Source: Roseibium sp. Sym1
GTDB taxonomy: Bacteria > Pseudomonadota > Alphaproteobacteria > Rhizobiales > Stappiaceae
Direction of reading: 5' to 3'
Assembly (NCBI RefSeq): GCF_027359675.1
Contig: NZ_CP114786.1
Span: 2,578,501-2,642,500 of the forward strand
DNA length: 64,000 nucleotides
A program made the position numbers and the translations under genes. Below the pieces are notes generated by a model. The model saw only the letters and a list, made by a program, of their open reading frames with translations. It did not search any database and had not been told where the DNA came from. Positions 1 to 64,000 of the stretch are shown in pieces (the first letter of the stretch is position 1; every line of letters starts with the position of its first letter).

Positions 1-1013
1 CGGGCATCCGCTTCGCCCAGAACCGCCTGCCAGCCCTCCGCGTCCTCGCCGATCAGATTTTCCATCACGGCATCCGAATGGCGTTCCGCGGAACCGAGCG
101 GCCAGCCGGCGACCGCGCGGATATGCTGCTCGAACTGCGAGCAGAGACAGGCGTCCTGGGTCCAGTGGCCGGAATTGTGTACGCGCGGCGCAATCTCGTT
201 GACCATCAGCGTCTCGCCGTCGCCATCCCGGACGAGGAACATCTCGACGCCCATCACGCCGACATAATCGAGGCCGGTAACGATCTGCTCTGCCATGGCG
301 CGCGCAGCTGTCGCCGTTGCTTCGGAAACGCCGGCCGGGACCGTCGAGGTTTTCAGGATGTGGTTTTCATGGTGGTTGCGGGCAATGTCGTAGCAGGCCG
401 TCCGTCCGTCAACGTCGCGGGCAACGATCACCGAGACTTCGCAGTCGAAGGAAACCAGCTGCTCCAGGACGGCCGGAACGGCGCCGAGCTTGTCAAAGGC
501 GCCGTCGGCATCGCCGGCGGCGCGGATCATCTGTTGGCCCTTGCCGTCATAGCCGAACCGGCGGGTTTTCAGGACGCCCTGTCCGCCGAAACGCTCCAGC
601 GCGGCGTCGAGATCCGATTGCGCGTTGATATCCGCGAATCCTGCAATCGCAACGCCGGCACCCGACAGGAACCTCTTTTCGGACAGGCGATCCTGGGAGA
701 CCTCCAGCGCGCGCACGCCCGGGCGTACGGGCACCCTGGCATCCAGATGGGCGGCCGTCGGGCCGGGCACGTTTTCGAATTCATAGGTGACAACGGAGAC
801 GGACCCGGCAAACCGGTCGAGCGCGTCCCTGTCCTCGTAGGGGGCGACCGTGTAGGTGGCGCTGACATCGAAGGCGGGGCTGGCCGGATCGGGGCAGAAG
901 ATGTGCGTCTTGAGGCCGAGGCTTGCCGCCGACTGCGCCAGCATGCGGCCAAGCTGTCCGCCGCCGAGAATGCCGATGGTGTCTCCAGGGCTCAACCGGG
1001 TTGTGTCGCTCAT
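1..1013 (-). CDS. purK: N5-carboxyaminoimidazole ribonucleotide synthase PurK (3' end outside window)
   Basis: PurK uses ATP and bicarbonate to convert AIR to N5-CAIR in cytosolic purine synthesis. The reverse-strand reading opens MSDTTRLSPGD and then GILGGGQLGRML, the nucleotide-binding loop at the PurK N-terminus. Further on it contains GYDGKGQ and NEIAPRVHNSGHWT, both characteristic of the PurK ATP-grasp core. About 337 codons are visible; the family is usually 350-390 residues, so only the C-terminal tail is missing past base 1. It follows purE by 38 nt on the same strand, the usual purE-purK operon in which PurE uses the PurK product. The ATG at 1013 is the only start in register with the family N-terminus. 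Confidence 0.95.
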   Translation of the reverse strand, partial: MSDTTRLSPGDTIGILGGGQLGRMLAQSAASLGLKTHIFCPDPASPAFDVSATYTVAPYEDRDALDRFAGSVSVVTYEFENVPGPTAAHLDARVPVRPGVRALEVSQDRLSEKRFLSGAGVAIAGFADINAQSDLDAALERFGGQGVLKTRRFGYDGKGQQMIRAAGDADGAFDKLGAVPAVLEQLVSFDCEVSVIVARDVDGRTACYDIARNHHENHILKTSTVPAGVSEATATAARAMAEQIVTGLDYVGVMGVEMFLVRDGDGETLMVNEIAPRVHNSGHWTQDACLCSQFEQHIRAVAGWPLGSAERHSDAVMENLIGEDAEGWQAVLGEADA

Positions 1014-1051
1014 GTCGGGCAATCCTGTTTTCAGCGAAAATTTCCGTCGGC

Positions 1052-1543
<492 letters not shown>

Positions 1544-1676
1544 TTTTCGCTCCAATTCCCGGCAGGCTCAGAAGAGCCGCGGAGTATAGGCAGCAGCGGG
1601 CGCATCGCAAGCGCGAATCACCGACGATCCGGCAAATTCGCCACGGCTCCCCTTGCAACGCGGGCGAGGACAGGGG

Positions 1677-1883
1677 TCAGGCAATGATGTCGGGGAACAG
1701 CTGGTCTTCAAGGGCGGAGATACGGTCCTTGATCATGAGCTTCTTTTTCTTCAGCCGCTGCAGCTGCAAGGCGTCATGGTTCGTCGTCGCCGCCAGCGCC
1801 TCGACGGCCACGTCAAGATCCCGATGCTCCTGACGAAGCTGCGCCAGTTCATTCCGCAATGCTTCACTGTCCTGCTGCGCCAT
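1677..1883 (-). CDS. DUF465 (YdcH-family) small coiled-coil protein
   Basis: A 68-residue protein with the DUF465/YdcH pattern: an N-terminal amphipathic helix, then LQRLKKKKLMIKDRISALE, the Lys-rich helix typical of this family. Function is not established. It has no membrane segment or signal peptide. It lies 133 bp upstream of purE on the same strand and is probably transcribed separately. A paralogue sits divergently at 2249-2428. Confidence 0.85.
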   Translation of the reverse strand: MAQQDSEALRNELAQLRQEHRDLDVAVEALAATTNHDALQLQRLKKKKLMIKDRISALEDQLFPDIIA

Positions 1884-2248
1884 TCACGTCCCCCGAAACA
1901 GGACAGTAGTCCTAATCCATTTTGCCGATGCCCGGCAAGATAGCATCTTTGGCAAGTGCGGGTCCGAAATTGCGGGCTGCAATTCTTTCCCTGGAGTCGA
2001 TTTGGGCATGCCGGCGCGCAACGCGGGAACAGCGGGGAAAAGCTGTGAACTGGCAAATCTCCCAAGGGGAATTTTTGTGAGATTTGAAGTGGTTAATTCC
2101 GGGCCGATTTTCAGGGTTTCCTAAGGATACCGGAGAGAATGCATAATTTGACGGCGAAACGCCCCAGGTATGCGGAATCAGCAATCGACAAGCCCGGAAT
2201 TTCTGTGGCACGATGAAAATGTTGAGCCAACAGACAGGAGGTTTTTCC
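1884..2248. other. Divergent intergenic region between two DUF465 genes
   Basis: About 365 bp without a convincing gene, separating two divergent DUF465 genes. It must hold both promoters. The only clear site is the CAGGAGG ribosome-binding sequence just before 2249. ORFs crossing it on the minus strand have no recognisable protein features. No strong hairpin or repeat was seen. Confidence 0.5.
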
Positions 2249-2428
2249 ATGTCAATGCAGTCGCATCTCGCAGAACTTGAGCGCCGTCACCAGGAAATGG
2301 AACGCAAGATTGAAGACGCTCAGCTGCATCCGAGTACTGACTCTCTGCAATTGGCTGACATGAAAAGACAAAAGCTCAAGATCAAGGATGAAATCGAGCG
2401 AATACGTCAGGACGTGACGCTGCACTAG
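2249..2428 (+). CDS. DUF465 (YdcH-family) small coiled-coil protein, second copy
   Basis: A 59-residue protein starting MSMQSHLAELERRHQEME and containing LADMKRQKLKIKDEIERIR, the family's conserved basic helix. The start at 2249 is chosen over an upstream ATG at 2213 because CAGGAGG lies at optimal distance and the family N-terminus aligns there. It is followed by a strong intrinsic terminator, so it is a single-gene unit. It is more lysine- and glutamate-rich than the copy at 1677-1883; only the C-terminal half is clearly alike. Function unknown. Confidence 0.85.
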   Translation: MSMQSHLAELERRHQEMERKIEDAQLHPSTDSLQLADMKRQKLKIKDEIERIRQDVTLH

Positions 2429-2456
2429 ACGCACGTACGTACCCGCAAATTCGAGG

Positions 2457-2484
2457 CGCCGCGCATCGCGCGGCGTTTTTGTTT
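2457..2484 (+). terminator. Intrinsic terminator of the DUF465 gene
   Basis: Perfect 8-bp stem CGCCGCGC/GCGCGGCG with a 3-nt loop (2457-2475) followed by TTTTT-G-TTTT. Confidence 0.85.
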
Positions 2485-2564
2485 TATTCGGGGGAGATGC
2501 CGGAGTATATGGCCCGTTAAGATCAATCGCTGGCAGCGTCGGGTCAATGACCTGTCAACACCTT

Positions 2565-2676
2565 CATCGTCATCCTGAGGAGCGTGCTTGCACGCGTCTC
2601 GAAGGATCGGCCACGAGGACCGGAGCAAGTTGCGGATCCTTCGAGACGGACCTGACGGCCCTCCTCAGGATGACGC
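2565..2676. repeat. Dispersed intergenic palindromic repeat, copy A
   Basis: About 112 bp bounded by inverted ends, CGTCATCCTGAGGAG on the left and CTCCTCAGGATGACG on the right. Inside is a second pair, CGTCTCGAAGGATC against GATCCTTCGAGACG. The same architecture recurs at 32418-32528 with a diverged centre. It lies between convergent genes. It has no coding capacity and looks like a non-autonomous REP/MITE-type or RIME-like intergenic element of the kind common in alphaproteobacteria. Confidence 0.85.
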
Positions 2677-2717
2677 TGTCAGGGTTGGCAGCTCCGAGTT
2701 TGCGATGTCCATAGACC

Positions 2718-4352
2718 CTAAAGCGCCTTCGCCTGTTCCCGGAGAGCGAATTTCTGGATCTTTCCGGTGGAGGTTTTGGGAAGCTCGCAGAAAACCACCG
2801 TCCTGGGCGCCTTGAAACCGGCCAGATGCTCACGGCAGAAAGCGATCAGGTCGGCGTCGCTCACTGTTGATCCCGCCTTCAATTCGACAAAGGCGCAAGG
2901 TGTCTCGCCCCATTTTTCGTCGGGACGGGCGACCACGGCGGCCGCCGTGACGTCGGGATGCTTGTAGAGCACCTCCTCGACCTCGATCGATGAAATATTC
3001 TCGCCGCCCGAGATGATGATGTCCTTGGAGCGGTCTTTCAGCTGGACGTAGCCGTCCGGGTGCAGGACGCCGAGATCTCCGGAATGGAACCAGCCGCCAC
3101 GGAAGGCCTTTTCGGTGGCCTCCGGATTTTTCAGGTATCCCTTCATGACAACGTTGCCGCGGAACATGACCTCGCCGAGGGTCTCGCCATCGGCCGGTAC
3201 CCGCTCCAGCGTTTCGGGATCCAGCACGGTCAGGTCTTCCAGCGCGACGTAGCGCACGCCCTGGCGGGCCTTCTTCTGGGCCTGCTGCTCCGCGGACAGC
3301 GCGTCCCACTCCCGCTTCCAGTCGTTGACGACGGCGGGGCCGTAGACCTCGGTCAGGCCATAGAGATGGGTGACGTTGAAGCCGGCTGTCTTCATGGCCG
3401 CCAGAACGCTTTCGGGCGGCGGCGCGGCGGCGGTGAAGAACTCGACCTCGCGCTCCAGATCCCGTTTCTGGTCCGGGGCGGCGTTCAGGAGCGTCGACAT
3501 GATGATCGGCGCGCCGCACAGATGCGTAACGCCCTCGTCGGCGATCAGGTCCCACATGGTCTGCGGCCGCACCCAACGCAGGCACACATGGGTGCCGGCG
3601 ACCAGCGACAGCGACCAGGGAAAACACCAGCCGTTGCAATGGAACATCGGCAGGGTCCACAGATAGACCGGATGCTTGGCCATCGATGCGGTGATGACAT
3701 TGGCCTGGGCGAGCAGGTAGGCGCCGCGGTGATGATAGACCACGCCTTTAGGGTTGCCGGTGGTACCGGACGTGTAGTTGAGCGCGATTGCGTCCCATTC
3801 GTCTTGCGGAAGGGACCATTGAAAGCCGGGATCTCCGGAGCCGACAAACGCCTCGTAGTCGAGCGTGCCGAGACGTTCGCCGTCCTGCGGAAATTCCGGA
3901 TCGGAGTAATCGATCACGGTGGGCGCGACCGAGGCCAGTTCAAGTGCTTCCTTCATCACGGGGGCATATTCCCGGTCCGTGATCAGCACCTTGCAATTCG
4001 CATGGTCGAGCTGAAAGGCGATGATGGCCGCGTCGAGGCGCGTGTTCATGGAATGCAGCACGGCGCCGGCCATGGGCACGCCGTAGTGGGCTTCCAGCAT
4101 TGGCGGCACGTTGGACAGCATCACGCTGACGGTATCGTTCTTGCCGATGCCGAGACCCTCAAGCGCGGAAGCGAGGCGGCGGGACCGCTTGTAGAAGGTG
4201 CGGTAGTCGGTCCGCTGTTTGCCATGCACGATCGCGGTGGTCTCGGGAAACACATCCGCCGCGCGGGCGAGAAAGCCGAGCGGGCTCAGCGCGGCATAAT
4301 TGGCCGTGGTCTTGTCGAGCCCCTGCGTGTACGGGCTGGCGGCAGCGTCCAT
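2718..4352 (-). CDS. AMP-forming acyl-CoA synthetase
   Basis: This 544-residue enzyme of the ANL superfamily activates a carboxylic acid through an acyl-adenylate and joins it to CoA. The P-loop YTSGTTGNPKG is near residues 193-203, followed by MPMFHCNGW, the GGENISSIEVEE hinge region, and the C-terminal KTSTGKIQK motif with the catalytic lysine. Length and motifs fit medium/long-chain acyl-CoA synthetases. The same branch includes the methylmercaptopropionate ligase DmdB of marine bacteria, so the substrate cannot be fixed from sequence. The start at 4352 has GGGAGGA 6 nt upstream; the longer reading from 4406 lacks a site. A TauE/SafE permease lies just upstream on the same strand. Confidence 0.88.
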   Translation of the reverse strand: MDAAASPYTQGLDKTTANYAALSPLGFLARAADVFPETTAIVHGKQRTDYRTFYKRSRRLASALEGLGIGKNDTVSVMLSNVPPMLEAHYGVPMAGAVLHSMNTRLDAAIIAFQLDHANCKVLITDREYAPVMKEALELASVAPTVIDYSDPEFPQDGERLGTLDYEAFVGSGDPGFQWSLPQDEWDAIALNYTSGTTGNPKGVVYHHRGAYLLAQANVITASMAKHPVYLWTLPMFHCNGWCFPWSLSLVAGTHVCLRWVRPQTMWDLIADEGVTHLCGAPIIMSTLLNAAPDQKRDLEREVEFFTAAAPPPESVLAAMKTAGFNVTHLYGLTEVYGPAVVNDWKREWDALSAEQQAQKKARQGVRYVALEDLTVLDPETLERVPADGETLGEVMFRGNVVMKGYLKNPEATEKAFRGGWFHSGDLGVLHPDGYVQLKDRSKDIIISGGENISSIEVEEVLYKHPDVTAAAVVARPDEKWGETPCAFVELKAGSTVSDADLIAFCREHLAGFKAPRTVVFCELPKTSTGKIQKFALREQAKAL

Positions 4353-4439
4353 GATCTTCCTCCCGGATCTTTTTGCCATGAAAGCCGGAAATGCCGGCCC
4401 GCGCAATTCGTCCTTGCGGTCAGCTCTCTTCCAAATGCG

Positions 4440-5204
4440 TCACGCCAGCAGGCCCAGGAGCCCGTCATAGGTGAGCTTGGCGCCGATCAGCCCCATGAAG
4501 ACGTAGATGATGGCGTAGAAGGTTTCCGCCTTGACGATCCTGACCAGCCAGACGCCGACCAGGGTGGCGACCAGCGCAACCGGGAACAGCGTGACGGAGG
4601 TGGACAGGTTGGTTGCGTCGAACTGGCCCAGAAGGAAATAGGGCACCAGCTTGATCGCGTTGACGGCGGCAAAGAAGATCACGGCCGTGCCGGCAAACAG
4701 CATCGGCGCCAGTCGCAAGGGCAGCATGTACATCTGGAAGGGAGGGCCGCCGGTGTGGCTGATGAAGCTGGTGAAACCGGCGATGGCGCCCCAGAACGTG
4801 CCCTTGGGCAGATTATGGCGGGCGGCCTGCGTCGCCTTGCGCTGCTTGAAGACATAGTCGGCAACGAAGGCCAGCGACATGATGCCGATCAGGAACAGCA
4901 CAAAGGCGTCGTTCACGTAGGCGGCCGTCGCCCAGCCGATGCCGATGCCGATGACGGCGGCGGGCAGGAGGATGGCCAGGCATTTCCAGTCGGCCCGGCC
5001 GCGATAGGCAAGCAGGGCGACGATATCCATGACGATCAGGATGGGCAGCATGATGCCGGCCGCCTGGAGCGGGGAAACCGCCAGGGCCATGATCGGCACG
5101 CCGAGCATGGCGAAGGTGCCGCCGAACCCGCCTTTGGACAGGCCGACAAAAAACACCGCCGGAATGGCGGCCGCATAAAACCAGGGATCGGCAATCGGTA
5201 TCAT
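4440..5204 (-). CDS. TauE/SafE family sulfite/organic-anion permease
   Basis: A 254-residue, strongly hydrophobic protein with about seven to eight predicted membrane helices. It has the GLSKGGFGG motif after the first helix and the second-half motif FTSFISHTGGPPFQMYMLP. Both are diagnostic of TauE/SafE transporters, which export sulfite, sulfoacetate or related anions. The ATG at 5204 gives a protein beginning directly with the first membrane helix; the longer ORF start at 5252 adds a polar unconserved segment. It is 87 bp upstream of the acyl-CoA synthetase on the same strand and may be cotranscribed with it. One of three TauE/SafE paralogues in the window. Confidence 0.87.
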   Translation of the reverse strand: MIPIADPWFYAAAIPAVFFVGLSKGGFGGTFAMLGVPIMALAVSPLQAAGIMLPILIVMDIVALLAYRGRADWKCLAILLPAAVIGIGIGWATAAYVNDAFVLFLIGIMSLAFVADYVFKQRKATQAARHNLPKGTFWGAIAGFTSFISHTGGPPFQMYMLPLRLAPMLFAGTAVIFFAAVNAIKLVPYFLLGQFDATNLSTSVTLFPVALVATLVGVWLVRIVKAETFYAIIYVFMGLIGAKLTYDGLLGLLA

Positions 5205-5390
5205 GGATGGATTTTCACGACGGGAATTTCGAAAGGACCGGCAGACAACCACGCCGGAGGGCTTACGTAAAGTCCCGACCGTCTAATTGCCTAAATGGTC
5301 AGGCTTGCATTTTCGGGTTCCCTTACAGCACTCTAGGCCGCAAATGCCGGGGGGCGCGCTCCCCCGCGCGGCTGTTTGGGAGGACGCATC

Positions 5391-7298
5391 ATGGCAAGCC
5401 GGTATCACGAGGTCTATCAGGGCTGGAAAGACGATCCGCTCGGGTTCTGGAAGACGGCGGCGAACGAGATCGACTGGGTCTCGACGACCGACGAGGTGTT
5501 CGATCCGGACCAGGGCCAGTACGGCCGCTGGTTTCCCGACTGGGAATGCAACACCTGCTACAACTGTCTCGACCGGCATGTGGAGCGCGGGCGGCCGGGC
5601 CAGCCGGCGCTGATCTATGACAGCCCGATCACCGGCAAGACAGCGACCTATACCTATGCGGAACTGCTGGAGGAGGTCGAGGCCTTTGCCTGCGTGCTTG
5701 CCGACCATGGCCTGGAGAAGGGCGATCGCGCCATCATCTACATGCCGATGATCCCGCAGGCGGTGATGGCCATGCTGGCCTGCGCGCGCCTCGGCGTGAT
5801 CCACTCGGTCGTGTTCGGCGGCTTTGCCGCCAACGAGCTGGCCACCCGGATCGACGACGCGACGCCCAAGGCGATCATCGCCGCCTCCTGCGGCCTGGAA
5901 CCGGGCCGGGTCATTGCCTACAAGCCGCTTCTGGACCAGGCGATCGAACTGTCGTCCCACAAGCCGGACAGCTGCCTGGTGTTTCAACGCGAGGAACTGG
6001 CGGCGGACCTTCAAAACGAACGTGATCAGGACCTCGGCAGCCTGGTCGAGGCTGCCGTAGCGGCCGGCCGCCGGATTGCGCCGGTCCCCGTCAAGGCGAC
6101 CGACCCGCTCTATATTCTCTACACCTCCGGCACGACGGGGCAGCCAAAGGGTGTGGTGCGCGACAATGGCGGCCACATGGTCAGCCTGAAATGGTCGATG
6201 AAGAACCTCTACGACGTCGAGCCGGGCGAGGTGTTCTGGGCGGCGTCGGATGTCGGCTGGGTGGTCGGCCATTCCTATATCTGTTACGCGCCGCTGCTGC
6301 ATGGCTGCACCACGATCGTGTTCGAGGGCAAGCCGGTCGGCACGCCCGACGCCGGCACGTTCTGGCGGGTGATCTCGGATCACAACGTGGTTTCACTGTT
6401 CACCGCGCCGACGGCCTTCCGCGCGATCCGCAAGGAAGATCCCAACGGCGAACTGATCCAGAAATACGATCTTTCCCAGTACCGCTCGCTGTTCCTGGCC
6501 GGTGAACGCGCCGATCCGGAAACGGTCAACTGGGCGATCGACCAGTTGCAGGTGCCGGTGATCGACCACTGGTGGCAGACCGAGACCGGCTGGTGCATCG
6601 TCGGCAATCCGCTCGGCCTTGGCCAGTTGCCGGTGAAACCCGGTTCGCCGACGGTGCCGATGCCCGGCTACGATGTTCAGGTGCTCGACGATGCCGGTCA
6701 TCCGCTGGGGCCCAACACCCTTGGCAACATCGTGGTCAAGCTGCCGATGCCGCCGGGCTGTCTGCCGACGCTCTGGAATGCGGACAAGCGCTTCTTCGAC
6801 GCCTATCTCGCCGAATTCCCGGGCTATTACAAAACCGCGGATGCGGGCGTGATCGATGATGACGGCTACCTGTCGATCATGGCGCGCACCGACGACATCA
6901 TCAATGTCGCCGGCCACCGCCTGTCGACCGGTGGCATGGAGGAGGTTCTGGCAACCCATCAAGATGTTGCCGAATGCGCGGTGATCGGCATCGCCGACAA
7001 GCTGAAGGGCCAGCTTCCCTGCGGGTTCGTCGTGCTGAAAGCGGGCGTGGAACGCCCGCATGACGAGATCGAGAAAGAGCTGGTGAAACTGGTGCGCGAG
7101 AAGATCGGCCCTGTGGCCGCCTTCAAGATCGCGATCACGGTCGAACGCCTGCCGAAAACCCGGTCCGGCAAGATCCTGCGCGGCACCATGCGTCAGATTG
7201 CCGATGGCGAGAGCTACAAGATGCCGGCCACGATCGATGATCCGGCAATTCTGGATGAAATCAGCGACGCTTTGAAAACACATGGGATTTCCACCTGA
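5391..7298 (+). CDS. prpE: Propionyl-CoA synthetase PrpE
   Basis: A 635-residue acetyl/propionyl-CoA synthetase-type enzyme that activates propionate with ATP and CoA in the cytosol. It has an ACAS-type N-terminal segment (YNCLDRHVERGR), the P-loop YTSGTTGQPKG, WWQTETGW, the ARTDDIINVAGHRLSTGGMEE hinge and the C-terminal PKTRSGKILR motif with the acetylatable catalytic lysine. The SCGLEPGR segment after IAA and the YKPLLDQAI stretch favour PrpE over Acs. GGGAGGA lies 7 nt before the ATG at 5391. The adjacent SDR downstream is separated by a possible terminator, so joint function is uncertain. Confidence 0.92.
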   Translation: MASRYHEVYQGWKDDPLGFWKTAANEIDWVSTTDEVFDPDQGQYGRWFPDWECNTCYNCLDRHVERGRPGQPALIYDSPITGKTATYTYAELLEEVEAFACVLADHGLEKGDRAIIYMPMIPQAVMAMLACARLGVIHSVVFGGFAANELATRIDDATPKAIIAASCGLEPGRVIAYKPLLDQAIELSSHKPDSCLVFQREELAADLQNERDQDLGSLVEAAVAAGRRIAPVPVKATDPLYILYTSGTTGQPKGVVRDNGGHMVSLKWSMKNLYDVEPGEVFWAASDVGWVVGHSYICYAPLLHGCTTIVFEGKPVGTPDAGTFWRVISDHNVVSLFTAPTAFRAIRKEDPNGELIQKYDLSQYRSLFLAGERADPETVNWAIDQLQVPVIDHWWQTETGWCIVGNPLGLGQLPVKPGSPTVPMPGYDVQVLDDAGHPLGPNTLGNIVVKLPMPPGCLPTLWNADKRFFDAYLAEFPGYYKTADAGVIDDDGYLSIMARTDDIINVAGHRLSTGGMEEVLATHQDVAECAVIGIADKLKGQLPCGFVVLKAGVERPHDEIEKELVKLVREKIGPVAAFKIAITVERLPKTRSGKILRGTMRQIADGESYKMPATIDDPAILDEISDALKTHGIST

Positions 7299-7366
7299 GT
7301 GGAGCGATTGACGTTGCTGGAGGCCGACAAGGGCCATCGACAGCACTCATTTTGACACTTATGGTC

Positions 7367-7396
7367 GGGCCGCCGCAGCGCGGCCCGCGCCTTTTT
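7367..7396 (+). terminator. Probable terminator after prpE
   Basis: Perfect 7-bp stem GGGCCGC/GCGGCCC with a 6-nt loop (7367-7386), then GCGC and TTTTT. The 5-nt gap before the T-run makes it imperfect. Confidence 0.5.
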
Positions 7397-7433
7397 GCGC
7401 GGCGTTGATTACTCTAGCAGCCGTGAGGTTTCC

Positions 7434-8225
7434 GTGTCTTTGGAGAATAAGGTCGCCATCATCACCGGTGCAGCCCGGGGTATCGGGTTTGCCGTTGCCA
7501 AGCGTTTCGTCGCCGATGGTGCAAAGGTCGTGATTGCCGACGTCGATGACGATGCCGGCGAAGCCGCGGCGGAAGATCTGAAAAGCCAGGGCGAGGCAAT
7601 GTACATCCATTGCAACGTCGCCGAGCGTCTGGACGTGCGCAATCTCGTGGCCGAGACCCTGAATGCCTATGGCGACATCGATATCCTGGTCAACAACGCC
7701 GGGATCGTGGTCGGCGCAGAATTCCTCGACCTTGAGGAGGACGATTTCGAACGGGTCCTGGCGATCAACCTCAAGGGCGCCTTCCTGTGCGCCCAGGCGG
7801 TCGCACGGCACATGGTTGAAAAGGTGCAAGGCGGCGGCGAGCCGGGCTGCATCATCAACATGTCCTCGGTCAATTCCGTGCTGGCGATCCCCAACCAGAT
7901 CCCCTACTGCGTTTCCAAGGGCGGCATCACCCAGCTGACCAAGACGGCGGCGCTGTCGCTTGCCCAGTACGGCATTCGCGTCAATGCCATCGGCCCGGGC
8001 TCGATCATGACGGAAATGCTGGCGTCGGTGAATTCCGATCCGGCCGCGAAGAACCGGATCATGTCGCGCACCCCGATGCTGCGCATCGGTGAGCCGTCCG
8101 AGATTGCAGGCGTTGCCGCGTTCCTGGCGTCCAGCGATTCCAGCTACGTCACCGGCCAGACCATCTTCGCCGACGGCGGCCGCATGCCGCTCAACTACAC
8201 CGTTGCGGTTCCCGACGACGTTTGA
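7434..8225 (+). CDS. Short-chain dehydrogenase/reductase (SDR)
   Basis: A 263-residue classical SDR using NAD(P). It has the cofactor loop TGAARGIG, VNNAG after the fourth strand, a conserved serine in MSSVNS, the catalytic YxxxK as YCVSK, and a C-terminal GQTIFADGG. Substrate cannot be told; the family covers glucose, butanediol and many other alcohol dehydrogenases. The GTG start at 7434 (VSLENKVAIITG) has GAGG upstream and matches the family N-terminus, whereas the longer ORF from 7395 adds residues over a possible terminator. It follows prpE on the same strand. Confidence 0.88.
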   Translation: MSLENKVAIITGAARGIGFAVAKRFVADGAKVVIADVDDDAGEAAAEDLKSQGEAMYIHCNVAERLDVRNLVAETLNAYGDIDILVNNAGIVVGAEFLDLEEDDFERVLAINLKGAFLCAQAVARHMVEKVQGGGEPGCIINMSSVNSVLAIPNQIPYCVSKGGITQLTKTAALSLAQYGIRVNAIGPGSIMTEMLASVNSDPAAKNRIMSRTPMLRIGEPSEIAGVAAFLASSDSSYVTGQTIFADGGRMPLNYTVAVPDDV

Positions 8226-8369
8226 AGTCAGCTTTGATGCAGGGACGGTGTTCGCGCTGTCCCTAAGGCTTCTCCAGCTTCTTTCAATATGAATGTCATT
8301 GCAGGGCTTGACCCACTGGTGTCCGGTTAAGGAAGCCTCTCCAATGAGATTTCAGACCAGACCACTTGC

Positions 8370-8520
8370 GCCCCTCTCCCCCCTTGCGGGGGAGATGTCT
8401 CTTTCAAGAGACAGAGGGGGGTGTCACCCTATCCAAATCAACCGGCATTTCCGACTTTACGGCAACCGCTTCACCCCCCTCTGTCCGGTTCCCGGACATC
8501 TCCCCCGCAAGGGGGGAGAC
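8370..8520. repeat. Nested palindromic intergenic element (RIME-like)
   Basis: A 24-nt left arm at 8376-8399, beginning CTCCCCCCTTGCGGG, has an exact reverse complement at 8495-8518. A second exact 14-nt pair is nested inside: GACAGAGGGGGGTG at 8410-8423 against CACCCCCCTCTGTC at 8472-8485. Each outer arm is itself nearly palindromic. The arrangement of paired palindromes recalls RIME-type elements of Rhizobiales. It sits between the convergent ends of the SDR and the ABC transporter genes; the rest of 8226-8675 shows nothing else. Confidence 0.85.
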
Positions 8521-8675
8521 AACAGCAAGCGGCGTATCTGTCTCATGTTCGGCAAGCCGTTCACCGCAGATAGACAAGTCGTTCCAGTATCTTGCCGAAA
8601 CCACTGTCGTTTCAACCGGACAGCAGTCGGCATGATGATGCTAAAATCTGATGAGCCGTCCACGATAGAGCCCCC

Positions 8676-10484
8676 CTAAACCGCAGCGGCTTCCTTTTCA
8701 GCGCCGAACTGCAGGCTTGCGAGCTTGGCGTAGAGGCCGCCGGCGGCGCTGAGTTCGGCGTGGGTGCCGGTTTCGACGACGCGGCCGTCCTCCATCACAA
8801 CGATCCGGTCGGCTTTCAGCACGGTTGCCAGGCGGTGGGCGATGACGAGCGTGGTGCGGCCTTCCATCAACTGGTCGAGGGCCGTCTGCACGAGCCGTTC
8901 GCTTTCCGCGTCAAGGGCGCTGGTGGCCTCGTCCAGCAGCAGGACGGGGGCGTCCTTCAGGACAGCGCGGGCAATGGCGATACGCTGTCGCTGGCCGCCG
9001 GAGAGTGTCACGCCGCGCTCACCCACCAGTGTGTCATAGCCGTCCGTCATGGTCTCGATGAAGGAGGCCGCATGTGCGGCCTTCGCAGCCGACATCACGT
9101 CCTCGCGGCTCGCCTCGGGGCGGCCATAGGCGATGTTTTCGGCAATGCTGGTGCCGAAGATCGCGGTGTCCTGTGGAACCAGCGCGATGTGCCGGCGCAA
9201 GTCGCGCGGATCGAGGGCGGTCAGGTCGACGCCATTGAGGCGAATGGTGCCGGAGACCGGATCGTAAAACCGCATCAGCAGGCTGAACAGGGTCGACTTG
9301 CCGGCCCCCGACGGGCCGACCACGGCAACGGTCTCGCCCGGTGCGACGGTCAGGTCCAGGTCGCGGACCACCGGCATGTGCTCGGCATTGCGATAGGCAA
9401 AGGAGACCTTGTCGAAGGCAATGGCACCGCGGGGCGTCTCCGGCAGTGCGACCGGGTTCGCCGGGGCATCGATTTCCGGCTCGATGTCCAGAAGTTCGGA
9501 CAGGCGCTCGGCAGCCCCCGCCGCCTGGGAGAGCTCTCCCCAGACTTCGGACAGGGCGGCCAGGGAGCCGGCGGCCAGGATGGAATAGAGCAGGAACTGG
9601 CTGAGTTCGCCGCCGGTGATGCGGCCGGCGAAAACGTCGCTGGCGCCGATCCACAGAACGGCGACGATGCTGGCACCGATCACCATGATGGCAAACCCGG
9701 TGAGGGCCGCGCGTGCCATGATGGCCTTGCGCGCCGCCTGGAACGCCGCCTCGACAGACGCGCCGTAGCGGCCGGCGCTGCGCTCCTCATGGGTGAAGGC
9801 CTGCAAGGTCTTGACCGAGCCGAGCATCTCGCTGGCATAGGCGGACGCGTCCGCCAGCGTGTCCTGGGCAAAGCGCGAGCGCTTGCGCACCTGGCGGCCG
9901 AACCCCAGAATGGGAACGAGAATGACCGGAATCGCGGCCAGGACGATCACCGACAGGCGCGGGCTGGTAACCACCATCATCACGGAGGCGCCGAGGAACA
10001 TGATCAGGTTGCGCATGGCGAGCGAGGCGCTGGCGCCGAAGGCGGCCTTGATCTGGGTCGTGTCCGCGGTCAGCCGGGACAGGATCTCGCCGGACTTGGC
10101 GCTGTCGTAAAAGGCGGCGCTGAGCCGTGTCATGTGGGCAAAGACATCCGAGCGGACTTCGGCCACGACGCGCTCGCCGATCCACATCACCAGGAAATAA
10201 CGGACGGAACTGGCGGTGGCGAGCGCGCAGACGACGACGATCAGAACCGCAAAATAGGAGTTCACCAGCGCGGGATCGTCGGCGCCGAACCCGTAATCGA
10301 TCATGCGGCGGACGGCCGCCGGCAGCACCAGGGTGATCAGGGCCGCGGAAAACAGGGCGACGATCGCAGCGCCGACCATGATCTTGTGCCGGATCAGGTA
10401 GGGCAGCAGGCGGGTCAGCGGCCTGAGGGACTTTCGGGATTTTCCGTTCGGGGTCTGCGCGTCTGAAGCAGGGGCGTCGGCCAC
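8676..10484 (-). CDS. ABC exporter, fused permease and ATPase (MsbA/multidrug type)
   Basis: A roughly 602-residue half-transporter: six membrane helices in the first 320 residues, then an ATPase domain. The ATPase has Walker [10 protein letters not shown], signature [14 protein letters not shown], Walker [13 protein letters not shown] and the IAHRL switch histidine. Such homodimeric exporters move lipids or drugs out of the cytoplasmic membrane; the cargo is not evident. The GTG at 10484 is preferred (AAGGAG 6 nt upstream); ATG 10520 and TTG 10538 would extend it but have no clear ribosome site. It is divergent from rpmE. Confidence 0.92.
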
Positions 10485-10780
10485 TGGGCTCTCCTTCTCG
10501 TTTCCCGTTCCTCTTAACATGTTCACCGGAACGCTCAATGGGTTTGGTCAAGTGGAGACCGGCAGATGGCGGCTCAGCGGGGCGTCCCGGATTTCCCGTG
10601 CTGGACAGCATCAAAAAGGGAGGAAAATGCCCCTTGTCTTGGACGCGGCCATGGGGTATATCCCCGCCTCATGTTTCTGAGGGCGGCGTCCGCATCCGGA
10701 TCGGCGGCCCTTCATTTCGTTTTGCGCCAGCCAGCGGCTTTCCCGGAAAGACGGCTGCACGGCGTTTGAAAGGACCGGCC

Positions 10781-11005
10781 ATGAAAGCGGATATCCATCC
10801 CGACTACCACACCATCAAGGTCGTCATGACCGATGGCACCGAATACACCACCCGCTCCACCTATGGCGCGGAAGGCGACACCCTGACGCTCGACATCGAC
10901 CCGACGTCCCACCCGGCATGGACCGGTGGTGACCGTCAGCTGATGGACCGCGGCGGCCGCGTGTCCCGCTTCAAGAACAAGTTCGCTGGCTTCCTAGGCT
11001 CTTAA
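10781..11005 (+). CDS. rpmE: 50S ribosomal protein L31
   Basis: A 74-residue L31 starting [19 protein letters not shown] and ending [14 protein letters not shown], both typical. It lacks the CxxC zinc ligands, so it is a zinc-independent (C-) form. GAAAGGAC precedes the ATG at 10781, which overrides the longer ORF start at 10538. A terminator follows immediately. Confidence 0.96.
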
Positions 11006-11036
11006 AGCTCCAGACCTCGGCAGCTTCAAACGAAAG

Positions 11037-11061
11037 ACCCGGCCTTGTGGCCGGGTTTTTT
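11037..11061 (+). terminator. Intrinsic terminator of rpmE
   Basis: Stem CCCGGCC/GGCCGGG with TTGT loop (11038-11055) followed by six T. Confidence 0.92.
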
Positions 11062-11353
11062 GTGTTTGGTCCGGCCAAGCTGCTTCGTGGTTGAGCGCCT
11101 CGCAGCGTGCGGAGAGCCCTCCGGGCGCCGCGCGGCCGGCCGGATGCTCGAAGCCTCGAGCGGGTCCGGGCTCGAACTTGCTGCAAACTGCCCGGCTGAC
11201 CTATGCTGGGAAACGTGTGACCCTGCCGCCGGGCCGGAAGCTTGCCATGGTCCGCTCCGGTGCCGGAGCGCCACGCGTTTGCTGCTCACCACCCCTTCAG
11301 ATGACGGGCTTCGGCACAAGAAGCCGCAGTTGGACCATTCGGAGATTAAGGTC
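11062..11353. other. Intergenic region between rpmE terminator and the next gene
   Basis: About 290 bp with no convincing gene. An ORF spans it in frame with the following CDS, but its composition (Cys, Pro, Gly, Ser rich) and lack of a start site argue against translation. It presumably holds the promoter of the gene at 11354. No tRNA-like fold was found. Confidence 0.45.
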
Positions 11354-11812
11354 ATGAAAGTCAAAACGATTTCCGATCTCATCGACTGGACGCGGCTGAT
11401 GCACCGTCAGCTCGCCGAGCGCTTCGCCGACGGCTCGGCGCAGCATGAGCAGGAGATGGCCAGGATGCTGCTGTCATATCTCGCCGATCACGAGGCCGCA
11501 TTGGAGAAAATCATCGAAGGTTTCGAGCAGCAGGCCGATACCAAGGCGCTCAATACCTGGGTGTATGACTATTTGAAACACGAGCCGATCGATCTCCGCC
11601 GCGGCGACGGCGTGCCCATCGCAGAAATGGACTTCAACGAAATCTGCGTGTCGGTGTTCAACGTTCACAACCAGGCGATCGATCTTTATCGGGAGTTGCT
11701 CAGACGGGCAGATATTCCCGAAGCGCAGGAGCTTCTTCAGTCGCTCCTGGACCTTGAAGAGCACGAGACGATGCGTCTCGCACAGCAGACCAACCGGATG
11801 CGGGATATGTGA
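11354..11812 (+). CDS. Hypothetical helical protein, possibly ferritin-like
   Basis: A 152-residue, all-helical soluble protein that I cannot assign to a named family. It has regularly spaced acidic/His motifs, HEQEMARMLLSYLADHEAAL near residues 33-52 and DLEEHETMRLAQQ near the C-terminus. These resemble the ExxH ligands of ferritin-like or rubrerythrin-type di-iron bundles; this is inference. The ATG at 11354 follows GGAG by 9 nt. It is the last gene before a bidirectional terminator shared with the convergent RcdA-like gene. Confidence 0.75.
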   Translation: MKVKTISDLIDWTRLMHRQLAERFADGSAQHEQEMARMLLSYLADHEAALEKIIEGFEQQADTKALNTWVYDYLKHEPIDLRRGDGVPIAEMDFNEICVSVFNVHNQAIDLYRELLRRADIPEAQELLQSLLDLEEHETMRLAQQTNRMRDM

Positions 11813-11881
11813 AGAGCCGGCAGTTTGCGCCCGTTTTTCCCAAGAGGGTCATGCGGGCTCCGGCAATCGTCCGAATACCAA

Positions 11882-11905
11882 AAAAGCCGCCTCGCGGCGG
11901 CTTTT
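11882..11905. terminator. Bidirectional intrinsic terminator
   Basis: Stem GCCGCC/GGCGGC with TCGC loop (11886-11901), flanked by AAAAA on the left and TTTT on the right. It serves the plus-strand gene ending at 11812 and the minus-strand gene ending at 11937. Confidence 0.88.
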
Positions 11906-11936
11906 CGAATGCAATAGAGGCTGGCTGCTGCCCGGT

Positions 11937-12476
11937 TCAGCCGAACTTGCCGAAAGCGGCGTGCAGCTTGTTGAGCTGCGAGGCGACCGGGTTGTCGTTG
12001 GTGGCTTCCTCGGCAGGTTCCTCGGACTTGCGGTACAGCATGGTGTCGAGATGAACGATGCGCTCCTGGAGACGTGTGGAGCGTTCGATCAGCGCGCGCA
12101 GACTTTCAGGCAGATCGCTCCAGGACGGGCCGCCGGTCGCGCTTGAAAGCTTGTCGAGGCGGACCTTGTTCTTCTCGCTGCCTGCCTGCTCGCGGGACAT
12201 CTCGCCCTCATTGACCGCGCGTTGCAGCAGCAGCCAGGACGCAAGCTGCATCAACCGGGTGGTCAGGCGCATGGATTCCGTCGCGTAGGCCAGTGAGGCC
12301 GGGCGGGGCAGCTGCTTGGCTTCCTCGCGGCCATCGCCGTCCAGATACATCGCCGTCTCCTCGACCAGCGACATGCCTTCCTGAAACAGCGTCTGGAAGC
12401 TGTCCGAGCTGGCGAGGTGATGCGCGATATGCACTGCGCCAACTGGTTCACCGGCTTTTTTTGTGTCTTCCGTCAT
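11937..12476 (-). CDS. rcdA: DUF1465 family protein, RcdA-like CtrA-proteolysis adaptor
   Basis: A 179-residue helical protein with the DUF1465 signature: ASSDSFQTLFQEGMSLVEET near the N-terminus, YATESMRLTTRLMQLASWLL in the middle and VNEGEMS after it. In Caulobacter the RcdA member of this family helps deliver the master regulator CtrA to ClpXP. The same role here is inferred from family membership only. The C-terminal 30 residues are polar and probably disordered. The ATG at 12476 gives the family N-terminus. Its promoter must lie between 12477 and 12672, just beyond the candidate sRNA terminator. Confidence 0.85.
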   Translation of the reverse strand: MTEDTKKAGEPVGAVHIAHHLASSDSFQTLFQEGMSLVEETAMYLDGDGREEAKQLPRPASLAYATESMRLTTRLMQLASWLLLQRAVNEGEMSREQAGSEKNKVRLDKLSSATGGPSWSDLPESLRALIERSTRLQERIVHLDTMLYRKSEEPAEEATNDNPVASQLNKLHAAFGKFG

Positions 12477-12672
12477 GAATGCTACGCCTCAGTTACAGAT
12501 CCGATCGTCCCGCATCTCTTCTTGTCCCGTCCCGGAATGTGTCACTCCGTTGCAGGTGTTCCTTTTTGGAACGATGCAGGTCTTCATGGCCTATAACTAG
12601 CAAGGCACGTGCCAAACGGTTTCGAAAACGGCCATTAACCAGAACTCTGACAAGATACTATGAGGTGGAGGC

Positions 12673-12700
12673 AAAAAAAAGAGCCGCACGGTTGCGGCTC
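12673..12700 (-). terminator. Strong minus-strand intrinsic terminator
   Basis: Stem GAGCCGCA/TGCGGCTC with a 4-nt loop, followed on the minus strand by eight T (12680-12673). It is 187 nt past the stop of the nearest upstream gene (DUF1192), so it probably ends an independent small RNA. Confidence 0.88.
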
Positions 12701-12767
12701 TGAGTCTTTAACAGGGAGGCGTCAAACAGAGTGGACAGGAGCCACTCACATCCAGATGACTGGATAA
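12673..12767 (-). ncRNA. Candidate three-hairpin trans-acting small RNA with CUCC segments
   Basis: Read on the minus strand there is an AT-rich promoter-like stretch (TATAAA at 12778-12773) just before the proposed 5' end near 12767. Hairpin 1 is ATCCAG-TCAT-CTGGAT (12765-12750). Hairpin 2 is GAGTGG-CTCCTGT-CCACTC (12747-12729), with CTCCT in its loop. A single-stranded segment GCCTCCCTG follows (12720-12712), then the strong terminator. Two exposed pyrimidine motifs that could pair with Shine-Dalgarno sequences, plus a rho-independent end, match the layout of alphaproteobacterial sRNAs of the alpha-r14/CuckoO type. I infer resemblance, not membership. The 5' end is approximate. Confidence 0.6.
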
Positions 12768-12886
12768 CTAAATTTATACTTTGGAAAGATTAATAAGAGG
12801 TAAACGAGTAAATTTTTACCTACCACGTTTACATCAGGTGCCGTAGCGTCGCCTCGCTTTCTGCGAAATATGCAATATTTTGCAGG

Positions 12887-13084
12887 CTATTTCTGGAAGA
12901 ACGCGTCAGCGGCATTGCGAATAGTGCCGCGTTGTTCCAGTTCGTTCCGGGTTCGGTTAATTTCCGCAGTCAAAGCTTCGATTCGTTCCGCCAGCTCTTC
13001 CTCGGACAAACGCGACAGGTCCTCACCGACAGTGATCGCGCCGGCCGGTGATTTTCTGGGGACATCATCATCAAATAGGCTCAT
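12887..13084 (-). CDS. DUF1192 family small protein
   Basis: A 65-residue protein of the DUF1192 pattern: short N-terminal MSLFDDDVPRK, then LSRLSEEELAERIEALTAEINR forming a predicted coiled coil, and a C-terminal segment ending ADAFFQK. Function unknown; the family is restricted to alphaproteobacteria. It is divergent from the quinone oxidoreductase gene at 13233. The ATG at 13084 follows GGAAACGAGACA. Confidence 0.85.
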   Translation of the reverse strand: MSLFDDDVPRKSPAGAITVGEDLSRLSEEELAERIEALTAEINRTRNELEQRGTIRNAADAFFQK

Positions 13085-13174
13085 TGTCTCGTTTCCAAGC
13101 GTGTGCCAGTCCGGGTCCGGACACCTTGCCTGTCCGGCTGTCTTTCCGGCAAATAGATAGGTGACGATTCACCA

Positions 13175-13196
13175 TAGGCCAGGCACAGTTGGCCTA
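13175..13196. promoter_or_regulatory. Inverted repeat upstream of the quinone oxidoreductase gene
   Basis: TAGGCCA and TGGCCTA, 7 bp each and exact, separated by 8 bp. It lies 36 bp before the ATG at 13233 in a divergent intergenic region, a position suited to an operator. The binding protein is unknown. Confidence 0.4.
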
Positions 13197-13232
13197 GCCA
13201 GTCCCAAAATGAACCAAAAAGGATCGAGCTCC

Positions 13233-14237
13233 ATGCAGAATCTGCCGGAAAGCATGACGGTTGTCGCGATTTCGGAGCCCGGCGGGCCGGACGTCCTGAA
13301 GGCGGAACGAAGACCGATTCCCGATTTGGGACCGGGGGAAATCCTGATCCGTGTCGTTGCTGCCGGTGTGAACCGGCCGGACGTGTTGCAGCGCAAGGGG
13401 GCCTATCCGCCGCCCAAGGGAGCCTCCGACCTGCCCGGCCTGGAAGTCTCCGGCGAAGTGGTGGCGTGCGGCGAAGGCAGTACGCGCCACCAGGTGGGGG
13501 CACAGGTCACGGCCCTGGCTCCCGGCGGTGGTTATGCCGAATACTGCAAGGTGCCGGAAGGTCATGCCCTGCCGATCCCGCAAGGTCTCTCCATGGTGGA
13601 AGCTGCGGCGCTGCCGGAAACCTTCTTCACTGTCTGGACAAATGTCTTCGACCGGGTCGGCCTCAAGAGCGGCGAGCGTTTCCTGGTTCATGGCGGCACG
13701 TCGGGGATCGGCACGACCGCTATCCAGCTGGCCAGGGCCTTCGGCGCGGAAGTGTTCACCACCGTCGGCTCGGACGACAAGGCGGAGGCGGTGAAGAAGC
13801 TCGGGGCGGATCACGTGATCAACTACCGGGAGGCGGCGTTCGAAAAGGTGATTCTGGAGATCACCGAAGGCGCCGGTGTCGATGTGATCCTCGACATGGT
13901 CGGCGGTGACTATGTCGAACGGAACTGGAAGGCGGCTGCCGTCGAGGGGCGTATCTGCCAGATCGCCACTCTGAACGGCATTGCGGAGAACGTGAATTTT
14001 TCCCGGCTCATGGTGAAGCGCCTGACCCATACCGGATCGACGCTGCGGCCTCGCAGCGATGCCTTCAAGACCGCGATTGCCGACAGCCTGTCTGAGAAGG
14101 TCTGGCCGCTGATCGAATCGGGGAAAATCGGGCCGGTGATGGATTCGACCTTTCCGCTGGGTGAGGCCGCCGAGGCGCATCGGCGCATGGAAAGCTCTGG
14201 CCATATTGGCAAAATCGTTCTGTCGGTGAACGATTGA
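13233..14237 (+). CDS. NAD(P)H:quinone oxidoreductase, zinc-independent MDR family (PIG3-like)
   Basis: A 334-residue medium-chain reductase without the structural zinc cysteines. It has VNRPDVLQRKGAYPPP and PGLEVSGEV in the catalytic domain, ALPETFFTVW, and the cofactor loop VHGGTSGIGTTAIQLA. This is the PIG3/TP53I3 pattern of enzymes that reduce quinones with NADPH. Starts at 13209, 13233 and 13254 are all possible; 13233 is chosen as the best compromise of AAGGAT spacing and family length. It is probably monocistronic, with an inverted-repeat operator candidate upstream. Confidence 0.88.
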   Translation: MQNLPESMTVVAISEPGGPDVLKAERRPIPDLGPGEILIRVVAAGVNRPDVLQRKGAYPPPKGASDLPGLEVSGEVVACGEGSTRHQVGAQVTALAPGGGYAEYCKVPEGHALPIPQGLSMVEAAALPETFFTVWTNVFDRVGLKSGERFLVHGGTSGIGTTAIQLARAFGAEVFTTVGSDDKAEAVKKLGADHVINYREAAFEKVILEITEGAGVDVILDMVGGDYVERNWKAAAVEGRICQIATLNGIAENVNFSRLMVKRLTHTGSTLRPRSDAFKTAIADSLSEKVWPLIESGKIGPVMDSTFPLGEAAEAHRRMESSGHIGKIVLSVND

Positions 14238-14390
14238 ATGCACGCAAATTCAGCGGGAACGCAAATTGTGCGTTCCCATTTGCGTTTCGCCCGGATTTCT
14301 CCTATATTCCGGCCACTTCCCAGGAAACTGACACGGAACACCGCTTTTTCGCCCCGCCGGGCGAGGGAGCAGACGAGAGGAATTTATCCG

Positions 14391-15278
14391 ATGGCGAACA
14401 CGCCGCTGATGCCGAAGGCAACCGCCGTCTGGCTCGTTGACAACACCGCGCTGAGCTTCACGCAGATCGCAGGCTTCTGCAAGTTGCACCCGCTTGAGGT
14501 CAAGGCGATTGCCGACGGCGAAGCCGCGCAGGGGATCAAGGGGCTCGACCCGATCCTGACCGGCCAGCTCACCCGCGAAGAAGTCGAAAAGGCTCAGAAA
14601 GATCCGAATTATCAGCTGAAGCTGCAGGGATCGAAAGTGGTTGTTCCCGAGGCCAAGCGCAAAGGCCCGCGCTACACACCTGTTTCCCGCCGTCAGGACC
14701 GGCCGAATGCCATCCTGTGGCTGGTGCGCAATCATCCGGAACTCAAGGACGCGCAGATCATGCGCCTGGTCGGCACGACCAAGCCGACGATCGCGGCCAT
14801 CCGTGACCGCACCCACTGGAACTCCGCCAACCTGACGCCGTCCGATCCGGTGACGCTCGGCCTGTGCAGCCAGCTGGAACTCGACATGGAAGTCGAAAAG
14901 GCGGCCAAGAACCTGCCGCAGCCGGTCGCCGGTGCGGAGGAAACCCTGATGCCGGTCGAGGAATCGACCAGCGACGACGCGATTGCCGCGGCGTTCTCCT
15001 TCGATCCGAGCCAGCCCGTGAAGCGCGAGGAAGAAGAGGAAATCGACGCGGATGCGGTCTTCGCAAACCTGGGGTCCCTGAAGTCCGCACCTGTTGAAGA
15101 CGAGGCCGCCGACGTGGATGCCGGCTCGGTGTTCGACCAGGATACCGGTTCTGAAGAAGAAGCCGTCGCCGTTGAAGAGGCTGCTGCCGAAGACACAGCC
15201 GCGGCAGAGGACGAAGCCGGCAACGAAGACGAGGCCGCTGATTCAGAGGCCGCGTCCGAAGACGAAGAAACCAAATAA
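14391..15278 (+). CDS. DUF1013 family cell-cycle regulator (TrcR-like)
   Basis: A 295-residue protein. The first 175 residues are the conserved DUF1013 region (PLMPKATAVWLVDNT, LHPLEVKAIADGE, GPRYTPVSRRQDRPNAI, GTTKPTIAAIRDRTHW), which contains helix-turn-helix-like segments. Such proteins occur throughout alphaproteobacteria and are named as transcriptional cell-cycle regulators in some annotations. The last 120 residues are an Asp/Glu/Ala-rich, probably disordered tail. The ATG at 14391 has GAGAGG 11 nt upstream and opens the family motif; the longer reading from 14238 does not. A strong terminator follows. Confidence 0.85.
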   Translation: MANTPLMPKATAVWLVDNTALSFTQIAGFCKLHPLEVKAIADGEAAQGIKGLDPILTGQLTREEVEKAQKDPNYQLKLQGSKVVVPEAKRKGPRYTPVSRRQDRPNAILWLVRNHPELKDAQIMRLVGTTKPTIAAIRDRTHWNSANLTPSDPVTLGLCSQLELDMEVEKAAKNLPQPVAGAEETLMPVEESTSDDAIAAAFSFDPSQPVKREEEEEIDADAVFANLGSLKSAPVEDEAADVDAGSVFDQDTGSEEEAVAVEEAAAEDTAAAEDEAGNEDEAADSEAASEDEETK

Positions 15279-15305
15279 ATCTCCCGTAAGCGGAGCTGCG
15301 ATCAG

Positions 15306-15338
15306 GGCCGCCGGCTGGGTTCAGCCGGCGGCCTTTTT
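15306..15338 (+). terminator. Intrinsic terminator of the DUF1013 gene
   Basis: Perfect 11-bp stem GGCCGCCGGCT/AGCCGGCGGCC (15306-15333) with a 6-nt loop, then TTTTT. Confidence 0.93.
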
Positions 15339-15427
15339 CTTCCTGAAAAGCGTACCGGATGGGAGCGAAAACGCGTTGCCACTCCGGCGATCCCGACTTA
15401 GTCTTCCAGACTTTCTGGGAGAACAAC

Positions 15428-16384
15428 ATGTCAAACAAACTGTTGAAGCTGGGCTTCGCCCTGACGCTTGCCCTTGGTGTCACACAGGCGCAGGCGGAAA
15501 CACGGATCACCTACAAGTCCGCCAAATCCACTTCGTCCTACTATCAGATGGGTGTGCAGATCGCCGAAGCCGTGAAGGCGGGAAGCGATGGCGAGATGAT
15601 CGTGACCGTCGAGGAAAGCCAGGGCTCCGTCCAGAACGTGATGGAAGCCCGGGCACGCGGTGGCGACTACGTCTTCACGACGCCTCCCGTTCTTGTTTCG
15701 CTTGCCCAGGGCGGCAAGGCGATGTTCGAAGGCAAGGGCGACCCCAAGTTCGACGAGATCCGGGCGCTGTTCCCGATTCCGTCGCTGACCATGCATTTCG
15801 TGATGTCCGCCGACAGCGGCGTGACCGACTTTGCCGGTCTGGAAGGCAAGACCATCCTGCTCGGCAAGGGATCCTTCGGTGCCAACGAAGGCGCGAAATA
15901 TCTCAAGCTGTTCGGCCTTGAAGGCAAGGTCGATCTTGCCGAGGTCGAACTTTCCAACGCCGTCGCGGCTCTGAAGAACGGCCAGATCGACGGCTTCGTG
16001 ACCGCAGGCTCCTGGCCGGCGCCGAACGTGATCGAGGCCGCCGCCTCGACCGGGGTTTCCGTCCTGTCTCTTTCCGATGACCAGATTGCCGAGACCAAGC
16101 GCACCAAGCTGGTCATCCCGGCCGGCACCTATGCCGGCCAGGAAACCGACATCGTCACCACGTCCCTGCCGGTCGCGGCCTTCACGACCACCGCCATGGA
16201 TGACGACACGGCCTATGCGCTGACCAAGACGTTCTGGGAAGAAAAGGCCAAGATGGGCGAGGAAGCCCCGTGGTGGAACGGCGTGGACCAGGGTCTGATG
16301 GCCAACATCACCGGCAAGATCCATCCCGGCGCGGTGCGCTATTATGAGGAAGCCGGCATTTCTCTGACCGACGCCCAGAAGTAA
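15428..16384 (+). CDS. TAXI family TRAP transporter solute-binding protein
   Basis: A 318-residue periplasmic receptor. Residues 1-23 form a signal peptide cut after TQAQA. The mature part has the TAXI pattern (SSYYQMGVQIAEAV near the N-terminus, GKTILLGKGSFGANEG, a VELSNAVAALKNGQIDGFV segment). It captures a substrate, probably a small organic acid, and delivers it to the fused TRAP permease encoded 121 bp downstream. GGGAGAAC lies just before the ATG at 15428, which excludes the longer ORF. The substrate cannot be predicted. Confidence 0.9.
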   Translation: MSNKLLKLGFALTLALGVTQAQAETRITYKSAKSTSSYYQMGVQIAEAVKAGSDGEMIVTVEESQGSVQNVMEARARGGDYVFTTPPVLVSLAQGGKAMFEGKGDPKFDEIRALFPIPSLTMHFVMSADSGVTDFAGLEGKTILLGKGSFGANEGAKYLKLFGLEGKVDLAEVELSNAVAALKNGQIDGFVTAGSWPAPNVIEAAASTGVSVLSLSDDQIAETKRTKLVIPAGTYAGQETDIVTTSLPVAAFTTTAMDDDTAYALTKTFWEEKAKMGEEAPWWNGVDQGLMANITGKIHPGAVRYYEEAGISLTDAQK

Positions 16385-16505
16385 GCTTCTTTTCAATTGT
16401 CTTCGGCGCGCGGCTTCCGGTCTGGACCGGGCTGCACGCCGGAATTTTTGCAGGTGGCCGGATCCGGCTGCACCGATTGCTCCCTATCAAGACACGCGAC
16501 ACATC

Positions 16506-18299
16506 ATGATCCGCGGCGAAGCTGCCCCCACTCCATATTGGCGCATGGCGATGCTTGTTCTGGCCATCACGCTTGTCGTCTTTCATCTCGGGCTGATCTT
16601 TTCAGGCCTGGTTCCCAATCTGGTCAGCCGGCCGGTGCACCTGGCGCTGGCATTGCCCTGGATATTCCTGTTCGCCGGCGGCAGCATCGCTCAGCGTGTC
16701 AGCGGTGCTCTGTTGTGTGCGGCGGGCGTCGCGGCCTGCCTCTGGGTCGCGCTCAACCAGTCGATGCTGTCGGATCAATACGGGTTTCTGGAAGGTGACT
16801 TTCAGCTGGTCATTGCCATTGTTCTGCTGGTCACGGTGCTGGAAGGGGCCCGGCGCGCCATTGGCTGGCCTTTGCCCATCGTGGCCGCGCTGGCCCTGGC
16901 CTATGGCCTTTACGGGCAGCACATCCCCGGTGAATTCGGCCATTCGGGAACACCGATCGCCAGTTTTCTCGGAACTCTGACGATTGCCGAAGGCGGCATC
17001 TGGGGCAGCCTGACGGGGGTTTCCGTCAATGTGGTCGCGATTTTCGTGATTTTCGGGGCGGTGCTCAACGCGGGCGAGGCGGGGCAGGGCTTCATGAATG
17101 TCGCCGCTGCCGCCGCCGGCCGTCTGAAAGGGGGCGCGGCCAAGGTCTCGGTTCTATCCTCGGCGCTGTTCGGCTCCATCTCGGGATCCGCCTCGGCGAA
17201 TGTCGCCTCCACGGGGGCCATTACCCTGCCGGCCATGACAAGGCTCGGCTATCCGAAGCGTCTTGCGGGCGCGGTCGAGGCGGTGGCCTCGTCCGGCGGA
17301 CAGATCATGCCGCCGCTCATGGGGGCCGGCGCCTTCGTCATGGTGGAGCTGACAAGGGTGCCCTACACCCAGATCATGGCAGCGGCCCTGTTGCCGGCGG
17401 TGCTGTATTTCTTTGCCGTCTGGGTCGGCATCAACGCCTATGCGCGCCGCTTCGATCTTGCCGCGATCGCACGCGAGGACCAGCCGGAACTGAGACAGGT
17501 CTTCATCACCTCGGCGTTTTTCCTGGTGCCGTTCCTGGTGCTTCTGTACGGCATGTTCATCGCCGGGTTCACGCCGCAATATGCGGCCTGTCTCGCGATC
17601 CTGGCCGGTTTCATTCTCCTGCTCTTCAATGCCAGGGGCACATTCGATCCGCGCGAAATCCTGCGCCGCATGGAGAACGCGGTGCTGACCGCGGCGCGCC
17701 AGGTCTCCGTCATCGCCGCCATCATCGTCTGTGCCTCGATCATCATCGGGGTTCTCGCGATCACGGGCCTCGGCGTGAAGATCACGTCGCTGATCCTGTC
17801 GGGATCCGGCGGATACCTGTGGCCGTCGCTGTTCCTGACGGCCCTTGCCTGCCTCGTGCTCGGCATGGAGGTGCCGACAACGGCCGCTTACGTGATTTGC
17901 GTTTCCGTTGCAGGTCCCGCGCTGGTGCAGCAGGGGCTGGAACCGCTTCAGGCGCATCTCTTTGTGTTCTGGTTCGCGTTGATCTCGACGATCACGCCGC
18001 CCGTCTGCGGCGCGGTCTTCATTGCCGCCGGCATGGTCGGGGAGAACTGGCTGAAGGTGGCCATGACCGCGATGGCGCTCGGCATCGGACTCTATGTCAT
18101 CCCGCTGGCGATGATTGCCAATCCCGCCGTGATCGAATTGGCGCACACGCCGTTTGCCGCGGTCCTGGCCGGGCTCAAGATCGGCGTCGGTCTCGCCCTT
18201 GTGTCCTTCGGCCTCATCGGCTTCCGGCTCGCCTGGCAGAAGCTTCTCTCCACGATGGCGGGTCTTGCAGTGATCTTTGTCGGCGGAGGTCTGTTATGA
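16506..18299 (+). CDS. TRAP transporter permease, fused DctQM type
   Basis: A 597-residue membrane protein with the small (DctQ-like) and large (DctM-like) TRAP subunits fused, as is usual with TAXI receptors. The M-part motifs include FGSISGSASANVASTGAITLP, SSGGQIMPPLMGAGAFVM and MEVPTTAAYV, all conserved in the ion-coupled transport core. About 15 to 17 helices are expected. The receptor gene is immediately upstream. The protein ends without the C-terminal DUF3394 extension of some relatives. The ribosome site before ATG 16506 is weak, so translation may depend on the upstream gene. Confidence 0.92.
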   Translation: MIRGEAAPTPYWRMAMLVLAITLVVFHLGLIFSGLVPNLVSRPVHLALALPWIFLFAGGSIAQRVSGALLCAAGVAACLWVALNQSMLSDQYGFLEGDFQLVIAIVLLVTVLEGARRAIGWPLPIVAALALAYGLYGQHIPGEFGHSGTPIASFLGTLTIAEGGIWGSLTGVSVNVVAIFVIFGAVLNAGEAGQGFMNVAAAAAGRLKGGAAKVSVLSSALFGSISGSASANVASTGAITLPAMTRLGYPKRLAGAVEAVASSGGQIMPPLMGAGAFVMVELTRVPYTQIMAAALLPAVLYFFAVWVGINAYARRFDLAAIAREDQPELRQVFITSAFFLVPFLVLLYGMFIAGFTPQYAACLAILAGFILLLFNARGTFDPREILRRMENAVLTAARQVSVIAAIIVCASIIIGVLAITGLGVKITSLILSGSGGYLWPSLFLTALACLVLGMEVPTTAAYVICVSVAGPALVQQGLEPLQAHLFVFWFALISTITPPVCGAVFIAAGMVGENWLKVAMTAMALGIGLYVIPLAMIANPAVIELAHTPFAAVLAGLKIGVGLALVSFGLIGFRLAWQKLLSTMAGLAVIFVGGGLL

Positions 18300-18410
18300 C
18301 CCAGCGTCGGCTGGCGCGGACGGCATCCTTCCGGCATTGCGTTGCCCGGTTTTGGCGCTGATCTCGGGACGTGAAACGCCCGCTGGGGCGAAGGTCACGC
18401 CGGAGGCGGA

Positions 18411-19100
18411 TCACGGCCCTGGCTTGCGCTTGCGAAACACCAGGTTGCTGTTGTCGCCCAGGCCGTGGCGCAGGCTGTAATAGATGATGGCCAGACTTGC
18501 GGCCAGCCACAGGCCGCCCCAGAAAATCGTCGGGCCGCCATACTCTTCCGCGAGCATGTAGGCATCCGACCGGATGCCGGAGCGGCGGATGGTGTCGTCG
18601 AAGATGTCGTAGGGCACGTACAGGATACTGGCGAGGCCGATCACCCTCAGGATCAGGTCGTTGAGTTCGACGCTGAGATAACGGGCGGCGGCCAGCATGG
18701 CGGCACCGGTACCAAGACAGAAGGCGAGGGCGAACCAGTCGCGGATATAGAGCGCGGTCACCACCAGCGTGAAGGCGCCGAGCCCTCCCAGGACAATCCG
18801 ATCCGCCTTGGTTTTCAGCGCGATCATCATCAGGGACACGCCGAGCAGCAGGGAGCCGAGATACCCGGCGGTCAATGTCAGGAAACGGCTGCCGCCCCGG
18901 GTGATGGCATGGCCGCCCTGGTAGGGCGACAGGGAAATCTCGACGACGGAGCCGCCGGTCAGGATCGCGGCCAGCGCATGGGCCAGCTCGTGCAGGTAAA
19001 CGACGAGGATCTTGAGCGGGATCGCGATCGCCGTGTTCCACAAAAGAAACAGCACTGCGGTGATCAGGATGAGTTGCCAATGGCTCTTGAGGATGGTCAT
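18411..19100 (-). CDS. M50-like membrane metalloprotease family protein
   Basis: A 229-residue membrane protein with about six to seven helices. It carries HELAH at the end of the first helices (VVYLHELAHALAA), the zinc-binding HExxH of M50 peptidases. A possible third ligand is in DDTIRRSG or nearby, but the second M50 motif (NxxPxxxxDG) is not obvious. This fits the M50B-like family of uncharacterised bacterial integral proteases rather than RseP. It faces the pheA remnant divergently. No substrate can be suggested. Confidence 0.78.
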   Translation of the reverse strand: MTILKSHWQLILITAVLFLLWNTAIAIPLKILVVYLHELAHALAAILTGGSVVEISLSPYQGGHAITRGGSRFLTLTAGYLGSLLLGVSLMMIALKTKADRIVLGGLGAFTLVVTALYIRDWFALAFCLGTGAAMLAAARYLSVELNDLILRVIGLASILYVPYDIFDDTIRRSGIRSDAYMLAEEYGGPTIFWGGLWLAASLAIIYYSLRHGLGDNSNLVFRKRKPGP

Positions 19101-19177
19101 GACGTTGAAAGGCAGGCAGGGGCGCAGAATGTCAACCTGGAAATTCTCAAGGATGTGCCCCGCTCAACGCTTGGTCA

Positions 19178-19594
19178 GGATTATCCATTCTCGCGGAGCG
19201 CATCGAGGACGAGACCGACAACACCACCCGGTTTGTCATTCTGGCGCGGGACCCGGTCATGCCCGACACGCGGCAAAAATGCATGAGCACCGTCCTGTTC
19301 AGGGTTCGAAATCTTCCCGCCGTGCTCTACAAGGCACTGGGCGGGTTTGCGACCAACAAGGTGAACCTGACCCGTATCGAGAGCTACATGATCGAGGGAC
19401 AGTTCGAAAACACCCAGTTTCTGATTGACGCCGCTGCGCATTGCCAGGATCCGGCCTTCGAACTCGCGCTCGAAGAACTGGCTCACTTTGCCACCGAAAC
19501 AACAGTGCTCGGATGCTATCCGGCACATCCCCATCGAGAGGTCGCAAGACGCGGGGCGCAGTCCACCGCTCAGCGTGACGCTGTCTCCGTTTGA
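19178..19594 (+). pseudogene. pheA: 5'-truncated prephenate dehydratase (ACT-domain remnant)
   Basis: Reading frame from 19178 gives GLSILAERIEDETDNTTRF, the end of the prephenate dehydratase catalytic domain with its conserved E-D-E-x-x-N-T-T-R-F motif. It is followed without a break by the regulatory ACT domain (ALGGFATNKVNLTRIESYM, ALEELAHFATETTVLGCYPAHPH). The preceding 170 or so catalytic residues are absent; upstream DNA belongs to the divergent protease gene and a 77-bp spacer. An ORF could start at the ATG at 19259 and encode only the ACT domain, but retention of the severed catalytic tail shows the locus is a fragment. A full pheA must exist elsewhere for phenylalanine synthesis. Confidence 0.85.
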
Positions 19595-19630
19595 CCCGGG
19601 CCGCCCCACCCATTTCCGGGATATCCCTCA

Positions 19631-20419
19631 TTGACCGACATAGCCCTTGAACTTGTCCTGCTCCTTTTCGTGGCCGCGTTTTTGGCCGGGTTCATTGACT
19701 CGATCGCGGGAGGGGGAGGCTTGATCGCAATTCCGGCGCTGCTCCTGGCCGGATTGCCGCCGCTCGAAACCCTGGGGACGGCAAAATTGCAGGCGCTGTT
19801 CGGTTCGGGATCGGCAGCCTATGCCTACGGACGCAAGGGACATGTCCGCGTGCGGACGGTGTTGCCGATGTCCTGCCTTTCGCTCGTGGGCGCCGTCCTC
19901 GGAGCCAGTCTCGCCACGATCCTGCCGCTCGAGATCCTGAAAGGGGCCTTGCCGCTCCTGCTGATCTTCATTGCCATCTATTTCGGCCTCAAACCCGATC
20001 CGGGAGGCGTTCACCGCCGGCGGCGCATCGCCTTCAGTGTGTTCGGCGCCACGGTCATTCCCGCGATCGCTTTTTACGACGGGCTCTTCGGCCCGGGGGC
20101 GGGGTCGTTCTTCATGCTGGCATTTGTCGCGCTCGCAGGGTTCGACATGCTCAAGGCAACCGCGCATACCAAGGTCGTGAATTTCGCGTCGAACATCGGC
20201 GGCCTGCTGGTGTTCGTGCTTCATGGCGCCGTGCTGTGGAAAATCGGCCTGGTCATGGGACTGGGTCAGATACTGGGCGCGCTCGCCGGCTCCCGGCTCG
20301 CCATGCGGGGCGGAGCGCGGGTGATACGTCCCCTTCTGGTGCTGACCAGCATCGCAATGGCCCTGAATTTGCTGCGCGATTCCTCAAATCCGCTCTTCGG
20401 CTGGCTGGGGTTTGCGTGA
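19631..20419 (+). CDS. TauE/SafE family permease
   Basis: A 262-residue, eight-helix membrane protein with the family motifs DSIAGGGGLIAIPALL and, in the second half, FYDGLFGPGAGSFFML. These place it with the YfcA/TSUP-like subgroup. The likely start is TTG at 19631 (LTDIALEL); no better ATG or GTG exists upstream, and the N-terminal helix begins here. It follows the pheA remnant by 36 bp. Predicted role is export or import of a sulfur-containing or other small organic anion; the substrate is unknown. Confidence 0.86.
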   Translation: MTDIALELVLLLFVAAFLAGFIDSIAGGGGLIAIPALLLAGLPPLETLGTAKLQALFGSGSAAYAYGRKGHVRVRTVLPMSCLSLVGAVLGASLATILPLEILKGALPLLLIFIAIYFGLKPDPGGVHRRRRIAFSVFGATVIPAIAFYDGLFGPGAGSFFMLAFVALAGFDMLKATAHTKVVNFASNIGGLLVFVLHGAVLWKIGLVMGLGQILGALAGSRLAMRGGARVIRPLLVLTSIAMALNLLRDSSNPLFGWLGFA

Positions 20420-20445
20420 CAGCAGCGCGCCGCGAACATGTCGCG

Positions 20446-21351
20446 TTACCCCTGCGCTCGCATCCGGTTCACCAACAGATCATCCTGAAGGATCCGGTCC
20501 CTGTTTTTGCAGATTTCGCCGACGTCCCAGTTGGCGCTGAGATACCGTCCTCTGGCCCAGTCGGCCGCACCCGAACTCAGCCAGACGGCAAATCCCGCCG
20601 CCAGCTCCGGGGCATCGACGAGGTATTCGTGAAGGAACTCCGGCATGGTCAGCCCGAGATCCGTCGCAACACCGCCCGGATGGATGGCAAAGCATTTGAC
20701 GCCGTCGGCACCGTGATCGGTCACGACGAATTCGCACAGCCGGTTGATGGCATGTTTTGAGGTCTGGTAGTCGGACGCGCCCGGCATGAGCAGCTGTGCG
20801 CCGATCGAGGACAGAAGAATGAGATGACCGCCGCTGGTCGCCTTGTCCTCATGCGCGCCGGCAGAGGTGATCAGGTGGGGCAGCGTGTAGCGGATCACGT
20901 GATAGACGCCGCGCAGGTTCACCTCGAAACCGTGCCACCAGCTTTCCGGATCGGTTTCACCGATCTTGGTCCACTTGCCGAGATAACCGGCATTGGCATC
21001 GGCGAGATCAATGCCGCCGAATGCCGAGACGCAATCATCGACTGAAGCCTCCACCTCCGCCGCACTGGTGACGTCGCAGACGGAAACGCGGCACTGCGTT
21101 TCCGGGTTCGCCTGTCTGACCAGCTCCCGTGTTTCCCTCAGCGCCTCCTCGGAACGCGCCGTCAGGTAAACGGCCCGGGCTCCGGCACTGGCGAAGGCGA
21201 CCGCTGTGGCCTGGCCGATCCCGCGCGAGGCGCCGGTGATGTAAACGACCTTGCCCGCCGCGCTGCCTTTCAGGGCGCCTGCGGGATCGATGGCGTCATA
21301 GACCGCGTGATGACTGCCGAGATCGAGAAACTGGTTTTGGATGGACGACAT
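20446..21351 (-). CDS. SDR family oxidoreductase
   Basis: A 301-residue classical short-chain dehydrogenase. It has an extended N-terminus of about 30 residues, then VVYITGASRGIGQATA for the cofactor, a modified NAG motif (DANAGYLG), LSSIGAQL with the catalytic serine, and YQTSK with the catalytic tyrosine and lysine. Its ATG at 21351 faces the AraC regulator at 21517, an arrangement typical of an AraC activator and its target oxidoreductase. A much longer reading to 22467 is an antisense artefact through the regulator gene. Confidence 0.9.
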   Translation of the reverse strand: MSSIQNQFLDLGSHHAVYDAIDPAGALKGSAAGKVVYITGASRGIGQATAVAFASAGARAVYLTARSEEALRETRELVRQANPETQCRVSVCDVTSAAEVEASVDDCVSAFGGIDLADANAGYLGKWTKIGETDPESWWHGFEVNLRGVYHVIRYTLPHLITSAGAHEDKATSGGHLILLSSIGAQLLMPGASDYQTSKHAINRLCEFVVTDHGADGVKCFAIHPGGVATDLGLTMPEFLHEYLVDAPELAAGFAVWLSSGAADWARGRYLSANWDVGEICKNRDRILQDDLLVNRMRAQG

Positions 21352-21409
21352 GAGACGCTCCCTGCTCCGCCGGTGAACCTGACAACAACAGATAGCCGGG
21401 ATCTTTTCC

Positions 21410-21451
21410 CCATGCCTGCCAACTTCTCCGCCATGTCTGCCAATTCCTCCA
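21410..21451. promoter_or_regulatory. 21-bp-period direct repeats, candidate AraC-type operator
   Basis: CCATGCCTGCCAACTTCTCC at 21410 and CCATGTCTGCCAATTCCTCC at 21431 repeat with 17 of 21 positions identical and a period of exactly 21 bp, two helical turns. AraC-family activators typically bind tandem half-sites at this spacing. The element lies between the divergent SDR (start 21351) and the AraC-family gene (start 21517). Confidence 0.6.
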
Positions 21452-21516
21452 AACAGCGGAACAATTGGCTGCAGCCGCCTCCGGTATCTGATACACAGTC
21501 CCGTAAGGAGGCCGGC

Positions 21517-22386
21517 ATGGATCTGACCCATCTCATCGCGCTGAGCAACAGCTATCGATCTGACATATCGGAACATTTTGAAAGCCTGCCCGGCCTCGGC
21601 ATTTTTTGTAGAAACGGCATCAGTGATATCGAAGCCTTTGTCTATGAACCGGCAATCTGCCTGATCCTTCAGGGGAGCAAGGTCACCTCGATCGGAACCC
21701 AGCTCGTGGAACTTGCGCCCGGCGACGCGCTCCTGATCAGCCACGATGTGCCTGTCGTCTCCAGGATCACCCGCGCGAGTGCCGAAGAGCCCTATCTCGC
21801 GGTGGTCCTGATACTTGACCTTGCGCTGTTGCGCAGTCTCTACGACCAGGTGGTGGATGCCCTGCCACCCGCAGCAAATGGGCCTGCCGTCCGCTCGCTC
21901 ACCACGCGCCAGGCGGATCCGGTCTGGCTGGCTCCGCTCGTCAGATATCTGGAACTCGCGGGCCGGCCCCTGGACGCGAGGGTTCTGGGCCCGTCGATCC
22001 GGCGCGAAATCCACTACCGGCTTCTGCTTTCCCCGATTGGCGGCATGTTGCGAAACCTGCTGATCGCCGACAGCCATGCCAGCCGGATCGCCAGGGCCAT
22101 CGGCAAGGTGCGAAAGGACTTCCGGGCACCGCTCAGCGTGACGGATCTTGCCCGCATCTCGGCCATGAGTCCGTCCTCCTTTCACGAGCATTTCAAGTCG
22201 GTCACGGGAACCACACCGCTGCAATATCAAAAGGACCTGCGCCTGATCGAGGCAAAGGCCCTGCTGGTGTCGCGGCAGCACACGGTTGCGGAAGCCGCCT
22301 ATGCGGTCGGTTATGAGAGCCCGACCCATTTCAGCCGCGACTACAGCCGCAAGTTCGGCCAGCCGCCGAGTCTGGAACTCAGCTGA
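21517..22386 (+). CDS. AraC family transcriptional regulator with AraC_N domain
   Basis: A 289-residue regulator. Residues 20-170 form the AraC_N sensing domain (YEPAICLILQGSKV, ELAPGDALLISHDVPV). The C-terminal 100 residues hold two helix-turn-helix motifs (LSVTDLARISAMSPSSFHEHF and TVAEAAYAVGYESPTHFSRD). Members with this N-domain commonly activate a divergently encoded reductase in response to aldehydes or aromatic compounds. The ATG at 21517 has TAAGGAGG upstream; the ORF extends to 21307 without a site. Target is inferred to be the neighbouring SDR, through the direct repeats between them. Confidence 0.9.
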   Translation: MDLTHLIALSNSYRSDISEHFESLPGLGIFCRNGISDIEAFVYEPAICLILQGSKVTSIGTQLVELAPGDALLISHDVPVVSRITRASAEEPYLAVVLILDLALLRSLYDQVVDALPPAANGPAVRSLTTRQADPVWLAPLVRYLELAGRPLDARVLGPSIRREIHYRLLLSPIGGMLRNLLIADSHASRIARAIGKVRKDFRAPLSVTDLARISAMSPSSFHEHFKSVTGTTPLQYQKDLRLIEAKALLVSRQHTVAEAAYAVGYESPTHFSRDYSRKFGQPPSLELS

Positions 22387-22554
22387 AAGCGCTCTGAAAA
22401 AATCGCGAGCGGATTGGCCAAGGATCGGGGCGGGCGGCGTATCGGGTGGCCGGTCCGCCTTGCTCATCCGATGCTTGAATTCCCGGCGTCGTCAGAGCCG
22501 ATGCCAATTCCTTCGTGACACGGTCGGGACCTCCGTCGATCCGGAGGCAGCCTC

Positions 22555-23364
22555 TCAAAGATGTTGCAGCAACGCGCCAAGCAGCGCCTCGGGCGCGTCC
22601 TCCTGGACGATGTGGGCGGCGCCGGGTATGACCGTGAAACTGTCCGCGGACAGCATGCGCCGCAGTTTTTCGCCCCGTTCGACCGGGATAAAGGTGTCAT
22701 GCTCTCCCCAGATCAGGTGAACGTCGAAATCGGGTTTCCGGTAGCGCGCTTCGGCCTCGGAAATGTTGCCCGGATCAGCCTGGGCGATCTGCCTGTAGAA
22801 GGCGGCCTTGCCTGCGTCTCCGCGCCAGGGCGCCGCGTAGATCTCCATCGCATCCTTCCGCAGCGGATAATGCGCCGCCTGCTGTATATAGGCCTTGAAC
22901 AGGGCGTCGTGGGCATAGTCCGGCAGGCCGGCGAAGGCGGCTTCGTGATGGGCCACATGGGCATAGAAGGGCGACCCGGACGGCAGGACGGCGACCGGAT
23001 CCACGAGATGAAGCCTGCCGTAGTCGATGCCGTTGACGAAATGACCCCGCAAGGCCGCCAGTCCGCCGAAATCATGACCGACCACCCGTGGCCGCTTCAG
23101 GCCCCAGTGTGAGATCAGGGCTTCCAGAAGGTCGCTCTGGACCGATTCATCGACCTTCTGACCGTCGGCCATTTCCGACTGACCGAATCCCAGCATGTCG
23201 AAATAATACACTTTGCTGGTCCCGGCCAACCAGGGCGCGATACGGCGCCAGGCCTGCGCCGACCAGGGAAAGCCGTGGATCAGAACGACCGGGTCGCCTT
23301 CTCCCATGGATCCCCAGGCGACCCTCTGGCCGCGGAACGAAAAACTGTTGTCGAGCTGAAGCAT
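22555..23364 (-). CDS. Alpha/beta hydrolase
   Basis: A 269-residue alpha/beta-fold hydrolase of the haloalkane dehalogenase/epoxide hydrolase-like group. It has VVLIHGFPWSAQAW (oxyanion loop), the nucleophile elbow VGHDFGG with an aspartate nucleophile, WGEHDTFIP with the acid, and PGAAHIVQEDAP with the catalytic histidine. Asp as nucleophile points to dehalogenase or epoxide hydrolase chemistry; the exact substrate is unknown. GGAAC lies before ATG 23364. Its promoter region contains the GCAATATTGC element that also lies before the intact ArsR gene at 26520, suggesting control by that regulator. Confidence 0.88.
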   Translation of the reverse strand: MLQLDNSFSFRGQRVAWGSMGEGDPVVLIHGFPWSAQAWRRIAPWLAGTSKVYYFDMLGFGQSEMADGQKVDESVQSDLLEALISHWGLKRPRVVGHDFGGLAALRGHFVNGIDYGRLHLVDPVAVLPSGSPFYAHVAHHEAAFAGLPDYAHDALFKAYIQQAAHYPLRKDAMEIYAAPWRGDAGKAAFYRQIAQADPGNISEAEARYRKPDFDVHLIWGEHDTFIPVERGEKLRRMLSADSFTVIPGAAHIVQEDAPEALLGALLQHL

Positions 23365-23388
23365 GTCCGGTTCCTTTATCGATATTTA

Positions 23389-23403
23389 GCAATATTGCTA
23401 TAT
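23389..23403. promoter_or_regulatory. GCAATATTGC operator-like palindrome, copy 1
   Basis: GCAATATTGCTATAT is identical over 15 bp to 26495-26509. The 12-bp core AGCAATATTGCT is a perfect palindrome. It sits 24 bp upstream of the alpha/beta hydrolase start and directly before the decayed ArsR reading frame. Confidence 0.6.
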
Positions 23404-23581
23404 GACAATGATAATGAGGTCAAGATCCGACCTGATCAAGGCGCTGGCCAGCGAAAACAGGGTGCGGATCCTGCGCCGCACCTTGTTCGTGCCGGTCAGG
23501 AAACAGCGGAAAGGGTCCAGCCAATCGTGCAGCGCGGTCCCCGCGTGCGTATCAGCACCGACTGGCGGGCTCCTGGCGTGA
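23402..23581 (+). pseudogene. Internally deleted ArsR-type regulator remnant
   Basis: The frame reads RSRSDLIKALASENRVRILRR, then jumps to VRKQRKGS. The intact regulator at 26520 reads SRTDQIKALASENRMQILRLL at its start and VRKQQKWS some 50 residues later. The DNA-binding middle has therefore been lost. After KGS the frame continues with unrelated residues to a TGA at 23579-23581 (59 codons). The promoter element upstream is retained. A short stray protein could still be made but could not bind DNA in the normal way. Confidence 0.75.
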
Positions 23582-23893
23582 GCAGGGGCCCAGAACGCTC
23601 GCAACTGCCTGTTTGAAGCCTCAGATGGCCGAGCAGTTTCAGGTGCCGTCTTCGACCGTCCCGGGATAAATGAAGAGCCTGGCATGTGTCGTGGCCCCTT
23701 GGCCGTCTGTGCGGCACTGGACACCAGTTGTACCAACCTCAATAGGCAGGGACCTGCAGAAAGACGGTCCCGTCAGGGTGCGTTCCCCTTGAGCTTGAAG
23801 AAAACGGTGCCCATTTCTCAGGGTTGCATGACTTACGGGATTCAAGCTATACTTGAAACATTGCTTGTGGTCTTTGCTGGGAAGGCGTTTCTT
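23582..23893. other. Intergenic region with inverted repeat before the EEP gene
   Basis: About 310 bp without a supported gene. ORFs crossing it have no family features. Near its right end is TTCAAG-CTATA-CTTGAA (23841-23857), a perfect 6-bp inverted repeat with 5-bp spacer, about 37 bp before the ATG at 23894. It may be an operator. Confidence 0.45.
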
Positions 23894-25012
23894 ATGCCGG
23901 TTAAGCTTCGTATTGCCACCTTTAATTTAGAAAATCTTTTTACCAGGTTTGATTTCAATGCATTTCTGAAGGGACCAGGCAGTCGCGAAGCCAGGTATCT
24001 TGCGCCTATTGTTCAATTCCTGGCTGAATATGGCGACGGTGACCTTGAGGATTTCGATGATTTCAGGCAGTTGGTCCGAACCGCTTCCATATCCCAGGAC
24101 GACGACAAGCGGCAGCATACCGCGCTGGCACTTGCGCAATTGAATGCGGACGTTGTCGCGTTCCAGGAAGTGGACAGTTTCCGCGCTCTGGAAAGATTCC
24201 TCTCAGCCTATTACGCAAAGCTGGGCGAGACATCCTATCGGCATGTCGTGCTTCACGAGGCCAATGACATGCGCGGGATCGATGTTGCTTTCGCCGCGCA
24301 TGCGGATTGGCCCCTGTACACCCGTTCACATGCCGATCTGACGCCTGCATGGGTCGACAACACGGCTACGGGACAAGAACTGCTTGCAGCCTTTCCCAAG
24401 GCAAAGAGGAAAGCCGATGACCTTAATCGTAATCGTATCTTCAGACGGGACTGCGTGGAAGCGGTGCTGAGCAAAGCGCCCGTGACTGTCTTCAACTGTC
24501 ACTTCAAGTCCATGGGCGGCGGCCGGGACAAGAGCATGGGCATGCGCCAACTCGAAGCTATTACCGTTCGTGAGATCATCAATAGAAAGTTTGAGGATCC
24601 CGGCTCAGCGCTTTGGTGCGTGGTCGGAGATTTGAATGACTATCGGCAGGTCATCAAGGTTCGCGGCCGGCTGGATGAAGACGGAAATCATGTCGAGGAC
24701 ATCGAGACATCCGAGGAGTCCGGAGTCGATCCGTTGCTGCATGACGGGTTCGGGGTGAATCTTGCCGAATTGTTGCCTGAAAAAGAGCGCTGGACCCACT
24801 ATTACGCGGGCGAAAAGCACAAGACGCAGCTTGACTACATAATCGCGTCTCCCGCCCTTTCAGAAAAAATCGTCGGCGTTCCGGAGATCGTCCGTTTCGG
24901 AATGCCGTACCGCGTTCCCAATTCTCAAGACGTTCCTCGTTTCCCGCGTGTGGGCTGGGACCGTCCCAAAGCTTCGGATCATTGCCCCATGGTTGCGGAA
25001 TTCCGGATCTAG
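23894..25012 (+). CDS. Endonuclease/exonuclease/phosphatase (EEP) family protein
   Basis: A 372-residue protein with the EEP fold: LRIATFNLENLF at the N-terminus, DVVAFQEVD with the metal-binding glutamate, VFNCHFKSM, VVGDLNDY and a C-terminal KASDHCPMVAEF with the catalytic Asp-His pair. The family includes DNases, phosphodiesterases and sphingomyelinases. No signal peptide is visible from ATG 23894, so a cytoplasmic role, or export by another route, is likely. GAAGG lies upstream of this start. Lower GC and relaxed codon use in the first 400 bp suggest recent acquisition. Confidence 0.85.
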   Translation: MPVKLRIATFNLENLFTRFDFNAFLKGPGSREARYLAPIVQFLAEYGDGDLEDFDDFRQLVRTASISQDDDKRQHTALALAQLNADVVAFQEVDSFRALERFLSAYYAKLGETSYRHVVLHEANDMRGIDVAFAAHADWPLYTRSHADLTPAWVDNTATGQELLAAFPKAKRKADDLNRNRIFRRDCVEAVLSKAPVTVFNCHFKSMGGGRDKSMGMRQLEAITVREIINRKFEDPGSALWCVVGDLNDYRQVIKVRGRLDEDGNHVEDIETSEESGVDPLLHDGFGVNLAELLPEKERWTHYYAGEKHKTQLDYIIASPALSEKIVGVPEIVRFGMPYRVPNSQDVPRFPRVGWDRPKASDHCPMVAEFRI

Positions 25013-25048
25013 AGCGGTTCCGGGCAAGGGCCGGGCTGAAAGGGGCGG

Positions 25049-25735
25049 TTATTGTCCGCCGACCTCGCACGTGTCGGACGCCAGGAAGGCGCGGAGCCCC
25101 TTCGCGTCCTCGTCTTCAAAAAGAGTGTCGGTAACGGCCAGCTTCACGATGCGATCAAAGCGGAAGGTGCGGAAATCCTGCCTGAGTTCGCACCAGGCGG
25201 AGAACATCCAGCCGTCGGTCAGGTTCCACAGAACGAGCGGGTGCACGCTGCGTTCCGACTGTTTGCCCGTTCCGTCTTCATAGACCAATTCGACCAGAAA
25301 CCTCTGGCGAATGGCCTCGCGGATCAGGCTTACGTTGGGCGGGGCGCTGTTTCTGATCTGCAGGCTGAAATAGGGCGCATCGGCCAGCTTGCGCTCCTCG
25401 GGCCTGGGCAGGCCCGCCTGGATCTTGGCGCGCGCCTCGAGAGCCGCCGCAGCGAGTGCCGGATCACCGGTGCGCTCGACAAAGGCCAGCCCGATCGCAA
25501 GCGCATCGATCTGATCGTGGGTGAAGGTCAGGTTGGGCAGATCGAAGCCCGGCCGCATCAGGTAGCCGATGCCGGCCTCCCCTTCGATGGGAAGGCCGGA
25601 GGCCTGGAGATGCGCGATGTCGCGGTAGATCGTGCTTAAGGAGACTTCGAGTCTTTCCGCCAGCTCGCTGCCGCGGATGACGTCACGGGTCCGCATTTCG
25701 TTGATGATCCGAAACAGGCGTTCCGCGCGTCGCAT
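25049..25735 (-). CDS. YafY-type HTH and WYL domain transcriptional regulator
   Basis: A 228-residue regulator. Residues 1-60 form a DeoR-like helix-turn-helix (RAERLFRIINEMR, VSLSTIYRDIAHLQ). After it come a linker with TFTHDQIDALAIGL and a WYL-type ligand domain (LVYEDGTGKQSERSVHPL, GWMFSAWCELRQDFRTFRFDRI). WYL proteins often sense nucleotides or nucleic acid. It is convergent with the EEP gene and lies upstream of no obvious target on its strand; the RidA gene starts 500 bp away on the same strand. Confidence 0.88.
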   Translation of the reverse strand: MRRAERLFRIINEMRTRDVIRGSELAERLEVSLSTIYRDIAHLQASGLPIEGEAGIGYLMRPGFDLPNLTFTHDQIDALAIGLAFVERTGDPALAAAALEARAKIQAGLPRPEERKLADAPYFSLQIRNSAPPNVSLIREAIRQRFLVELVYEDGTGKQSERSVHPLVLWNLTDGWMFSAWCELRQDFRTFRFDRIVKLAVTDTLFEDEDAKGLRAFLASDTCEVGGQ

Positions 25736-25839
25736 CCGCTGTCCCTGCTGTTTTCGATCACGGTCCGTTGCCGGCCCGCTTCGGGTCTGCTCGGTTTCGC
25801 CGGACCCGACAGATGTGTTCCGACCGGCGTGATCTGGTT

Positions 25840-26235
25840 TCAGTCGGCGGCCGTCGCTTCGATCTCGAAGAGGAGAGGCGGCAATGCCAGCCGGGACACT
25901 CCAAGTAGGGTCATTGGAGGCGCGGCGTCAACCGGCCCGAAGCGTGCGCCCATAAGATCGAAATTCTTCAGCGCTTCGTCGACGTCGGTGGTGAAGATCC
26001 GCAGGCTGGTTACATCGCCAAGGCTCATGTCGGCAGCGCCAAGCACGGCTTCCAGGTTGTCCAGGGCAAGCGCGATCTGGCCGCGCATGTCGCCGGGGTG
26101 CCGCGGGTTGCCCTCGCTATCGACCGCGGTCTGGCCGGCGCAGACCAGATGCCGGCCGGCATCCTCCAGAGTTTCGGCCTGATTATAGCCCAGTTTCAGG
26201 GACCAGGGCCAAGGGTTGACAGGTGTTCTTTTCAT
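25840..26235 (-). CDS. RidA/YjgF family protein
   Basis: A 131-residue RidA-family protein. RidA enzymes hydrolyse reactive enamine/imine intermediates in the cytosol as trimers. It has the conserved LVCAGQTAVD, GQIALALDNLEAVL and ALPPLLFEIEATA segments. The arginine that defines true RidA (usually in the TRA motif near residue 105) is not in its usual context; here VSRLALP occurs, so it may belong to a divergent Rid subgroup. The ATG at 26235 has GGAAC upstream. It is divergent from the ArsR gene at 26520 across 284 bp. Confidence 0.85.
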   Translation of the reverse strand: MKRTPVNPWPWSLKLGYNQAETLEDAGRHLVCAGQTAVDSEGNPRHPGDMRGQIALALDNLEAVLGAADMSLGDVTSLRIFTTDVDEALKNFDLMGARFGPVDAAPPMTLLGVSRLALPPLLFEIEATAAD

Positions 26236-26494
26236 AGGTGCGTGTTCCTTCGCTCGTTCGGAGAGCCACAAGGAACCACAGGCCTGCTGTCACCGTGGTG
26301 AGAGGAGTGCGGGGCGGTCCGAAGGAAATTTCGCAGGCAATCCTGAGACCGGATGCTGACAGGAAGCCGGTGCCCAAAACCCGTCGGTCGCCGTCTGCAC
26401 GATTCGCGAAGAGAGCTGGAACGGCACCTTGTCCAGACTCGCATGACTTCCAGCCGTGGTTCCGGACCGTGTTGCCGGCTCTTTTTGAAGTTTG

Positions 26495-26510
26495 GCAATA
26501 TTGCTATATA
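26495..26510 (+). promoter_or_regulatory. GCAATATTGC operator-like palindrome and -10-like TATATA, copy 2
   Basis: GCAATATTGC (26495-26504) followed by TATATA (26505-26510), ending 9 bp before the ArsR start. If TATATA is the -10 box, the transcript would begin within a few bases of the ATG, implying a leaderless or near-leaderless message under autoregulation. Confidence 0.5.
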
Positions 26511-26519
26511 GCCAAGGTC

Positions 26520-26843
26520 ATGACGTCGAGAACCGACCAGATCAAGGCCTTGGCCAGCGAAAACAGGATGCAGATCCTGCGGTTGCTCATGGCGCCCGGA
26601 ACAGAATTTTCGCATCAGGAATCGGCCGATCCGGAAACGGTCGGCGTCTGCATGAACCTGATCGCGGAGCGCCTGGGCGTTTCCCAGCCGACCGTCAGCC
26701 GGCACATAGAACTCTTGCGCCGCGCAGGGTTCCTGACGGTCAGGAAACAGCAGAAATGGTCCTACTGCGCGCGCGACGAGGATGCGTTGCGCGAGTATCA
26801 CGGCTGGTTGGCAGGCTCGCTCGGGATCGAAGAAGCTTCTTGA
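26520..26843 (+). CDS. ArsR-family winged-helix transcriptional regulator
   Basis: A 107-residue repressor-like protein. It has SRTDQIKALASENRMQILRLL (helix 1-2 of ArsR), a central insert with a single Cys, LGVSQPTVSRHIELLRRAGFL as recognition helix-turn-helix, and VRKQQKWSYCARDEDALREY as wing and dimer helix. No ArsR-type metal motif (CxC) is present. A palindromic element just upstream suggests autoregulation. A decayed copy of the gene and the same element lie at 23389-23581 beside an alpha/beta hydrolase, a likely second target. Confidence 0.83.
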   Translation: MTSRTDQIKALASENRMQILRLLMAPGTEFSHQESADPETVGVCMNLIAERLGVSQPTVSRHIELLRRAGFLTVRKQQKWSYCARDEDALREYHGWLAGSLGIEEAS

Positions 26844-26957
26844 GGGCCGTGGTGTGGCCCGGAGCGCCGATCTGTTGACCGCCGCAAGTCTCGGGGGCGG
26901 CATTTTCCGGCACTTGCAGCTGTTCGTCCCGAACAGCTGCAAGGTTTGTCTGGCCTA

Positions 26958-28358
26958 TCAGAGGAAAAGGAACTCGGCATCGCTCAGGTTGGCCAATGAC
27001 ACATCCGTCAGCAGCACGGATGAGGCGGCGCCGGTCGTGATCAGGACACCGTCAGCCGTGTCGACCGACGAAGCGATCAGCTCGCTCATGCTGGAGATGG
27101 ATGACAGTCTGCTGAAATCGATGAGCTCGGCGGGATCCGCCACGTAAAATCCGAGGATCGTGTCGTTGCCGTGATTGTCCGCGAACAGGAATGTGTCGGA
27201 GTCCTCGCCGCCAAACATGGTGTCATCACCCTTGCCGCCGATCAGAAGGTCTTCGCCCGCACCTCCTCTGAGCTGGTCATTGCCACGTCCTCCGGCAAGA
27301 ATGTCGTCGCCGGTGCCGCCGCGCAAGGTGTCGTTGCCTGCGTTGCCGCGGAGCGTGTCGTTGCCTTTGCCGCCAAGGATCGCGTCGTTTCCGCCGCCTC
27401 CGCGCAGGTCGTCATCGCCTTTCTGTCCGTAGATATTGTCCCTGCCGGCACCGCCCAGAATGGTGTCGTCACCATTCTGGCCATACAGAAAATCACGTCC
27501 TCCGGAGCCGTCGATGAAGTCGTCGCCGCGGCCACCGTAAATGTCGTTGCGGCTATCCGAGCCCAGGATCGTGTCGTCATCCAGCCCGCCGCGAACGATC
27601 TCGAAATCATAGGCAAAGGCGTAGATTGCGCCTGTGTCTCCCCATGTCACCAGGCCGGATTCCAGATCGACCTCCAGGCCCCATGTGAGGTCGGAAAAAC
27701 TGAACGTGTCGATACCGTCGCCGCCGATGAAGGTCTGTCCGAGAACGAGAACGCCTGCGCTCACGTCAAAGGTATCGTCACCGTCACCGCCGTTCATTAA
27801 AAGCGTGTCTGCGCCTGGAATGAGGATGTCGTCTCCGGAACCGGCGAGAATGTTTTCAACACTGGAAACGGTCGCAACCCAGTCGCGATAATTCGTGAGT
27901 GTCCCGGCATTGAGGTCGTAGGTTATTCCGAGAGTTTCGTCCGTGAAATCGAGACTATCATCACCAAGGTTGCCATCGAGATGGATGCCGGGATCAAATC
28001 CACTGGCGGTATAAACGAAAGTGTCGTTACCCTCGCCGCCGTCATAGACCAGGACACCGCCCAGGAGGTGGAAGGTGTCCGCACCCGATCCGGCAATGAT
28101 GTGCTCCCAGCCGCCGGTATAGGCGAAGGCGTAAAGATCCTGGCCAATCGATTCGTCATAGACGCCAAGCGGAATGGTGCGGTCTTGCACCCAGGCCTGT
28201 TGACCGTAGAAATAGGTCATTCCGCCGGGGACAGCCGAGAAATTGAGGGTGTCGTATCCCAGGTTGCCGAAGTAGATGCTGATCCCCTGGCCTGGTAGCC
28301 ACCATTGTGAGCGTATGAGCGTTTCGTCGTCATATGAGCCGATGTACCAATCTGCCAT
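26958..28358 (-). CDS. RTX (hemolysin-type calcium-binding repeat) protein
   Basis: A 466-residue acidic protein. The N-terminal half is an unrecognised Gly/Asp-rich beta region. From about residue 265 to 390 it has at least a dozen RTX nonapeptides of the form GGxGxDxLx (GGRGDDFIDG, GGKGNDTLRG and so on), which bind calcium and form a beta-roll. The C-terminal 60 residues (ELIDFSRL, VLLTDVSLANLSDAEFLFL) look like the uncleaved type I secretion signal. No type I secretion genes are nearby, so export must use a distant system. GGGA lies before ATG 28358. The product is probably extracellular; no enzymatic domain is seen. Confidence 0.9.
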   Translation of the reverse strand: MADWYIGSYDDETLIRSQWWLPGQGISIYFGNLGYDTLNFSAVPGGMTYFYGQQAWVQDRTIPLGVYDESIGQDLYAFAYTGGWEHIIAGSGADTFHLLGGVLVYDGGEGNDTFVYTASGFDPGIHLDGNLGDDSLDFTDETLGITYDLNAGTLTNYRDWVATVSSVENILAGSGDDILIPGADTLLMNGGDGDDTFDVSAGVLVLGQTFIGGDGIDTFSFSDLTWGLEVDLESGLVTWGDTGAIYAFAYDFEIVRGGLDDDTILGSDSRNDIYGGRGDDFIDGSGGRDFLYGQNGDDTILGGAGRDNIYGQKGDDDLRGGGGNDAILGGKGNDTLRGNAGNDTLRGGTGDDILAGGRGNDQLRGGAGEDLLIGGKGDDTMFGGEDSDTFLFADNHGNDTILGFYVADPAELIDFSRLSSISSMSELIASSVDTADGVLITTGAASSVLLTDVSLANLSDAEFLFL

Positions 28359-28714
28359 GTCAATAATCCCTTGAAACAATCACTTGTTGAGTTGCCGGAT
28401 TTGACGCCCTTCAAGTCCGGTAGTTTGCCCTGGCGACACCTTGTGCAATTCAGTTTGGGTCCAGTCCGTTGCCTTCCGTCTCATCGAAGCTGCCGGCTCC
28501 CCGAAGACGGTTGCGGAGCCCGTCGGCACTAAAACGCCATTCGGACTCCAACGCGGCCGTCTCGCACCGGCTGCGGCGTGATCGACGATTTGTCGGGCAC
28601 GACGCAGTCCTCTGAAGAATTCGGCCGTGCAGACAGGACTGCGAAATTCGAGTGTGCTATGAAAGGCAAGTTTCGCGAAAACCTTTGAAAACAGGGACGA
28701 AAATTCGTAAAGAC
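28359..28714. other. Divergent intergenic region between RTX and LytTR genes
   Basis: About 355 bp holding the promoters of both divergent genes. No coding region, strong hairpin or repeat was recognised. Confidence 0.45.
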
Positions 28715-29542
28715 ATGTTCACGAAGCGTGAATTTACAATCGTTTTTGATCTTGAGCGAAAGCTGTTCCTGTATTTCGGGGTGGCTTTGCTGGCCACCTT
28801 TTTCGGGCCGTTCGGGACTTACGACCTGATGACGTTCTGGGAACGCATGGTGTTCTGGTTCCTGGACATCCTGGGTGGCATGGCGATCATCGTTTGTGTC
28901 TTGCACGTGTTCTTTCACAGCCGCCTGACGGCGTTCATCCCGCCATTTCCGCGCTTCTTGTTGAGTGTCGCTTTCGGGGCATTGCCCACGGCGGCCTACA
29001 TCACGGTTCTCTTCTCCCTGGTCGGTCCGCGGATAGAAATCACCACGCCCTACCCGATGCTTGTCGCGCAGGTGGTGGTGTTCTCGACGATCCTGCTGCT
29101 CGCCGAGTTCTTCCTGTGGCCGGCCGTTTTCGGCAGGACCGAGGCACCGGTTGTCGATGCCAGAAGCGATGTCTCCGAGGTGGAGCCGGAGCCGACGGAC
29201 GACCCACAGGTCGTTCCGCTCCTGAACCGGCTGCCCGACAACTGCCGGGTCGGCGCTGTCATTTCGATATCCATGCAGGATCACTATGCCGAGGTGACCA
29301 CGACAACGGGTGCGTCGCTTCTGCTGATCCGCTTGACCGACGCGATCGATCTTCTCGAAGGCTATCCCGGGTGCAGGATCCATCGCTCGCATTGGGTCGC
29401 CCGGGATTTTGTTTCGAACGTTGAGAAAACCGGAAGACGCATGATCGTCCGCATGAAGGATGGCAGGGAACTGCCCGTCGGCGCGACCTATGTCGAGACT
29501 GTCAGGCAGCAGTTCAAGCTGGGGCAGGCCGCAACTTCCTGA
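28715..29542 (+). CDS. Membrane-anchored LytTR-domain DNA-binding regulator
   Basis: A 276-residue protein with four predicted membrane helices in residues 15-150 (LFLYFGVALLATFFGPF and following). A polar linker follows, then a C-terminal LytTR domain (VGAVISISMQDHYAEVTTTTG, CRIHRSHWVARDFVSNVEK, MKDGRELPVGATYVETVRQ). LytTR domains bind direct repeats in DNA. The membrane part may sense an envelope signal. The start is uncertain: ATG 28715 has no strong ribosome site, and a GTG at 28652 is in frame. It is divergent from the RTX gene, which is a plausible target. Confidence 0.85.
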   Translation: MFTKREFTIVFDLERKLFLYFGVALLATFFGPFGTYDLMTFWERMVFWFLDILGGMAIIVCVLHVFFHSRLTAFIPPFPRFLLSVAFGALPTAAYITVLFSLVGPRIEITTPYPMLVAQVVVFSTILLLAEFFLWPAVFGRTEAPVVDARSDVSEVEPEPTDDPQVVPLLNRLPDNCRVGAVISISMQDHYAEVTTTTGASLLLIRLTDAIDLLEGYPGCRIHRSHWVARDFVSNVEKTGRRMIVRMKDGRELPVGATYVETVRQQFKLGQAATS

Positions 29543-29674
29543 TCTGCAGGGTTATCCCGCTTTCAGGCGTTGGACCTCGACAAACACTCCAGGGACACTC
29601 TGGGAACATTCCGGCCGGCAACAGACGGTGGTCGTTTCAACGGCAGCGTTCTCCCGCACACAAGCAGGGCTGGC

Positions 29675-30199
29675 TTATCGGGACGTTGCACGGTCGTAGT
29701 CCTGTGGGGTGACCAGCTCAAAATCAAGGGTTCCCAGATACTCCTCGGCGACATGGATCTCCATCCTGTATTTGCCCAGAGGGTCGCCTTCAACGACGCA
29801 CCATTCATTACCGATTGTGCCGTTTTGAGGTGTTTCGAACCTTTCGGTAATGGACGTCGTACGGTCCTTCGTGATTGCGTTGGCCGCATAGGGATCGTTT
29901 TCGCCGGACCAGGTTTTGGGCGCGGCGGGTAGTGAAAACACTTCCCTGAAGCCGACCATTTCCTTCGACAAGGAAACCTTCACACGCCAACCGTAGCAAG
30001 CTCGCCCGGGCAAATTCGGGACAAGGGGCAGATGAGACACTTTTGTGCTGCCGTCTGACTGCGACACGATCGTATAGAAGCTAAGGTGATGGTTCTTGTC
30101 GGTGTCCACCGAAGCGGGCCAGGCCACACACGTGAACCCTGATAATATCGCGCTTGCGGCACCTGTCAGGCGCAAGGCTGCCCGGATGTGCGGCTTCAC
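29675..30199 (-). CDS. Hypothetical exported protein
   Basis: A protein of about 174 residues I do not recognise. From the GTG at 30199 it begins with a signal peptide (KPHIRAALRLTGAASAILSG then a cut near AWPAS). The mature part is a beta-rich domain with two cysteines (GRACYGWRVKV and NEWCVVEGD) that could form a disulfide, and ends LDFELVTPQDYDRATSR. A TTG at 30247 would overlap the upstream stop codon, but 30199 gives the better signal peptide. It is the last gene after the MotA/OmpA-like pair and may be cotranscribed with it. Confidence 0.65.
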   Translation of the reverse strand: MKPHIRAALRLTGAASAILSGFTCVAWPASVDTDKNHHLSFYTIVSQSDGSTKVSHLPLVPNLPGRACYGWRVKVSLSKEMVGFREVFSLPAAPKTWSGENDPYAANAITKDRTTSITERFETPQNGTIGNEWCVVEGDPLGKYRMEIHVAEEYLGTLDFELVTPQDYDRATSR

Positions 30200-30243
30200 C
30201 GATTTTTGTCCGGCGGGATCCGGCCTGTTGCGAGAGAGAGTTC

Positions 30244-31278
30244 TCAACGCTCCGTAAGCTTCAATTCGATCCGGCGATTTTTCGCCAGTGCCTCGGGCGA
30301 CTCGCCTTCTTCCAGGGGCTGGAACTCGCCGAAACCGGCGGCGACAAGGCGTTTGGGATCGACGCCCTTTTCGATCAGGTAGCGCACGACCGAGATGGCG
30401 CGGGCGGCGGAAAGCTCCCAGTTGTTGCGCAGGCGGCCGGTGCCCGAAAGCGGGCGGGCGTCCGTGTGGCCGTCGACCCTGAGCACCCAGTTGATCTCGT
30501 CCGGGATCTGGCCGCTGAGTTCCAGGATGGCTTCTGCGAGCTTGTCGAGTTCCTGCTGTCCGTCCGGGTTGATGTCCTCCTGGCCTGAATCGAACAGCAC
30601 TTCGGACTGGAACACGAAGCGGTCGCCGACAACGGAAATGTCGGAGCGCTGGGACAGGATCTCGCGCAGGCGGCCGAAGAAGTCGGAGCGGTAGCGCGAC
30701 AGTTCCTGAACCCTCTGGACGAGGGCGGCGTTGAGCCGTTTGCCGAGGCTGGCAATCTTGGCCTGGCTGTCGGCTTCCTTGGCCTCGGAGGCTTCCAGCG
30801 CCGCGTTGGCGGCTGCGATCTGGCGGCGGAGCGCGGCGATCTGCTGGTTGAGCAGTTCCACCTGAGCCAGGGCCTCCTGGCTGATCTGGCGTTCGTCGTC
30901 GAGCAGGTTTTCAAGACGGGTGGCGCGGCCTCCGGCCGCATCCGCGGCCCCGGAGCTGCTGTCCAGCAGGCCGAGAAGACGGGTCTGTTCGGCTTCGGCG
31001 TCCGACAGGCTTGCCTGCAGGCCGAGGATCGTGTCCTCCAGCTCGCCGGCATTGGCGCGTTCCAGCGCAAGAAGTTCGGTCAGTTCGCTGATCTGGGCAT
31101 TGAGCCGGTTGAGCACCGTGTCCCGGCCGGAAAGCTGCTGCGACAGGAAGAACTGCGCGATCATGAAGATCGACAGCAGGAAGATGATGACGAGCAGGAG
31201 CGTTGCCATGGCATCGACGAAGCCGGGCCAGTAGTCGGTCGCCTGTCCCCGGCGGCGGGCACGCAGTCCTCCTGCCAT
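30244..31278 (-). CDS. OmpA/MotB-like peptidoglycan-binding protein with coiled coil
   Basis: A 344-residue inner-membrane protein. One N-terminal helix (FVDAMATLLLVIIFLLSIFMI) contains the MotB-type aspartate context. A long coiled coil (about residues 50-190) follows, then an OmpA domain (VLRVDGHTDARPL, NWELSAARAISVVRYL, GEFQPLEEGESPEALAKNRRIELKL) that binds peptidoglycan. It lies 17 nt downstream of a MotA/TolQ-like gene, so the two probably form an ion-driven stator-like complex. There are no flagellar genes nearby and the coiled coil is far longer than in MotB, so a non-flagellar envelope function is likely. Confidence 0.88.
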   Translation of the reverse strand: MAGGLRARRRGQATDYWPGFVDAMATLLLVIIFLLSIFMIAQFFLSQQLSGRDTVLNRLNAQISELTELLALERANAGELEDTILGLQASLSDAEAEQTRLLGLLDSSSGAADAAGGRATRLENLLDDERQISQEALAQVELLNQQIAALRRQIAAANAALEASEAKEADSQAKIASLGKRLNAALVQRVQELSRYRSDFFGRLREILSQRSDISVVGDRFVFQSEVLFDSGQEDINPDGQQELDKLAEAILELSGQIPDEINWVLRVDGHTDARPLSGTGRLRNNWELSAARAISVVRYLIEKGVDPKRLVAAGFGEFQPLEEGESPEALAKNRRIELKLTER

Positions 31279-31295
31279 TGAAAAACGCTCCTAGT

Positions 31296-32294
31296 TTATT
31301 CTTTCGCCCGGTCGAAGGCCGCGGCGATGGAGGTCAAAAGGCCCTCGATCCGCTTCTGCTGCTCACCCTGGGACTCGGCCCAGTCGCGCATCATCTGCTG
31401 TTCGGAGCGCACATGCTTGACCAGCCCCTGGATGCCTTCGGCCAGGTTGGCCATGGCCTGGTTCGCGTTCCGGCCGCCGCCATCCTCCATGCTCTTTTGC
31501 AGCGCCGAGATCGAGGCCTGGATCTGTTCGACACCGGGCGAGTCCGATGCGTCGAACAGGCCTTCCTCCGAGGCAATATCTGTGACGGTGGAGAGCCAGT
31601 CCTCCAGCTCGTTGTAGAACCGGTTCTGGGCCTGGCCCGCCTGAAGATCGAGGAAGCCGAGGATCAGGGAGCCGGTCAGGCCGAACAGCGAGGACGAGAA
31701 GGCCGTGCCCATGCCGGACAGCGGTGCCTCCAGGCCGGCTTTCAGGTCCTCGAAAATCACGTTGGCATCGCCCGAGCCGACATCCAGCGACTGGATGGTG
31801 GCACCGACCGAGCTGACGGTCTGCAGCAGGCCCCAGAAGGTGCCGAGCAGGCCGAGAAACACCAGAAGGCCGGTGAGGTAGCGCGACATCTCGCGGCTCT
31901 CCTCAAGGCGCATGCCGATGGAATCCAGGATCGAGCGCGCGGTGGTCGGCGTCAGGGCCATGTCGCCGGCCTTGTTGCCCAGAAGGGCGGCCATCGGCGC
32001 CAGCAGCACGGGCGAGCGGGTGTCCAGGGCCGGATCGCCGATGCGGAAGGAGTTGACCCAGGTGATTTCCGGGAAAAGCCGGATCACCCGGCCGAACAGC
32101 AGCAGCACGCCGAAGACGCCGACCAGGACAATCAGTCCGTTGAGGCCGGGATTGCTCATGAAGGCGGTGGAGATTTGCGGGAACAGGATGAAGGCAATGA
32201 AAGCGACGATCACCAGGAAGATGATCATGAAGGTCAGATAGGCCCTCGGGCTGGACAGGCTGTAGGGGTCAAATTCTCTGGCCATATTGCTCAA
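31296..32294 (-). CDS. MotA/TolQ/ExbB-type proton channel family protein
   Basis: A 332-residue membrane protein with two N-terminal helices and two central ones (LTGLLVFLGLLGTFWGLLQTV and SLFGLTGSLILGFLDL). The LLGTFWGLLQT motif is shared with MotA/TolQ proton channels. A C-terminal helical tail follows. It pairs with the OmpA/MotB-like protein encoded just downstream. The TTG at 32294 has AGGTGA 5 nt upstream; the ATG at 32285 is the alternative. A palindromic repeat separates it from suhB upstream. Confidence 0.85.
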   Translation of the reverse strand: MSNMAREFDPYSLSSPRAYLTFMIIFLVIVAFIAFILFPQISTAFMSNPGLNGLIVLVGVFGVLLLFGRVIRLFPEITWVNSFRIGDPALDTRSPVLLAPMAALLGNKAGDMALTPTTARSILDSIGMRLEESREMSRYLTGLLVFLGLLGTFWGLLQTVSSVGATIQSLDVGSGDANVIFEDLKAGLEAPLSGMGTAFSSSLFGLTGSLILGFLDLQAGQAQNRFYNELEDWLSTVTDIASEEGLFDASDSPGVEQIQASISALQKSMEDGGGRNANQAMANLAEGIQGLVKHVRSEQQMMRDWAESQGEQQKRIEGLLTSIAAAFDRAKE

Positions 32295-32417
32295 TCGGTC
32301 ACCTGTTTCAGACGTAACCGATTGATAGCGTGATTTTTAACACCTTGGAAACCTCTTAAAGAGGCTGAAACGGGAATAAACCCTGAAAAGGCCGAATTCG
32401 GGTGTCTTCTTCCACTC

Positions 32418-32528
32418 CATCGTCATCCTGAGGAGCGCGCTCGCGCGCGTCTCGAAGGATCGGCCAGGCACTCCGAAACAAGTTGCCGATCCTTCGAGAC
32501 GGACCTTGAGGTCCTCCTCAGGATGACG
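32418..32528. repeat. Dispersed intergenic palindromic repeat, copy B
   Basis: About 111 bp with the same inverted ends as 2565-2676 (CGTCATCCTGAGGAG and CTCCTCAGGATGACG) and the same inner CGTCTCGAAGGATC/GATCCTTCGAGACG pair. It differs from copy A mainly in the central 20 bp and in the left loop, where GCGCGCTCGCGCGC replaces GCGTGCTTGCACGC. It lies between suhB and the MotA-like gene. Confidence 0.85.
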
Positions 32529-32573
32529 TGGAGTTTGTGTCCCAGCCCCAAAAAGACATTGGTCGCGAGGCTT

Positions 32574-33380
32574 TTACCCCTGGGCCGGAGCTTCCGCCTG
32601 TTTCAGGAGCCGCAGCAAATGCTTGTGGGCATCCTCGTTGCCGACGACGACGTCGCCGCTGTCCAGCATCTTGTTCTTGCCGGCCAGGTCGGAAACGAAA
32701 CCACCGGCCTCGCGCACCATCAGCAGCCCTGCGGCGATGTCCCAGGAATTGAGATTGCGTTCCCAGTAGCCGTCAAGACGGCCCGAGGCGGTCCAGGCAA
32801 GATCGAGCGCGGCGGCACCGCAGCGTCGGATGCCGGCGACTTCCGGCATGATGTAGCGCAGCTCGCGCAGGGTGCGGCCGTGGTCGCCCTTGCCGATGAA
32901 GGGCAGGCCGGTGCCGAAGACCATGTCATTCAGCTCGGTGCGGCCGGCAACGCGCAGGCGGCGGTCGTTGAGGAAGGCACCGCGGCCGCGCTCGGCCGTG
33001 TAGAGCTCGTCCATGACCGGATTGTAGATGACGCCTGCGACGATCTCGCCCGCGCGCTCCAGGGCGATGGAGGTGGCGAAGATCGGAATGCCATGCAGGA
33101 AATTGGTGGTGCCGTCGAGCGGGTCGACATGCCAGCGATGCTGGCCGTCGGTGCCCTCGACTTCACCGCTTTCCTCCATGACGAGACCGAAGGTCGGACG
33201 CGCCCTGGTCAGTTCGGCGCGCACGATTTCCTCGGCCTTGCGGTCGGCGGCCGAGACGAAGTCTCCAGGGCCCTTCCGGGAAACCTGCAGGTTTTCCACT
33301 TCGCCGAAATCCCGGACCAGGGAACGCCCGGCCTTGATTGCGGCTTGAACCATCACGTTGAGGAGAGCTGTGCGGGCCAT
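32574..33380 (-). CDS. suhB: Inositol monophosphatase family protein SuhB
   Basis: A 268-residue Mg-dependent phosphatase. It has the two family signatures: WHVDPLDGTTNFLHG (metal-binding DPLDGT) near residue 85 and WERNLNSWDIAAGLLMVREAGG (WDxAAG) near 205. SuhB proteins dephosphorylate inositol phosphates and in some bacteria also bind the transcription machinery. The gene lies 72 nt downstream of efp on the same strand, an order common in Rhizobiales. The ATG at 33380 gives the normal length. Confidence 0.94.
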   Translation of the reverse strand: MARTALLNVMVQAAIKAGRSLVRDFGEVENLQVSRKGPGDFVSAADRKAEEIVRAELTRARPTFGLVMEESGEVEGTDGQHRWHVDPLDGTTNFLHGIPIFATSIALERAGEIVAGVIYNPVMDELYTAERGRGAFLNDRRLRVAGRTELNDMVFGTGLPFIGKGDHGRTLRELRYIMPEVAGIRRCGAAALDLAWTASGRLDGYWERNLNSWDIAAGLLMVREAGGFVSDLAGKNKMLDSGDVVVGNEDAHKHLLRLLKQAEAPAQG

Positions 33381-33452
33381 CGATTGTCACTTGTTGTTGG
33401 GCTGCGCCCGGCTTGTTCCGGACGCGCCAATTTAAAATTCTCTAAAGCCGGA

Positions 33453-34016
33453 TCAGTCCGCGCGGCGGACATATTCCAGGGTGCCGGTGTCGACGATGAT
33501 CTTCTCGCCGGCGGTGATGAAGGGCGGCACCATCACGCGCACGCCGTTTTCCATGAGCGCAGGCTTGTAGGACGACGACTGGGTCTGGCCCTTGACGACG
33601 GCGTCGGCTTCGGAGATTTCCAGGGTCACATGCTGCGGCAGGGTGATGCCGATCGGGCGTTCTTCATGCAGTTCCACGGTGACCATCATGCCGTCCTGCA
33701 GGAAGGCGGCGCGGTCGCCGACGAAATCGGACTGGAGTTCCAGCTGCTCGTAGGTTTCCGTATCCATGAAGATCAGCATGTCGTCCTGGGTGTAAAGGTA
33801 CTGGAAGTCCTTCTGCTCCAGGCGCACGCGCTCGACCTTGTCCTCGGAGCGGAAACGCTCGTTGAGCTTGCGGCCGTCGAGCAGGTTCTTCATCTCGACC
33901 TGTGCGAAGGCGCCGCCCTTTCCGGGCTTGACGTGCTGGACTTTGACAACCGCCCACAGGGTGTCCTGGTGCTGAAGCACGTTACCGGGCTTGATTTCGT
34001 TTCCGTTGATTTTCAT
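33453..34016 (-). CDS. efp: Translation elongation factor P
   Basis: A 187-residue EF-P, which rescues ribosomes stalled at proline runs. It has the three OB/KOW-like domains: [42 protein letters not shown] with the modified lysine in the KPGKGG loop, and the C-terminal [16 protein letters not shown]. The lysine in the loop suits EpmA-type modification. The ATG at 34016 is the family start; the ORF runs further to 34142 without homology. suhB follows. Confidence 0.96.
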
Positions 34017-34175
34017 GGAACGACCGACTTTGCGTATTGTTAGGATCTTGAGCAGCGCGGACACCGGCCGGGAAGCCGGGCGCCGGAAATAGCTCGCGCC
34101 TGTCCACCACAAAAGCCCGGAAAGTTCAAGGAAAAAAGGCAAACATCCTTACAAATCGGAGCGGCATCGCAAGGT

Positions 34176-35309
34176 TTACGGAGATTCCCGTGCCGGATCC
34201 TCCGAAGGGGCCATCAGTGTGGCCGAGTATTGTTCGGCCAGCTTCTTGGCCTCGGCCATCGTGGTCTCGTCCAGGCTTTCCACGATCCGGTCGAGGTTGA
34301 AATCCGAAACGCCGAGCGTCCGCGCAATCAGATGCCAGCCCGCGGCTGCGGCAAAGTCCTGTTCGCGGCCGCGGCCATAGGCGTAGACGCGCGCCAGGCG
34401 GTTCATGGCAACCGGGTTGCCGGCGGTTGCCGCCCGTTCGAACCAGTCCGCGGCTTCCGACTCGTCCGGGTCGACGCCTTTGCCCTGGAACCTGAGGATG
34501 CCGTAATAGACCTGGGCGGAGGTATGACCGCGCCGCGCCGCGCGGCCCAGCCAGAACGCCCCCTGACCGGGATCGTTCAGACCGGTCTGGGCCTCGATAT
34601 AGCTGAGGCCAAGCGCGTATTGTGCCTCGGGGTCATTCAGTTGGGCGGCCTCTTCGAGCAGCTCGCGCGCCTTTGCCTCGTTGAACGGGCGGCCTTCGCC
34701 TTCCTGGTAGAGCAGGGCGAGATTGTACAGGGCGGACGCGTTGCCTGCGGCGGCGGCCTGCTCGAAATAGTCGGCGGCTTTCTTCTTGTCGGTCTCCACG
34801 CCGGTTCCAAGCAGATAGAGCTGCGCCAGCTGCATGGCAGAGCCGGCGTCGCCCTTGGCGGCGGCCAGACGGTACCAGTCGGCCGCCTTGGCCTTGTCCT
34901 GCCGGATGCCCAGGCCGGCTTCATGCAGGACGCCCAGCATCGCCTGTGCGGCCACGTCCTCCTGTTCCGCCAGCGGTGTCGCAAGTCCGAGAGCGGTCAG
35001 GAACCAGCCGCGCTGAAATGCGGAATAGGCGGTCGAGGCGGAGGCCTTGTCACCTTCCGCCAGCTTTGGCGGACCCGCATCGATGATGCTGCGCAGGGTC
35101 TTGTCCTTCGTGGTCACGTCGATCAGGGCCGGGACAGGGGCGCCACCGTTTGTCGCTAGTGTTTCAGCGGCGGCTCCGGGAGCCGGCGCCGTGTCGCCGT
35201 CCTGTTGCTGCGCCGTGGCCGGGGAAGCCGACAAAAGGGCAAGTGTGACCGTCGCCAGCAGCTTGGCGGCGCCTGAGTTCCGTCGAAGGCTCACCCTTGT
35301 TGTGGGCAT
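34176..35309 (-). CDS. Exported SEL1-like/TPR repeat protein
   Basis: A 377-residue protein with a signal peptide (LLATVTLALLSASPATA, cut near residue 33), a Pro/Ala-rich linker and then about six SEL1-type repeats of roughly 36 residues. Examples are AQAMLGVLHEAGLGIRQDKA, ALYNLALLYQEGEGRPFNEA and AMNRLARVYAYGRGREQDFA. SEL1 proteins are periplasmic scaffolds for protein complexes. It lies 24 nt after the ThiE-like gene and is probably translated from the same message. No specific partner is evident. Confidence 0.88.
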   Translation of the reverse strand: MPTTRVSLRRNSGAAKLLATVTLALLSASPATAQQQDGDTAPAPGAAAETLATNGGAPVPALIDVTTKDKTLRSIIDAGPPKLAEGDKASASTAYSAFQRGWFLTALGLATPLAEQEDVAAQAMLGVLHEAGLGIRQDKAKAADWYRLAAAKGDAGSAMQLAQLYLLGTGVETDKKKAADYFEQAAAAGNASALYNLALLYQEGEGRPFNEAKARELLEEAAQLNDPEAQYALGLSYIEAQTGLNDPGQGAFWLGRAARRGHTSAQVYYGILRFQGKGVDPDESEAADWFERAATAGNPVAMNRLARVYAYGRGREQDFAAAAGWHLIARTLGVSDFNLDRIVESLDETTMAEAKKLAEQYSATLMAPSEDPARESP

Positions 35310-35333
35310 GGATCCTGCTCAGCCTCTTGTCGT

Positions 35334-35975
35334 CTATTCAACCTCTGGAAACGGATAAGCCTCCAGGATGCGGTTGGCTTCCGCGATTGTGGATGAAATC
35401 CCGTTACCGGACTGCCACACGGCGTCTTTCAGCGCGACGAAATCCGCACCCGTCGCGGCAACATCCCCGAGCGTGTCAAGCGCGTTGCCGGCCATGGCGA
35501 CGCACGGGGTCTCGAACAGTTCCGCCCACCAGGCCGCACTCTTGAGGGTCCGGTCATGGGCCGCATCCTTTTCAGGCAGGTCGAGCTTGCCGAAAAAGAG
35601 GTAGTCGACACCGGTTTCCGCCCATTCCATGGCGTCATGCTTGAGCTTGGTGCCACCCGTGCCGACGATGCGGTCGGGCTGAAAACTCTCGACTGCCAGC
35701 TTCACGTCTTCCAGGGAGCTGTCGACATGAACCCCGTCGGCTCCGCTGCGGCCGGCGGCCTGGGTGTCTCCATAGACGATCGCCGCGGCGCCGCCCTCCT
35801 GGATGACGGGCACCAGCACGCTGGCTGCCGCCTGTACTTCCTTGGTCCCGGCGCCGGGCATGTAGATCATCACACAGGCGATGTCGCCGCCCGAAAAGGC
35901 CTGCTTGAGCTGTGCAGCCAGGTCGGCCGTGTCAAAGACCGGCGGTGTCACGAGAAAGAGGCGGGGGCGATTCAC
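35334..35975 (-). CDS. Thiamine phosphate synthase-like protein
   Basis: A 213-residue TIM-barrel protein of the ThiE type (RPRLFLVTPP, GADGVHVD, VDYLFFGKLD, VAATGADFVALKDAVW). True ThiE joins HMP-pyrophosphate and thiazole phosphate. Here the canonical QED/pyrophosphate-binding motifs are poorly kept (GRSGADGVHVDSS lacks the usual LGQED), so it may be a paralogue with another role. It lies just downstream of fba, an arrangement recurrent in Rhizobiales. The start is GTG 35975 with GGATCG upstream. Confidence 0.8.
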   Translation of the reverse strand: MNRPRLFLVTPPVFDTADLAAQLKQAFSGGDIACVMIYMPGAGTKEVQAAASVLVPVIQEGGAAAIVYGDTQAAGRSGADGVHVDSSLEDVKLAVESFQPDRIVGTGGTKLKHDAMEWAETGVDYLFFGKLDLPEKDAAHDRTLKSAAWWAELFETPCVAMAGNALDTLGDVAATGADFVALKDAVWQSGNGISSTIAEANRILEAYPFPEVE

Positions 35976-36106
35976 GTCGGCGATCCTGGTTGATCCGATT
36001 GGTAGTAGCGGTTCTTGTCCCTAAAGACGGCGAAAGAGGGACGCAAGGCCCCTCTTTCAATAAAGTGACTGCAACCGGGTGGACCCGGCCGCTGAAAAAC
36101 CGCGGA

Positions 36107-37174
36107 TCAGGCGATCTTGGGATCCAGTTCGCCGGACTGATACCGCGCTGCCATGTCGGACAGGGTGACGATCTTCTTGATCTTGGAGGCCTGGCCGGCG
36201 GTGTTGAACGCTTCCAGGCGGGAGATGCACAGTTTCTGCATGGCGTCGCGTGCCGGCTTGAGATACTTGCGAGGGTCGAATTCGCCCGGGTTTTCGCTCA
36301 GGACCTTCCGGATCTGGCCGGTCATGGCCATGCGGTTGTCGGTGTCGATATTGACCTTGCGCACGCCGTTCTTGATGCCGCGCTGGATTTCTTCCACCGG
36401 AACGCCCCAGGTCTGGGGCATTTCCCCGCCATACTGGTTGATGATGTCCTGCAGGTCCTGCGGCACCGAGGAGGAACCGTGCATCACCAGATGGGTTTCC
36501 GGCAGGCGGCGGTGGATTTCCTCGATCACGTTCATTGCCAGGATCTCACCGTCGGGCTGACGGGTGAACTTGTAGGCCCCGTGGCTGGTGCCCATGGCGA
36601 TGGCCAGCGCGTCGACCTTGGTCTCGCGCACGAACTTGACGGCTTCGTCCGGGTCGGTCAGCAGCTGGTCATGGCTGAGCTTGCCTTCGGCGCCGTGGCC
36701 GTCTTCCTTGTCGCCCATGCCGGTTTCCAGGGATCCGAGCACGCCGAGTTCGCCTTCCACGGAAATGCCGCCGAGATGGGCCATGTCGGTCACGGTCTTG
36801 GTGACGCCGACATTGTAGTCCCAGTTGGCCGGGGTCTTGCCGTCCGCTTCCAAGGAGCCGTCCATCATCACCGAGGTGAAGCCGGCCTGGATGGCGGTCA
36901 TGCAGGTCTGCGGCGCGTTGCCGTGGTCCAGGTGCACACAGACCGGGATGTGCGGGTAGATCTCCACAACCGCGTCCATCATGTGTTTCAGCATGACGTC
37001 GTGGGCATAGGCGCGGGCACCGCGCGAAGCCTGGATGATCACGGGAGAATCGGTCTGGTCGGCAGCGGCCATGATGGCCAGCGCCTGTTCCATGTTGTTG
37101 ATGTTGAAGGCCGGAACGCCGTAGTCGTGCTCGGCGGCATGGTCAAGAAGCTGGCGAAGGGTAATGCGTGCCAT
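36107..37174 (-). CDS. fba: Class II fructose-bisphosphate aldolase (Calvin-cycle subtype)
   Basis: A 355-residue zinc-dependent aldolase that splits or forms fructose-1,6-bisphosphate. It has [20 protein letters not shown] with zinc ligand His, [10 protein letters not shown], and GTSHGAYKF with the phosphate-binding loop and zinc ligand. The C-terminal [16 protein letters not shown] is typical of the CbbA-like subtype. GGGAGA lies before ATG 37174. A possible hairpin lies after the stop (36032-36058). Upstream are two palindromes (37287 and 37339) that may regulate it; pgk, gap and tkt lie further upstream on the same strand. Confidence 0.95.
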
Positions 37175-37286
37175 CAATTTTCTCCCGAAGGTCCGGATCC
37201 CAGGATAACTCGAAACGTCACCTGTGTTGCGGTGCGTCAATCCCCGGTCGTTCTAACAAGATTTTCCGACATGGAAAGAGGAAACG

Positions 37287-37294
37287 AACCGGTT
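37287..37294. promoter_or_regulatory. AACCGGTT palindrome upstream of fba
   Basis: AACCGGTT, 113 bp before the fba start, with AAA following. The same core, within TAAACCGGTTTA, occurs before gap at 41047-41058. This is the form of a LacI-family operator; the shared occurrence in two central-carbon promoters is suggestive. Confidence 0.45.
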
Positions 37295-37338
37295 AAATCA
37301 ATTAAAATACAAGGGCCTGCCGGAAAATGATCAAGCTT

Positions 37339-37363
37339 ATTTAATTCGATATTCGAATTAAAT
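37339..37363. promoter_or_regulatory. 25-bp AT-rich palindrome between fba and the VOC gene
   Basis: ATTTAATTCGA and its exact reverse complement TCGAATTAAAT, with TAT between (37339-37349 and 37353-37363). It is 165 bp upstream of fba and 27 bp past the VOC stop. Perfect dyad symmetry in AT-rich DNA suggests an operator, but a poorly U-tailed hairpin terminator for the VOC gene cannot be excluded. Confidence 0.5.
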
Positions 37364-37389
37364 GGAAGCAAAATTTAACCGGGTCGCGG

Positions 37390-37761
37390 TTACCGGACCG
37401 GCGAACTGATGTCGACAAATGTTCCCGCGGGATCTCTCACAACCATGCGGCGCTGACCGTAGGGCAGGTCGCGGGGCGCTTCGACGATGACGGCGTTCAG
37501 CGCGCGGGCGCGCTCATAGACGGTGTCGCAATCGTCGACCACAAAGGTCAGGATCACGCCGGCGGGGGCTTTCTGGGCCCGCACGGGCACGATGTCGCTG
37601 GTCTGGTTGAGAATGCCGAGTTCCAGTCCGGGGGTCTCCGGATCGACGAGATTGACGAACCAGTCGGAGGAAAACTGCGGCGTCATTCCGAGCAGTTCAA
37701 CGTAGAAGGCCGCCGTCACGGCGACCTCCTCGGTCAGAATGTTGGTGAACTGACGCTTCAT
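37390..37761 (-). CDS. VOC (glyoxalase/bleomycin resistance) family protein
   Basis: A 123-residue single-domain VOC protein (beta-alpha-beta-beta-beta units, TAAFYVELLGMTPQF, LTFVVDDCDTVYERARA, RRMVVRDPAGTFVDI). The C-terminal DPAGTFVDI matches the family, which includes metal-dependent enzymes and antibiotic-binding proteins. Which activity it has cannot be told. It lies 19 nt after pgk and may ride in the same message. Confidence 0.86.
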   Translation of the reverse strand: MKRQFTNILTEEVAVTAAFYVELLGMTPQFSSDWFVNLVDPETPGLELGILNQTSDIVPVRAQKAPAGVILTFVVDDCDTVYERARALNAVIVEAPRDLPYGQRRMVVRDPAGTFVDISSPVR

Positions 37762-37780
37762 TCCGGTTCTCCCCGGTTTG

Positions 37781-38974
37781 TCAGGCTTCGAGCGCCTTCA
37801 CGCCCGGCAGTTCCTTGCCTTCCAGCCATTCCAGGAAGGCGCCGCCGGCGGTCGAGACATAGGAAAAATCGTCCGCTGCGCCCGCGTGGTTCAGCGCGGC
37901 CACCGTGTCGCCGCCGCCGGCGACGGAGTTGAGCTTGCCGGACCGGGTGTTGGCCGCGGCATGCTGCGCGGCCGCCACGGTCGCGGTGTCGAACGGGGCG
38001 ATTTCAAACGCGCCGAGCGGGCCGTTCCAGACAAGGGTCTTGGCGGTGTCGATCTTGCCCTTGACCGTGTCGATGGACGCGGCGCCGACATCGAGGATCA
38101 TGCCGTCTTCCGGGATGGCGTCGAGCGCGACGGTCTCGTTGTCGGCGCCCGCCTTGAACTCCCTGGCAACGACGGCATCTGCCGGCAGGACAATCTCGCA
38201 GCCCGCCTTGTCGGCAGCGGCCATGATCCTGTTTGCCGTGTCGGCGAGATCGTGTTCACACAGCGACTTGCCGACGCTGACGCCCTTTGCGGCCAGGAAT
38301 GTGTTGGCCATGCCGCCGCCGATGACAAGCATGTCGACCCTGGAGACGAGGTTTTCCAGAAGGTCGATCTTGGACGACACCTTGGCGCCGCCGACCACGG
38401 CGAGCACCGGGCGGACCGGTTCGCCGAGGGCAGAGCCGAGCGCTTCCAGTTCGGCCTGCATCGTGCGGCCGGCATAGGCCGGCAGCAGTCTGGCGATGCC
38501 TTCGGTGGAGCCGTGGGCGCGGTGCGCGGCGGAAAAGGCGTCGTTGATGTAGATATCGCCATTTGCGGCCAGGGCCCTGGCGAAGTCCGGGTCGTTCTTT
38601 TCCTCGCCGGCGTGATAGCGGGTGTTTTCCAGAAGCAGGACGTCGCCATTCGAAAGCCCGGCGACCGCGTCTTCGGCCGGCTGGCCGATGCAGTCATCGG
38701 CGAAGGCAACCGGCTTGCCCAGCAGGCGCGAGACGGCCGGTGCCACCGGAGCCAGGGACATGTCCGCGACGGGTTCACCCTTGGGGCGGCCAAAATGGGC
38801 CAGCAGGATGACCTTTGCACCCTTTTCGGACAGTTCGCGGATCGTGGGCAGCACCCGCTCGATGCGGGTTGTGTCGGTGACCTTGCCGCCATCCATCGGC
38901 ACGTTCAGATCCACGCGGACCAGAACGCGCTTGCCGGCAATGTCAGTCAGATCGTCGAGAGTTTTGAAAGCCAT
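37781..38974 (-). CDS. pgk: Phosphoglycerate kinase
   Basis: A 397-residue cytosolic enzyme exchanging phosphate between 1,3-bisphosphoglycerate and ADP. It has [20 protein letters not shown] at the N-terminus, [40 protein letters not shown] and [16 protein letters not shown] near the C-terminus. Length is normal. It shares the minus-strand array with tkt, gap and fba. The ATG at 38974 starts the conserved FKTLDDL sequence. Confidence 0.97.
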
Positions 38975-38990
38975 GGATGAGCACCTGTTG

Positions 38991-39614
38991 TCAGGGACGG
39001 GTCGAATTGGTTGTGATAGCGATGCCGATGCCGAAGAGCGTCAGCAGGACACCGAAGGAGCGCTCCATCCAGAGTTTGGCGCGCATGAAGTGCAGCCGGA
39101 CCGCCGGCAGGGTGAAGAACAGCGTGACCAGGACGAACCAGAGGAACACGCCGCCGGCCATGATCACGCCATAGCCGATCTGGGTCCAGAGCGGTGTTGC
39201 CGGAGAGGTGACCTGAAGGAACACGCTGAGCGCGAACATGGTCGCCTTCGGATTGGTCACATTCGTGAAAAAGCCCCAGCGCAAGGCCTTTAGCGGCGGC
39301 ATTCCGGTCAGCGCACTTTCCGACGGCATCTCTTTCGAGGCCGTGCGGTACATGGTCACACCAAGGAAAATCAGGTAGGCGGCGCCGATCAGCTTGAGCG
39401 CGTTGAACAGCAGGATCGACTGGGAGACGATCAGGCCGATGCCGGCAAGGGCGTAGGTTACATGGACGCCGAGCGCCAGGGCGATGCCGAGGGCGGTCAT
39501 GATGCCGGCAAGGCGGCCGCCGATCAGGGCGTTGCGCAGAACGACGGCGAAGTCCGGTCCGGGCACGATGGCGACGACGATGGTCAGGGAAATGACGGTG
39601 AATAGCTCGAGCAC
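38991..39614 (-). CDS. LysE family amino-acid exporter
   Basis: A 207-residue, six-helix membrane protein of the LysE/RhtB family ([24 protein letters not shown] at the N-terminus, [38 protein letters not shown]). These export amino acids such as homoserine, threonine or lysine. The GTG at 39614 has GGAGACC just upstream. It is 16 bp upstream of pgk on the same strand and could be cotranscribed, though functional coupling is not obvious. Confidence 0.88.
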
Positions 39615-39645
39615 AGGGTCTCCGACGGGTCTGGGGTGAGGACGG

Positions 39646-39834
39646 TCAGGGGTCCAGTTCCGACGGGTCGCGGTTTTTCGTCACGTCGGCGTCGGACGGC
39701 TCCATGTCCGGCTGCCAATCCTGATCTGACGGGATGCGCTGCTGCTCCTCCGTGAGATCGGCCCTGTAGAAGTAAAAGCCCACAAGGCAACCCATCGCGA
39801 ACAACGAACCAAGGATAACCAGAAGCGGGGTCAT
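39646..39834 (-). CDS. Hypothetical single-helix membrane protein
   Basis: A 62-residue protein with one N-terminal helix (LLVILGSLFAMGCLVGFYFY) followed by an acidic, Pro/Asp-rich cytosolic or periplasmic tail. It is not recognised. It lies between the gap terminator and LysE, all on the minus strand. Small size and clean start make it a plausible gene, but homologues would be needed to confirm. Confidence 0.55.
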   Translation of the reverse strand: MTPLLVILGSLFAMGCLVGFYFYRADLTEEQQRIPSDQDWQPDMEPSDADVTKNRDPSELDP

Positions 39835-39958
39835 GGCAGCGTCTCCAGTCTTGAACTGCGCAACTACGGTTCAAGTCTACATGACGATTGCCCTGGACGT
39901 AGGTCCGATTTGGATTTCCTGGGACGATTTTCCTGAAACGGCCGGTACTGGCACCGGA

Positions 39959-39988
39959 AAGGGACGCCGGACCTGTCCGGCGTCCCTT
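39959..39988 (-). terminator. Hairpin terminator after gap
   Basis: Perfect 14-bp stem: AAGGGACGCCGGAC and its complement at 39959-39988 with a 2-nt (in practice 4-nt) loop. On the minus strand the stem ends CCCTTTCC, so the U-run is short. It lies 9 bp past the gap stop. Confidence 0.7.
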
Positions 39989-39996
39989 CGGTTTTC

Positions 39997-41007
39997 CTAG
40001 ATGAGTTTCGCCATGGCGATGGCCGTGTCGGCCATGCGGTTGGAGAAGCCCCACTCGTTGTCGTACCAGGACAGGATGCGCACGAAGGTGCCGTCCATGA
40101 CCTTGGTCTGGTCCATGTGGAAGACCGACGAATGGCTGTCGTGGTTGAAGTCCATGGAGACGAGCGGATCTTCGGTGTAGCCCAGGATACCCTTCAGCTT
40201 GCCGTCGGCGGCGGCCTTGACGGCCGCGTTGATTTCCTCGACGGAGGTCTCGCGCTTGGCGATGAAATTGAGGTCGACCACGGACACGTTCGGGGTCGGC
40301 ACGCGGATGGCGACACCGTCCAACTTGCCGTTCAGCTCCGGCAGCACCAGCCCGACGGCCTTGGCGGCGCCGGTGGAGGTCGGGATCATGGACATGGCCG
40401 CGGCGCGGGCGCGGTAGAGATCCTTGTGCATGGTGTCCAGGGTCGGCTGGTCACCGGTATAGGAGTGGATCGTGGTCATGAAGCCCTTCTCGATGCCGAC
40501 GGCTTCATTGAGGACATAGGCGACCGGGGACAGGCAGTTGGTGGTGCAGGACGCGTTGGACACGACCAGGTCGTCGGCGGTCAGCGCGTCGTGGTTGACG
40601 CCGTAGACGATGGTCTTGTCGGCACCGGCGGCCGGGGCGGAGACCAGCACGCGCTTGGCGCCGGCTTCCAGGTGCAAGGACGCCTTTTCCTTGGCTGTGA
40701 AGATGCCGGTGCACTCCATGGCGACTTCCACGCCGAGCTCGCCCCAGGGCAGGTCCTTCGGGTCGCGGATCGCGGTCACCTTGATCGGATTGCCGCCACC
40801 AACCGAGATGGTGTCGCCATTGACCGCGACGTCGGCCGGGAAACGGCCATGAACGCTGTCGTAGCGCAAGAGGTGTGCGTTGGTCTCGACCGGGCCGAGG
40901 TCATTGATCGCAACAACTTCGATGTCGGTGCGACCGGATTCGACGATGGCGCGCAACACGTTGCGGCCGATACGTCCAAATCCGTTGATTGCTACCTTGG
41001 TTACCAT
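39997..41007 (-). CDS. gap: Type I glyceraldehyde-3-phosphate dehydrogenase
   Basis: A 336-residue enzyme that makes 1,3-bisphosphoglycerate from GAP with NAD(P). It has [17 protein letters not shown] for cofactor binding, [13 protein letters not shown] with the catalytic cysteine, and [12 protein letters not shown] near the C-terminus. ATG 41007 is the family start. It is the second gene after tkt on the minus strand, with an intercistronic hairpin and a TAAACCGGTTTA element between them. This gives it its own control. Confidence 0.97.
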
Positions 41008-41046
41008 AATCAACTCCCGCAATCTCCGGCGTGCCTGGTCGGGGCC

Positions 41047-41058
41047 TAAACCGGTTTA
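41047..41058. promoter_or_regulatory. TAAACCGGTTTA palindrome upstream of gap
   Basis: A perfect 12-bp palindrome 40 bp before the gap start, of the LacI-family operator form. Shares AACCGGTT with 37287-37294 upstream of fba. Confidence 0.5.
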
Positions 41059-41106
41059 AAAGCCACTTAGAGTGGTCACTGAAATAGCACATGACGTGCT
41101 CGAAGA

Positions 41107-41139
41107 CCCGGCACCATAGGAGGAAGTCTCGGTGCCGGG
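41107..41139 (-). other. Intercistronic hairpin between tkt and gap
   Basis: CCCGGCACC and GGTGCCGGG (9 bp, exact) enclose 15 nt, 13 bp past the tkt stop. There is no U-run, so it may act as a processing or stability element or a weak terminator. Confidence 0.5.
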
Positions 41140-41151
41140 AATTGATCTCGA

Positions 41152-43140
41152 TTAAGCGTCGAGCTTTTCCTTGGCGGCCGCGACAACGGCCTCCTTTGTG
41201 ATGCCGAAATGCTCGTAAAGCTCCTTGTACGGAGCACTGGCACCGAAACCGGTCATGCCGATAAAGGTGCCATCGGAGCCGATGAAGCGTTCCCAGCCCA
41301 TGCGAATACCTGCCTCGACGGCGATCTTGACCGGGCTGGTGCCAAGCACGGCGGCCTTGTAGTCGTCGGACTGGGCTTCGAACAGTTCGAAGGAAGGCAC
41401 GGACACCACGCGGGTGGCAATGCCGGCTTCGGTCAGTTCTTCGTGAGCGCCTGCCGCGATTTCGACCTCGGACCCGGAAGCGAAGATCGTGACCGCGGCG
41501 TCGTCGTCGCTGTCGATCAGCACATAGGCGCCCTTGGCGCAAAGGTTGTCTTCCTCGAAGGTCTTGCGCAGGGACGGCAGGTTCTGGCGGGTCAGTGCCA
41601 GGACGGACGGGCCATTCCGGTTCTCCAGCGACAACTGCCAGCATTCGAGCGTCTCGGTGATGTCGGCCGGACGGAAGAAGTTCAGGTTGGGGATCGCGCG
41701 CAGGGCGGCGAAATGCTCCACCGGCTGGTGCGTCGGCCCGTCCTCGCCAAGACCGATGGAATCGTGTGTCATGACGTGAATGACGCGCTGTCCCATGAGG
41801 GCGGCAAGGCGGATCGACGGCCGGCAGTAATCGGAGAAGATCAGGAAGCCGCCGGAATAGGGAACCAGGCCGCCATGCAGGGCAATGCCGTTCATGGCCG
41901 CGGCCATGCCGTGCTCACGGACACCGTAGTGGATGTAACGGCCCGAGAAATCGTCCGGGGTTATCGGGGCCGTCTGCGCGGTCTTGGTGTTGTTGGAGCC
42001 GGTCAGGTCGGCGGAGCCGCCGATGGTTTCCGGAACAACCTCGTTGATGACACCCAGGACCGCCTCGGAGGCCTTGCGGGTCGCCATGGTCGGCTGGTCT
42101 TCGGCCAGCTTCTTCTTGTAGTCCATCATCGCCGCGGCATAGCCGGCCGGCAGGTCGCCGCGGTTGCGGCGCTCGAACTCGGCCCGGGTCTCGGCATCGG
42201 CATCCGCAAAACGTTTCTGCCAATCCTTGTGGGCGGAGGCGGAGCGCAGGCCGGCAATACGCCAGGCGTCAAGAATGTCGCTGGGAACCTCGAAGGGCGC
42301 GTGCGGCCAGTTGAGGGCTTCGCGGGTGCCGGCGATTTCCTCCGCACCGAGCGGTGCGCCGTGGACCTTGGCAGTGCCTGACTTGGTCGGCGCGCCAAAG
42401 CCGATGGTGGTCTTGGCGGCAATCAGGGTCGGCCGGTCGCTGGCCTGGGCCTGGCGGATAGCTGCGGAAATGGCGACGGGATCATGGCCGTCGACGCTGA
42501 GCGTGTTCCAGCCGGAGGCGGCGAAACGGGCCTGCTGGTCGGTCGAGTCGGTGATTTCGACCTTGCCGTCGATGGAAATGCCGTTGTCGTCCCAGATGAC
42601 GATCAGCTTGTTCAGTTTCAGGTGACCGGCCAGCGACAGGGCTTCCTGGCTGATGCCTTCCATGAGGCAGCCGTCGCCCGCCAGAACATAAGTGTAGTGG
42701 TCGACAAGATCCTCGCCGAAGCGGGTCGACTGCAGGCGTTCCGCGATCGCCATGCCGACGGCGTTGCCGAGGCCCTGACCAAGCGGGCCCGTGGTGGTCT
42801 CGATGCCCGCGCCGTGGCCGAATTCCGGATGGCCGGCCGTGCGTGAGCCGAGCTGACGGAAGTTCTTGATCTCGTCGAGGGAGAAGTCCTCGTAGCCGAG
42901 CAGGTAAAGCAGGCTGTAGAGCAGCATGGAGCCGTGTCCGGCGGACAGCACGAAACGGTCGCGGTCGGTCCAGTGCGGGGCGGTCGGGTCGAATTTCAGG
43001 AATTCGGTGAACAGTACTGTCGCGATATCGGCAGCGCCCATGGGCAGTCCGGGGTGACCGGATTTGGCCTGTTCCACGGCATCGATGGCAAGAAAGCGGA
43101 TCGCATTTGCCATGCGCTGGTGTTTATCAAGATCGGTCAT
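41152..43140 (-). CDS. tkt: Transketolase
   Basis: A 662-residue thiamine-diphosphate enzyme that transfers two-carbon units in the pentose phosphate and Calvin pathways. It has [31 protein letters not shown] and [15 protein letters not shown] (the ThDP-binding motif), [15 protein letters not shown] with conserved residues of the Pyr domain, and a C-terminal domain ending [18 protein letters not shown]. Length is standard. It heads the tkt-gap unit; a 700-bp divergent intergenic region separates it from DUF4164-zapA. Confidence 0.97.
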
Positions 43141-43840
43141 CTTCTTCCCGTTGCTTGCTCTGGAGCGCCCATACCCGAAGCACAGCGCTCGGCAAGGCAG
43201 ATTTGAGGTACGTTGCTCAAAAGTTAACTATCGTCAATTTCGATCAGGCGCCAGACAAATATCAGGAACCGCACCCGAGTCAACAAAGCTGCTGTGGTGC
43301 AAGGCGACTTCGAATTGCGGAAGAAAATTTCCTGTCACGGGTTAGGATCAGGAGACAATCATTTGGTTGAGAGGGAGCGGCAAACGGCGATGGGCTGCAA
43401 GGACAAGCGTGAAAAGCGGGTTTCCTGCCCGGCTCACGCGGATTGATGCAGCAGAGCGAAGCCGTTTCTGTGTTGCTGCGGGACAGGGGGAATGTGTCCG
43501 GCCACGTCGTTGCAAATCTTTGGAAACCGGATGGTTTCCAAAGATTTGCGCCTCGTATCCGATCACGCGCACCCCGGCCAATTCAACCGAATGAAAGGCT
43601 CATGGCCCCAGAGAATTGAGGATTCTGCCAATGGTGGCATTGACTGAGAGAAGTTGCGGTGCCTAAGCTCGATGCCCTGATAAGGATTTGCTTTTTCGCC
43701 GGTATGCAAGCGCTTCGGAACGCCGTTCTGTTTGCACAAGTTTTATGCACGAAACGTCAGGGCGAAAGCGCCAAATCTCCAGTCTGTTGCTTGAAAAGGA
43801 TGGGCGGGCCGCCGCAAAAACACTTGGGACAATGTAATTA
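43141..43840. other. Long divergent intergenic region between tkt and the DUF4164 gene
   Basis: 700 bp without a supported gene. ORFs within it on either strand show no protein features. It must contain promoters for tkt (leftward) and DUF4164-zapA (rightward). Its outstanding feature is the perfect inverted repeat at 43512-43549. A small RNA could also be encoded here, but no terminator was found to place one. Confidence 0.55.
43512..43549. repeat. Perfect 17-bp inverted repeat with 4-nt loop
   Basis: GCAAATCTTTGGAAACC (43512-43528), loop GGAT, and the exact reverse complement (43533-43549). No T-run follows on either strand, so it is not a standard terminator. It lies between divergent promoters. 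Confidence 0.9.
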
Positions 43841-44137
43841 ATGGCGGAAGTCGACTGCATGGAAAAGACCAGCCTTGCTGACGCGGTGAGACGCCTGGAC
43901 CAGGCTGTGGGTCAGCTGGAAACCGCCGTCCAGCGGCGTATGGACGCTGACCGCTCCCTTAACGCCCTGCAGGACGATCTGCAAAGACTGGGCGAAGACA
44001 GATCCCAGCTTGCTGCCTCTCTCGATGAAAGCGAAGCCCGCGCCTCCAGGCTGGAAGAAGCCAACAAGGATGTGTCCCGGCGGCTTGTCTCTGCCATGGA
44101 AACCATTCGCAGCGTGCTCGACGCGCACGGGGGATAG
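43841..44137 (+). CDS. DUF4164 family coiled-coil protein
   Basis: A 98-residue protein, almost wholly coiled coil (LADAVRRLDQAVGQLETAVQRR, EDRSQLAASLDESEARASRLEEANKDVSRR), matching DUF4164. The family is found directly upstream of zapA in Rhizobiales, so a role with the division protein is plausible but unproven. It could start at ATG 43841 or at 43859 (MEKTSLADA), the latter having GGAAG at better spacing. zapA follows 6 nt later. Confidence 0.82.
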   Translation: MAEVDCMEKTSLADAVRRLDQAVGQLETAVQRRMDADRSLNALQDDLQRLGEDRSQLAASLDESEARASRLEEANKDVSRRLVSAMETIRSVLDAHGG

Positions 44138-44143
44138 GTTCGC

Positions 44144-44524
44144 ATGGCTCAGATCACCGTCACCATCAACGGCAAATCCTTCCGCATGGCCTGTGACGAC
44201 GGCGAGGAAGAGCGGCTCCAGGGACTCGCGGGACGGTTCGACGGCTGGATCAACGAGCTGCGCGGGGCCTTCGGCGAGATCGGCGACCAGCGCCTCACCG
44301 TCATGGCCGGTATCATGGCAACAGACCAGGTCTCCGAGCTGGAGCGCAAGGTGGCGCAGCTGGAAGAGGATCTGGCCGAGGCCCGGAAGCAGCAGGTGTC
44401 CGCCCTCGACGACATGAGCCAGAACGAGGAAGAGCTTTCCAGGGCGGTCAACCAGGCCGCAGCGCGTATCGAGAGCCTTGCGGACAGTCTTTCCAAGAGC
44501 CTCAAATCATCCGAGGCCTCCTGA
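44144..44524 (+). CDS. zapA: Cell division protein ZapA
   Basis: A 126-residue ZapA, which bundles FtsZ filaments at the septum. The N-terminal half is the conserved globular region (AQITVTINGKSFRMACDDGEEERLQGLA, RLTVMAGIMATDQV), and the second half a coiled coil used for dimerisation. It is cotranscribed with the DUF4164 gene. In alphaproteobacteria zapA is usually followed by 6S RNA and fau; here 2.9 kb of minus-strand DNA (HET-C-like, radical SAM and peptide genes) intervenes. Confidence 0.9.
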   Translation: MAQITVTINGKSFRMACDDGEEERLQGLAGRFDGWINELRGAFGEIGDQRLTVMAGIMATDQVSELERKVAQLEEDLAEARKQQVSALDDMSQNEEELSRAVNQAAARIESLADSLSKSLKSSEAS

Positions 44525-44571
44525 TCCGGCCGCGGCCGCATCTGTCTCGGCGGTCTGACAGTGCCTTTCTT

Positions 44572-45234
44572 TCAGTTGGTTTCCCGCAAACCGCGCATGA
44601 TTTCGACAAGATCCTCGAGATCCGGCGGCGTTTCGACCGCCGTTGCCGCAATTGCCGCCGGCGGTAGCTGCGCCAATCGGCTGAATTGTAGCTTTGAGGC
44701 GGCGAGCGCGGCGGAAAAGGCCAGGTCGAAGTAACTTTTGCCCGTGTTCGGTCCGGAGGAGACGACTTTCGATCCTTCCGGCGACTTGGGACTGTCCTTG
44801 TTGAGCTGACTGTGGGACGGTGCCCCGGGCCCGCAGAGCTTGGGCGAGCCGAGGGACCAGGTTCCGCTGACGATATTGGCCGGCAACGACGACAGCTTCA
44901 AATCCCAGGTTGGAACCGGATCGCTGTCCAGATGCAACTCGATCCAGTTCGAGTGCGCGTAGAAGTCCTGGACCGTGTGCAGTAACGCGCCGAAGGAGAC
45001 CAGCGCTGCGTCGGACCGATTGCCTTGCGTATCAATCGCGTTCCACTCGTCGTCGATATGGCCGATCCCGCCCGGAAAATCGCAGTTGTCGAAGTGGATG
45101 AAACTTTTCGTCTGGAAAAGATCCTGCGCGATGTTTGCCGCGACCACAATGCCGAGCTGCTGACTGTCCAAAAGGGTGCCGTTCGCCAATTCGGTGATTT
45201 CCCCGTGATATCCGATTTCAAATTCGACCGACAT
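44572..45234 (-). CDS. HET-C-like putative zinc hydrolase
   Basis: A 220-residue protein with two clustered His/Asp motifs: SFIHFDNCDFPGGIGHIDDEW (about residues 44-64) and LLHTVQDFYAHSNWIEL (84-100). HTVQDFYAHSNW is the hallmark of HET-C/VWA7-type proteins, related to zinc-dependent phospholipase C. Likely metal ligands are His47, His86, Asp90 and His94. No signal peptide is seen. It is the last gene of the minus-strand peptide locus, 126 nt after the radical SAM gene. A role in processing, immunity or an independent lipase activity is open. ATG 45240 is an alternative start. Confidence 0.72.
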   Translation of the reverse strand: MSVEFEIGYHGEITELANGTLLDSQQLGIVVAANIAQDLFQTKSFIHFDNCDFPGGIGHIDDEWNAIDTQGNRSDAALVSFGALLHTVQDFYAHSNWIELHLDSDPVPTWDLKLSSLPANIVSGTWSLGSPKLCGPGAPSHSQLNKDSPKSPEGSKVVSSGPNTGKSYFDLAFSAALAASKLQFSRLAQLPPAAIAATAVETPPDLEDLVEIMRGLRETN

Positions 45235-45360
45235 GGGCATCTCTCTGCTCACAAGGGATTGCTGGATGATCCTGCTTTCGCGTGACTTTATGCGGAAGCA
45301 GGAAATTTCATTCTTTCAATAAGTTGCGGCATCTTTCGCGTCCGGTTGAACGCGGTTTCC

Positions 45361-46758
45361 CTAGTTCAGGAAAGGCCCGCCACAATTGGGGTCCTTGGCA
45401 AGGTATTTGCCGCTCTGGTTAAACGCGTCGACAAAGCACGACGTCCTGCACATGTGCAGCTTGCTGCATTTTGCGCAGTCCGGATCGATCCGTGCCGGGT
45501 CGACGGTTCTCTCCCGGAGCGCCTGAAACGCGTCCCCCTGCCAGATCGCTCTCAGGCCGCTGTCGAAAACGTTGCCGTAGGTGAAGTCCTTGACACCGTG
45601 CATCTTGTCGCAAACCGAGACGTCACCGCTCGGAAAGATGGACATGCCCATATTGATCCCGCCGCAGGGGTACCAGTCATCCTGACCCCATTTCCTGGTG
45701 GCGTCCTTCGGCGGGTGTATCGTGCAAACGGACATGTATTCATCCCGCTTGGCGAGAACGGCTTTTCGCACCTCAAGGAGTTCACCGGTCGAGATGTTGT
45801 CCGAAAGGTTCGCCCCGGAATTCAAGGCTCCGCTTTCCATGTAGGAGATGCCGATTTCAGAGACGCCGAGATCCGCCAGCATGTCTATCATGGGAACGAT
45901 CAGATGCCGGTTTTTCGGTGTGAGCACGCATTTGATGACGACGCGGATTCCGCTGTCGACGAGGTGCTCGATCGCTTTCAGGACCTTTGGAAACTGCCCT
46001 TTGGACCGGGTGATTTCGTCATGAAGCTCCGCATTCGGGGCGTCGAAGCTGATCGTGATTTCCTTCATGCCGGCGGCGGCCAGGCGCTGGGCATATTCGG
46101 GGCTTGTGCCGATGACGGTGCCGTTGCTCGTCATTGTCGGGATCATGCCACGGCTCAGGCCACGCTCAATCAGCTCCAGCCAGCCCTTGAATATTGTGGG
46201 CTCTCCTCCTGTCAGTCCCAGAAAGACGACACCCCAATCCGCGGCTTCATCGACCAGGCCCAGGCATTTGTCAAAGGTCCACATCTTGCCGTCCGGCTGC
46301 AGCAGGTCCTGGTAGCAGTAGGAACAGTTGAAGTTGCACTTGAAGGTCAGCGTGATGTTGATTCCGGCCGGGACAGGCCATTGGCCGTAGGTGGCATTTG
46401 CGATGGCCGCGTCGTCGCCGGGATAGAGAAAATCGCTGGGGGACAGACGGGCTTGAGGCATGCTGTCCGGTGCCGCCGATCTGGGAACCTGTTTCACAAA
46501 TACCTGAAACTGATCGATAAACCGGGCAATGCGTGGCTCTGCGTCTGCTGGGGGAAGCCGGAAGGTCGAGCCGAAAAGATAGGAGATTTCCGGTAAGGTA
46601 TAGGTGCCGTTGCAGAGGCTGAGGAAGAAAGCCTCGGAAGGGTGAATCATGCGGATCAGCGACGGATGGTGGCCATGCACCAATGCGTAGCCGTTCATGG
46701 GTTTGAGGTAGATGCCATCCTTGAGTTTGGGGGCTGGCAGAGCTTGCTGATAGGTCAT
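45361..46758 (-). CDS. Radical SAM/SPASM peptide-modifying enzyme with PqqD-like domain
   Basis: A 465-residue enzyme. Residues 12-85 form a PqqD-like winged helix (YLKPMNGYALVHGHHPSLI, SEAFFLSLCNGTYTLPEI), the RiPP recognition element. The radical SAM cluster motif is CNFNCSYC, with Cys141, Cys145 and Cys148, followed by GLTGGEPTIFKGW. The C-terminal SPASM domain is complete: C365-x12-G-x4-C383, C428-x2-C431-x5-C437-x3-C441, and C459, ligating two further FeS clusters. This architecture is that of sactipeptide/ranthipeptide-type maturases that cross-link cysteines or other residues in a precursor. The 62-residue Cys-tailed peptide encoded just upstream is the obvious substrate. Confidence 0.9.
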   Translation of the reverse strand: MTYQQALPAPKLKDGIYLKPMNGYALVHGHHPSLIRMIHPSEAFFLSLCNGTYTLPEISYLFGSTFRLPPADAEPRIARFIDQFQVFVKQVPRSAAPDSMPQARLSPSDFLYPGDDAAIANATYGQWPVPAGINITLTFKCNFNCSYCYQDLLQPDGKMWTFDKCLGLVDEAADWGVVFLGLTGGEPTIFKGWLELIERGLSRGMIPTMTSNGTVIGTSPEYAQRLAAAGMKEITISFDAPNAELHDEITRSKGQFPKVLKAIEHLVDSGIRVVIKCVLTPKNRHLIVPMIDMLADLGVSEIGISYMESGALNSGANLSDNISTGELLEVRKAVLAKRDEYMSVCTIHPPKDATRKWGQDDWYPCGGINMGMSIFPSGDVSVCDKMHGVKDFTYGNVFDSGLRAIWQGDAFQALRERTVDPARIDPDCAKCSKLHMCRTSCFVDAFNQSGKYLAKDPNCGGPFLN

Positions 46759-46830
46759 GGCGTCGCTTCCCTGGGCTTTTGCCGGTCGAACTGCCGGATC
46801 TTCCGTCTGGCTGAAGAGGGGTCGGAGTGG

Positions 46831-46864
46831 AAAGAAAGAATGTCCGGCGCTCGTCGCGCCGGAC
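46831..46864 (-). terminator. Attenuator-like hairpin between peptide and radical SAM genes
   Basis: A perfect 9-bp stem GTCCGGCGC/GCGCCGGAC with 5-nt loop (46864-46842 read on the minus strand), followed by ATTCTTTCTTTCC. The U-rich but interrupted tail suggests partial termination, giving more peptide message than enzyme message. Confidence 0.7.
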
Positions 46865-46873
46865 ACCAGGATT

Positions 46874-47062
46874 TCAAAGCGGTTGAACCTGGATGCAGGT
46901 CGAAAGAATGTTCCAGCACCCCGACTCGCAACTTGCTTTCTCCGCACCGCTGGACAACCTCTTGGCACGGGCTTCGGCGCGATCTGCTTCGGCGCGAAGT
47001 TGTTCCGCCAAGCCTTTCAGGTACTCAGGCGTGTGGAGAAGGCCCGGTTTGTCATCTGCCAT
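46874..47062 (-). CDS. Candidate RiPP precursor peptide
   Basis: A 62-residue peptide. Residues 1-42 form a charged, helical leader (MADDKPGLLHTPEYLKG, then Ala/Glu/Arg-rich). The C-terminal 19 or so residues are the likely core: CESGCWNILSTCIQVQPL, with Cys45, Cys49 and Cys56 (C-x3-C-x6-C). The ATG at 47062 has AGAGAGGAA 7 nt upstream, a strong site; the ORF runs further up without one. It precedes the radical SAM/SPASM gene with an attenuator between. I know no described RiPP class with this core. Confidence 0.8.
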   Translation of the reverse strand: MADDKPGLLHTPEYLKGLAEQLRAEADRAEARAKRLSSGAEKASCESGCWNILSTCIQVQPL

Positions 47063-47466
47063 GAGATATTCCTCTCTTTTTTGGACATGTTGCAAAAAAG
47101 GCCGACAGCGCATGCCTCAAAAAGCATTGCCATTTGAGTGTATTAGAAACAATGTCGACCACAAGTTGCATATTGTGAATTTGATTCAAATTTATCAACA
47201 ATATAAAATATTCGCTCGAATTGATGAATCTACTTAGGCCTACAAACTTTTGTTTGAAATAATTATGCTTTTTCGTAACTAAGTATGATTTCGTATGTGC
47301 CTATTTTTTATTTAATTACCTCTTGGTAAGGCATGATCCGAATGCATCGCGGCAAAGGCCGAAAACCGGACAGGTCTTTTTCGGGGTGAGCTTTCTGAAG
47401 CGGTTCGTTTGTGGCGAATTCCATGCCGCTCTGGTAATTGCGGCGAGGCCGGATTATATGCGGTAG
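47063..47466. other. AT-rich promoter region of the peptide locus
   Basis: About 400 bp without a gene. Bases 47110-47335 are strikingly AT-rich against a high-GC genome, which fits acquired DNA and a strong promoter. It contains the candidate promoter at 47170-47198 for leftward transcription. The right end grades into the 6S RNA upstream region. Confidence 0.65.
47170..47198 (-). promoter_or_regulatory. Candidate promoter with embedded palindrome for the peptide locus
   Basis: On the minus strand TTGATA (47198-47193) and CAATAT (47175-47170) are 17 bp apart. The spacer holds a 15-bp palindrome, AATTTGA-x-TCAAATT (47178-47192), where a repressor could block RNA polymerase. The -10 match is only fair. 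Confidence 0.45.
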
Positions 47467-47620
47467 TTGCGGCTGCCCGATACGTCAGGAACATTATCCC
47501 CGGGGCCTTACGCATTCCTTCGGGAGCTGTCCCTGCGCTGGGCCGTGGTCCGTTGCATACGGCGCCCACCTACATTGTAGGTTCTCCGGGATTGCAGATC
47601 CAACGGTCGGGCGGCTGCGC
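47467..47620 (+). ncRNA. ssrS: 6S RNA
   Basis: About 154 nt. The ends form a 12-bp closing stem, GCGGCTGCCCGA (47469-47480) with TCGGGCGGCTGC (47607-47618), allowing G-U pairs. The 3' half has GGCGCCCACCTACATTGTAGG, resembling alphaproteobacterial 6S sequences, and the gene stands directly before fau, the classic 6S location. 6S RNA mimics an open promoter to sequester housekeeping RNA polymerase. Exact ends are estimated. Confidence 0.75.
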
Positions 47621-47667
47621 ATTTCCTTCCGAAAGAGAGCGGGCCGGTAAATATTGTTTGAGGGCCC

Positions 47668-48246
47668 ATGATCGATCCTGTTTCCACAGCAGATGAAAAA
47701 GCCGCATTGCGCAAGGTGGTCCTGGCGCGCCGGAAGGCCATGCCGGTCACGGACCGTATCGAACGCAGCCTCGCGCTGGTCGATCACGTCGACGACTTGC
47801 CTCTGCCGCCAGGGGCCGTCGTCTCAGGCTTCTGGCCGATCCGGGACGAGATCGACCCGAGGCCGCTGCTGGACAGGCTCCGCCAGAAAGGTCATGTGCT
47901 TTGCCTGCCGGTGATGGTCGGTCCGAACCTGATTTTCCGCCGTCTGGACCGCGACACCGAGCTGGTGCCAGCCGGTTTCGGCTGCATGGAACCAGGACCC
48001 GAAGCGCAGGAGTTGCGCCCCGACGTCCTGTTGATGCCGCTGGCCGGGTTCGATGCCCGCGCAAACCGCATCGGTTACGGCAAGGCCTTTTACGACAACG
48101 CGATTGCGAGCCTTGAAAAATCAGGTCCCCTGGTGCGCATCGGCCTTGCCTTTGCCATTCAGGAGGTTGACCGCGTGCCCGCGGAAGCGCATGACAAGCC
48201 CTTGAATGGAATCCTGACCGAACGCGGATACCGCGCGTTCGACTGA
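47668..48246 (+). CDS. fau: 5-formyltetrahydrofolate cyclo-ligase
   Basis: A 192-residue enzyme that converts 5-formyl-THF to 5,10-methenyl-THF with ATP. It has KAALRKVVLARRKAM at the N-terminus, GFWPIRDEIDPRPLL, and the C-terminal PLAGFDARANRIGYGKAFYDNAI motif (GxGxGYYD type) that binds ATP. The usual second tyrosine is replaced in KAFYDN. ATG 47668 follows GAGGGCCC. It follows 6S RNA, as is usual, and precedes ymdB. Confidence 0.92.
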   Translation: MIDPVSTADEKAALRKVVLARRKAMPVTDRIERSLALVDHVDDLPLPPGAVVSGFWPIRDEIDPRPLLDRLRQKGHVLCLPVMVGPNLIFRRLDRDTELVPAGFGCMEPGPEAQELRPDVLLMPLAGFDARANRIGYGKAFYDNAIASLEKSGPLVRIGLAFAIQEVDRVPAEAHDKPLNGILTERGYRAFD

Positions 48247-48260
48247 TCCCGCGAGGACTT

Positions 48261-49106
48261 ATGCGTATCTTGTTTCTGGGCGATCTGGTCGGCCGTGCCG
48301 GCCGGACCGCCGCCATCGAGGAATTGCCCGGACTGGTCGAGGACAACCAGCTGGATTTCGTGATTGTGAACGGCGAAAATGCCGCTGCCGGCTTCGGGAT
48401 CACCGAAGCCATCCTCCAGGACGTGCTGGACGCCGGCGCCGACGTCGTGACCACGGGCAACCACGTCTGGGACCAGCGCGACACGCTGGTCTATATCGAG
48501 CGCCAGGACCGGCTGTTGCGGCCGGTGAACTACCCCGCCGGCACGCCGGGGCGGGGCGCGCATCTTTATACGGCCCGCAACGGGGCCCGGGTGATGGTTG
48601 CCAATGTCATGGGCCGCGTCTTCATGGATTCGCTCGACGACCCGTTCGCCGCCATCGACAAGGCGGTCAACGACTGCCCGCTCGGAGACGTTGCCGATGC
48701 CATCATCGTCGACATGCATGCCGAGGCCACCAGCGAGAAACAGGCCATGGGCCATTTCCTCGACGGCCGGGTGTCCCTCGTGGTCGGCACGCACACACAT
48801 GTGCCGACGGCGGATCACCAGATCCTGGAAAACGGCACCGCCTACATGTCCGACGCCGGAATGTGCGGTGCCTATGACAGCGTGCTGGGCATGGAAAAGG
48901 ACGAGCCGGTCAACCGGTTCCAGCGCAAGATTCCCGGATCCCGTTTCACGCCGGCAGCCGGTGATCCCACGGTTTGCGGGGTCGCCATCGAGACCGACGA
49001 CCGCACGGGCCTTGCGGAACGGATCGCGCCGCTTCGGATCGGCGGGCGGCTGGAGCCGGTGCTGCCGCCGTTCTGGAACGGTGGCCAGGCTGCCTCGAGC
49101 CGATAA
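48261..49106 (+). CDS. ymdB: TIGR00282/YmdB family metallophosphoesterase
   Basis: A 281-residue calcineurin-like phosphodiesterase. Metal-binding motifs are MRILFLGDLVGRAGR, VNGENAAAGFGIT, TTGNHVWDQ and GTHTHVPTADH. Bacillus YmdB hydrolyses 2',3'-cAMP and affects biofilm and sporulation; the role here is inferred from family. It is 14 bp after fau on the same strand, in a fau-ymdB-yebC run common in alphaproteobacteria. Confidence 0.9.
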   Translation: MRILFLGDLVGRAGRTAAIEELPGLVEDNQLDFVIVNGENAAAGFGITEAILQDVLDAGADVVTTGNHVWDQRDTLVYIERQDRLLRPVNYPAGTPGRGAHLYTARNGARVMVANVMGRVFMDSLDDPFAAIDKAVNDCPLGDVADAIIVDMHAEATSEKQAMGHFLDGRVSLVVGTHTHVPTADHQILENGTAYMSDAGMCGAYDSVLGMEKDEPVNRFQRKIPGSRFTPAAGDPTVCGVAIETDDRTGLAERIAPLRIGGRLEPVLPPFWNGGQAASSR

Positions 49107-49193
49107 TTTCGCCGAACTGGATTTTCAGAGCCAACTTGCCTATAAGCGGCGCAGTTTTTCACCGACATCATCCGTAGAGAGCCGAGAAGAGCC

Positions 49194-49940
49194 ATGGCAG
49201 GCCATTCAAAATTCAAGAACATCATGCACCGCAAGGGCCGCCAGGACGCGGCCCGTTCCAAGATGTTCTCCAAGCTGTCCAAGGAAATCACCGTCGCGGC
49301 GAAAATGGGCGATCCGGACCCGGACGCCAACCCGCGCCTGCGCCTGGCCGTCCAGAACGCCAAGGCCCAGTCCATGCCGAAGGACAACATCCAGCGGGCG
49401 ATCAACAAGTCCCAGGCGGGCGATGCAGAGTCTTACGAGGAGATCCGCTACGAGGGCTACGGCCCAGCAGGCGTCGCCGTCGTCGTCGAGGCCCTGACCG
49501 ACAACCGCAACCGCTCCGCGTCCAACATCCGCTCCTATTTCACCAAATGCGGCGGATCGCTCGGCGAAACCGGGTCGGTCTCCTTCATGTTCGACCGGGT
49601 CGGCGAGATTGTCTACAAGCCGGAGGCCGGTGAAGCCGAAGCTGTGCTGGAAGCCGCGATCGAGGCCGGTGCGGAAGACGTCCAGTCCGACGAGAACGGT
49701 CACACGATCTATTCCGCCTTTGAAGACCTCAACGAGGTCGCCAGGGCTCTGGAGGACGCGTTGGGCGAGGCGGACTCCACCAAGATCATCTGGAAGCCTC
49801 AGAACCTGACCCCGGTCGACGCCGACAAGGCTCAGACCCTGATGAAGCTGATCGACATGCTCGAAGACGATGACGACGTCCAGAACGTCTACGCCAATTT
49901 CGACGTCGACGAGGAAACCCTGGCGGCGCTGGCCTCCTGA
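49194..49940 (+). CDS. yebC: YebC/PmpR family regulator
   Basis: A 248-residue YebC-type protein beginning [32 protein letters not shown], the family N-terminus, and containing [20 protein letters not shown] and [16 protein letters not shown]. YebC proteins bind DNA or, in recent work on relatives, help ribosomes at proline stretches. It lies upstream of the ruv genes as in many alphaproteobacteria. A good terminator follows. Confidence 0.93.
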
Positions 49941-49965
49941 CCGGTTTCTGCCCGGCCTGACTTCT

Positions 49966-49992
49966 AAAACCCCGGCCCGGCCGGGGTTTTTT
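49966..49992 (+). terminator. Intrinsic terminator after yebC
   Basis: AAAACCCCGG and CCGGGGTTTT pair around a 5-nt loop (49966-49990) followed by TT; six T in all. Confidence 0.9.
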
Positions 49993-50055
49993 ATGCGGCA
50001 TCTTTCTGTCGTCCGCGAAGACGAAAGAGAAGTCCGGACTGATCAAGGAAGCTTC

Positions 50056-50364
50056 ATGTTCAATATCTACGACCTGACCCAGAAGGACCCGAAGACCCTG
50101 CAGGAACGGGCGCTGAAACTGGCCGAGGAAGCGGGCGAGCTGGCGCAGGCGGTGCTGTCGGCGACTGGTGCGCCGGGCAGCGGCTACAAGAACCGGACGC
50201 TGGCCGATGTCCGCGAGGAAGCCGCGGATGCGGCGATCGTTGCGCTGAGTGTCCTGGCGCAGGCCTGCGACAGCCGCGAGGAGTTCGAGGCCGAGCTCGA
50301 TCGCCTGATGGCGGAAAAATGCGCCAAGTGGCAGGAGAAGCTAATCGAGCGCTCGTCGGGATAA
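50056..50364 (+). CDS. MazG-like nucleotide pyrophosphohydrolase domain protein
   Basis: A 102-residue all-alpha protein with the MazG metal-binding pattern: EEAGELAQAVL (ExxExx) and REEAADAAIVAL (ExxD) in the usual spacing. Such proteins cleave non-canonical or excess NTPs to monophosphates. Substrate not predictable. The start at ATG 50056 (MFNIYDLTQKD) has AAGGAAG upstream; the longer ORF from 49870 is antisense-like extension through yebC and the terminator. Confidence 0.83.
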   Translation: MFNIYDLTQKDPKTLQERALKLAEEAGELAQAVLSATGAPGSGYKNRTLADVREEAADAAIVALSVLAQACDSREEFEAELDRLMAEKCAKWQEKLIERSSG

Positions 50365-50397
50365 GATCGTCCTGGAGTGCTTTGCTGCAGGAACCGA

Positions 50398-51159
50398 CTA
50401 CCGGAACAGCGGGTCGAGGGCGGGCATGCTGGTGAGTGCCGCGAGCGCGATCAGGCCGTAGGCGAGCTTCCGGTAAAGCGCGGGATCGGCCTTCCTGAAA
50501 CCGTTCGATCCGAGATAGATCGCGAGCGCGTAGACGGGGACCGCCACGAACAGCAGGTGGAACACCTTCACGGTGAAGAAGCCGTTGAGGACATAGGCCG
50601 CGAAGGTGCCGATGCTGGCCAGCGCGAAGAACACGATCAGGTTGGCCCGCACGATGGCCGGTTCCCTGGCGCTGGACAGCCAGAAGGCGACCACCGGCGG
50701 ACCCGAGACCTGAGAGACGCCTCCCAGGACACCCGCAACGGCACCGACAGCGAAGGAAACGGGCCTCGTCGGTTTGCTCCGGTAGCGCCAGCCCGAAATC
50801 AGCAGCAGCAACAGTCCGGTGACAATGGCGAAGATGAACCAGCGCAGAGCAAGCACATCCGTGTTGGCCAGCAGCCAGGCGCCGGACTGAACGAAAATGA
50901 CCGCGCCGATGACGGCCGGGAGCACGGTTGTCCAGTCGCACAGTCTCAGGGCGCGGATGACCAGGGGCAGGGCGACAAGCCCGTCGATGAACAGGAAGGC
51001 GGCGGCGGCCGTCGACGGCAGCATGACGCTCGTTGCCACCGGCATGAAGATCATGCCCGCGCCGAAGCCGGCGAAACCGCGCACGCAACCGGCAACGAAC
51101 AGGACAGCGGCCAGAAAGGCCAGGAGGTGCGGTGGAAACGAGTTGAAGATGTCGAACAT
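50398..51159 (-). CDS. TauE/SafE family permease
   Basis: A 253-residue membrane protein with about eight helices. Motifs are VRGFAGFGAGMIFMPVA in the first half and GVLGGVSQVSGPPVVAFWL in the second, as in TauE/SafE transporters. It is the only minus-strand gene between yebC and ruvC, so its presence interrupts a common alphaproteobacterial gene order. ATG 51159 gives the normal length; the ORF to 51465 overlaps ruvC antisense. Confidence 0.87.
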   Translation of the reverse strand: MFDIFNSFPPHLLAFLAAVLFVAGCVRGFAGFGAGMIFMPVATSVMLPSTAAAAFLFIDGLVALPLVIRALRLCDWTTVLPAVIGAVIFVQSGAWLLANTDVLALRWFIFAIVTGLLLLLISGWRYRSKPTRPVSFAVGAVAGVLGGVSQVSGPPVVAFWLSSAREPAIVRANLIVFFALASIGTFAAYVLNGFFTVKVFHLLFVAVPVYALAIYLGSNGFRKADPALYRKLAYGLIALAALTSMPALDPLFR

Positions 51160-51340
51160 GGGCTTCGCGGGAAACGGGGGAGCCGGACACCGGCACGCGC
51201 AGACTGCGCCGGAAGGCAGGGCAAGAAGGTCGAAAAACGCCCGGGCACTTGCCTGATTGGGCATGTTATGGACAGGCTTTCCGGTGGTAAGCCGCGCTTT
51301 GTCTGGCGTCAACGGGGAAGTTTTGTTACCGATTTGTTCC

Positions 51341-51856
51341 ATGACACACGCGATTCGATTGCTGGGCATCGACCCGGGACTGCGGCGCACCGGCTGGGGC
51401 ATGATCGAGGCGGCGGGAAACCGGCTGTCCTTCATTGCCTCCGGTACCGTGACCTCCGACAACAAGAAGAGTCTCGCCGAACGGCTGGTCGAGCTGCATC
51501 ACGGCCTGAGCGAGGTCGTGCGCGGGTTCGAGCCGGCGGAAGCCGCTGTCGAGCACACGTTCGTCAACAAGGATGCGGGCGCGACGCTCAAACTCGGGCA
51601 GGCACGCGGCATCGCGCTGCTGGTGCCTTCTCTCGCCGGACTGCCGGTCGCCGAATACGCGCCAAACCTGGTCAAGAAAACCGTGGTCGGCACCGGCCAC
51701 GCGGAAAAGGAACAGATCCGGGCGATGGTCAAGGTGCTGATGCCGCGGGCAACCTTCAACAGTGACGATGCGGCCGACGCGCTGGCGATCGCCATCTGCC
51801 ACGCCCAGCACCGGGCCAGCGGCGCGGCGCGGCTGGCGGCAATGGGGGTTGCATGA
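51341..51856 (+). CDS. ruvC: Holliday junction resolvase RuvC
   Basis: A 171-residue endonuclease that cuts Holliday junctions symmetrically. It has [17 protein letters not shown] with the first catalytic Asp, [22 protein letters not shown] with the catalytic Glu, and [15 protein letters not shown] plus [15 protein letters not shown] with further catalytic Asp residues. ATG 51341 starts the family N-terminus. ruvA overlaps its stop by four bases (ATGA). Confidence 0.96.
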
Positions 51857-52470
51857 TCGGAAAACTCAAAGGCACGGTCGACAGTTACGGCGAGGATCAC
51901 GTGATCCTGGACGTCCACGGTGTCGGCTACCAGGTGCATTGCCCCTCGCGCATCCTGCAAGGCCTGCCACGAGCGGGGGAAGCCGCGGTGCTGTTCATAG
52001 AGACCATCGTGCGCGAGGACATGATCCGGCTCTACGGTTTCTCGGCCGAGGCGGAACGCGAATGGTTCCGCATTCTGATGACCGTGCAGGGGGTGGGCGC
52101 CAAGGTTGCGCTCGGCATACTCGGGATCATGAAGGCCGGCGACGTCGCCAACGCGATCGCGCTTGGCGACAAGGCCGCGATAACCCGTGCGCCGGGTGTC
52201 GGCAAGCGCGTCGCCGAACGGATCGTTTCGGAACTGAAGGACAAGGCGCCGGCCCTTGCGACCGTCGACCAGGGTACGATTGCCGTGTCGCAGAATGTCG
52301 CCGACAATGTCGCCGCGCGGCCGGTTGCCGAGGCGGTTTCCGCGCTGACCAATCTGGGTTATGCCCAGGCACAGGCGAGCGGGGCTGTCGCAAAGGCGAT
52401 GCAGTCGGCCGGCGAGGAGGCGACGACGGAAACGCTGATCCGCCTGGGGCTGAAGGAACTGTCAGGATGA
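51853..52470 (+). CDS. ruvA: Holliday junction DNA helicase subunit RuvA
   Basis: A 205-residue RuvA: N-terminal OB domain ([28 protein letters not shown]), helix-hairpin-helix pair ([33 protein letters not shown]), and a C-terminal domain III that contacts RuvB. It binds four-way junctions as a tetramer and loads RuvB. It overlaps ruvC (ATGA) and the next small gene (ATGA), which indicates translational coupling. Confidence 0.96.
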
Positions 52471-52712
52471 TCGCCGTTACCTATGCCGTCATCGCGATTG
52501 CCTTTGTGGTGCTCGGCATCGGCGGCATCATGTATCTCGACCACCGTTTCAGCCAGGCGGTGGGCGACCGTCCGTTTTCCATCAACGGGCGCCGGATCGA
52601 AACGGACGATCCTTTCGTTTTGCGCCAGTACAAGAAATTCTATGCACTTCGGGTGGCCTATTCCTTCGCTCTTCTGGTGCTTCTGTTTGTGGTCGTAAGC
52701 CATGTCGGATGA
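52467..52712 (+). CDS. Small membrane protein between ruvA and ruvB
   Basis: An 81-residue protein with two predicted helices, [18 protein letters not shown] (N-terminal) and [19 protein letters not shown] (C-terminal), around a polar loop with a conserved-looking [23 protein letters not shown]. It is not a recognised family. The ATG overlaps the ruvA stop, and its own stop lies inside the ruvB start region (11 bp overlap), so it is translated within the ruv operon. No role in recombination can be assigned. Confidence 0.75.
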
Positions 52713-53742
52713 CAGCCGTATCGTGACGCCGGAGATCCGCGGCGATGAAATCGACAGCACCATGCGGCCGCAGGCGCTGGACGAATTTGTCGGCCAGGCG
52801 CAGGCGCGCGCCAATCTGAAGGTCTTCATCGGCGCGGCCAAGGCGCGGGGCGAGGCGCTGGACCACGTGCTGTTTGTCGGCCCGCCGGGTCTTGGCAAGA
52901 CAACCCTGGCCCAGATCATGGCGCGCGAGCTCGGCGTGAATTTCCGGGCGACCTCCGGTCCGGTGATCGCCAAGGCCGGGGACCTGGCCGCACTCCTGAC
53001 AAATCTGGAAGAACGGGACGTCCTGTTCATCGACGAAATCCACCGGCTGAACCCGGCCGTGGAGGAAGTGCTCTATCCGGCCATGGAGGATTTCCAGCTC
53101 GACCTGATCATCGGCGAGGGGCCGGCGGCTCGCTCGGTCAAGATCGATCTGGCCAAGTTCACCCTTGTGGCGGCGACCACCCGGCTCGGCCTCTTGACGA
53201 CGCCGCTCCGGGACCGTTTCGGCATACCGGTCCGGCTGCAGTTCTACACGGTCCCCGAGCTGGAACATATCGTCAAGCGCGGCGCGTCCATTCTCGGCAT
53301 CGGCATGGCCGAGGACGGAGCGCATGAAATCGCCAAGCGATCGCGCGGCACGCCGCGCATTGCCGGGCGTCTGCTGCGCCGGGTGCGTGATTTCGCCGTT
53401 TTTGAAGGCGCAGAACGGGTGGACCGTGCGCTTGCCGACAAGGCGCTGCTGCAGCTTGAGGTCGACAGCGCGGGCCTCGACAGTCTCGACCGGCGCTATC
53501 TCAACCAGATCGCCGTCAATTTCGGCGGTGGACCTGTCGGCATCGAAACCATCGCCGCGGCCCTGTCGGAGCCAAGGGATGCCATCGAGGAAATCGTGGA
53601 ACCCTATCTGATCCAGAATGGTTTTCTGCAACGCACGCCGCGCGGCCGGATCCTGACGCCGATGGCCTTCGAACATCTGGGCCTTGCCGCACCCGCACGT
53701 GCGGATGCACCGCAGATGGGCCTTTTTTCGGACCCGGACTAG
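52702..53742 (+). CDS. ruvB: Holliday junction DNA helicase subunit RuvB
   Basis: A 346-residue AAA+ motor. It has [18 protein letters not shown], Walker [17 protein letters not shown], Walker [11 protein letters not shown], sensor 1 [19 protein letters not shown] with arginine finger region, and a C-terminal winged helix ([17 protein letters not shown]). It drives branch migration with RuvA. The ATG at 52702 is 11 bp inside the preceding membrane-protein gene. Confidence 0.97.
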
Positions 53743-53856
53743 GGATTCCAACGCCTGGCAAATACAAGTCATCCGAAACTGGCAGGGCCTGCTCGATAAT
53801 TAAGCATTTATTGGCGAATACAGCCGTATTGTCCCGTTAACTATGTGGGGGACACC

Positions 53857-55968
53857 ATGCGGAAGCGGCTTTCTTCTAAACTGGCTTTGATGTTTCTGGC
53901 GGGCGCACTGACAATGTGCGTTGCCATCGTGACTGTGACTTCGATCATTTCCCGGGACGTTGCCAACGGGCAGGCGGATGCCGGGCTGCAAAGTGCGACC
54001 AAGGCCAAGCAGAAGGTCCTTGAACTGTCGCTCGGGCAGGTCAGGGACAGCGCGGCCTTCTTCGTGACCCTGGAAGGGGCCAAGGACAGCCTGATGAAGA
54101 CCATGGTCGGCTGGAAGAACCTGAAGGAGGGGCAGACCGGGCTTCTCCGCAAGATCTTCGTCGACGACAATCCGCACCCGGCGAACGAACGGCATCTCCT
54201 GGTGGAGCCGGCCGAGTCCAACTACTATGTGAACAATCACAAGGTCGTTCATCCGATCTATCAGGATCTGATCGGACAGGGGTTGTTCTCGGATGCGGCG
54301 CTCGCCAATCCGGACGGTTACCTCACCTATACCTATCGCAAGGGACCCGAATTCGGGTTTCACGTGGATGATGCGCAGATCGCGGGTCATCCGGTCCAGG
54401 TCGCCATGGGCAAGCTCTTCGCAGCCCTGAAAGCCGATACCCTGGCCGGCGGCCAGATCTATTCCTCAGGTTTCGTGACATCCGATGACGGTTCCGTAAG
54501 CGCGGTGCTGGCGGCGCCGGTCTTCTATCTCGACCGGTTCTTCGGCGCCGTCGCCTTTACCGTGGACATGAAACACCTGGCCGGGCTCCTGAACGAAAAG
54601 TCCGGACTTGGCGAAAGCGAGCAGGTTTTCCTTTCGGATTCCTCGGGCAAGCTGGTGCAGCTCGGTGCGGACGGTGAGGTTGCCGCGGTGCATTCCATCG
54701 CCGACATTCGCGTCGATGACCGCCTGATCCGGCTGGGCGACGGGGACTACCGGTTCGCGGAGGCAAGCAATACCTTCATCGACGCGCCCTTCGGGGTGGT
54801 GGAGGCGGTCAAGCAGACCGAGCTGTCGGCGGCTGCCGACCGGATCACCTATGGCGCGGTCATTTCCGGGTTTCTCTGTCTGGTCCCGATCGTCGGCCTG
54901 ATCTGGTGGGTGACCCGGCGCATGTTCGCTCCCATGGAGCGGCTTTCCGTGGCGGCGCGCAAGATTGCCGACGGCGACCTGGAAGTCGGTGTCGAGGCAA
55001 CCGAGCGGCTGGACGAGATCGGCCGCATGGCCCGCTGCATCGAGGTCTTCAAGGACAATTCGATCGAGCGGGAGCGCCTTGCGGCGGACCGCAAGAAGGG
55101 ACACATCGCCCGCGAGGAACGCGAAAAGCTGATCGATTCGCTGATCGCCGCGTTCCGGGCCGAATCCCAGACCGTGCTCGAACTGGTGGAAACCAACATC
55201 GCCCGCGTCGAGGACGTGTCCTCCGCGCTCAACGCACGCTCCGCCTCCGCTTCGGAACAGGGCCAGACGGCCGTGTCCACCTCTGAAAACGCGTCTTCCA
55301 ACGTGCAGGCGGTTGCCTCGGCGACCGAGGAGCTGAACGCTTCCATTTCGGAGATTTCCCGGCAGGTGGAAACGACAGCCTCGATCGTGGCGCAGACCAC
55401 CACGGCGGCGCAAAGTTCCAACTCCAAGATCTCCGGCCTGGCCGAAGCGGCCAACAAGATTGGCGACGTTGTCTCGCTGATTTCGGAAATCGCCGAGCAG
55501 ACCAATCTGCTGGCGCTGAATGCGACCATCGAGGCGGCCCGTGCCGGTGACGCCGGCAAGGGCTTCGCGGTTGTTGCCTCGGAAGTGAAGTCGCTGGCCG
55601 GCCAGACCGCCAAGGCAACCGAGGAGATTTCCGCCCAGATCGCGGCGATCCAGGCATCGACAACGGAGGCGGTCGACGAGATCGCACGGGTGTCGGAATC
55701 GGTCGAGGAGGTCAATTCCTACACCACGACCATTTCCGACGCCGTCCAGCAGCAGGGCGCGGCCACCGGCGAGATCTCGCGCAACGTGGCCGAGGCCGCG
55801 GACGGCACGCGCAGCGTGGCCAACACGGTTGCATCGCTCAACGAGGGCGTTGCGGAAAACTCCCAGGCGGTCGGCGACATGCTGACGGCGACGATCGAGA
55901 TGAAGCAGCAGGCCGAACATCTGCGGGCCTCGGTCGAGAAATTCCTCTCCGAGGTTGCAGCCGCCTGA
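53857..55968 (+). CDS. Methyl-accepting chemotaxis protein
   Basis: A 703-residue receptor. It has an N-terminal helix ([19 protein letters not shown]), a large periplasmic domain of about 300 residues, a second helix ([18 protein letters not shown]), a HAMP domain ([26 protein letters not shown]), and the signalling domain with the highly conserved tip [21 protein letters not shown]. The periplasmic part does not clearly match a named sensor. No chemotaxis genes are adjacent, so the ligand and partner kinase are unknown. ATG 53857 has GGGGGAC upstream. Confidence 0.9.
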
Positions 55969-55993
55969 CGGCGATCGTAGGTATGGGCAAGTC

Positions 55994-56030
55994 AGGCCGT
56001 CCGGTTGCCGACCGGGCGGCCTTCTTTTTT
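55994..56030 (+). terminator. Intrinsic terminator of the chemotaxis receptor gene
   Basis: AGGCCGTCCGGT and ACCGGGCGGCCT pair (12 bp, one G-U) around a 5-nt loop at 55994-56022, followed by TTCTTTTTT. Its position inside the longest ybgC reading frame argues against that frame's ATG at 55983. Confidence 0.85.
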
Positions 56031-56057
56031 GGGTCTCAGGAAAGCGGGGATGTCGTC

Positions 56058-56525
56058 GTGTCTGACTGGCCGGATCTGTCGGGTCGCCTGGAAGAGGGCG
56101 GCCATGTGCTGCCCGTCAGGGTCTATTACGAGGACACCGACTTTACCGGCATCGTCTATCACGGGGCCTATGTGCGCTTTTTCGAGCGGGCCCGCTCCGA
56201 CTTCCTGCGCCTGATCGGCATTCATCACAGTGATATGGCATCGGGCGCGCATGGGGTTTCGCTGGCCTTTGCCGTGCGGTCCATGACACTGGACTTCCAG
56301 AAGCCGGCCCGGATCGACGATGTGCTGGAAGTCCGCACGAGCGTCGCGGAGTTCAGGGGCGCGCGCATCGGGCTCGGGCAGCGGATCCATCGGGGCGGTG
56401 ATTTGCTGATTTCCGCTGCAGTGACCGTTGCGGTGATCACGTCCGAGGGGCGGCCGACGCGGCTGCCGCTTGTGCTGGCGGAAAAACTTCAACGGCATGT
56501 GCCTGGAGAAAGCCCCGACAATTGA
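56058..56525 (+). CDS. ybgC: YbgC/acyl-CoA thioesterase of the Tol-Pal cluster
   Basis: A 155-residue hotdog-fold thioesterase. It has PVRVYYEDTDFTGIVYHGAYVRFFERARSDFLR, the YbgC/4HBT motif with the catalytic Asp, and FAVRSMTLDFQKPARIDD. YbgC is encoded at the head of tol-pal clusters and hydrolyses acyl-CoA or acyl-ACP, with a proposed link to phospholipid synthesis. The GTG at 56058 is chosen because the upstream ATG at 55983 lies before a terminator. tolQ is 265 bp downstream, behind its own promoter. Confidence 0.88.
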   Translation: MSDWPDLSGRLEEGGHVLPVRVYYEDTDFTGIVYHGAYVRFFERARSDFLRLIGIHHSDMASGAHGVSLAFAVRSMTLDFQKPARIDDVLEVRTSVAEFRGARIGLGQRIHRGGDLLISAAVTVAVITSEGRPTRLPLVLAEKLQRHVPGESPDN

Positions 56526-56595
56526 GGGCCTTGCGCGGACCTGGGCGGTCCTGCCGGCCGTCCTCAGGAAAATAGTTACAACTCCATTACCTGCG

Positions 56596-56611
56596 TTAAT
56601 CTTGCAGTAAC
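56596..56611. promoter_or_regulatory. CtrA-box-like site upstream of tolQ
   Basis: TTAA-N7-GTAAC, matching the alphaproteobacterial CtrA consensus TTAA-N7-TTAAC at 8 of 9 positions. It lies 180 bp before tolQ in a 265-bp intergenic region. Confidence 0.45.
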
Positions 56612-56790
56612 CTTAATTGATTCCTTTAGAGAGGGGCGTTCTTTGAATGGAAACGTCCCAGTTTTGACAAAATCAAACGTCAGAGAGGCGGCTGGTTACA
56701 TTATCCGGCCTCCTGATTCCGGGTCCATCCTGACGCTTTCGGAACCTGGACTGCACATCAGTATCAGACGGCCTAGGGGTCTTAATAAAC

Positions 56791-57462
<672 letters not shown>

Positions 57463-57465
57463 GCC

Positions 57466-57915
57466 ATGGGCATGCAAGCCGGATCCGCACAGTCAGGCGG
57501 GCGCCGCGGCCGGCGCAGGCAGCGCCACGCGCCGATGAGCGAAATCAACGTGACGCCCTTCGTCGACGTCATGCTTGTGCTTCTGATCGTGTTCATGGTC
57601 ACGGCGCCGCTGCTGGCCGTGGGGGTTCCGGTCGATCTGCCGGAGACCCAGGCGCAGCAGCTGACCGGGGACAATGAACCGATCACGGTCACCGTGAAGG
57701 CGTCCGGCGAGATCTTCATCTCCAAGGAGGCCTACGCGCTCGAGGACGTCGTACCGACACTGGAGGCGATCGCGGCCAATGGCTACGACGAACGCATCTA
57801 CGTGTTCGGCGACCGCAATGCCAGCTACGGGACCATGATGCAGGTGATGGGCCGCATCAGTGCTGCCGGTTTCAAGCGGCTGGCGCTGCGCACAGAGGAT
57901 GAACGGGACTCGTAA
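57466..57915 (+). CDS. tolR: Tol-Pal stator subunit TolR
   Basis: A 149-residue protein with a cytosolic Arg-rich start, one helix with the critical aspartate ([25 protein letters not shown]) and a periplasmic domain. The [17 protein letters not shown] sequence is diagnostic of TolR/ExbD. It acts with TolQ. tolA begins 6 nt after its stop. Confidence 0.96.
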
Positions 57916-57921
57916 CGCACC

Positions 57922-58881
57922 ATGCGCGCAGGTCTCATCGCGTCACTGTCCGGACATTCGGCAATCCTTCTCTGGGGCTTGATCGCCTTTCCGGGCGCGG
58001 AGCGCTTTCCTGAACAGGAAGAGCAGCCTGTCTTCATCGACATGGATTTCGCGACGCTGGCCGAAAAGACGGAGATCCAGGTCGGGGACCGGGAGGGGGA
58101 TATCGAGGCGCCGCCGGCGCCGAAACCGCGTGAAGCGGAACCGGCCGAGGAACCGCAGCCGGCCGAACAACCGGCACCGACGCAGGACACGGCCGCTCCA
58201 CCGCCGCCGCCTCCCGCGCCCGCACCGGCCCCTGCACCCACACCGGCGGCCGAGCCCGAGCCGGCGTCGGCACCGCCGGCGGATGCCGAGCCGGTCCCGG
58301 CACCGGAGCCGGAACCTGCCGCGGAGCCCGAGCCCGCGCCGGAACCCGAACCGGTGCAGCAGGCCGCGCCGCTTCCGAACCAGAAAATCGCAGCGGCAGT
58401 GAGCCGGTCCAAGCCCACGCCGCCGAGACGCACGCCGGAGACGGACCGGAGCAACTTCGATGCAAATGCAATCGACCAGCTCCTGAGCAAGGAAAACGGA
58501 GGCTCCAGCGGCCCGTCCTCGCAGCAGCCCGCTTCCGTCGGTGATCAGCGTGGCGTGCAGCATGCCGGCCTGACGGCGAACGAGAAGGATCTCATTCGCC
58601 AGATGATCCAGGAACGCTGGAACAAGTTTCCCGACCAGTATCCGCCGGACATGAGGATCACGTACCAGATCAAGTTTACCCCGCAGGGCAAGCTGGCCGG
58701 GGCGCCGGTGCTTTTGAACACGTATCCGGATCCCCGTTTCCAGTCGCTGGCGGACTCGGCCAAACGGGCGATCTACCAGGTGGACAACGAGGGAGGCTTC
58801 ACCATCCTGCCGGCGGACAAATACGGCGGCGCCAACGGCTGGAATGAACTTAAGTTGTCGTTCGATCCGAATTTTTCCTAG
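57922..58881 (+). CDS. tolA: TolA-like energy transducer
   Basis: A 319-residue protein anchored by an N-terminal helix (LIASLSGHSAILLWGLIAF). A long Pro/Ala/Glu-rich spacer covers about residues 55-155, then a C-terminal TolA/TonB-like domain (LIRQMIQERWNKFPDQYPPDMRITYQIKFTPQGKLAG). TolA spans the periplasm and contacts Pal and TolB. In Escherichia the spacer is a long alpha-helix; here the dense EP/AP repeats suggest an extended polyproline-like rod instead. Gene position between tolR and tolB supports the call. Confidence 0.92.
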   Translation: MRAGLIASLSGHSAILLWGLIAFPGAERFPEQEEQPVFIDMDFATLAEKTEIQVGDREGDIEAPPAPKPREAEPAEEPQPAEQPAPTQDTAAPPPPPPAPAPAPAPTPAAEPEPASAPPADAEPVPAPEPEPAAEPEPAPEPEPVQQAAPLPNQKIAAAVSRSKPTPPRRTPETDRSNFDANAIDQLLSKENGGSSGPSSQQPASVGDQRGVQHAGLTANEKDLIRQMIQERWNKFPDQYPPDMRITYQIKFTPQGKLAGAPVLLNTYPDPRFQSLADSAKRAIYQVDNEGGFTILPADKYGGANGWNELKLSFDPNFS

Positions 58882-59007
58882 GATCGGGTGCGAGACCGGA
58901 ATGACATGCCAGTCGCGTGGCGGGAACATATTGATGCTGATTTTGGATCCTAACCAATGATGCGCTCAGGTTGGATCGGGATGAAAACCGAATACCGGGA
59001 GCGGAAC

Positions 59008-60393
59008 ATGCTTCGCTTGAATGGCAGGAGGCCAGGTTTGACGACGGAAACGATGAAAACTGATCGGTTGGAACGGAAGATGAGCCATCTTCTGCGGCAA
59101 CTCCTTGTCGGTCTGGGCCTGATTCTGCTGGCCATGCAGCCGGCGCGGGCCCTCGTTGAAATCGACATTCGCGGCGGCAACATCGAGCCCTTGCCGATCG
59201 CCCTGCCGTCGTTCACCGCCGAGGGGGGCGACAGCAAGCTGGCGGCGGACATGACGGGTGTGATCTCGGCGGATCTCAAGCGGTCCGGCCTGTTCAACCC
59301 GCTCGACCCGGCCAGCTTCCTGCAGAAGAACATGAGCGTGAATTCGACGCCGCGCTTCGGCGACTGGCGCAAGATCCAGGCCCAGGCCCTGGTGACGGGC
59401 ACCGTGATCAAGCAGCCGGACGGGCGATTGCGCGCGGAATTCCGGCTCTGGGACGTGTTCGCCGCCGAACAGATGCTCGGTCAGCAGTTCTACACAACGC
59501 CGGAAAACTGGCGCCGGCTGGCCCATATCATCGCCGACGCCATCTATGAGCGCCTGACCGGCGAAAAGGGCTATTTCGATACCCGGATCGTGTTTGTCGA
59601 CGAGACCGGGCCGAAGGACAAGCGCATCAAGCGGCTGGCCATCATGGATCAGGACGGCGCCAACACCCGTTACCTGACGCGGGGCGAGGACCTGGTGCTG
59701 ACGCCGCGCTTCTCGCCGACCAGCCAGGAAATCACCTACATGTCCTATGGCGCCGCCGATCCGAGCGTCTACCTGCTCAACATCGAGACCGGCCAGCGCG
59801 AGATCGTCGGCAATTTCCCCGGCATGACCTTTGCCCCCCGGTTCTCGCCCGACGGCCAGAGCGTCGTCATGAGCCTGCAGCAGGGCGGCAATGCCAACAT
59901 CTTCAAGATGGACCTGCGGTCGCGCCGGACGACGCGCCTGACCAACACGGCCGCGATCGACACCAGCCCGTCCTATTCTCCGGACGGCAGCCGGATCGTC
60001 TTTGAAAGCGACCGTGGCGGCACGCAGCAGCTCTATGTCATGAGCGCGGGCGGCGGCGAGGCGCAGCGCATTTCCTTCGGGCCAGGCCGTTACTCGACGC
60101 CGGTCTGGTCGCCGCGCGGGGACCTGATCGCCTTCACCAAGCAGCATCAGGGCCGCTTCATGATCGGCGTCATGCGTCCGGACGGCAAGGGCGAGCGCAT
60201 CCTCACAGAGGGCTATCACAACGAGGGACCCGCCTGGTCGCCGAACGGCCGGGTGCTGGTGTTCTTCCGGGACACGCCGGGCGCCAATGGCGGTCCGCAG
60301 GTCTGGACCGTCGACCTGACCGGATACAACGAGCAGCGTCTGGAGACGCCGGCCTTCGCGTCGGATCCGTCCTGGTCGCCGCTGATCGACTGA
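59008..60393 (+). CDS. tolB: Tol-Pal periplasmic beta-propeller TolB
   Basis: A protein of about 461 residues with an N-terminal signal peptide ([20 protein letters not shown]) after a basic leader. An N-domain follows ([33 protein letters not shown]), then a six-bladed propeller marked by repeats such as [36 protein letters not shown] and [13 protein letters not shown]. TolB binds Pal and OM porins. The start is unclear: ATG 59008 has GGGAGC at good spacing, while 59053 and 59080 give a shorter, more usual signal peptide. Confidence 0.93.
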
Positions 60394-60424
60394 CACGAAA
60401 GGCGGCCTGCCGGGGCAGGCCGTG

Positions 60425-60440
60425 TTAAGCTTTCGCTAAC
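60425..60440. promoter_or_regulatory. CtrA-box-like site and hairpin upstream of pal
   Basis: TTAA-N7-CTAAC, again one mismatch from the CtrA consensus, 104 bp before pal. Just upstream is a perfect 8-bp stem GGCCTGCC/GGCAGGCC (60404-60421), and downstream ACGTTT-GAAA-AGACGT followed by TTTTT (60442-60462). The region may separate pal expression from tolB. Confidence 0.4.
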
Positions 60441-60543
60441 CACGTTTGAAAAGACGTTTTTTACCGGTTTTGGCTAGAAAGCGTTTACCAAGAACCGGAC
60501 GCTCCCGGAGTGAGGTTTGCGGGCTGGGGTTTAGGAGACAGGA

Positions 60544-61029
60544 ATGTTCAAGCAAGTAAACGCCGCAAAAGGTGCGCGATGGATTGCCGTCTGTTTTGCG
60601 GTTCTGTTCGCAGCGGCATGTGCCCAGACGAAACCGGATGGGTTGTCCAGCAACGTGAAGCCGGGCACGGGCCAGGATTTCGTGGTCAATGTGGGCGACC
60701 GCGTGTTCTTCGAGGAAGACCAGTCGGTGGTGAATTCGCAGGGCCAGGCGACGCTCGCCAAACAGGCCCAGTGGCTGAAGAAATACTCCCAGTACACGAT
60801 CACGGTCGAGGGACATGCCGACGAGCGCGGAACGCGCCAGTACAACATCGCTCTCGGTGCGCGCCGGGCCCAGGCTGCCCGTGACTATCTGGTGTCGCAG
60901 GGCGTCAACGCTTCGCGGATACGGACGATATCCTACGGCAAGGAACGGCCCGTCGCGGTGTGCAACGACAACAGCTGCTGGTCCCAGAACCGCCGCGCGG
61001 TGACCGTTCTGAACAACGCCACCAACTGA
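60544..61029 (+). CDS. pal: Peptidoglycan-associated lipoprotein Pal
   Basis: A 161-residue lipoprotein. The signal peptide ends in the lipobox LFAAAC, giving an acylated cysteine near residue 26. The OmpA domain has VFFEEDQSVVNSQGQATLAKQA, TVEGHADERGTRQYNIALGARRAQAARDYL and GKERPVAVCNDNSCWSQNRRAVT, which bind peptidoglycan. The two cysteines in the CNDNSCW loop are typical of alphaproteobacterial Pal. GGAGACAGGA precedes ATG 60544. A terminator follows. Confidence 0.96.
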   Translation: MFKQVNAAKGARWIAVCFAVLFAAACAQTKPDGLSSNVKPGTGQDFVVNVGDRVFFEEDQSVVNSQGQATLAKQAQWLKKYSQYTITVEGHADERGTRQYNIALGARRAQAARDYLVSQGVNASRIRTISYGKERPVAVCNDNSCWSQNRRAVTVLNNATN

Positions 61030-61051
61030 TTGCCGCAACAGCGAACAGATT

Positions 61052-61076
61052 GGCCGGGCCTCGTGCCCGGCCTTTT
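61052..61076 (+). terminator. Intrinsic terminator after pal
   Basis: GGCCGGGC/GCCCGGCC stem with 5-nt loop (61052-61072), then TTTT. Confidence 0.85.
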
Positions 61077-61282
61077 GCGTTATCCGGGCAGGGCGTGTTC
61101 ATCCGAGATCCGGCCGATCAGGTGCCGCAAATGCGAAATCTCTCGGGTTTCGGCAGGAAAGGTCAAAATTTAGCCGAAGTCGGAGCGCTCTGTGCACTTG
61201 AGTAGATAACCGGTCATGATAAGACATCATGCGGAAGGATTTGCCGGCAGAGCGCTCGCGGATCCCCGAACCGGAGGAGAGA

Positions 61283-62227
61283 ATGCAACATTTAAAGGGA
61301 CTTGCAGGTCTCGTTCTGGCGATGGTGATGATCACCGCTGCCACACCGTCCGAAGCCCAGCTTTTCGGACGCCGCAACGACGAATCCGCCGTGCGTATCG
61401 GCCAGATGGAAGAGCGGATCCGCGTCTTGACCGGCCAGATCGAGCAATTGTCTTTCCAGCTGCGGGAAATGCAGGACATGATGCGCCGCATGCAGGAAGA
61501 CAACGAATACCGCTTCCAGCAGCTTGAAGGCGGCACGCCGGGCAAGCGCTCGGAACTCCCGCCCGGATCAGGTGCACCGGGGCTTGCCCCGGACGGCACG
61601 CCGCAAACCGGATCGCTTGTCGCTCCGGGCGGCGGGCTTGCCACCTTGCCTGCCGACGGGTCCGGCGATGCCAGCTGGGACCAGTCCGGCGGGTATGACA
61701 CCGGACTGCCGACTGACGGTCCGATCGACCTGTCGGCGCTTGCCAATGGACTGGACAACGTTCCGGGCACGGGCGACGACATCTCGCCGGACCCGGGCCT
61801 GGCAACCGACGACGACCAGATCGCAAGCGTAATCGGCAGCGGTGATCCGCAGACCGACTACAACGAGGCCTATTCGCTGGCTGTGAACGGGGATTATTCC
61901 GGCGCGGAACGCGGGTTCCGCAATTTCCTGGAAAACTATCCCGATGACCAGCGCTCGGCGAACGCCCAGTACTGGCTCGGAGAGAGCCTGCTCGCGCAGC
62001 AGAACTACCGCGAGGCGGCGGACGCGTTTCTGAAGACCTATACCAACCATCCCGGTAACGAAAAAAGCCCGGACAGCCTGCTGAAGCTCGGCGTGTCCCT
62101 GCGCGGTCTGGGAGAATCGGACGCCGCTTGCGCAACCTTCTCCGAACTTCTGAACAAGTTTCCGAATGCCGCTCCCGCGGTCCTGTCCCAGGCCAGGGAC
62201 GAGCGCAAACGTGCCCAATGTTCCTGA
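61283..62227 (+). CDS. cpoB: Tol-Pal-associated periplasmic TPR protein CpoB (YbgF)
   Basis: A 314-residue secreted protein. It has a signal peptide (LAGLVLAMVMITAATPSEA), an N-terminal coiled coil (VRIGQMEERIRVLTGQIEQLSFQLREM), a Gly/Pro/Asp-rich linker, and three C-terminal TPR repeats (DYNEAYSLAVNGDYSGAERGF, AQYWLGESLLAQQNYREAADAF, SLLKLGVSLRGLGESDAACATF). CpoB coordinates peptidoglycan synthesis with Tol-driven constriction. ATG 61283 has GGAGGAGAG upstream; the longer ORF start at 61229 does not. tilS overlaps its 3' end. Confidence 0.93.
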   Translation: MQHLKGLAGLVLAMVMITAATPSEAQLFGRRNDESAVRIGQMEERIRVLTGQIEQLSFQLREMQDMMRRMQEDNEYRFQQLEGGTPGKRSELPPGSGAPGLAPDGTPQTGSLVAPGGGLATLPADGSGDASWDQSGGYDTGLPTDGPIDLSALANGLDNVPGTGDDISPDPGLATDDDQIASVIGSGDPQTDYNEAYSLAVNGDYSGAERGFRNFLENYPDDQRSANAQYWLGESLLAQQNYREAADAFLKTYTNHPGNEKSPDSLLKLGVSLRGLGESDAACATFSELLNKFPNAAPAVLSQARDERKRAQCS

Positions 62228-63584
62228 CGGGCCGGTCGAGCCCGAGGGGCTCCCGTCCGATATTGTCGATGCTCTCTTTTCCAGGCTGACGTCCTTTTCA
62301 AACCTTGCCGTGGCCGTGTCCGGCGGAGCGGATTCGCTGTGTCTCCTGGTGCTGCTGGCGGAGTGGAAGCGGCGGACAGGCTGGCAGGGATCCCTTGAAA
62401 TCCTGTGCGTCGATCACGGCTTGCGCCCCGAAAGTGCCGAAGAGGCAGCCTTTGTTGCCGACTGTGCGCGCGGTGAAGGTGTGCCCTGCACGATATTGCG
62501 CTGGTCGGGGCAAAAGCCCGCCAGCAACCTTCAGGAGGAGGCGCGCCTCGCCCGGTACCGGCTGATGGCGCAGCACATGAGGGGATCCGGATCGGAAGCG
62601 CTGCTTCTTGCCCACCACCAGGACGACCAGGCCGAGACCTTCCTCGACAGGCTGACCCGCGGCAGCGGTGTCGCCGGTCTGGGGGGCATGGCCGCGGACG
62701 AACCGAACGGCCCGGAAGGCCTGCGGCTGCTGCGGCCGTTCCTGGGTGTCGCCAAGGCTCGCCTGGAAGCCAGCCTGAGGGCGCGCGGCAGGACATGGTG
62801 CACCGATCCCTCCAACAGCAACACCAGGTACAAGAGGAGCCGGCTCCGGTCGATCCTGGCGCTCCTGGAAGAAGAGGGCCTGACAGCGGAGCGACTTTCC
62901 AAGACAGCCGGGCACATGCGCCGGGCAGGAGAGGCGCTGGAGGCCTGCCTTCGGGATCTCGCCGAAAAACACCTGATTGAACACCCGGCCGGTCCGTTGA
63001 AACTGGATCGTCTGGCGTACCGGTCGATGACGGAAGAGATGCGGCTGCGACTGCTTACACTCATGATCGCGCGCGTGAGCGGGGCCACGCCGCGGCCGCG
63101 GTTTCGCAATCTGAGTGGACTGGACCGGATGCTGGTCAGGGAGCGGCCCTGCCGTCTGACCCTCGGTGGCGCGGTGTTCGATGCGCGGGATGACGTTGTT
63201 TTCTGCTGGAAGGAACCGGGGCGGACACCACCCGAAACACTGGTTGACCCGGAGGGCAGCGGTCTCTGGGACAACCGGTACCGGTATTGCGTTTCCGACA
63301 GGAGGAAGGCCCACGGTCGGCAAGCGCTTTGTCTCGGGCCGCTCTGCAACGCACCGCTCCGGTCCAGGGACGTCAATTGGCCCAAGGGGTGGCCGAAGGC
63401 CGCCTTCCATTGTGCGCCGGTGGTCTGGGCCGGGGAGGACATCCTGTGTCTGCCCTTCCTGGTGGCCGCTTCAAATCTAGGCAATTCCTGCAAGGGCGAC
63501 GTTTTGGATTTGGAGCGCCTGCCGATCCAAGTTAAGCTTCTTGGTAACTATTTGGACGATGGGACCGTACAAGGCGAAAACTAG
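62211..63584 (+). CDS. tilS: tRNA(Ile)-lysidine synthetase TilS
   Basis: A protein of about 457 residues that adds lysine to C34 of the CAU-anticodon tRNA-Ile. It has the PP-loop VAVSGGADSLCLLVLL (residues 34-49), VDHGLRPESAEEAAFV, LLLAHHQDDQAETFL and RPFLGVAKARLEA. The C-terminal half is less conserved. The start is set at GTG 62211, overlapping cpoB by 17 bp with GGACGAG upstream. Gene order cpoB-tilS-ftsH is standard in alphaproteobacteria. Confidence 0.93.
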   Translation: MPNVPDGPVEPEGLPSDIVDALFSRLTSFSNLAVAVSGGADSLCLLVLLAEWKRRTGWQGSLEILCVDHGLRPESAEEAAFVADCARGEGVPCTILRWSGQKPASNLQEEARLARYRLMAQHMRGSGSEALLLAHHQDDQAETFLDRLTRGSGVAGLGGMAADEPNGPEGLRLLRPFLGVAKARLEASLRARGRTWCTDPSNSNTRYKRSRLRSILALLEEEGLTAERLSKTAGHMRRAGEALEACLRDLAEKHLIEHPAGPLKLDRLAYRSMTEEMRLRLLTLMIARVSGATPRPRFRNLSGLDRMLVRERPCRLTLGGAVFDARDDVVFCWKEPGRTPPETLVDPEGSGLWDNRYRYCVSDRRKAHGRQALCLGPLCNAPLRSRDVNWPKGWPKAAFHCAPVVWAGEDILCLPFLVAASNLGNSCKGDVLDLERLPIQVKLLGNYLDDGTVQGEN

Positions 63585-63725
63585 AGTTTTCCCTGCTAAG
63601 AAGTTCTGATAGAGCTCCGGGCTTAACAAAATAGTCAGTGCATCTGCGCAACTATGGCGCACCGCCTTGGCAGCGGGACTTCGGCGACCTATCTTCGCTG
63701 TAACGAATAAAGACCGCGCGAGCCG

Positions 63726-63819
63726 GGGTCTTTTGAGAATTGGGATCTGGCCGTGTGCGGAGGCAAAGCGCTCCGACCCGGGCCATCGACGGGACCGGAA
63801 CCTAATTCTCAACAGACCC
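63726..63819 (+). other. Structured leader RNA before ftsH
   Basis: GGGTCT (63726-63731) and TTGAGAATT (63733-63741) pair with AATTCTCAA (63804-63812) and AGACCC (63814-63819), forming a long stem with one mismatch that G-U and G-C pairs may extend inward. The enclosed 62 nt contains a smaller stem CGGAG/CTCCG. It ends 31 nt before the ftsH ATG. Confidence 0.55.
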
Positions 63820-63850
63820 AGGGGTCGCGTTGGGCGGCTAAGGAAACGAA

Positions 63851-64000
63851 ATGAACGCACATTTTCGCAACTTTGCTCTCTGGGTGATCATCGCATTGTT
63901 GCTGATCGCCCTGTTCCAGCTTTTTCAAAGCCCGGCGCAGCACGGTGCGACAAATGACATCGCCTATTCGGACTTCATGAAGCAGGTCGACAACGGCGAG
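63851..64000 (+). CDS. ftsH: ATP-dependent zinc metalloprotease FtsH (5' end only)
   Basis: The first 50 codons are visible: MNAHFRNFALWVIIALLLIALFQLFQ, the first membrane helix of FtsH, then YSDFMKQVDNGE, the conserved start of the periplasmic domain. FtsH is a membrane-bound AAA+ protease for quality control and lipopolysaccharide regulation. AAGGAAACGAA precedes the ATG. Position after tilS supports the call. The AAA and protease domains lie beyond the window. Confidence 0.93.
   Translation, partial: MNAHFRNFALWVIIALLLIALFQLFQSPAQHGATNDIAYSDFMKQVDNGE

Follow-up and report, generated by a model that had tools for sequence, protein, structure and literature searches.

Within a 64,000-nucleotide stretch of the Roseibium sp. 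Sym1 genome (hereafter, the window), three adjacent genes encode a small Cys-tailed peptide, a radical SAM/SPASM enzyme and a Het-C-like protein. Our best reading is that they belong to an undescribed RiPP-type family, in which an RRE-SPASM enzyme would cross-link a GCWN...C tail and a predicted zinc hydrolase would be the long-standing partner; undescribed here means within open-licence PMC papers and family libraries. We put the probability of a cross-linked-peptide cassette with Het-C as its functional partner at roughly 0.6. Taken separately, it is very likely that the cassette is a cross-linking one, and likely, with somewhat less assurance, that it is functionally tied to Het-C. The sequence-only reading of this DNA had proposed a RiPP locus, a proposal well supported by the conserved precursor, the RRE-SPASM enzyme and the fixed gene order.

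A cassette between zapA and the 6S RNA gene

Read as open frames, the three genes follow one another head to tail along the minus strand, from 47062 to 44572, in the order peptide, enzyme, Het-C-like protein (Table 1). They are flanked by zapA on one side and the 6S RNA gene (47467-47621) on the other. Of 40 congeners searched, 29 yielded zapA-fau loci, and in all 29 loci read the cassette is absent between zapA and 6S RNA, the zapA-fau distance being 297-518 bp as opposed to 3146 in the window by the same measure. The right edge of the insert falls at 47404 in all four comparators and the left edge at 44499-44524. The peptide, enzyme and Het-C genes have a G+C content of 0.58-0.59, compared with 0.62 for the whole window. 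Upstream of the peptide gene, positions 47063-47403 are AT-rich (0.37 G+C versus 0.62 in the window), and a simple scan of them found no minus-strand sigma-70-like promoter. Horizontal acquisition of a RiPP-type cassette is the best explanation.

Table 1. Features of the cassette, with positions in the window
Feature	Position	Strand	Basis
Stretch inserted between zapA and 6S RNA gene relative to congeners	44525..47403	.	Congener comparison
62-aa precursor peptide gene, stop included	46874..47062	-	ORF and ribosome site; 15 homologues; alignment A1
Cys-containing tail, residues 45-62 (CESGCWNILSTCIQVQPL)	46877..46930	-	A1 invariance; few nonsynonymous changes in most comparisons
Hairpin with T-rich tract directly 3' of peptide stop codon	46839..46867	-	Hairpin scan; comparison across loci
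465-aa radical SAM/SPASM enzyme	45361..46758	-	Pfam; alignment A2; model; structural matches
Predicted RRE (PqqD-like) leader-binding domain, residues 9-92	46483..46734	-	Model topology; SuiB alignment; weak PF05402 in relatives
CxxxCxxC radical SAM cluster motif, residues 141-148	46315..46338	-	Sequence; A2
SPASM region, seven Cys, residues 365-459	45382..45666	-	Pfam; sequence; A2
220-aa Het-C/VWA7_N-like protein, predicted zinc-dependent hydrolase, stop included	44572..45234	-	Pfam; alignment A3; model
HTVQDFYAHSNW (HxxxDxxxH) motif, residues 86-97 of Het-C-like protein	44944..44979	-	Sequence; A3

Distribution of the family is sparse and scattered. The enzyme occurs in one of 61 relatives and one of 385 genomes of the class, in both cases the window's own, and in none of 36 congeners; it is further present in 4/394 genomes of the Ensifer family and 4/150 of the Afifella order (centre genome counted in each), 1/347 of the Novosphingobium family and six plasmid records, these genome draws overlapping and containing their centre genomes. 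Seventeen loci were read from DNA: the window, L002 (Afifella pfennigii), L003, L004, L082, L083, L084, L148, L149, L150 (a near copy of L082) and L166-L172, of which L166 comes from the family of a Novosphingobium genome and L167-L169 from the Afifella order; L175 repeats L002 and was left out of the 17. An orthologue of the peptide lies upstream of the enzyme, on the same strand, in all 17. Enzyme homologues consistently lacking a nearby peptide had been named beforehand as the result that would undo the RiPP proposal, and these loci show the opposite.

A conserved precursor and its SPASM enzyme

The peptide gene is as the sequence-only reading had described it, a 62-codon frame with a strong ribosome site (AGAGAGG, 8 bases before the ATG) whose product carries Cys45, Cys49, Cys56 and Trp50 and ends in SCESGCWNILSTCIQVQPL. 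A database search returned 15 homologues, and across the 16 rows of alignment A1 residues C45, G48, C49, N51, T55, C56 and P61 are invariant and W50 nearly so. Between the window and A. pfennigii, changes in the last 18 codons are mostly synonymous (ps 0.71, pn 0.06). For the window versus L002, L166 and L167, pn is 0.06, 0.04 and 0.07 in these codons and 0.20, 0.23 and 0.27 in the rest of the peptide; for L082 versus L084 constraint on the tail is not stronger than on the leader (pn 0.17 and 0.15, respectively). With 15 homologues, mostly synonymous changes in its tail and a gene order met again in further families of bacteria, the peptide is not a chance open frame.

Between bacterial families the tail is almost frozen, unlike a peptide engaged in an arms race. 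This bears on two alternatives. One is a RiPP exported as an antimicrobial or a signal, Het-C acting in its tailoring, its release or self-protection, and it would suit both the very patchy presence, as seen with conflict genes, and the resemblance of the enzyme fold and Cys-bearing tail to sactipeptide and ranthipeptide systems. The tail, however, has stayed conserved instead of diversifying, and among the genes read within the insert there is no protease, peptidase, exporter or immunity gene, which makes such a product quite improbable. The other is that the Het-C-like protein, or some other enzyme, takes up the modified tail as a cofactor or as part of its structure, precedents for which are PQQ and the small subunit of quinohemoprotein amine dehydrogenase. 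The near-frozen tail and the missing exporter argue for this possibility, as does the presence of PqqE among the best structural matches of the enzyme. Against it, the loci share no common oxidoreductase partner, quinone-oxidase-type genes lying upstream only in two near-identical Mesorhizobium loci, and peptide and enzyme persist in rhizobia without Het-C; we regard a cofactor or structural subunit as unlikely.

The upstream genes in those Mesorhizobium plasmids (L082 and L150, 1-5083) encode a tyrosinase, a LodA/GoxA-type CTQ oxidase and an FAD oxidoreductase, neighbours not seen in the other family loci. On a Rhizobium plasmid (L148, 999-4206), two further radical SAM genes stand beside a 77-aa open frame, perhaps another peptide system.

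Natural variation in the tail is apparent. The GCWN...C tail with all three cysteines is present in 11 of the 17 loci, whereas five rhizobial loci (L003, L004, L170, L148 and L149) have the variant RRPDWPGCWNTK-x-IS-x-NCTEH, which lacks C45 and retains GCWN plus a distal Cys, shifted in position; the L083 peptide, ending in KQPCCSPILCASVGG, has lost the motif. The C-x3-C-x6-C core had been said to fit no known class. No catalogued family fits the locus, judged by the NCBIfam matches of the enzyme given below, and the core is not invariant. The variant peptide is probably functional, since purifying selection acts on the enzyme in three of the loci that have it, with dN/dS of 0.06 for L003-L004 and 0.20 for L003-L148.

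The variants also touch on the chemistry. As they drop C45 and retain GCWN, W50 and N51 could form the reaction centre, which would accord with other radical chemistry on the tail (a Trp-Asn carbon-carbon link, epimerisation or desaturation), the cysteines binding metal or forming disulfides. A SuiB-type carbon-carbon linker among the nearest folds also speaks for such chemistry; we see it as a minor possibility.

Peptide detail was compiled for 16 of the 17 loci, L150 being the one left out. In 11 of these 16 the peptide gene is followed by a stable hairpin, with z between -1.6 and -6.0; the five that lack it, with z from -0.4 to 0.6, are precisely the variant ones. The hairpin call rests on this comparison across loci, as terminator-like sites in the region are no commoner than in shuffles. 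The same five loci have a longer peptide-enzyme spacer.

The second gene is, as had been claimed, a same-strand radical SAM enzyme with a CxxxCxxC motif and a complete seven-cysteine SPASM domain. Pfam assigns Radical_SAM (6e-25) and SPASM (6e-10), and the cluster cysteines (C141-x3-C145-x2-C148) and SPASM cysteines (C365, C383, C428-x2-C431-x5-C437-x3-C441 and C459) are invariant across the 31 rows of A2. The start at ATG 46758 fits the homologues and gives 465 aa; a 535-aa frame from a GTG start, which overlaps the peptide gene, was set aside. In L149 the enzyme is broken into two pieces. The claim of a PqqD-like N-terminal domain is upheld by the predicted structure but not by sequence matching. 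The model begins with strands followed by three helices, and it matches SkfB and SuiB, the SuiB alignment starting at residue 10 and including the leader-binding (RRE) domain; PF05402 gives no match in the window enzyme and appears in only 3 of 31 A2 members, none significantly (best E 0.062). A leader-recognition (RRE) domain is thus predicted from the model.

Known systems resemble this enzyme at a distance. The best 25 of 79 NCBIfam matches are all far under their cut-offs, the best scoring 106.9 bits versus 500. Assignment to the ranthipeptide maturase PapB (NF047865; 67.8 bits, cut-off 340) was rejected, as was assignment to the sactipeptide maturase StsB (NF045574; 106.3 bits, cut-off 625), and the family differs from thioether maturases of the SkfB, CteB and StsB type in its tail motif and Het-C partner as well. 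SuiB, which acts on SuiA in streptide synthesis (PDB 5v1q, 5v1s and 5v1t), is 17% identical to the window enzyme. Unlike PQQ biosynthesis with PqqE and PqqD, the insert holds no other pqq genes. PqqA has a Glu/Tyr pair, which the window tail lacks, and the streptide precursor has a Lys-Trp link. SuiB/SuiA is not known to have a Het-C partner.

More distant cousins were found in a deltaproteobacterium (L173, 6290-10800) and a Lachnospiraceae member (L174, 7418-11909), each with three radical SAM/SPASM genes in a row. Their RRE-SPASM enzymes share about 30% identity with that of the window, and each cluster has a small upstream open frame (79 and 75 aa) whose tail contains Cys; they differ in having three enzymes, in the tails and in having genomes without Het-C. 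The window family is therefore probably a single branch within a larger group that pairs RRE-SPASM enzymes with Cys-tailed peptides.

The Het-C-like protein and its history

That the third gene is HET-C-like, with a HTVQDFYAHSNW motif, holds up. VWA7_N (PF25107) matches at 2.4e-11 (43.9 bits, above the gathering cut-off of 27.5), and Het-C (PF07217) just misses its cut-off (5.7e-4; 19 bits versus 21). Invariant residues in 49 aligned rows include H10, N34, D38, H47, D49, H86, D90, H94, S123 and G124, among others. H10, D38, H47-x-D49, H86-x3-D90-x3-H94 and S123-G124 match the Het-C set in PMC3482391, so that the rows display the conserved His/Asp metal-ligand pattern of the zinc-dependent phospholipase C/S1-P1 nuclease fold as given there; the Nxx[DE] element of that set has no clear counterpart in the window protein. 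From these residues, we predict a zinc-dependent hydrolase of the phospholipase C/S1-P1 kind. The model is confident (pLDDT 92.4) and found no useful match of any kind among solved PDB structures, so the activity stands as a prediction. Here the Het-C-like protein is no domain of a large toxin but stands free, at 220 aa, beside a RiPP-type pair. A PLAT domain (PF01477) is fused to VWA7_N/Het-C in 7 of the 120 relatives listed of 135 (P0139, P0154, P0158, P0162, P0164, P0167 and P0168), suggesting lipid-acting forms; PLAT fusion is familiar from phospholipases C. Podospora HET-C, which shares the name, has a glycolipid-transfer fold according to PMC10197012.

The sequence-only reading had further proposed this protein as the partner of the pair, and the partnership is real without being universal. 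Het-C lies directly downstream of the enzyme, on the same strand, in 6 of the 17 loci (window, L002, L166 and L167-L169) and is absent beside it in the other 11, all from rhizobia and Mesorhizobium. Whole-genome searches gave a single Het-C match in each of the six Het-C-bearing genomes; there was none in five rhizobial genomes searched, nor in three genomes with the distant three-enzyme clusters, chromosomes being left out for plasmid-bearing hosts. Het-C is dispensable in rhizobia.

Might Het-C be a mere carried-along neighbour, with peptide and enzyme as the functional unit? The rhizobial absences fit this explanation, and many Het-C relatives, among the matches listed, lie on contigs matching no enzyme, which counts against exclusivity. 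Yet, where present, Het-C holds its place directly behind the enzyme as the genome's sole match. A Het-C profile run against 398 Pseudomonadota genomes returned the window's own protein, one domain in a 1358-aa frame and nothing else. In metagenomes, of the 33 other enzyme clusters for which a contig is given, 12 share it with a Het-C cluster among the matches listed (enzymes to E 1e-30, Het-C 120 of 135), linkage being judged by pairing equal longest-contig sizes by eye. Six of these enzymes (P0035, P0036, P0039, P0040, P0041 and P0043) are only 45-49% identical to that of the window, which suggests that Het-C accompanies such distant enzymes too. By the same pairing, 5 of 15 peptide clusters share a contig with an enzyme cluster among the enzyme matches listed. 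Finally, a single event accounts for the labelled family rows of the enzyme tree, Het-C being lost on the branch that leads to the rhizobial clade (support 99), in a quick 47-row tree made without bootstrap and with a long-branch warning among distant rows, in which 14 rows are unlabelled and uncounted and L149 and L150 are left out. Since a single loss suffices, Het-C is taken as the older state: it looks ancestral in the family and lost once in the rhizobial clade. Together these points leave chance neighbourhood with little likelihood.

The 1358-aa frame (L207, G1441) matches the Het-C type at E 2e-16 and is perhaps a large modular protein.

A possible mechanism and its meaning

For a cross-linking cassette with Het-C as partner, we envisage the following course. 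The 62-aa precursor would be made probably in excess over the enzyme, since the hairpin follows the peptide stop codon, and its charged leader would be bound by the RRE domain. The enzyme would cleave SAM, abstract a hydrogen from one of the tail residues and couple this residue to a cysteine of the tail, the likeliest outcome being between one and three thioethers around the GCWN...C motif; family analogy would allow thioether or carbon-carbon links. In sactipeptides the thioether runs from Cys to an alpha carbon, in ranthipeptides to a beta or gamma carbon. An unlinked protease would then remove the leader. The Het-C-like protein, putatively hydrolytic by the same analogy with its family, would be the functional partner, most likely as an intracellular effector bound and regulated by the modified peptide, although regulation by the peptide is a tentative suggestion that we would not favor over its absence. 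More specifically, the cassette could be a control module in which the cross-linked peptide restrains or switches on the hydrolase in the producer cell, as a toxin-antidote or cell-death switch with the peptide as antidote. Toxin-first loss would look like the rhizobial pattern, the hydrolase gone and peptide and enzyme kept, decaying in some loci; even so, we consider a switch of this kind rather improbable.

SPASM RiPPs are already known; neither the precursor, nor its tail, nor the Het-C partner turned up in the family libraries consulted, Pfam and NCBIfam among them, or in searches of the open-licence PMC literature. Where these joined radical SAM enzymes or RiPPs to any of Het-C, Afifella, rhizobia and phospholipase C, no paper returned dealt with this subject by its title. 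The finding adds a precursor/enzyme pair beyond the NCBIfam models shown, in alphaproteobacteria that include Afifella kin, a sphingomonad relative and the hosts of rhizobial plasmids. With a 62-aa peptide and one enzyme, the system is small enough for its chemistry to be directly testable, and the natural GCWN...C variant in Ensifer bears on which cysteines matter. For the bacterial Het-C domain, which is familiar from incompatibility in fungi and from polymorphic toxins, the locus supplies a conserved small-peptide partner.
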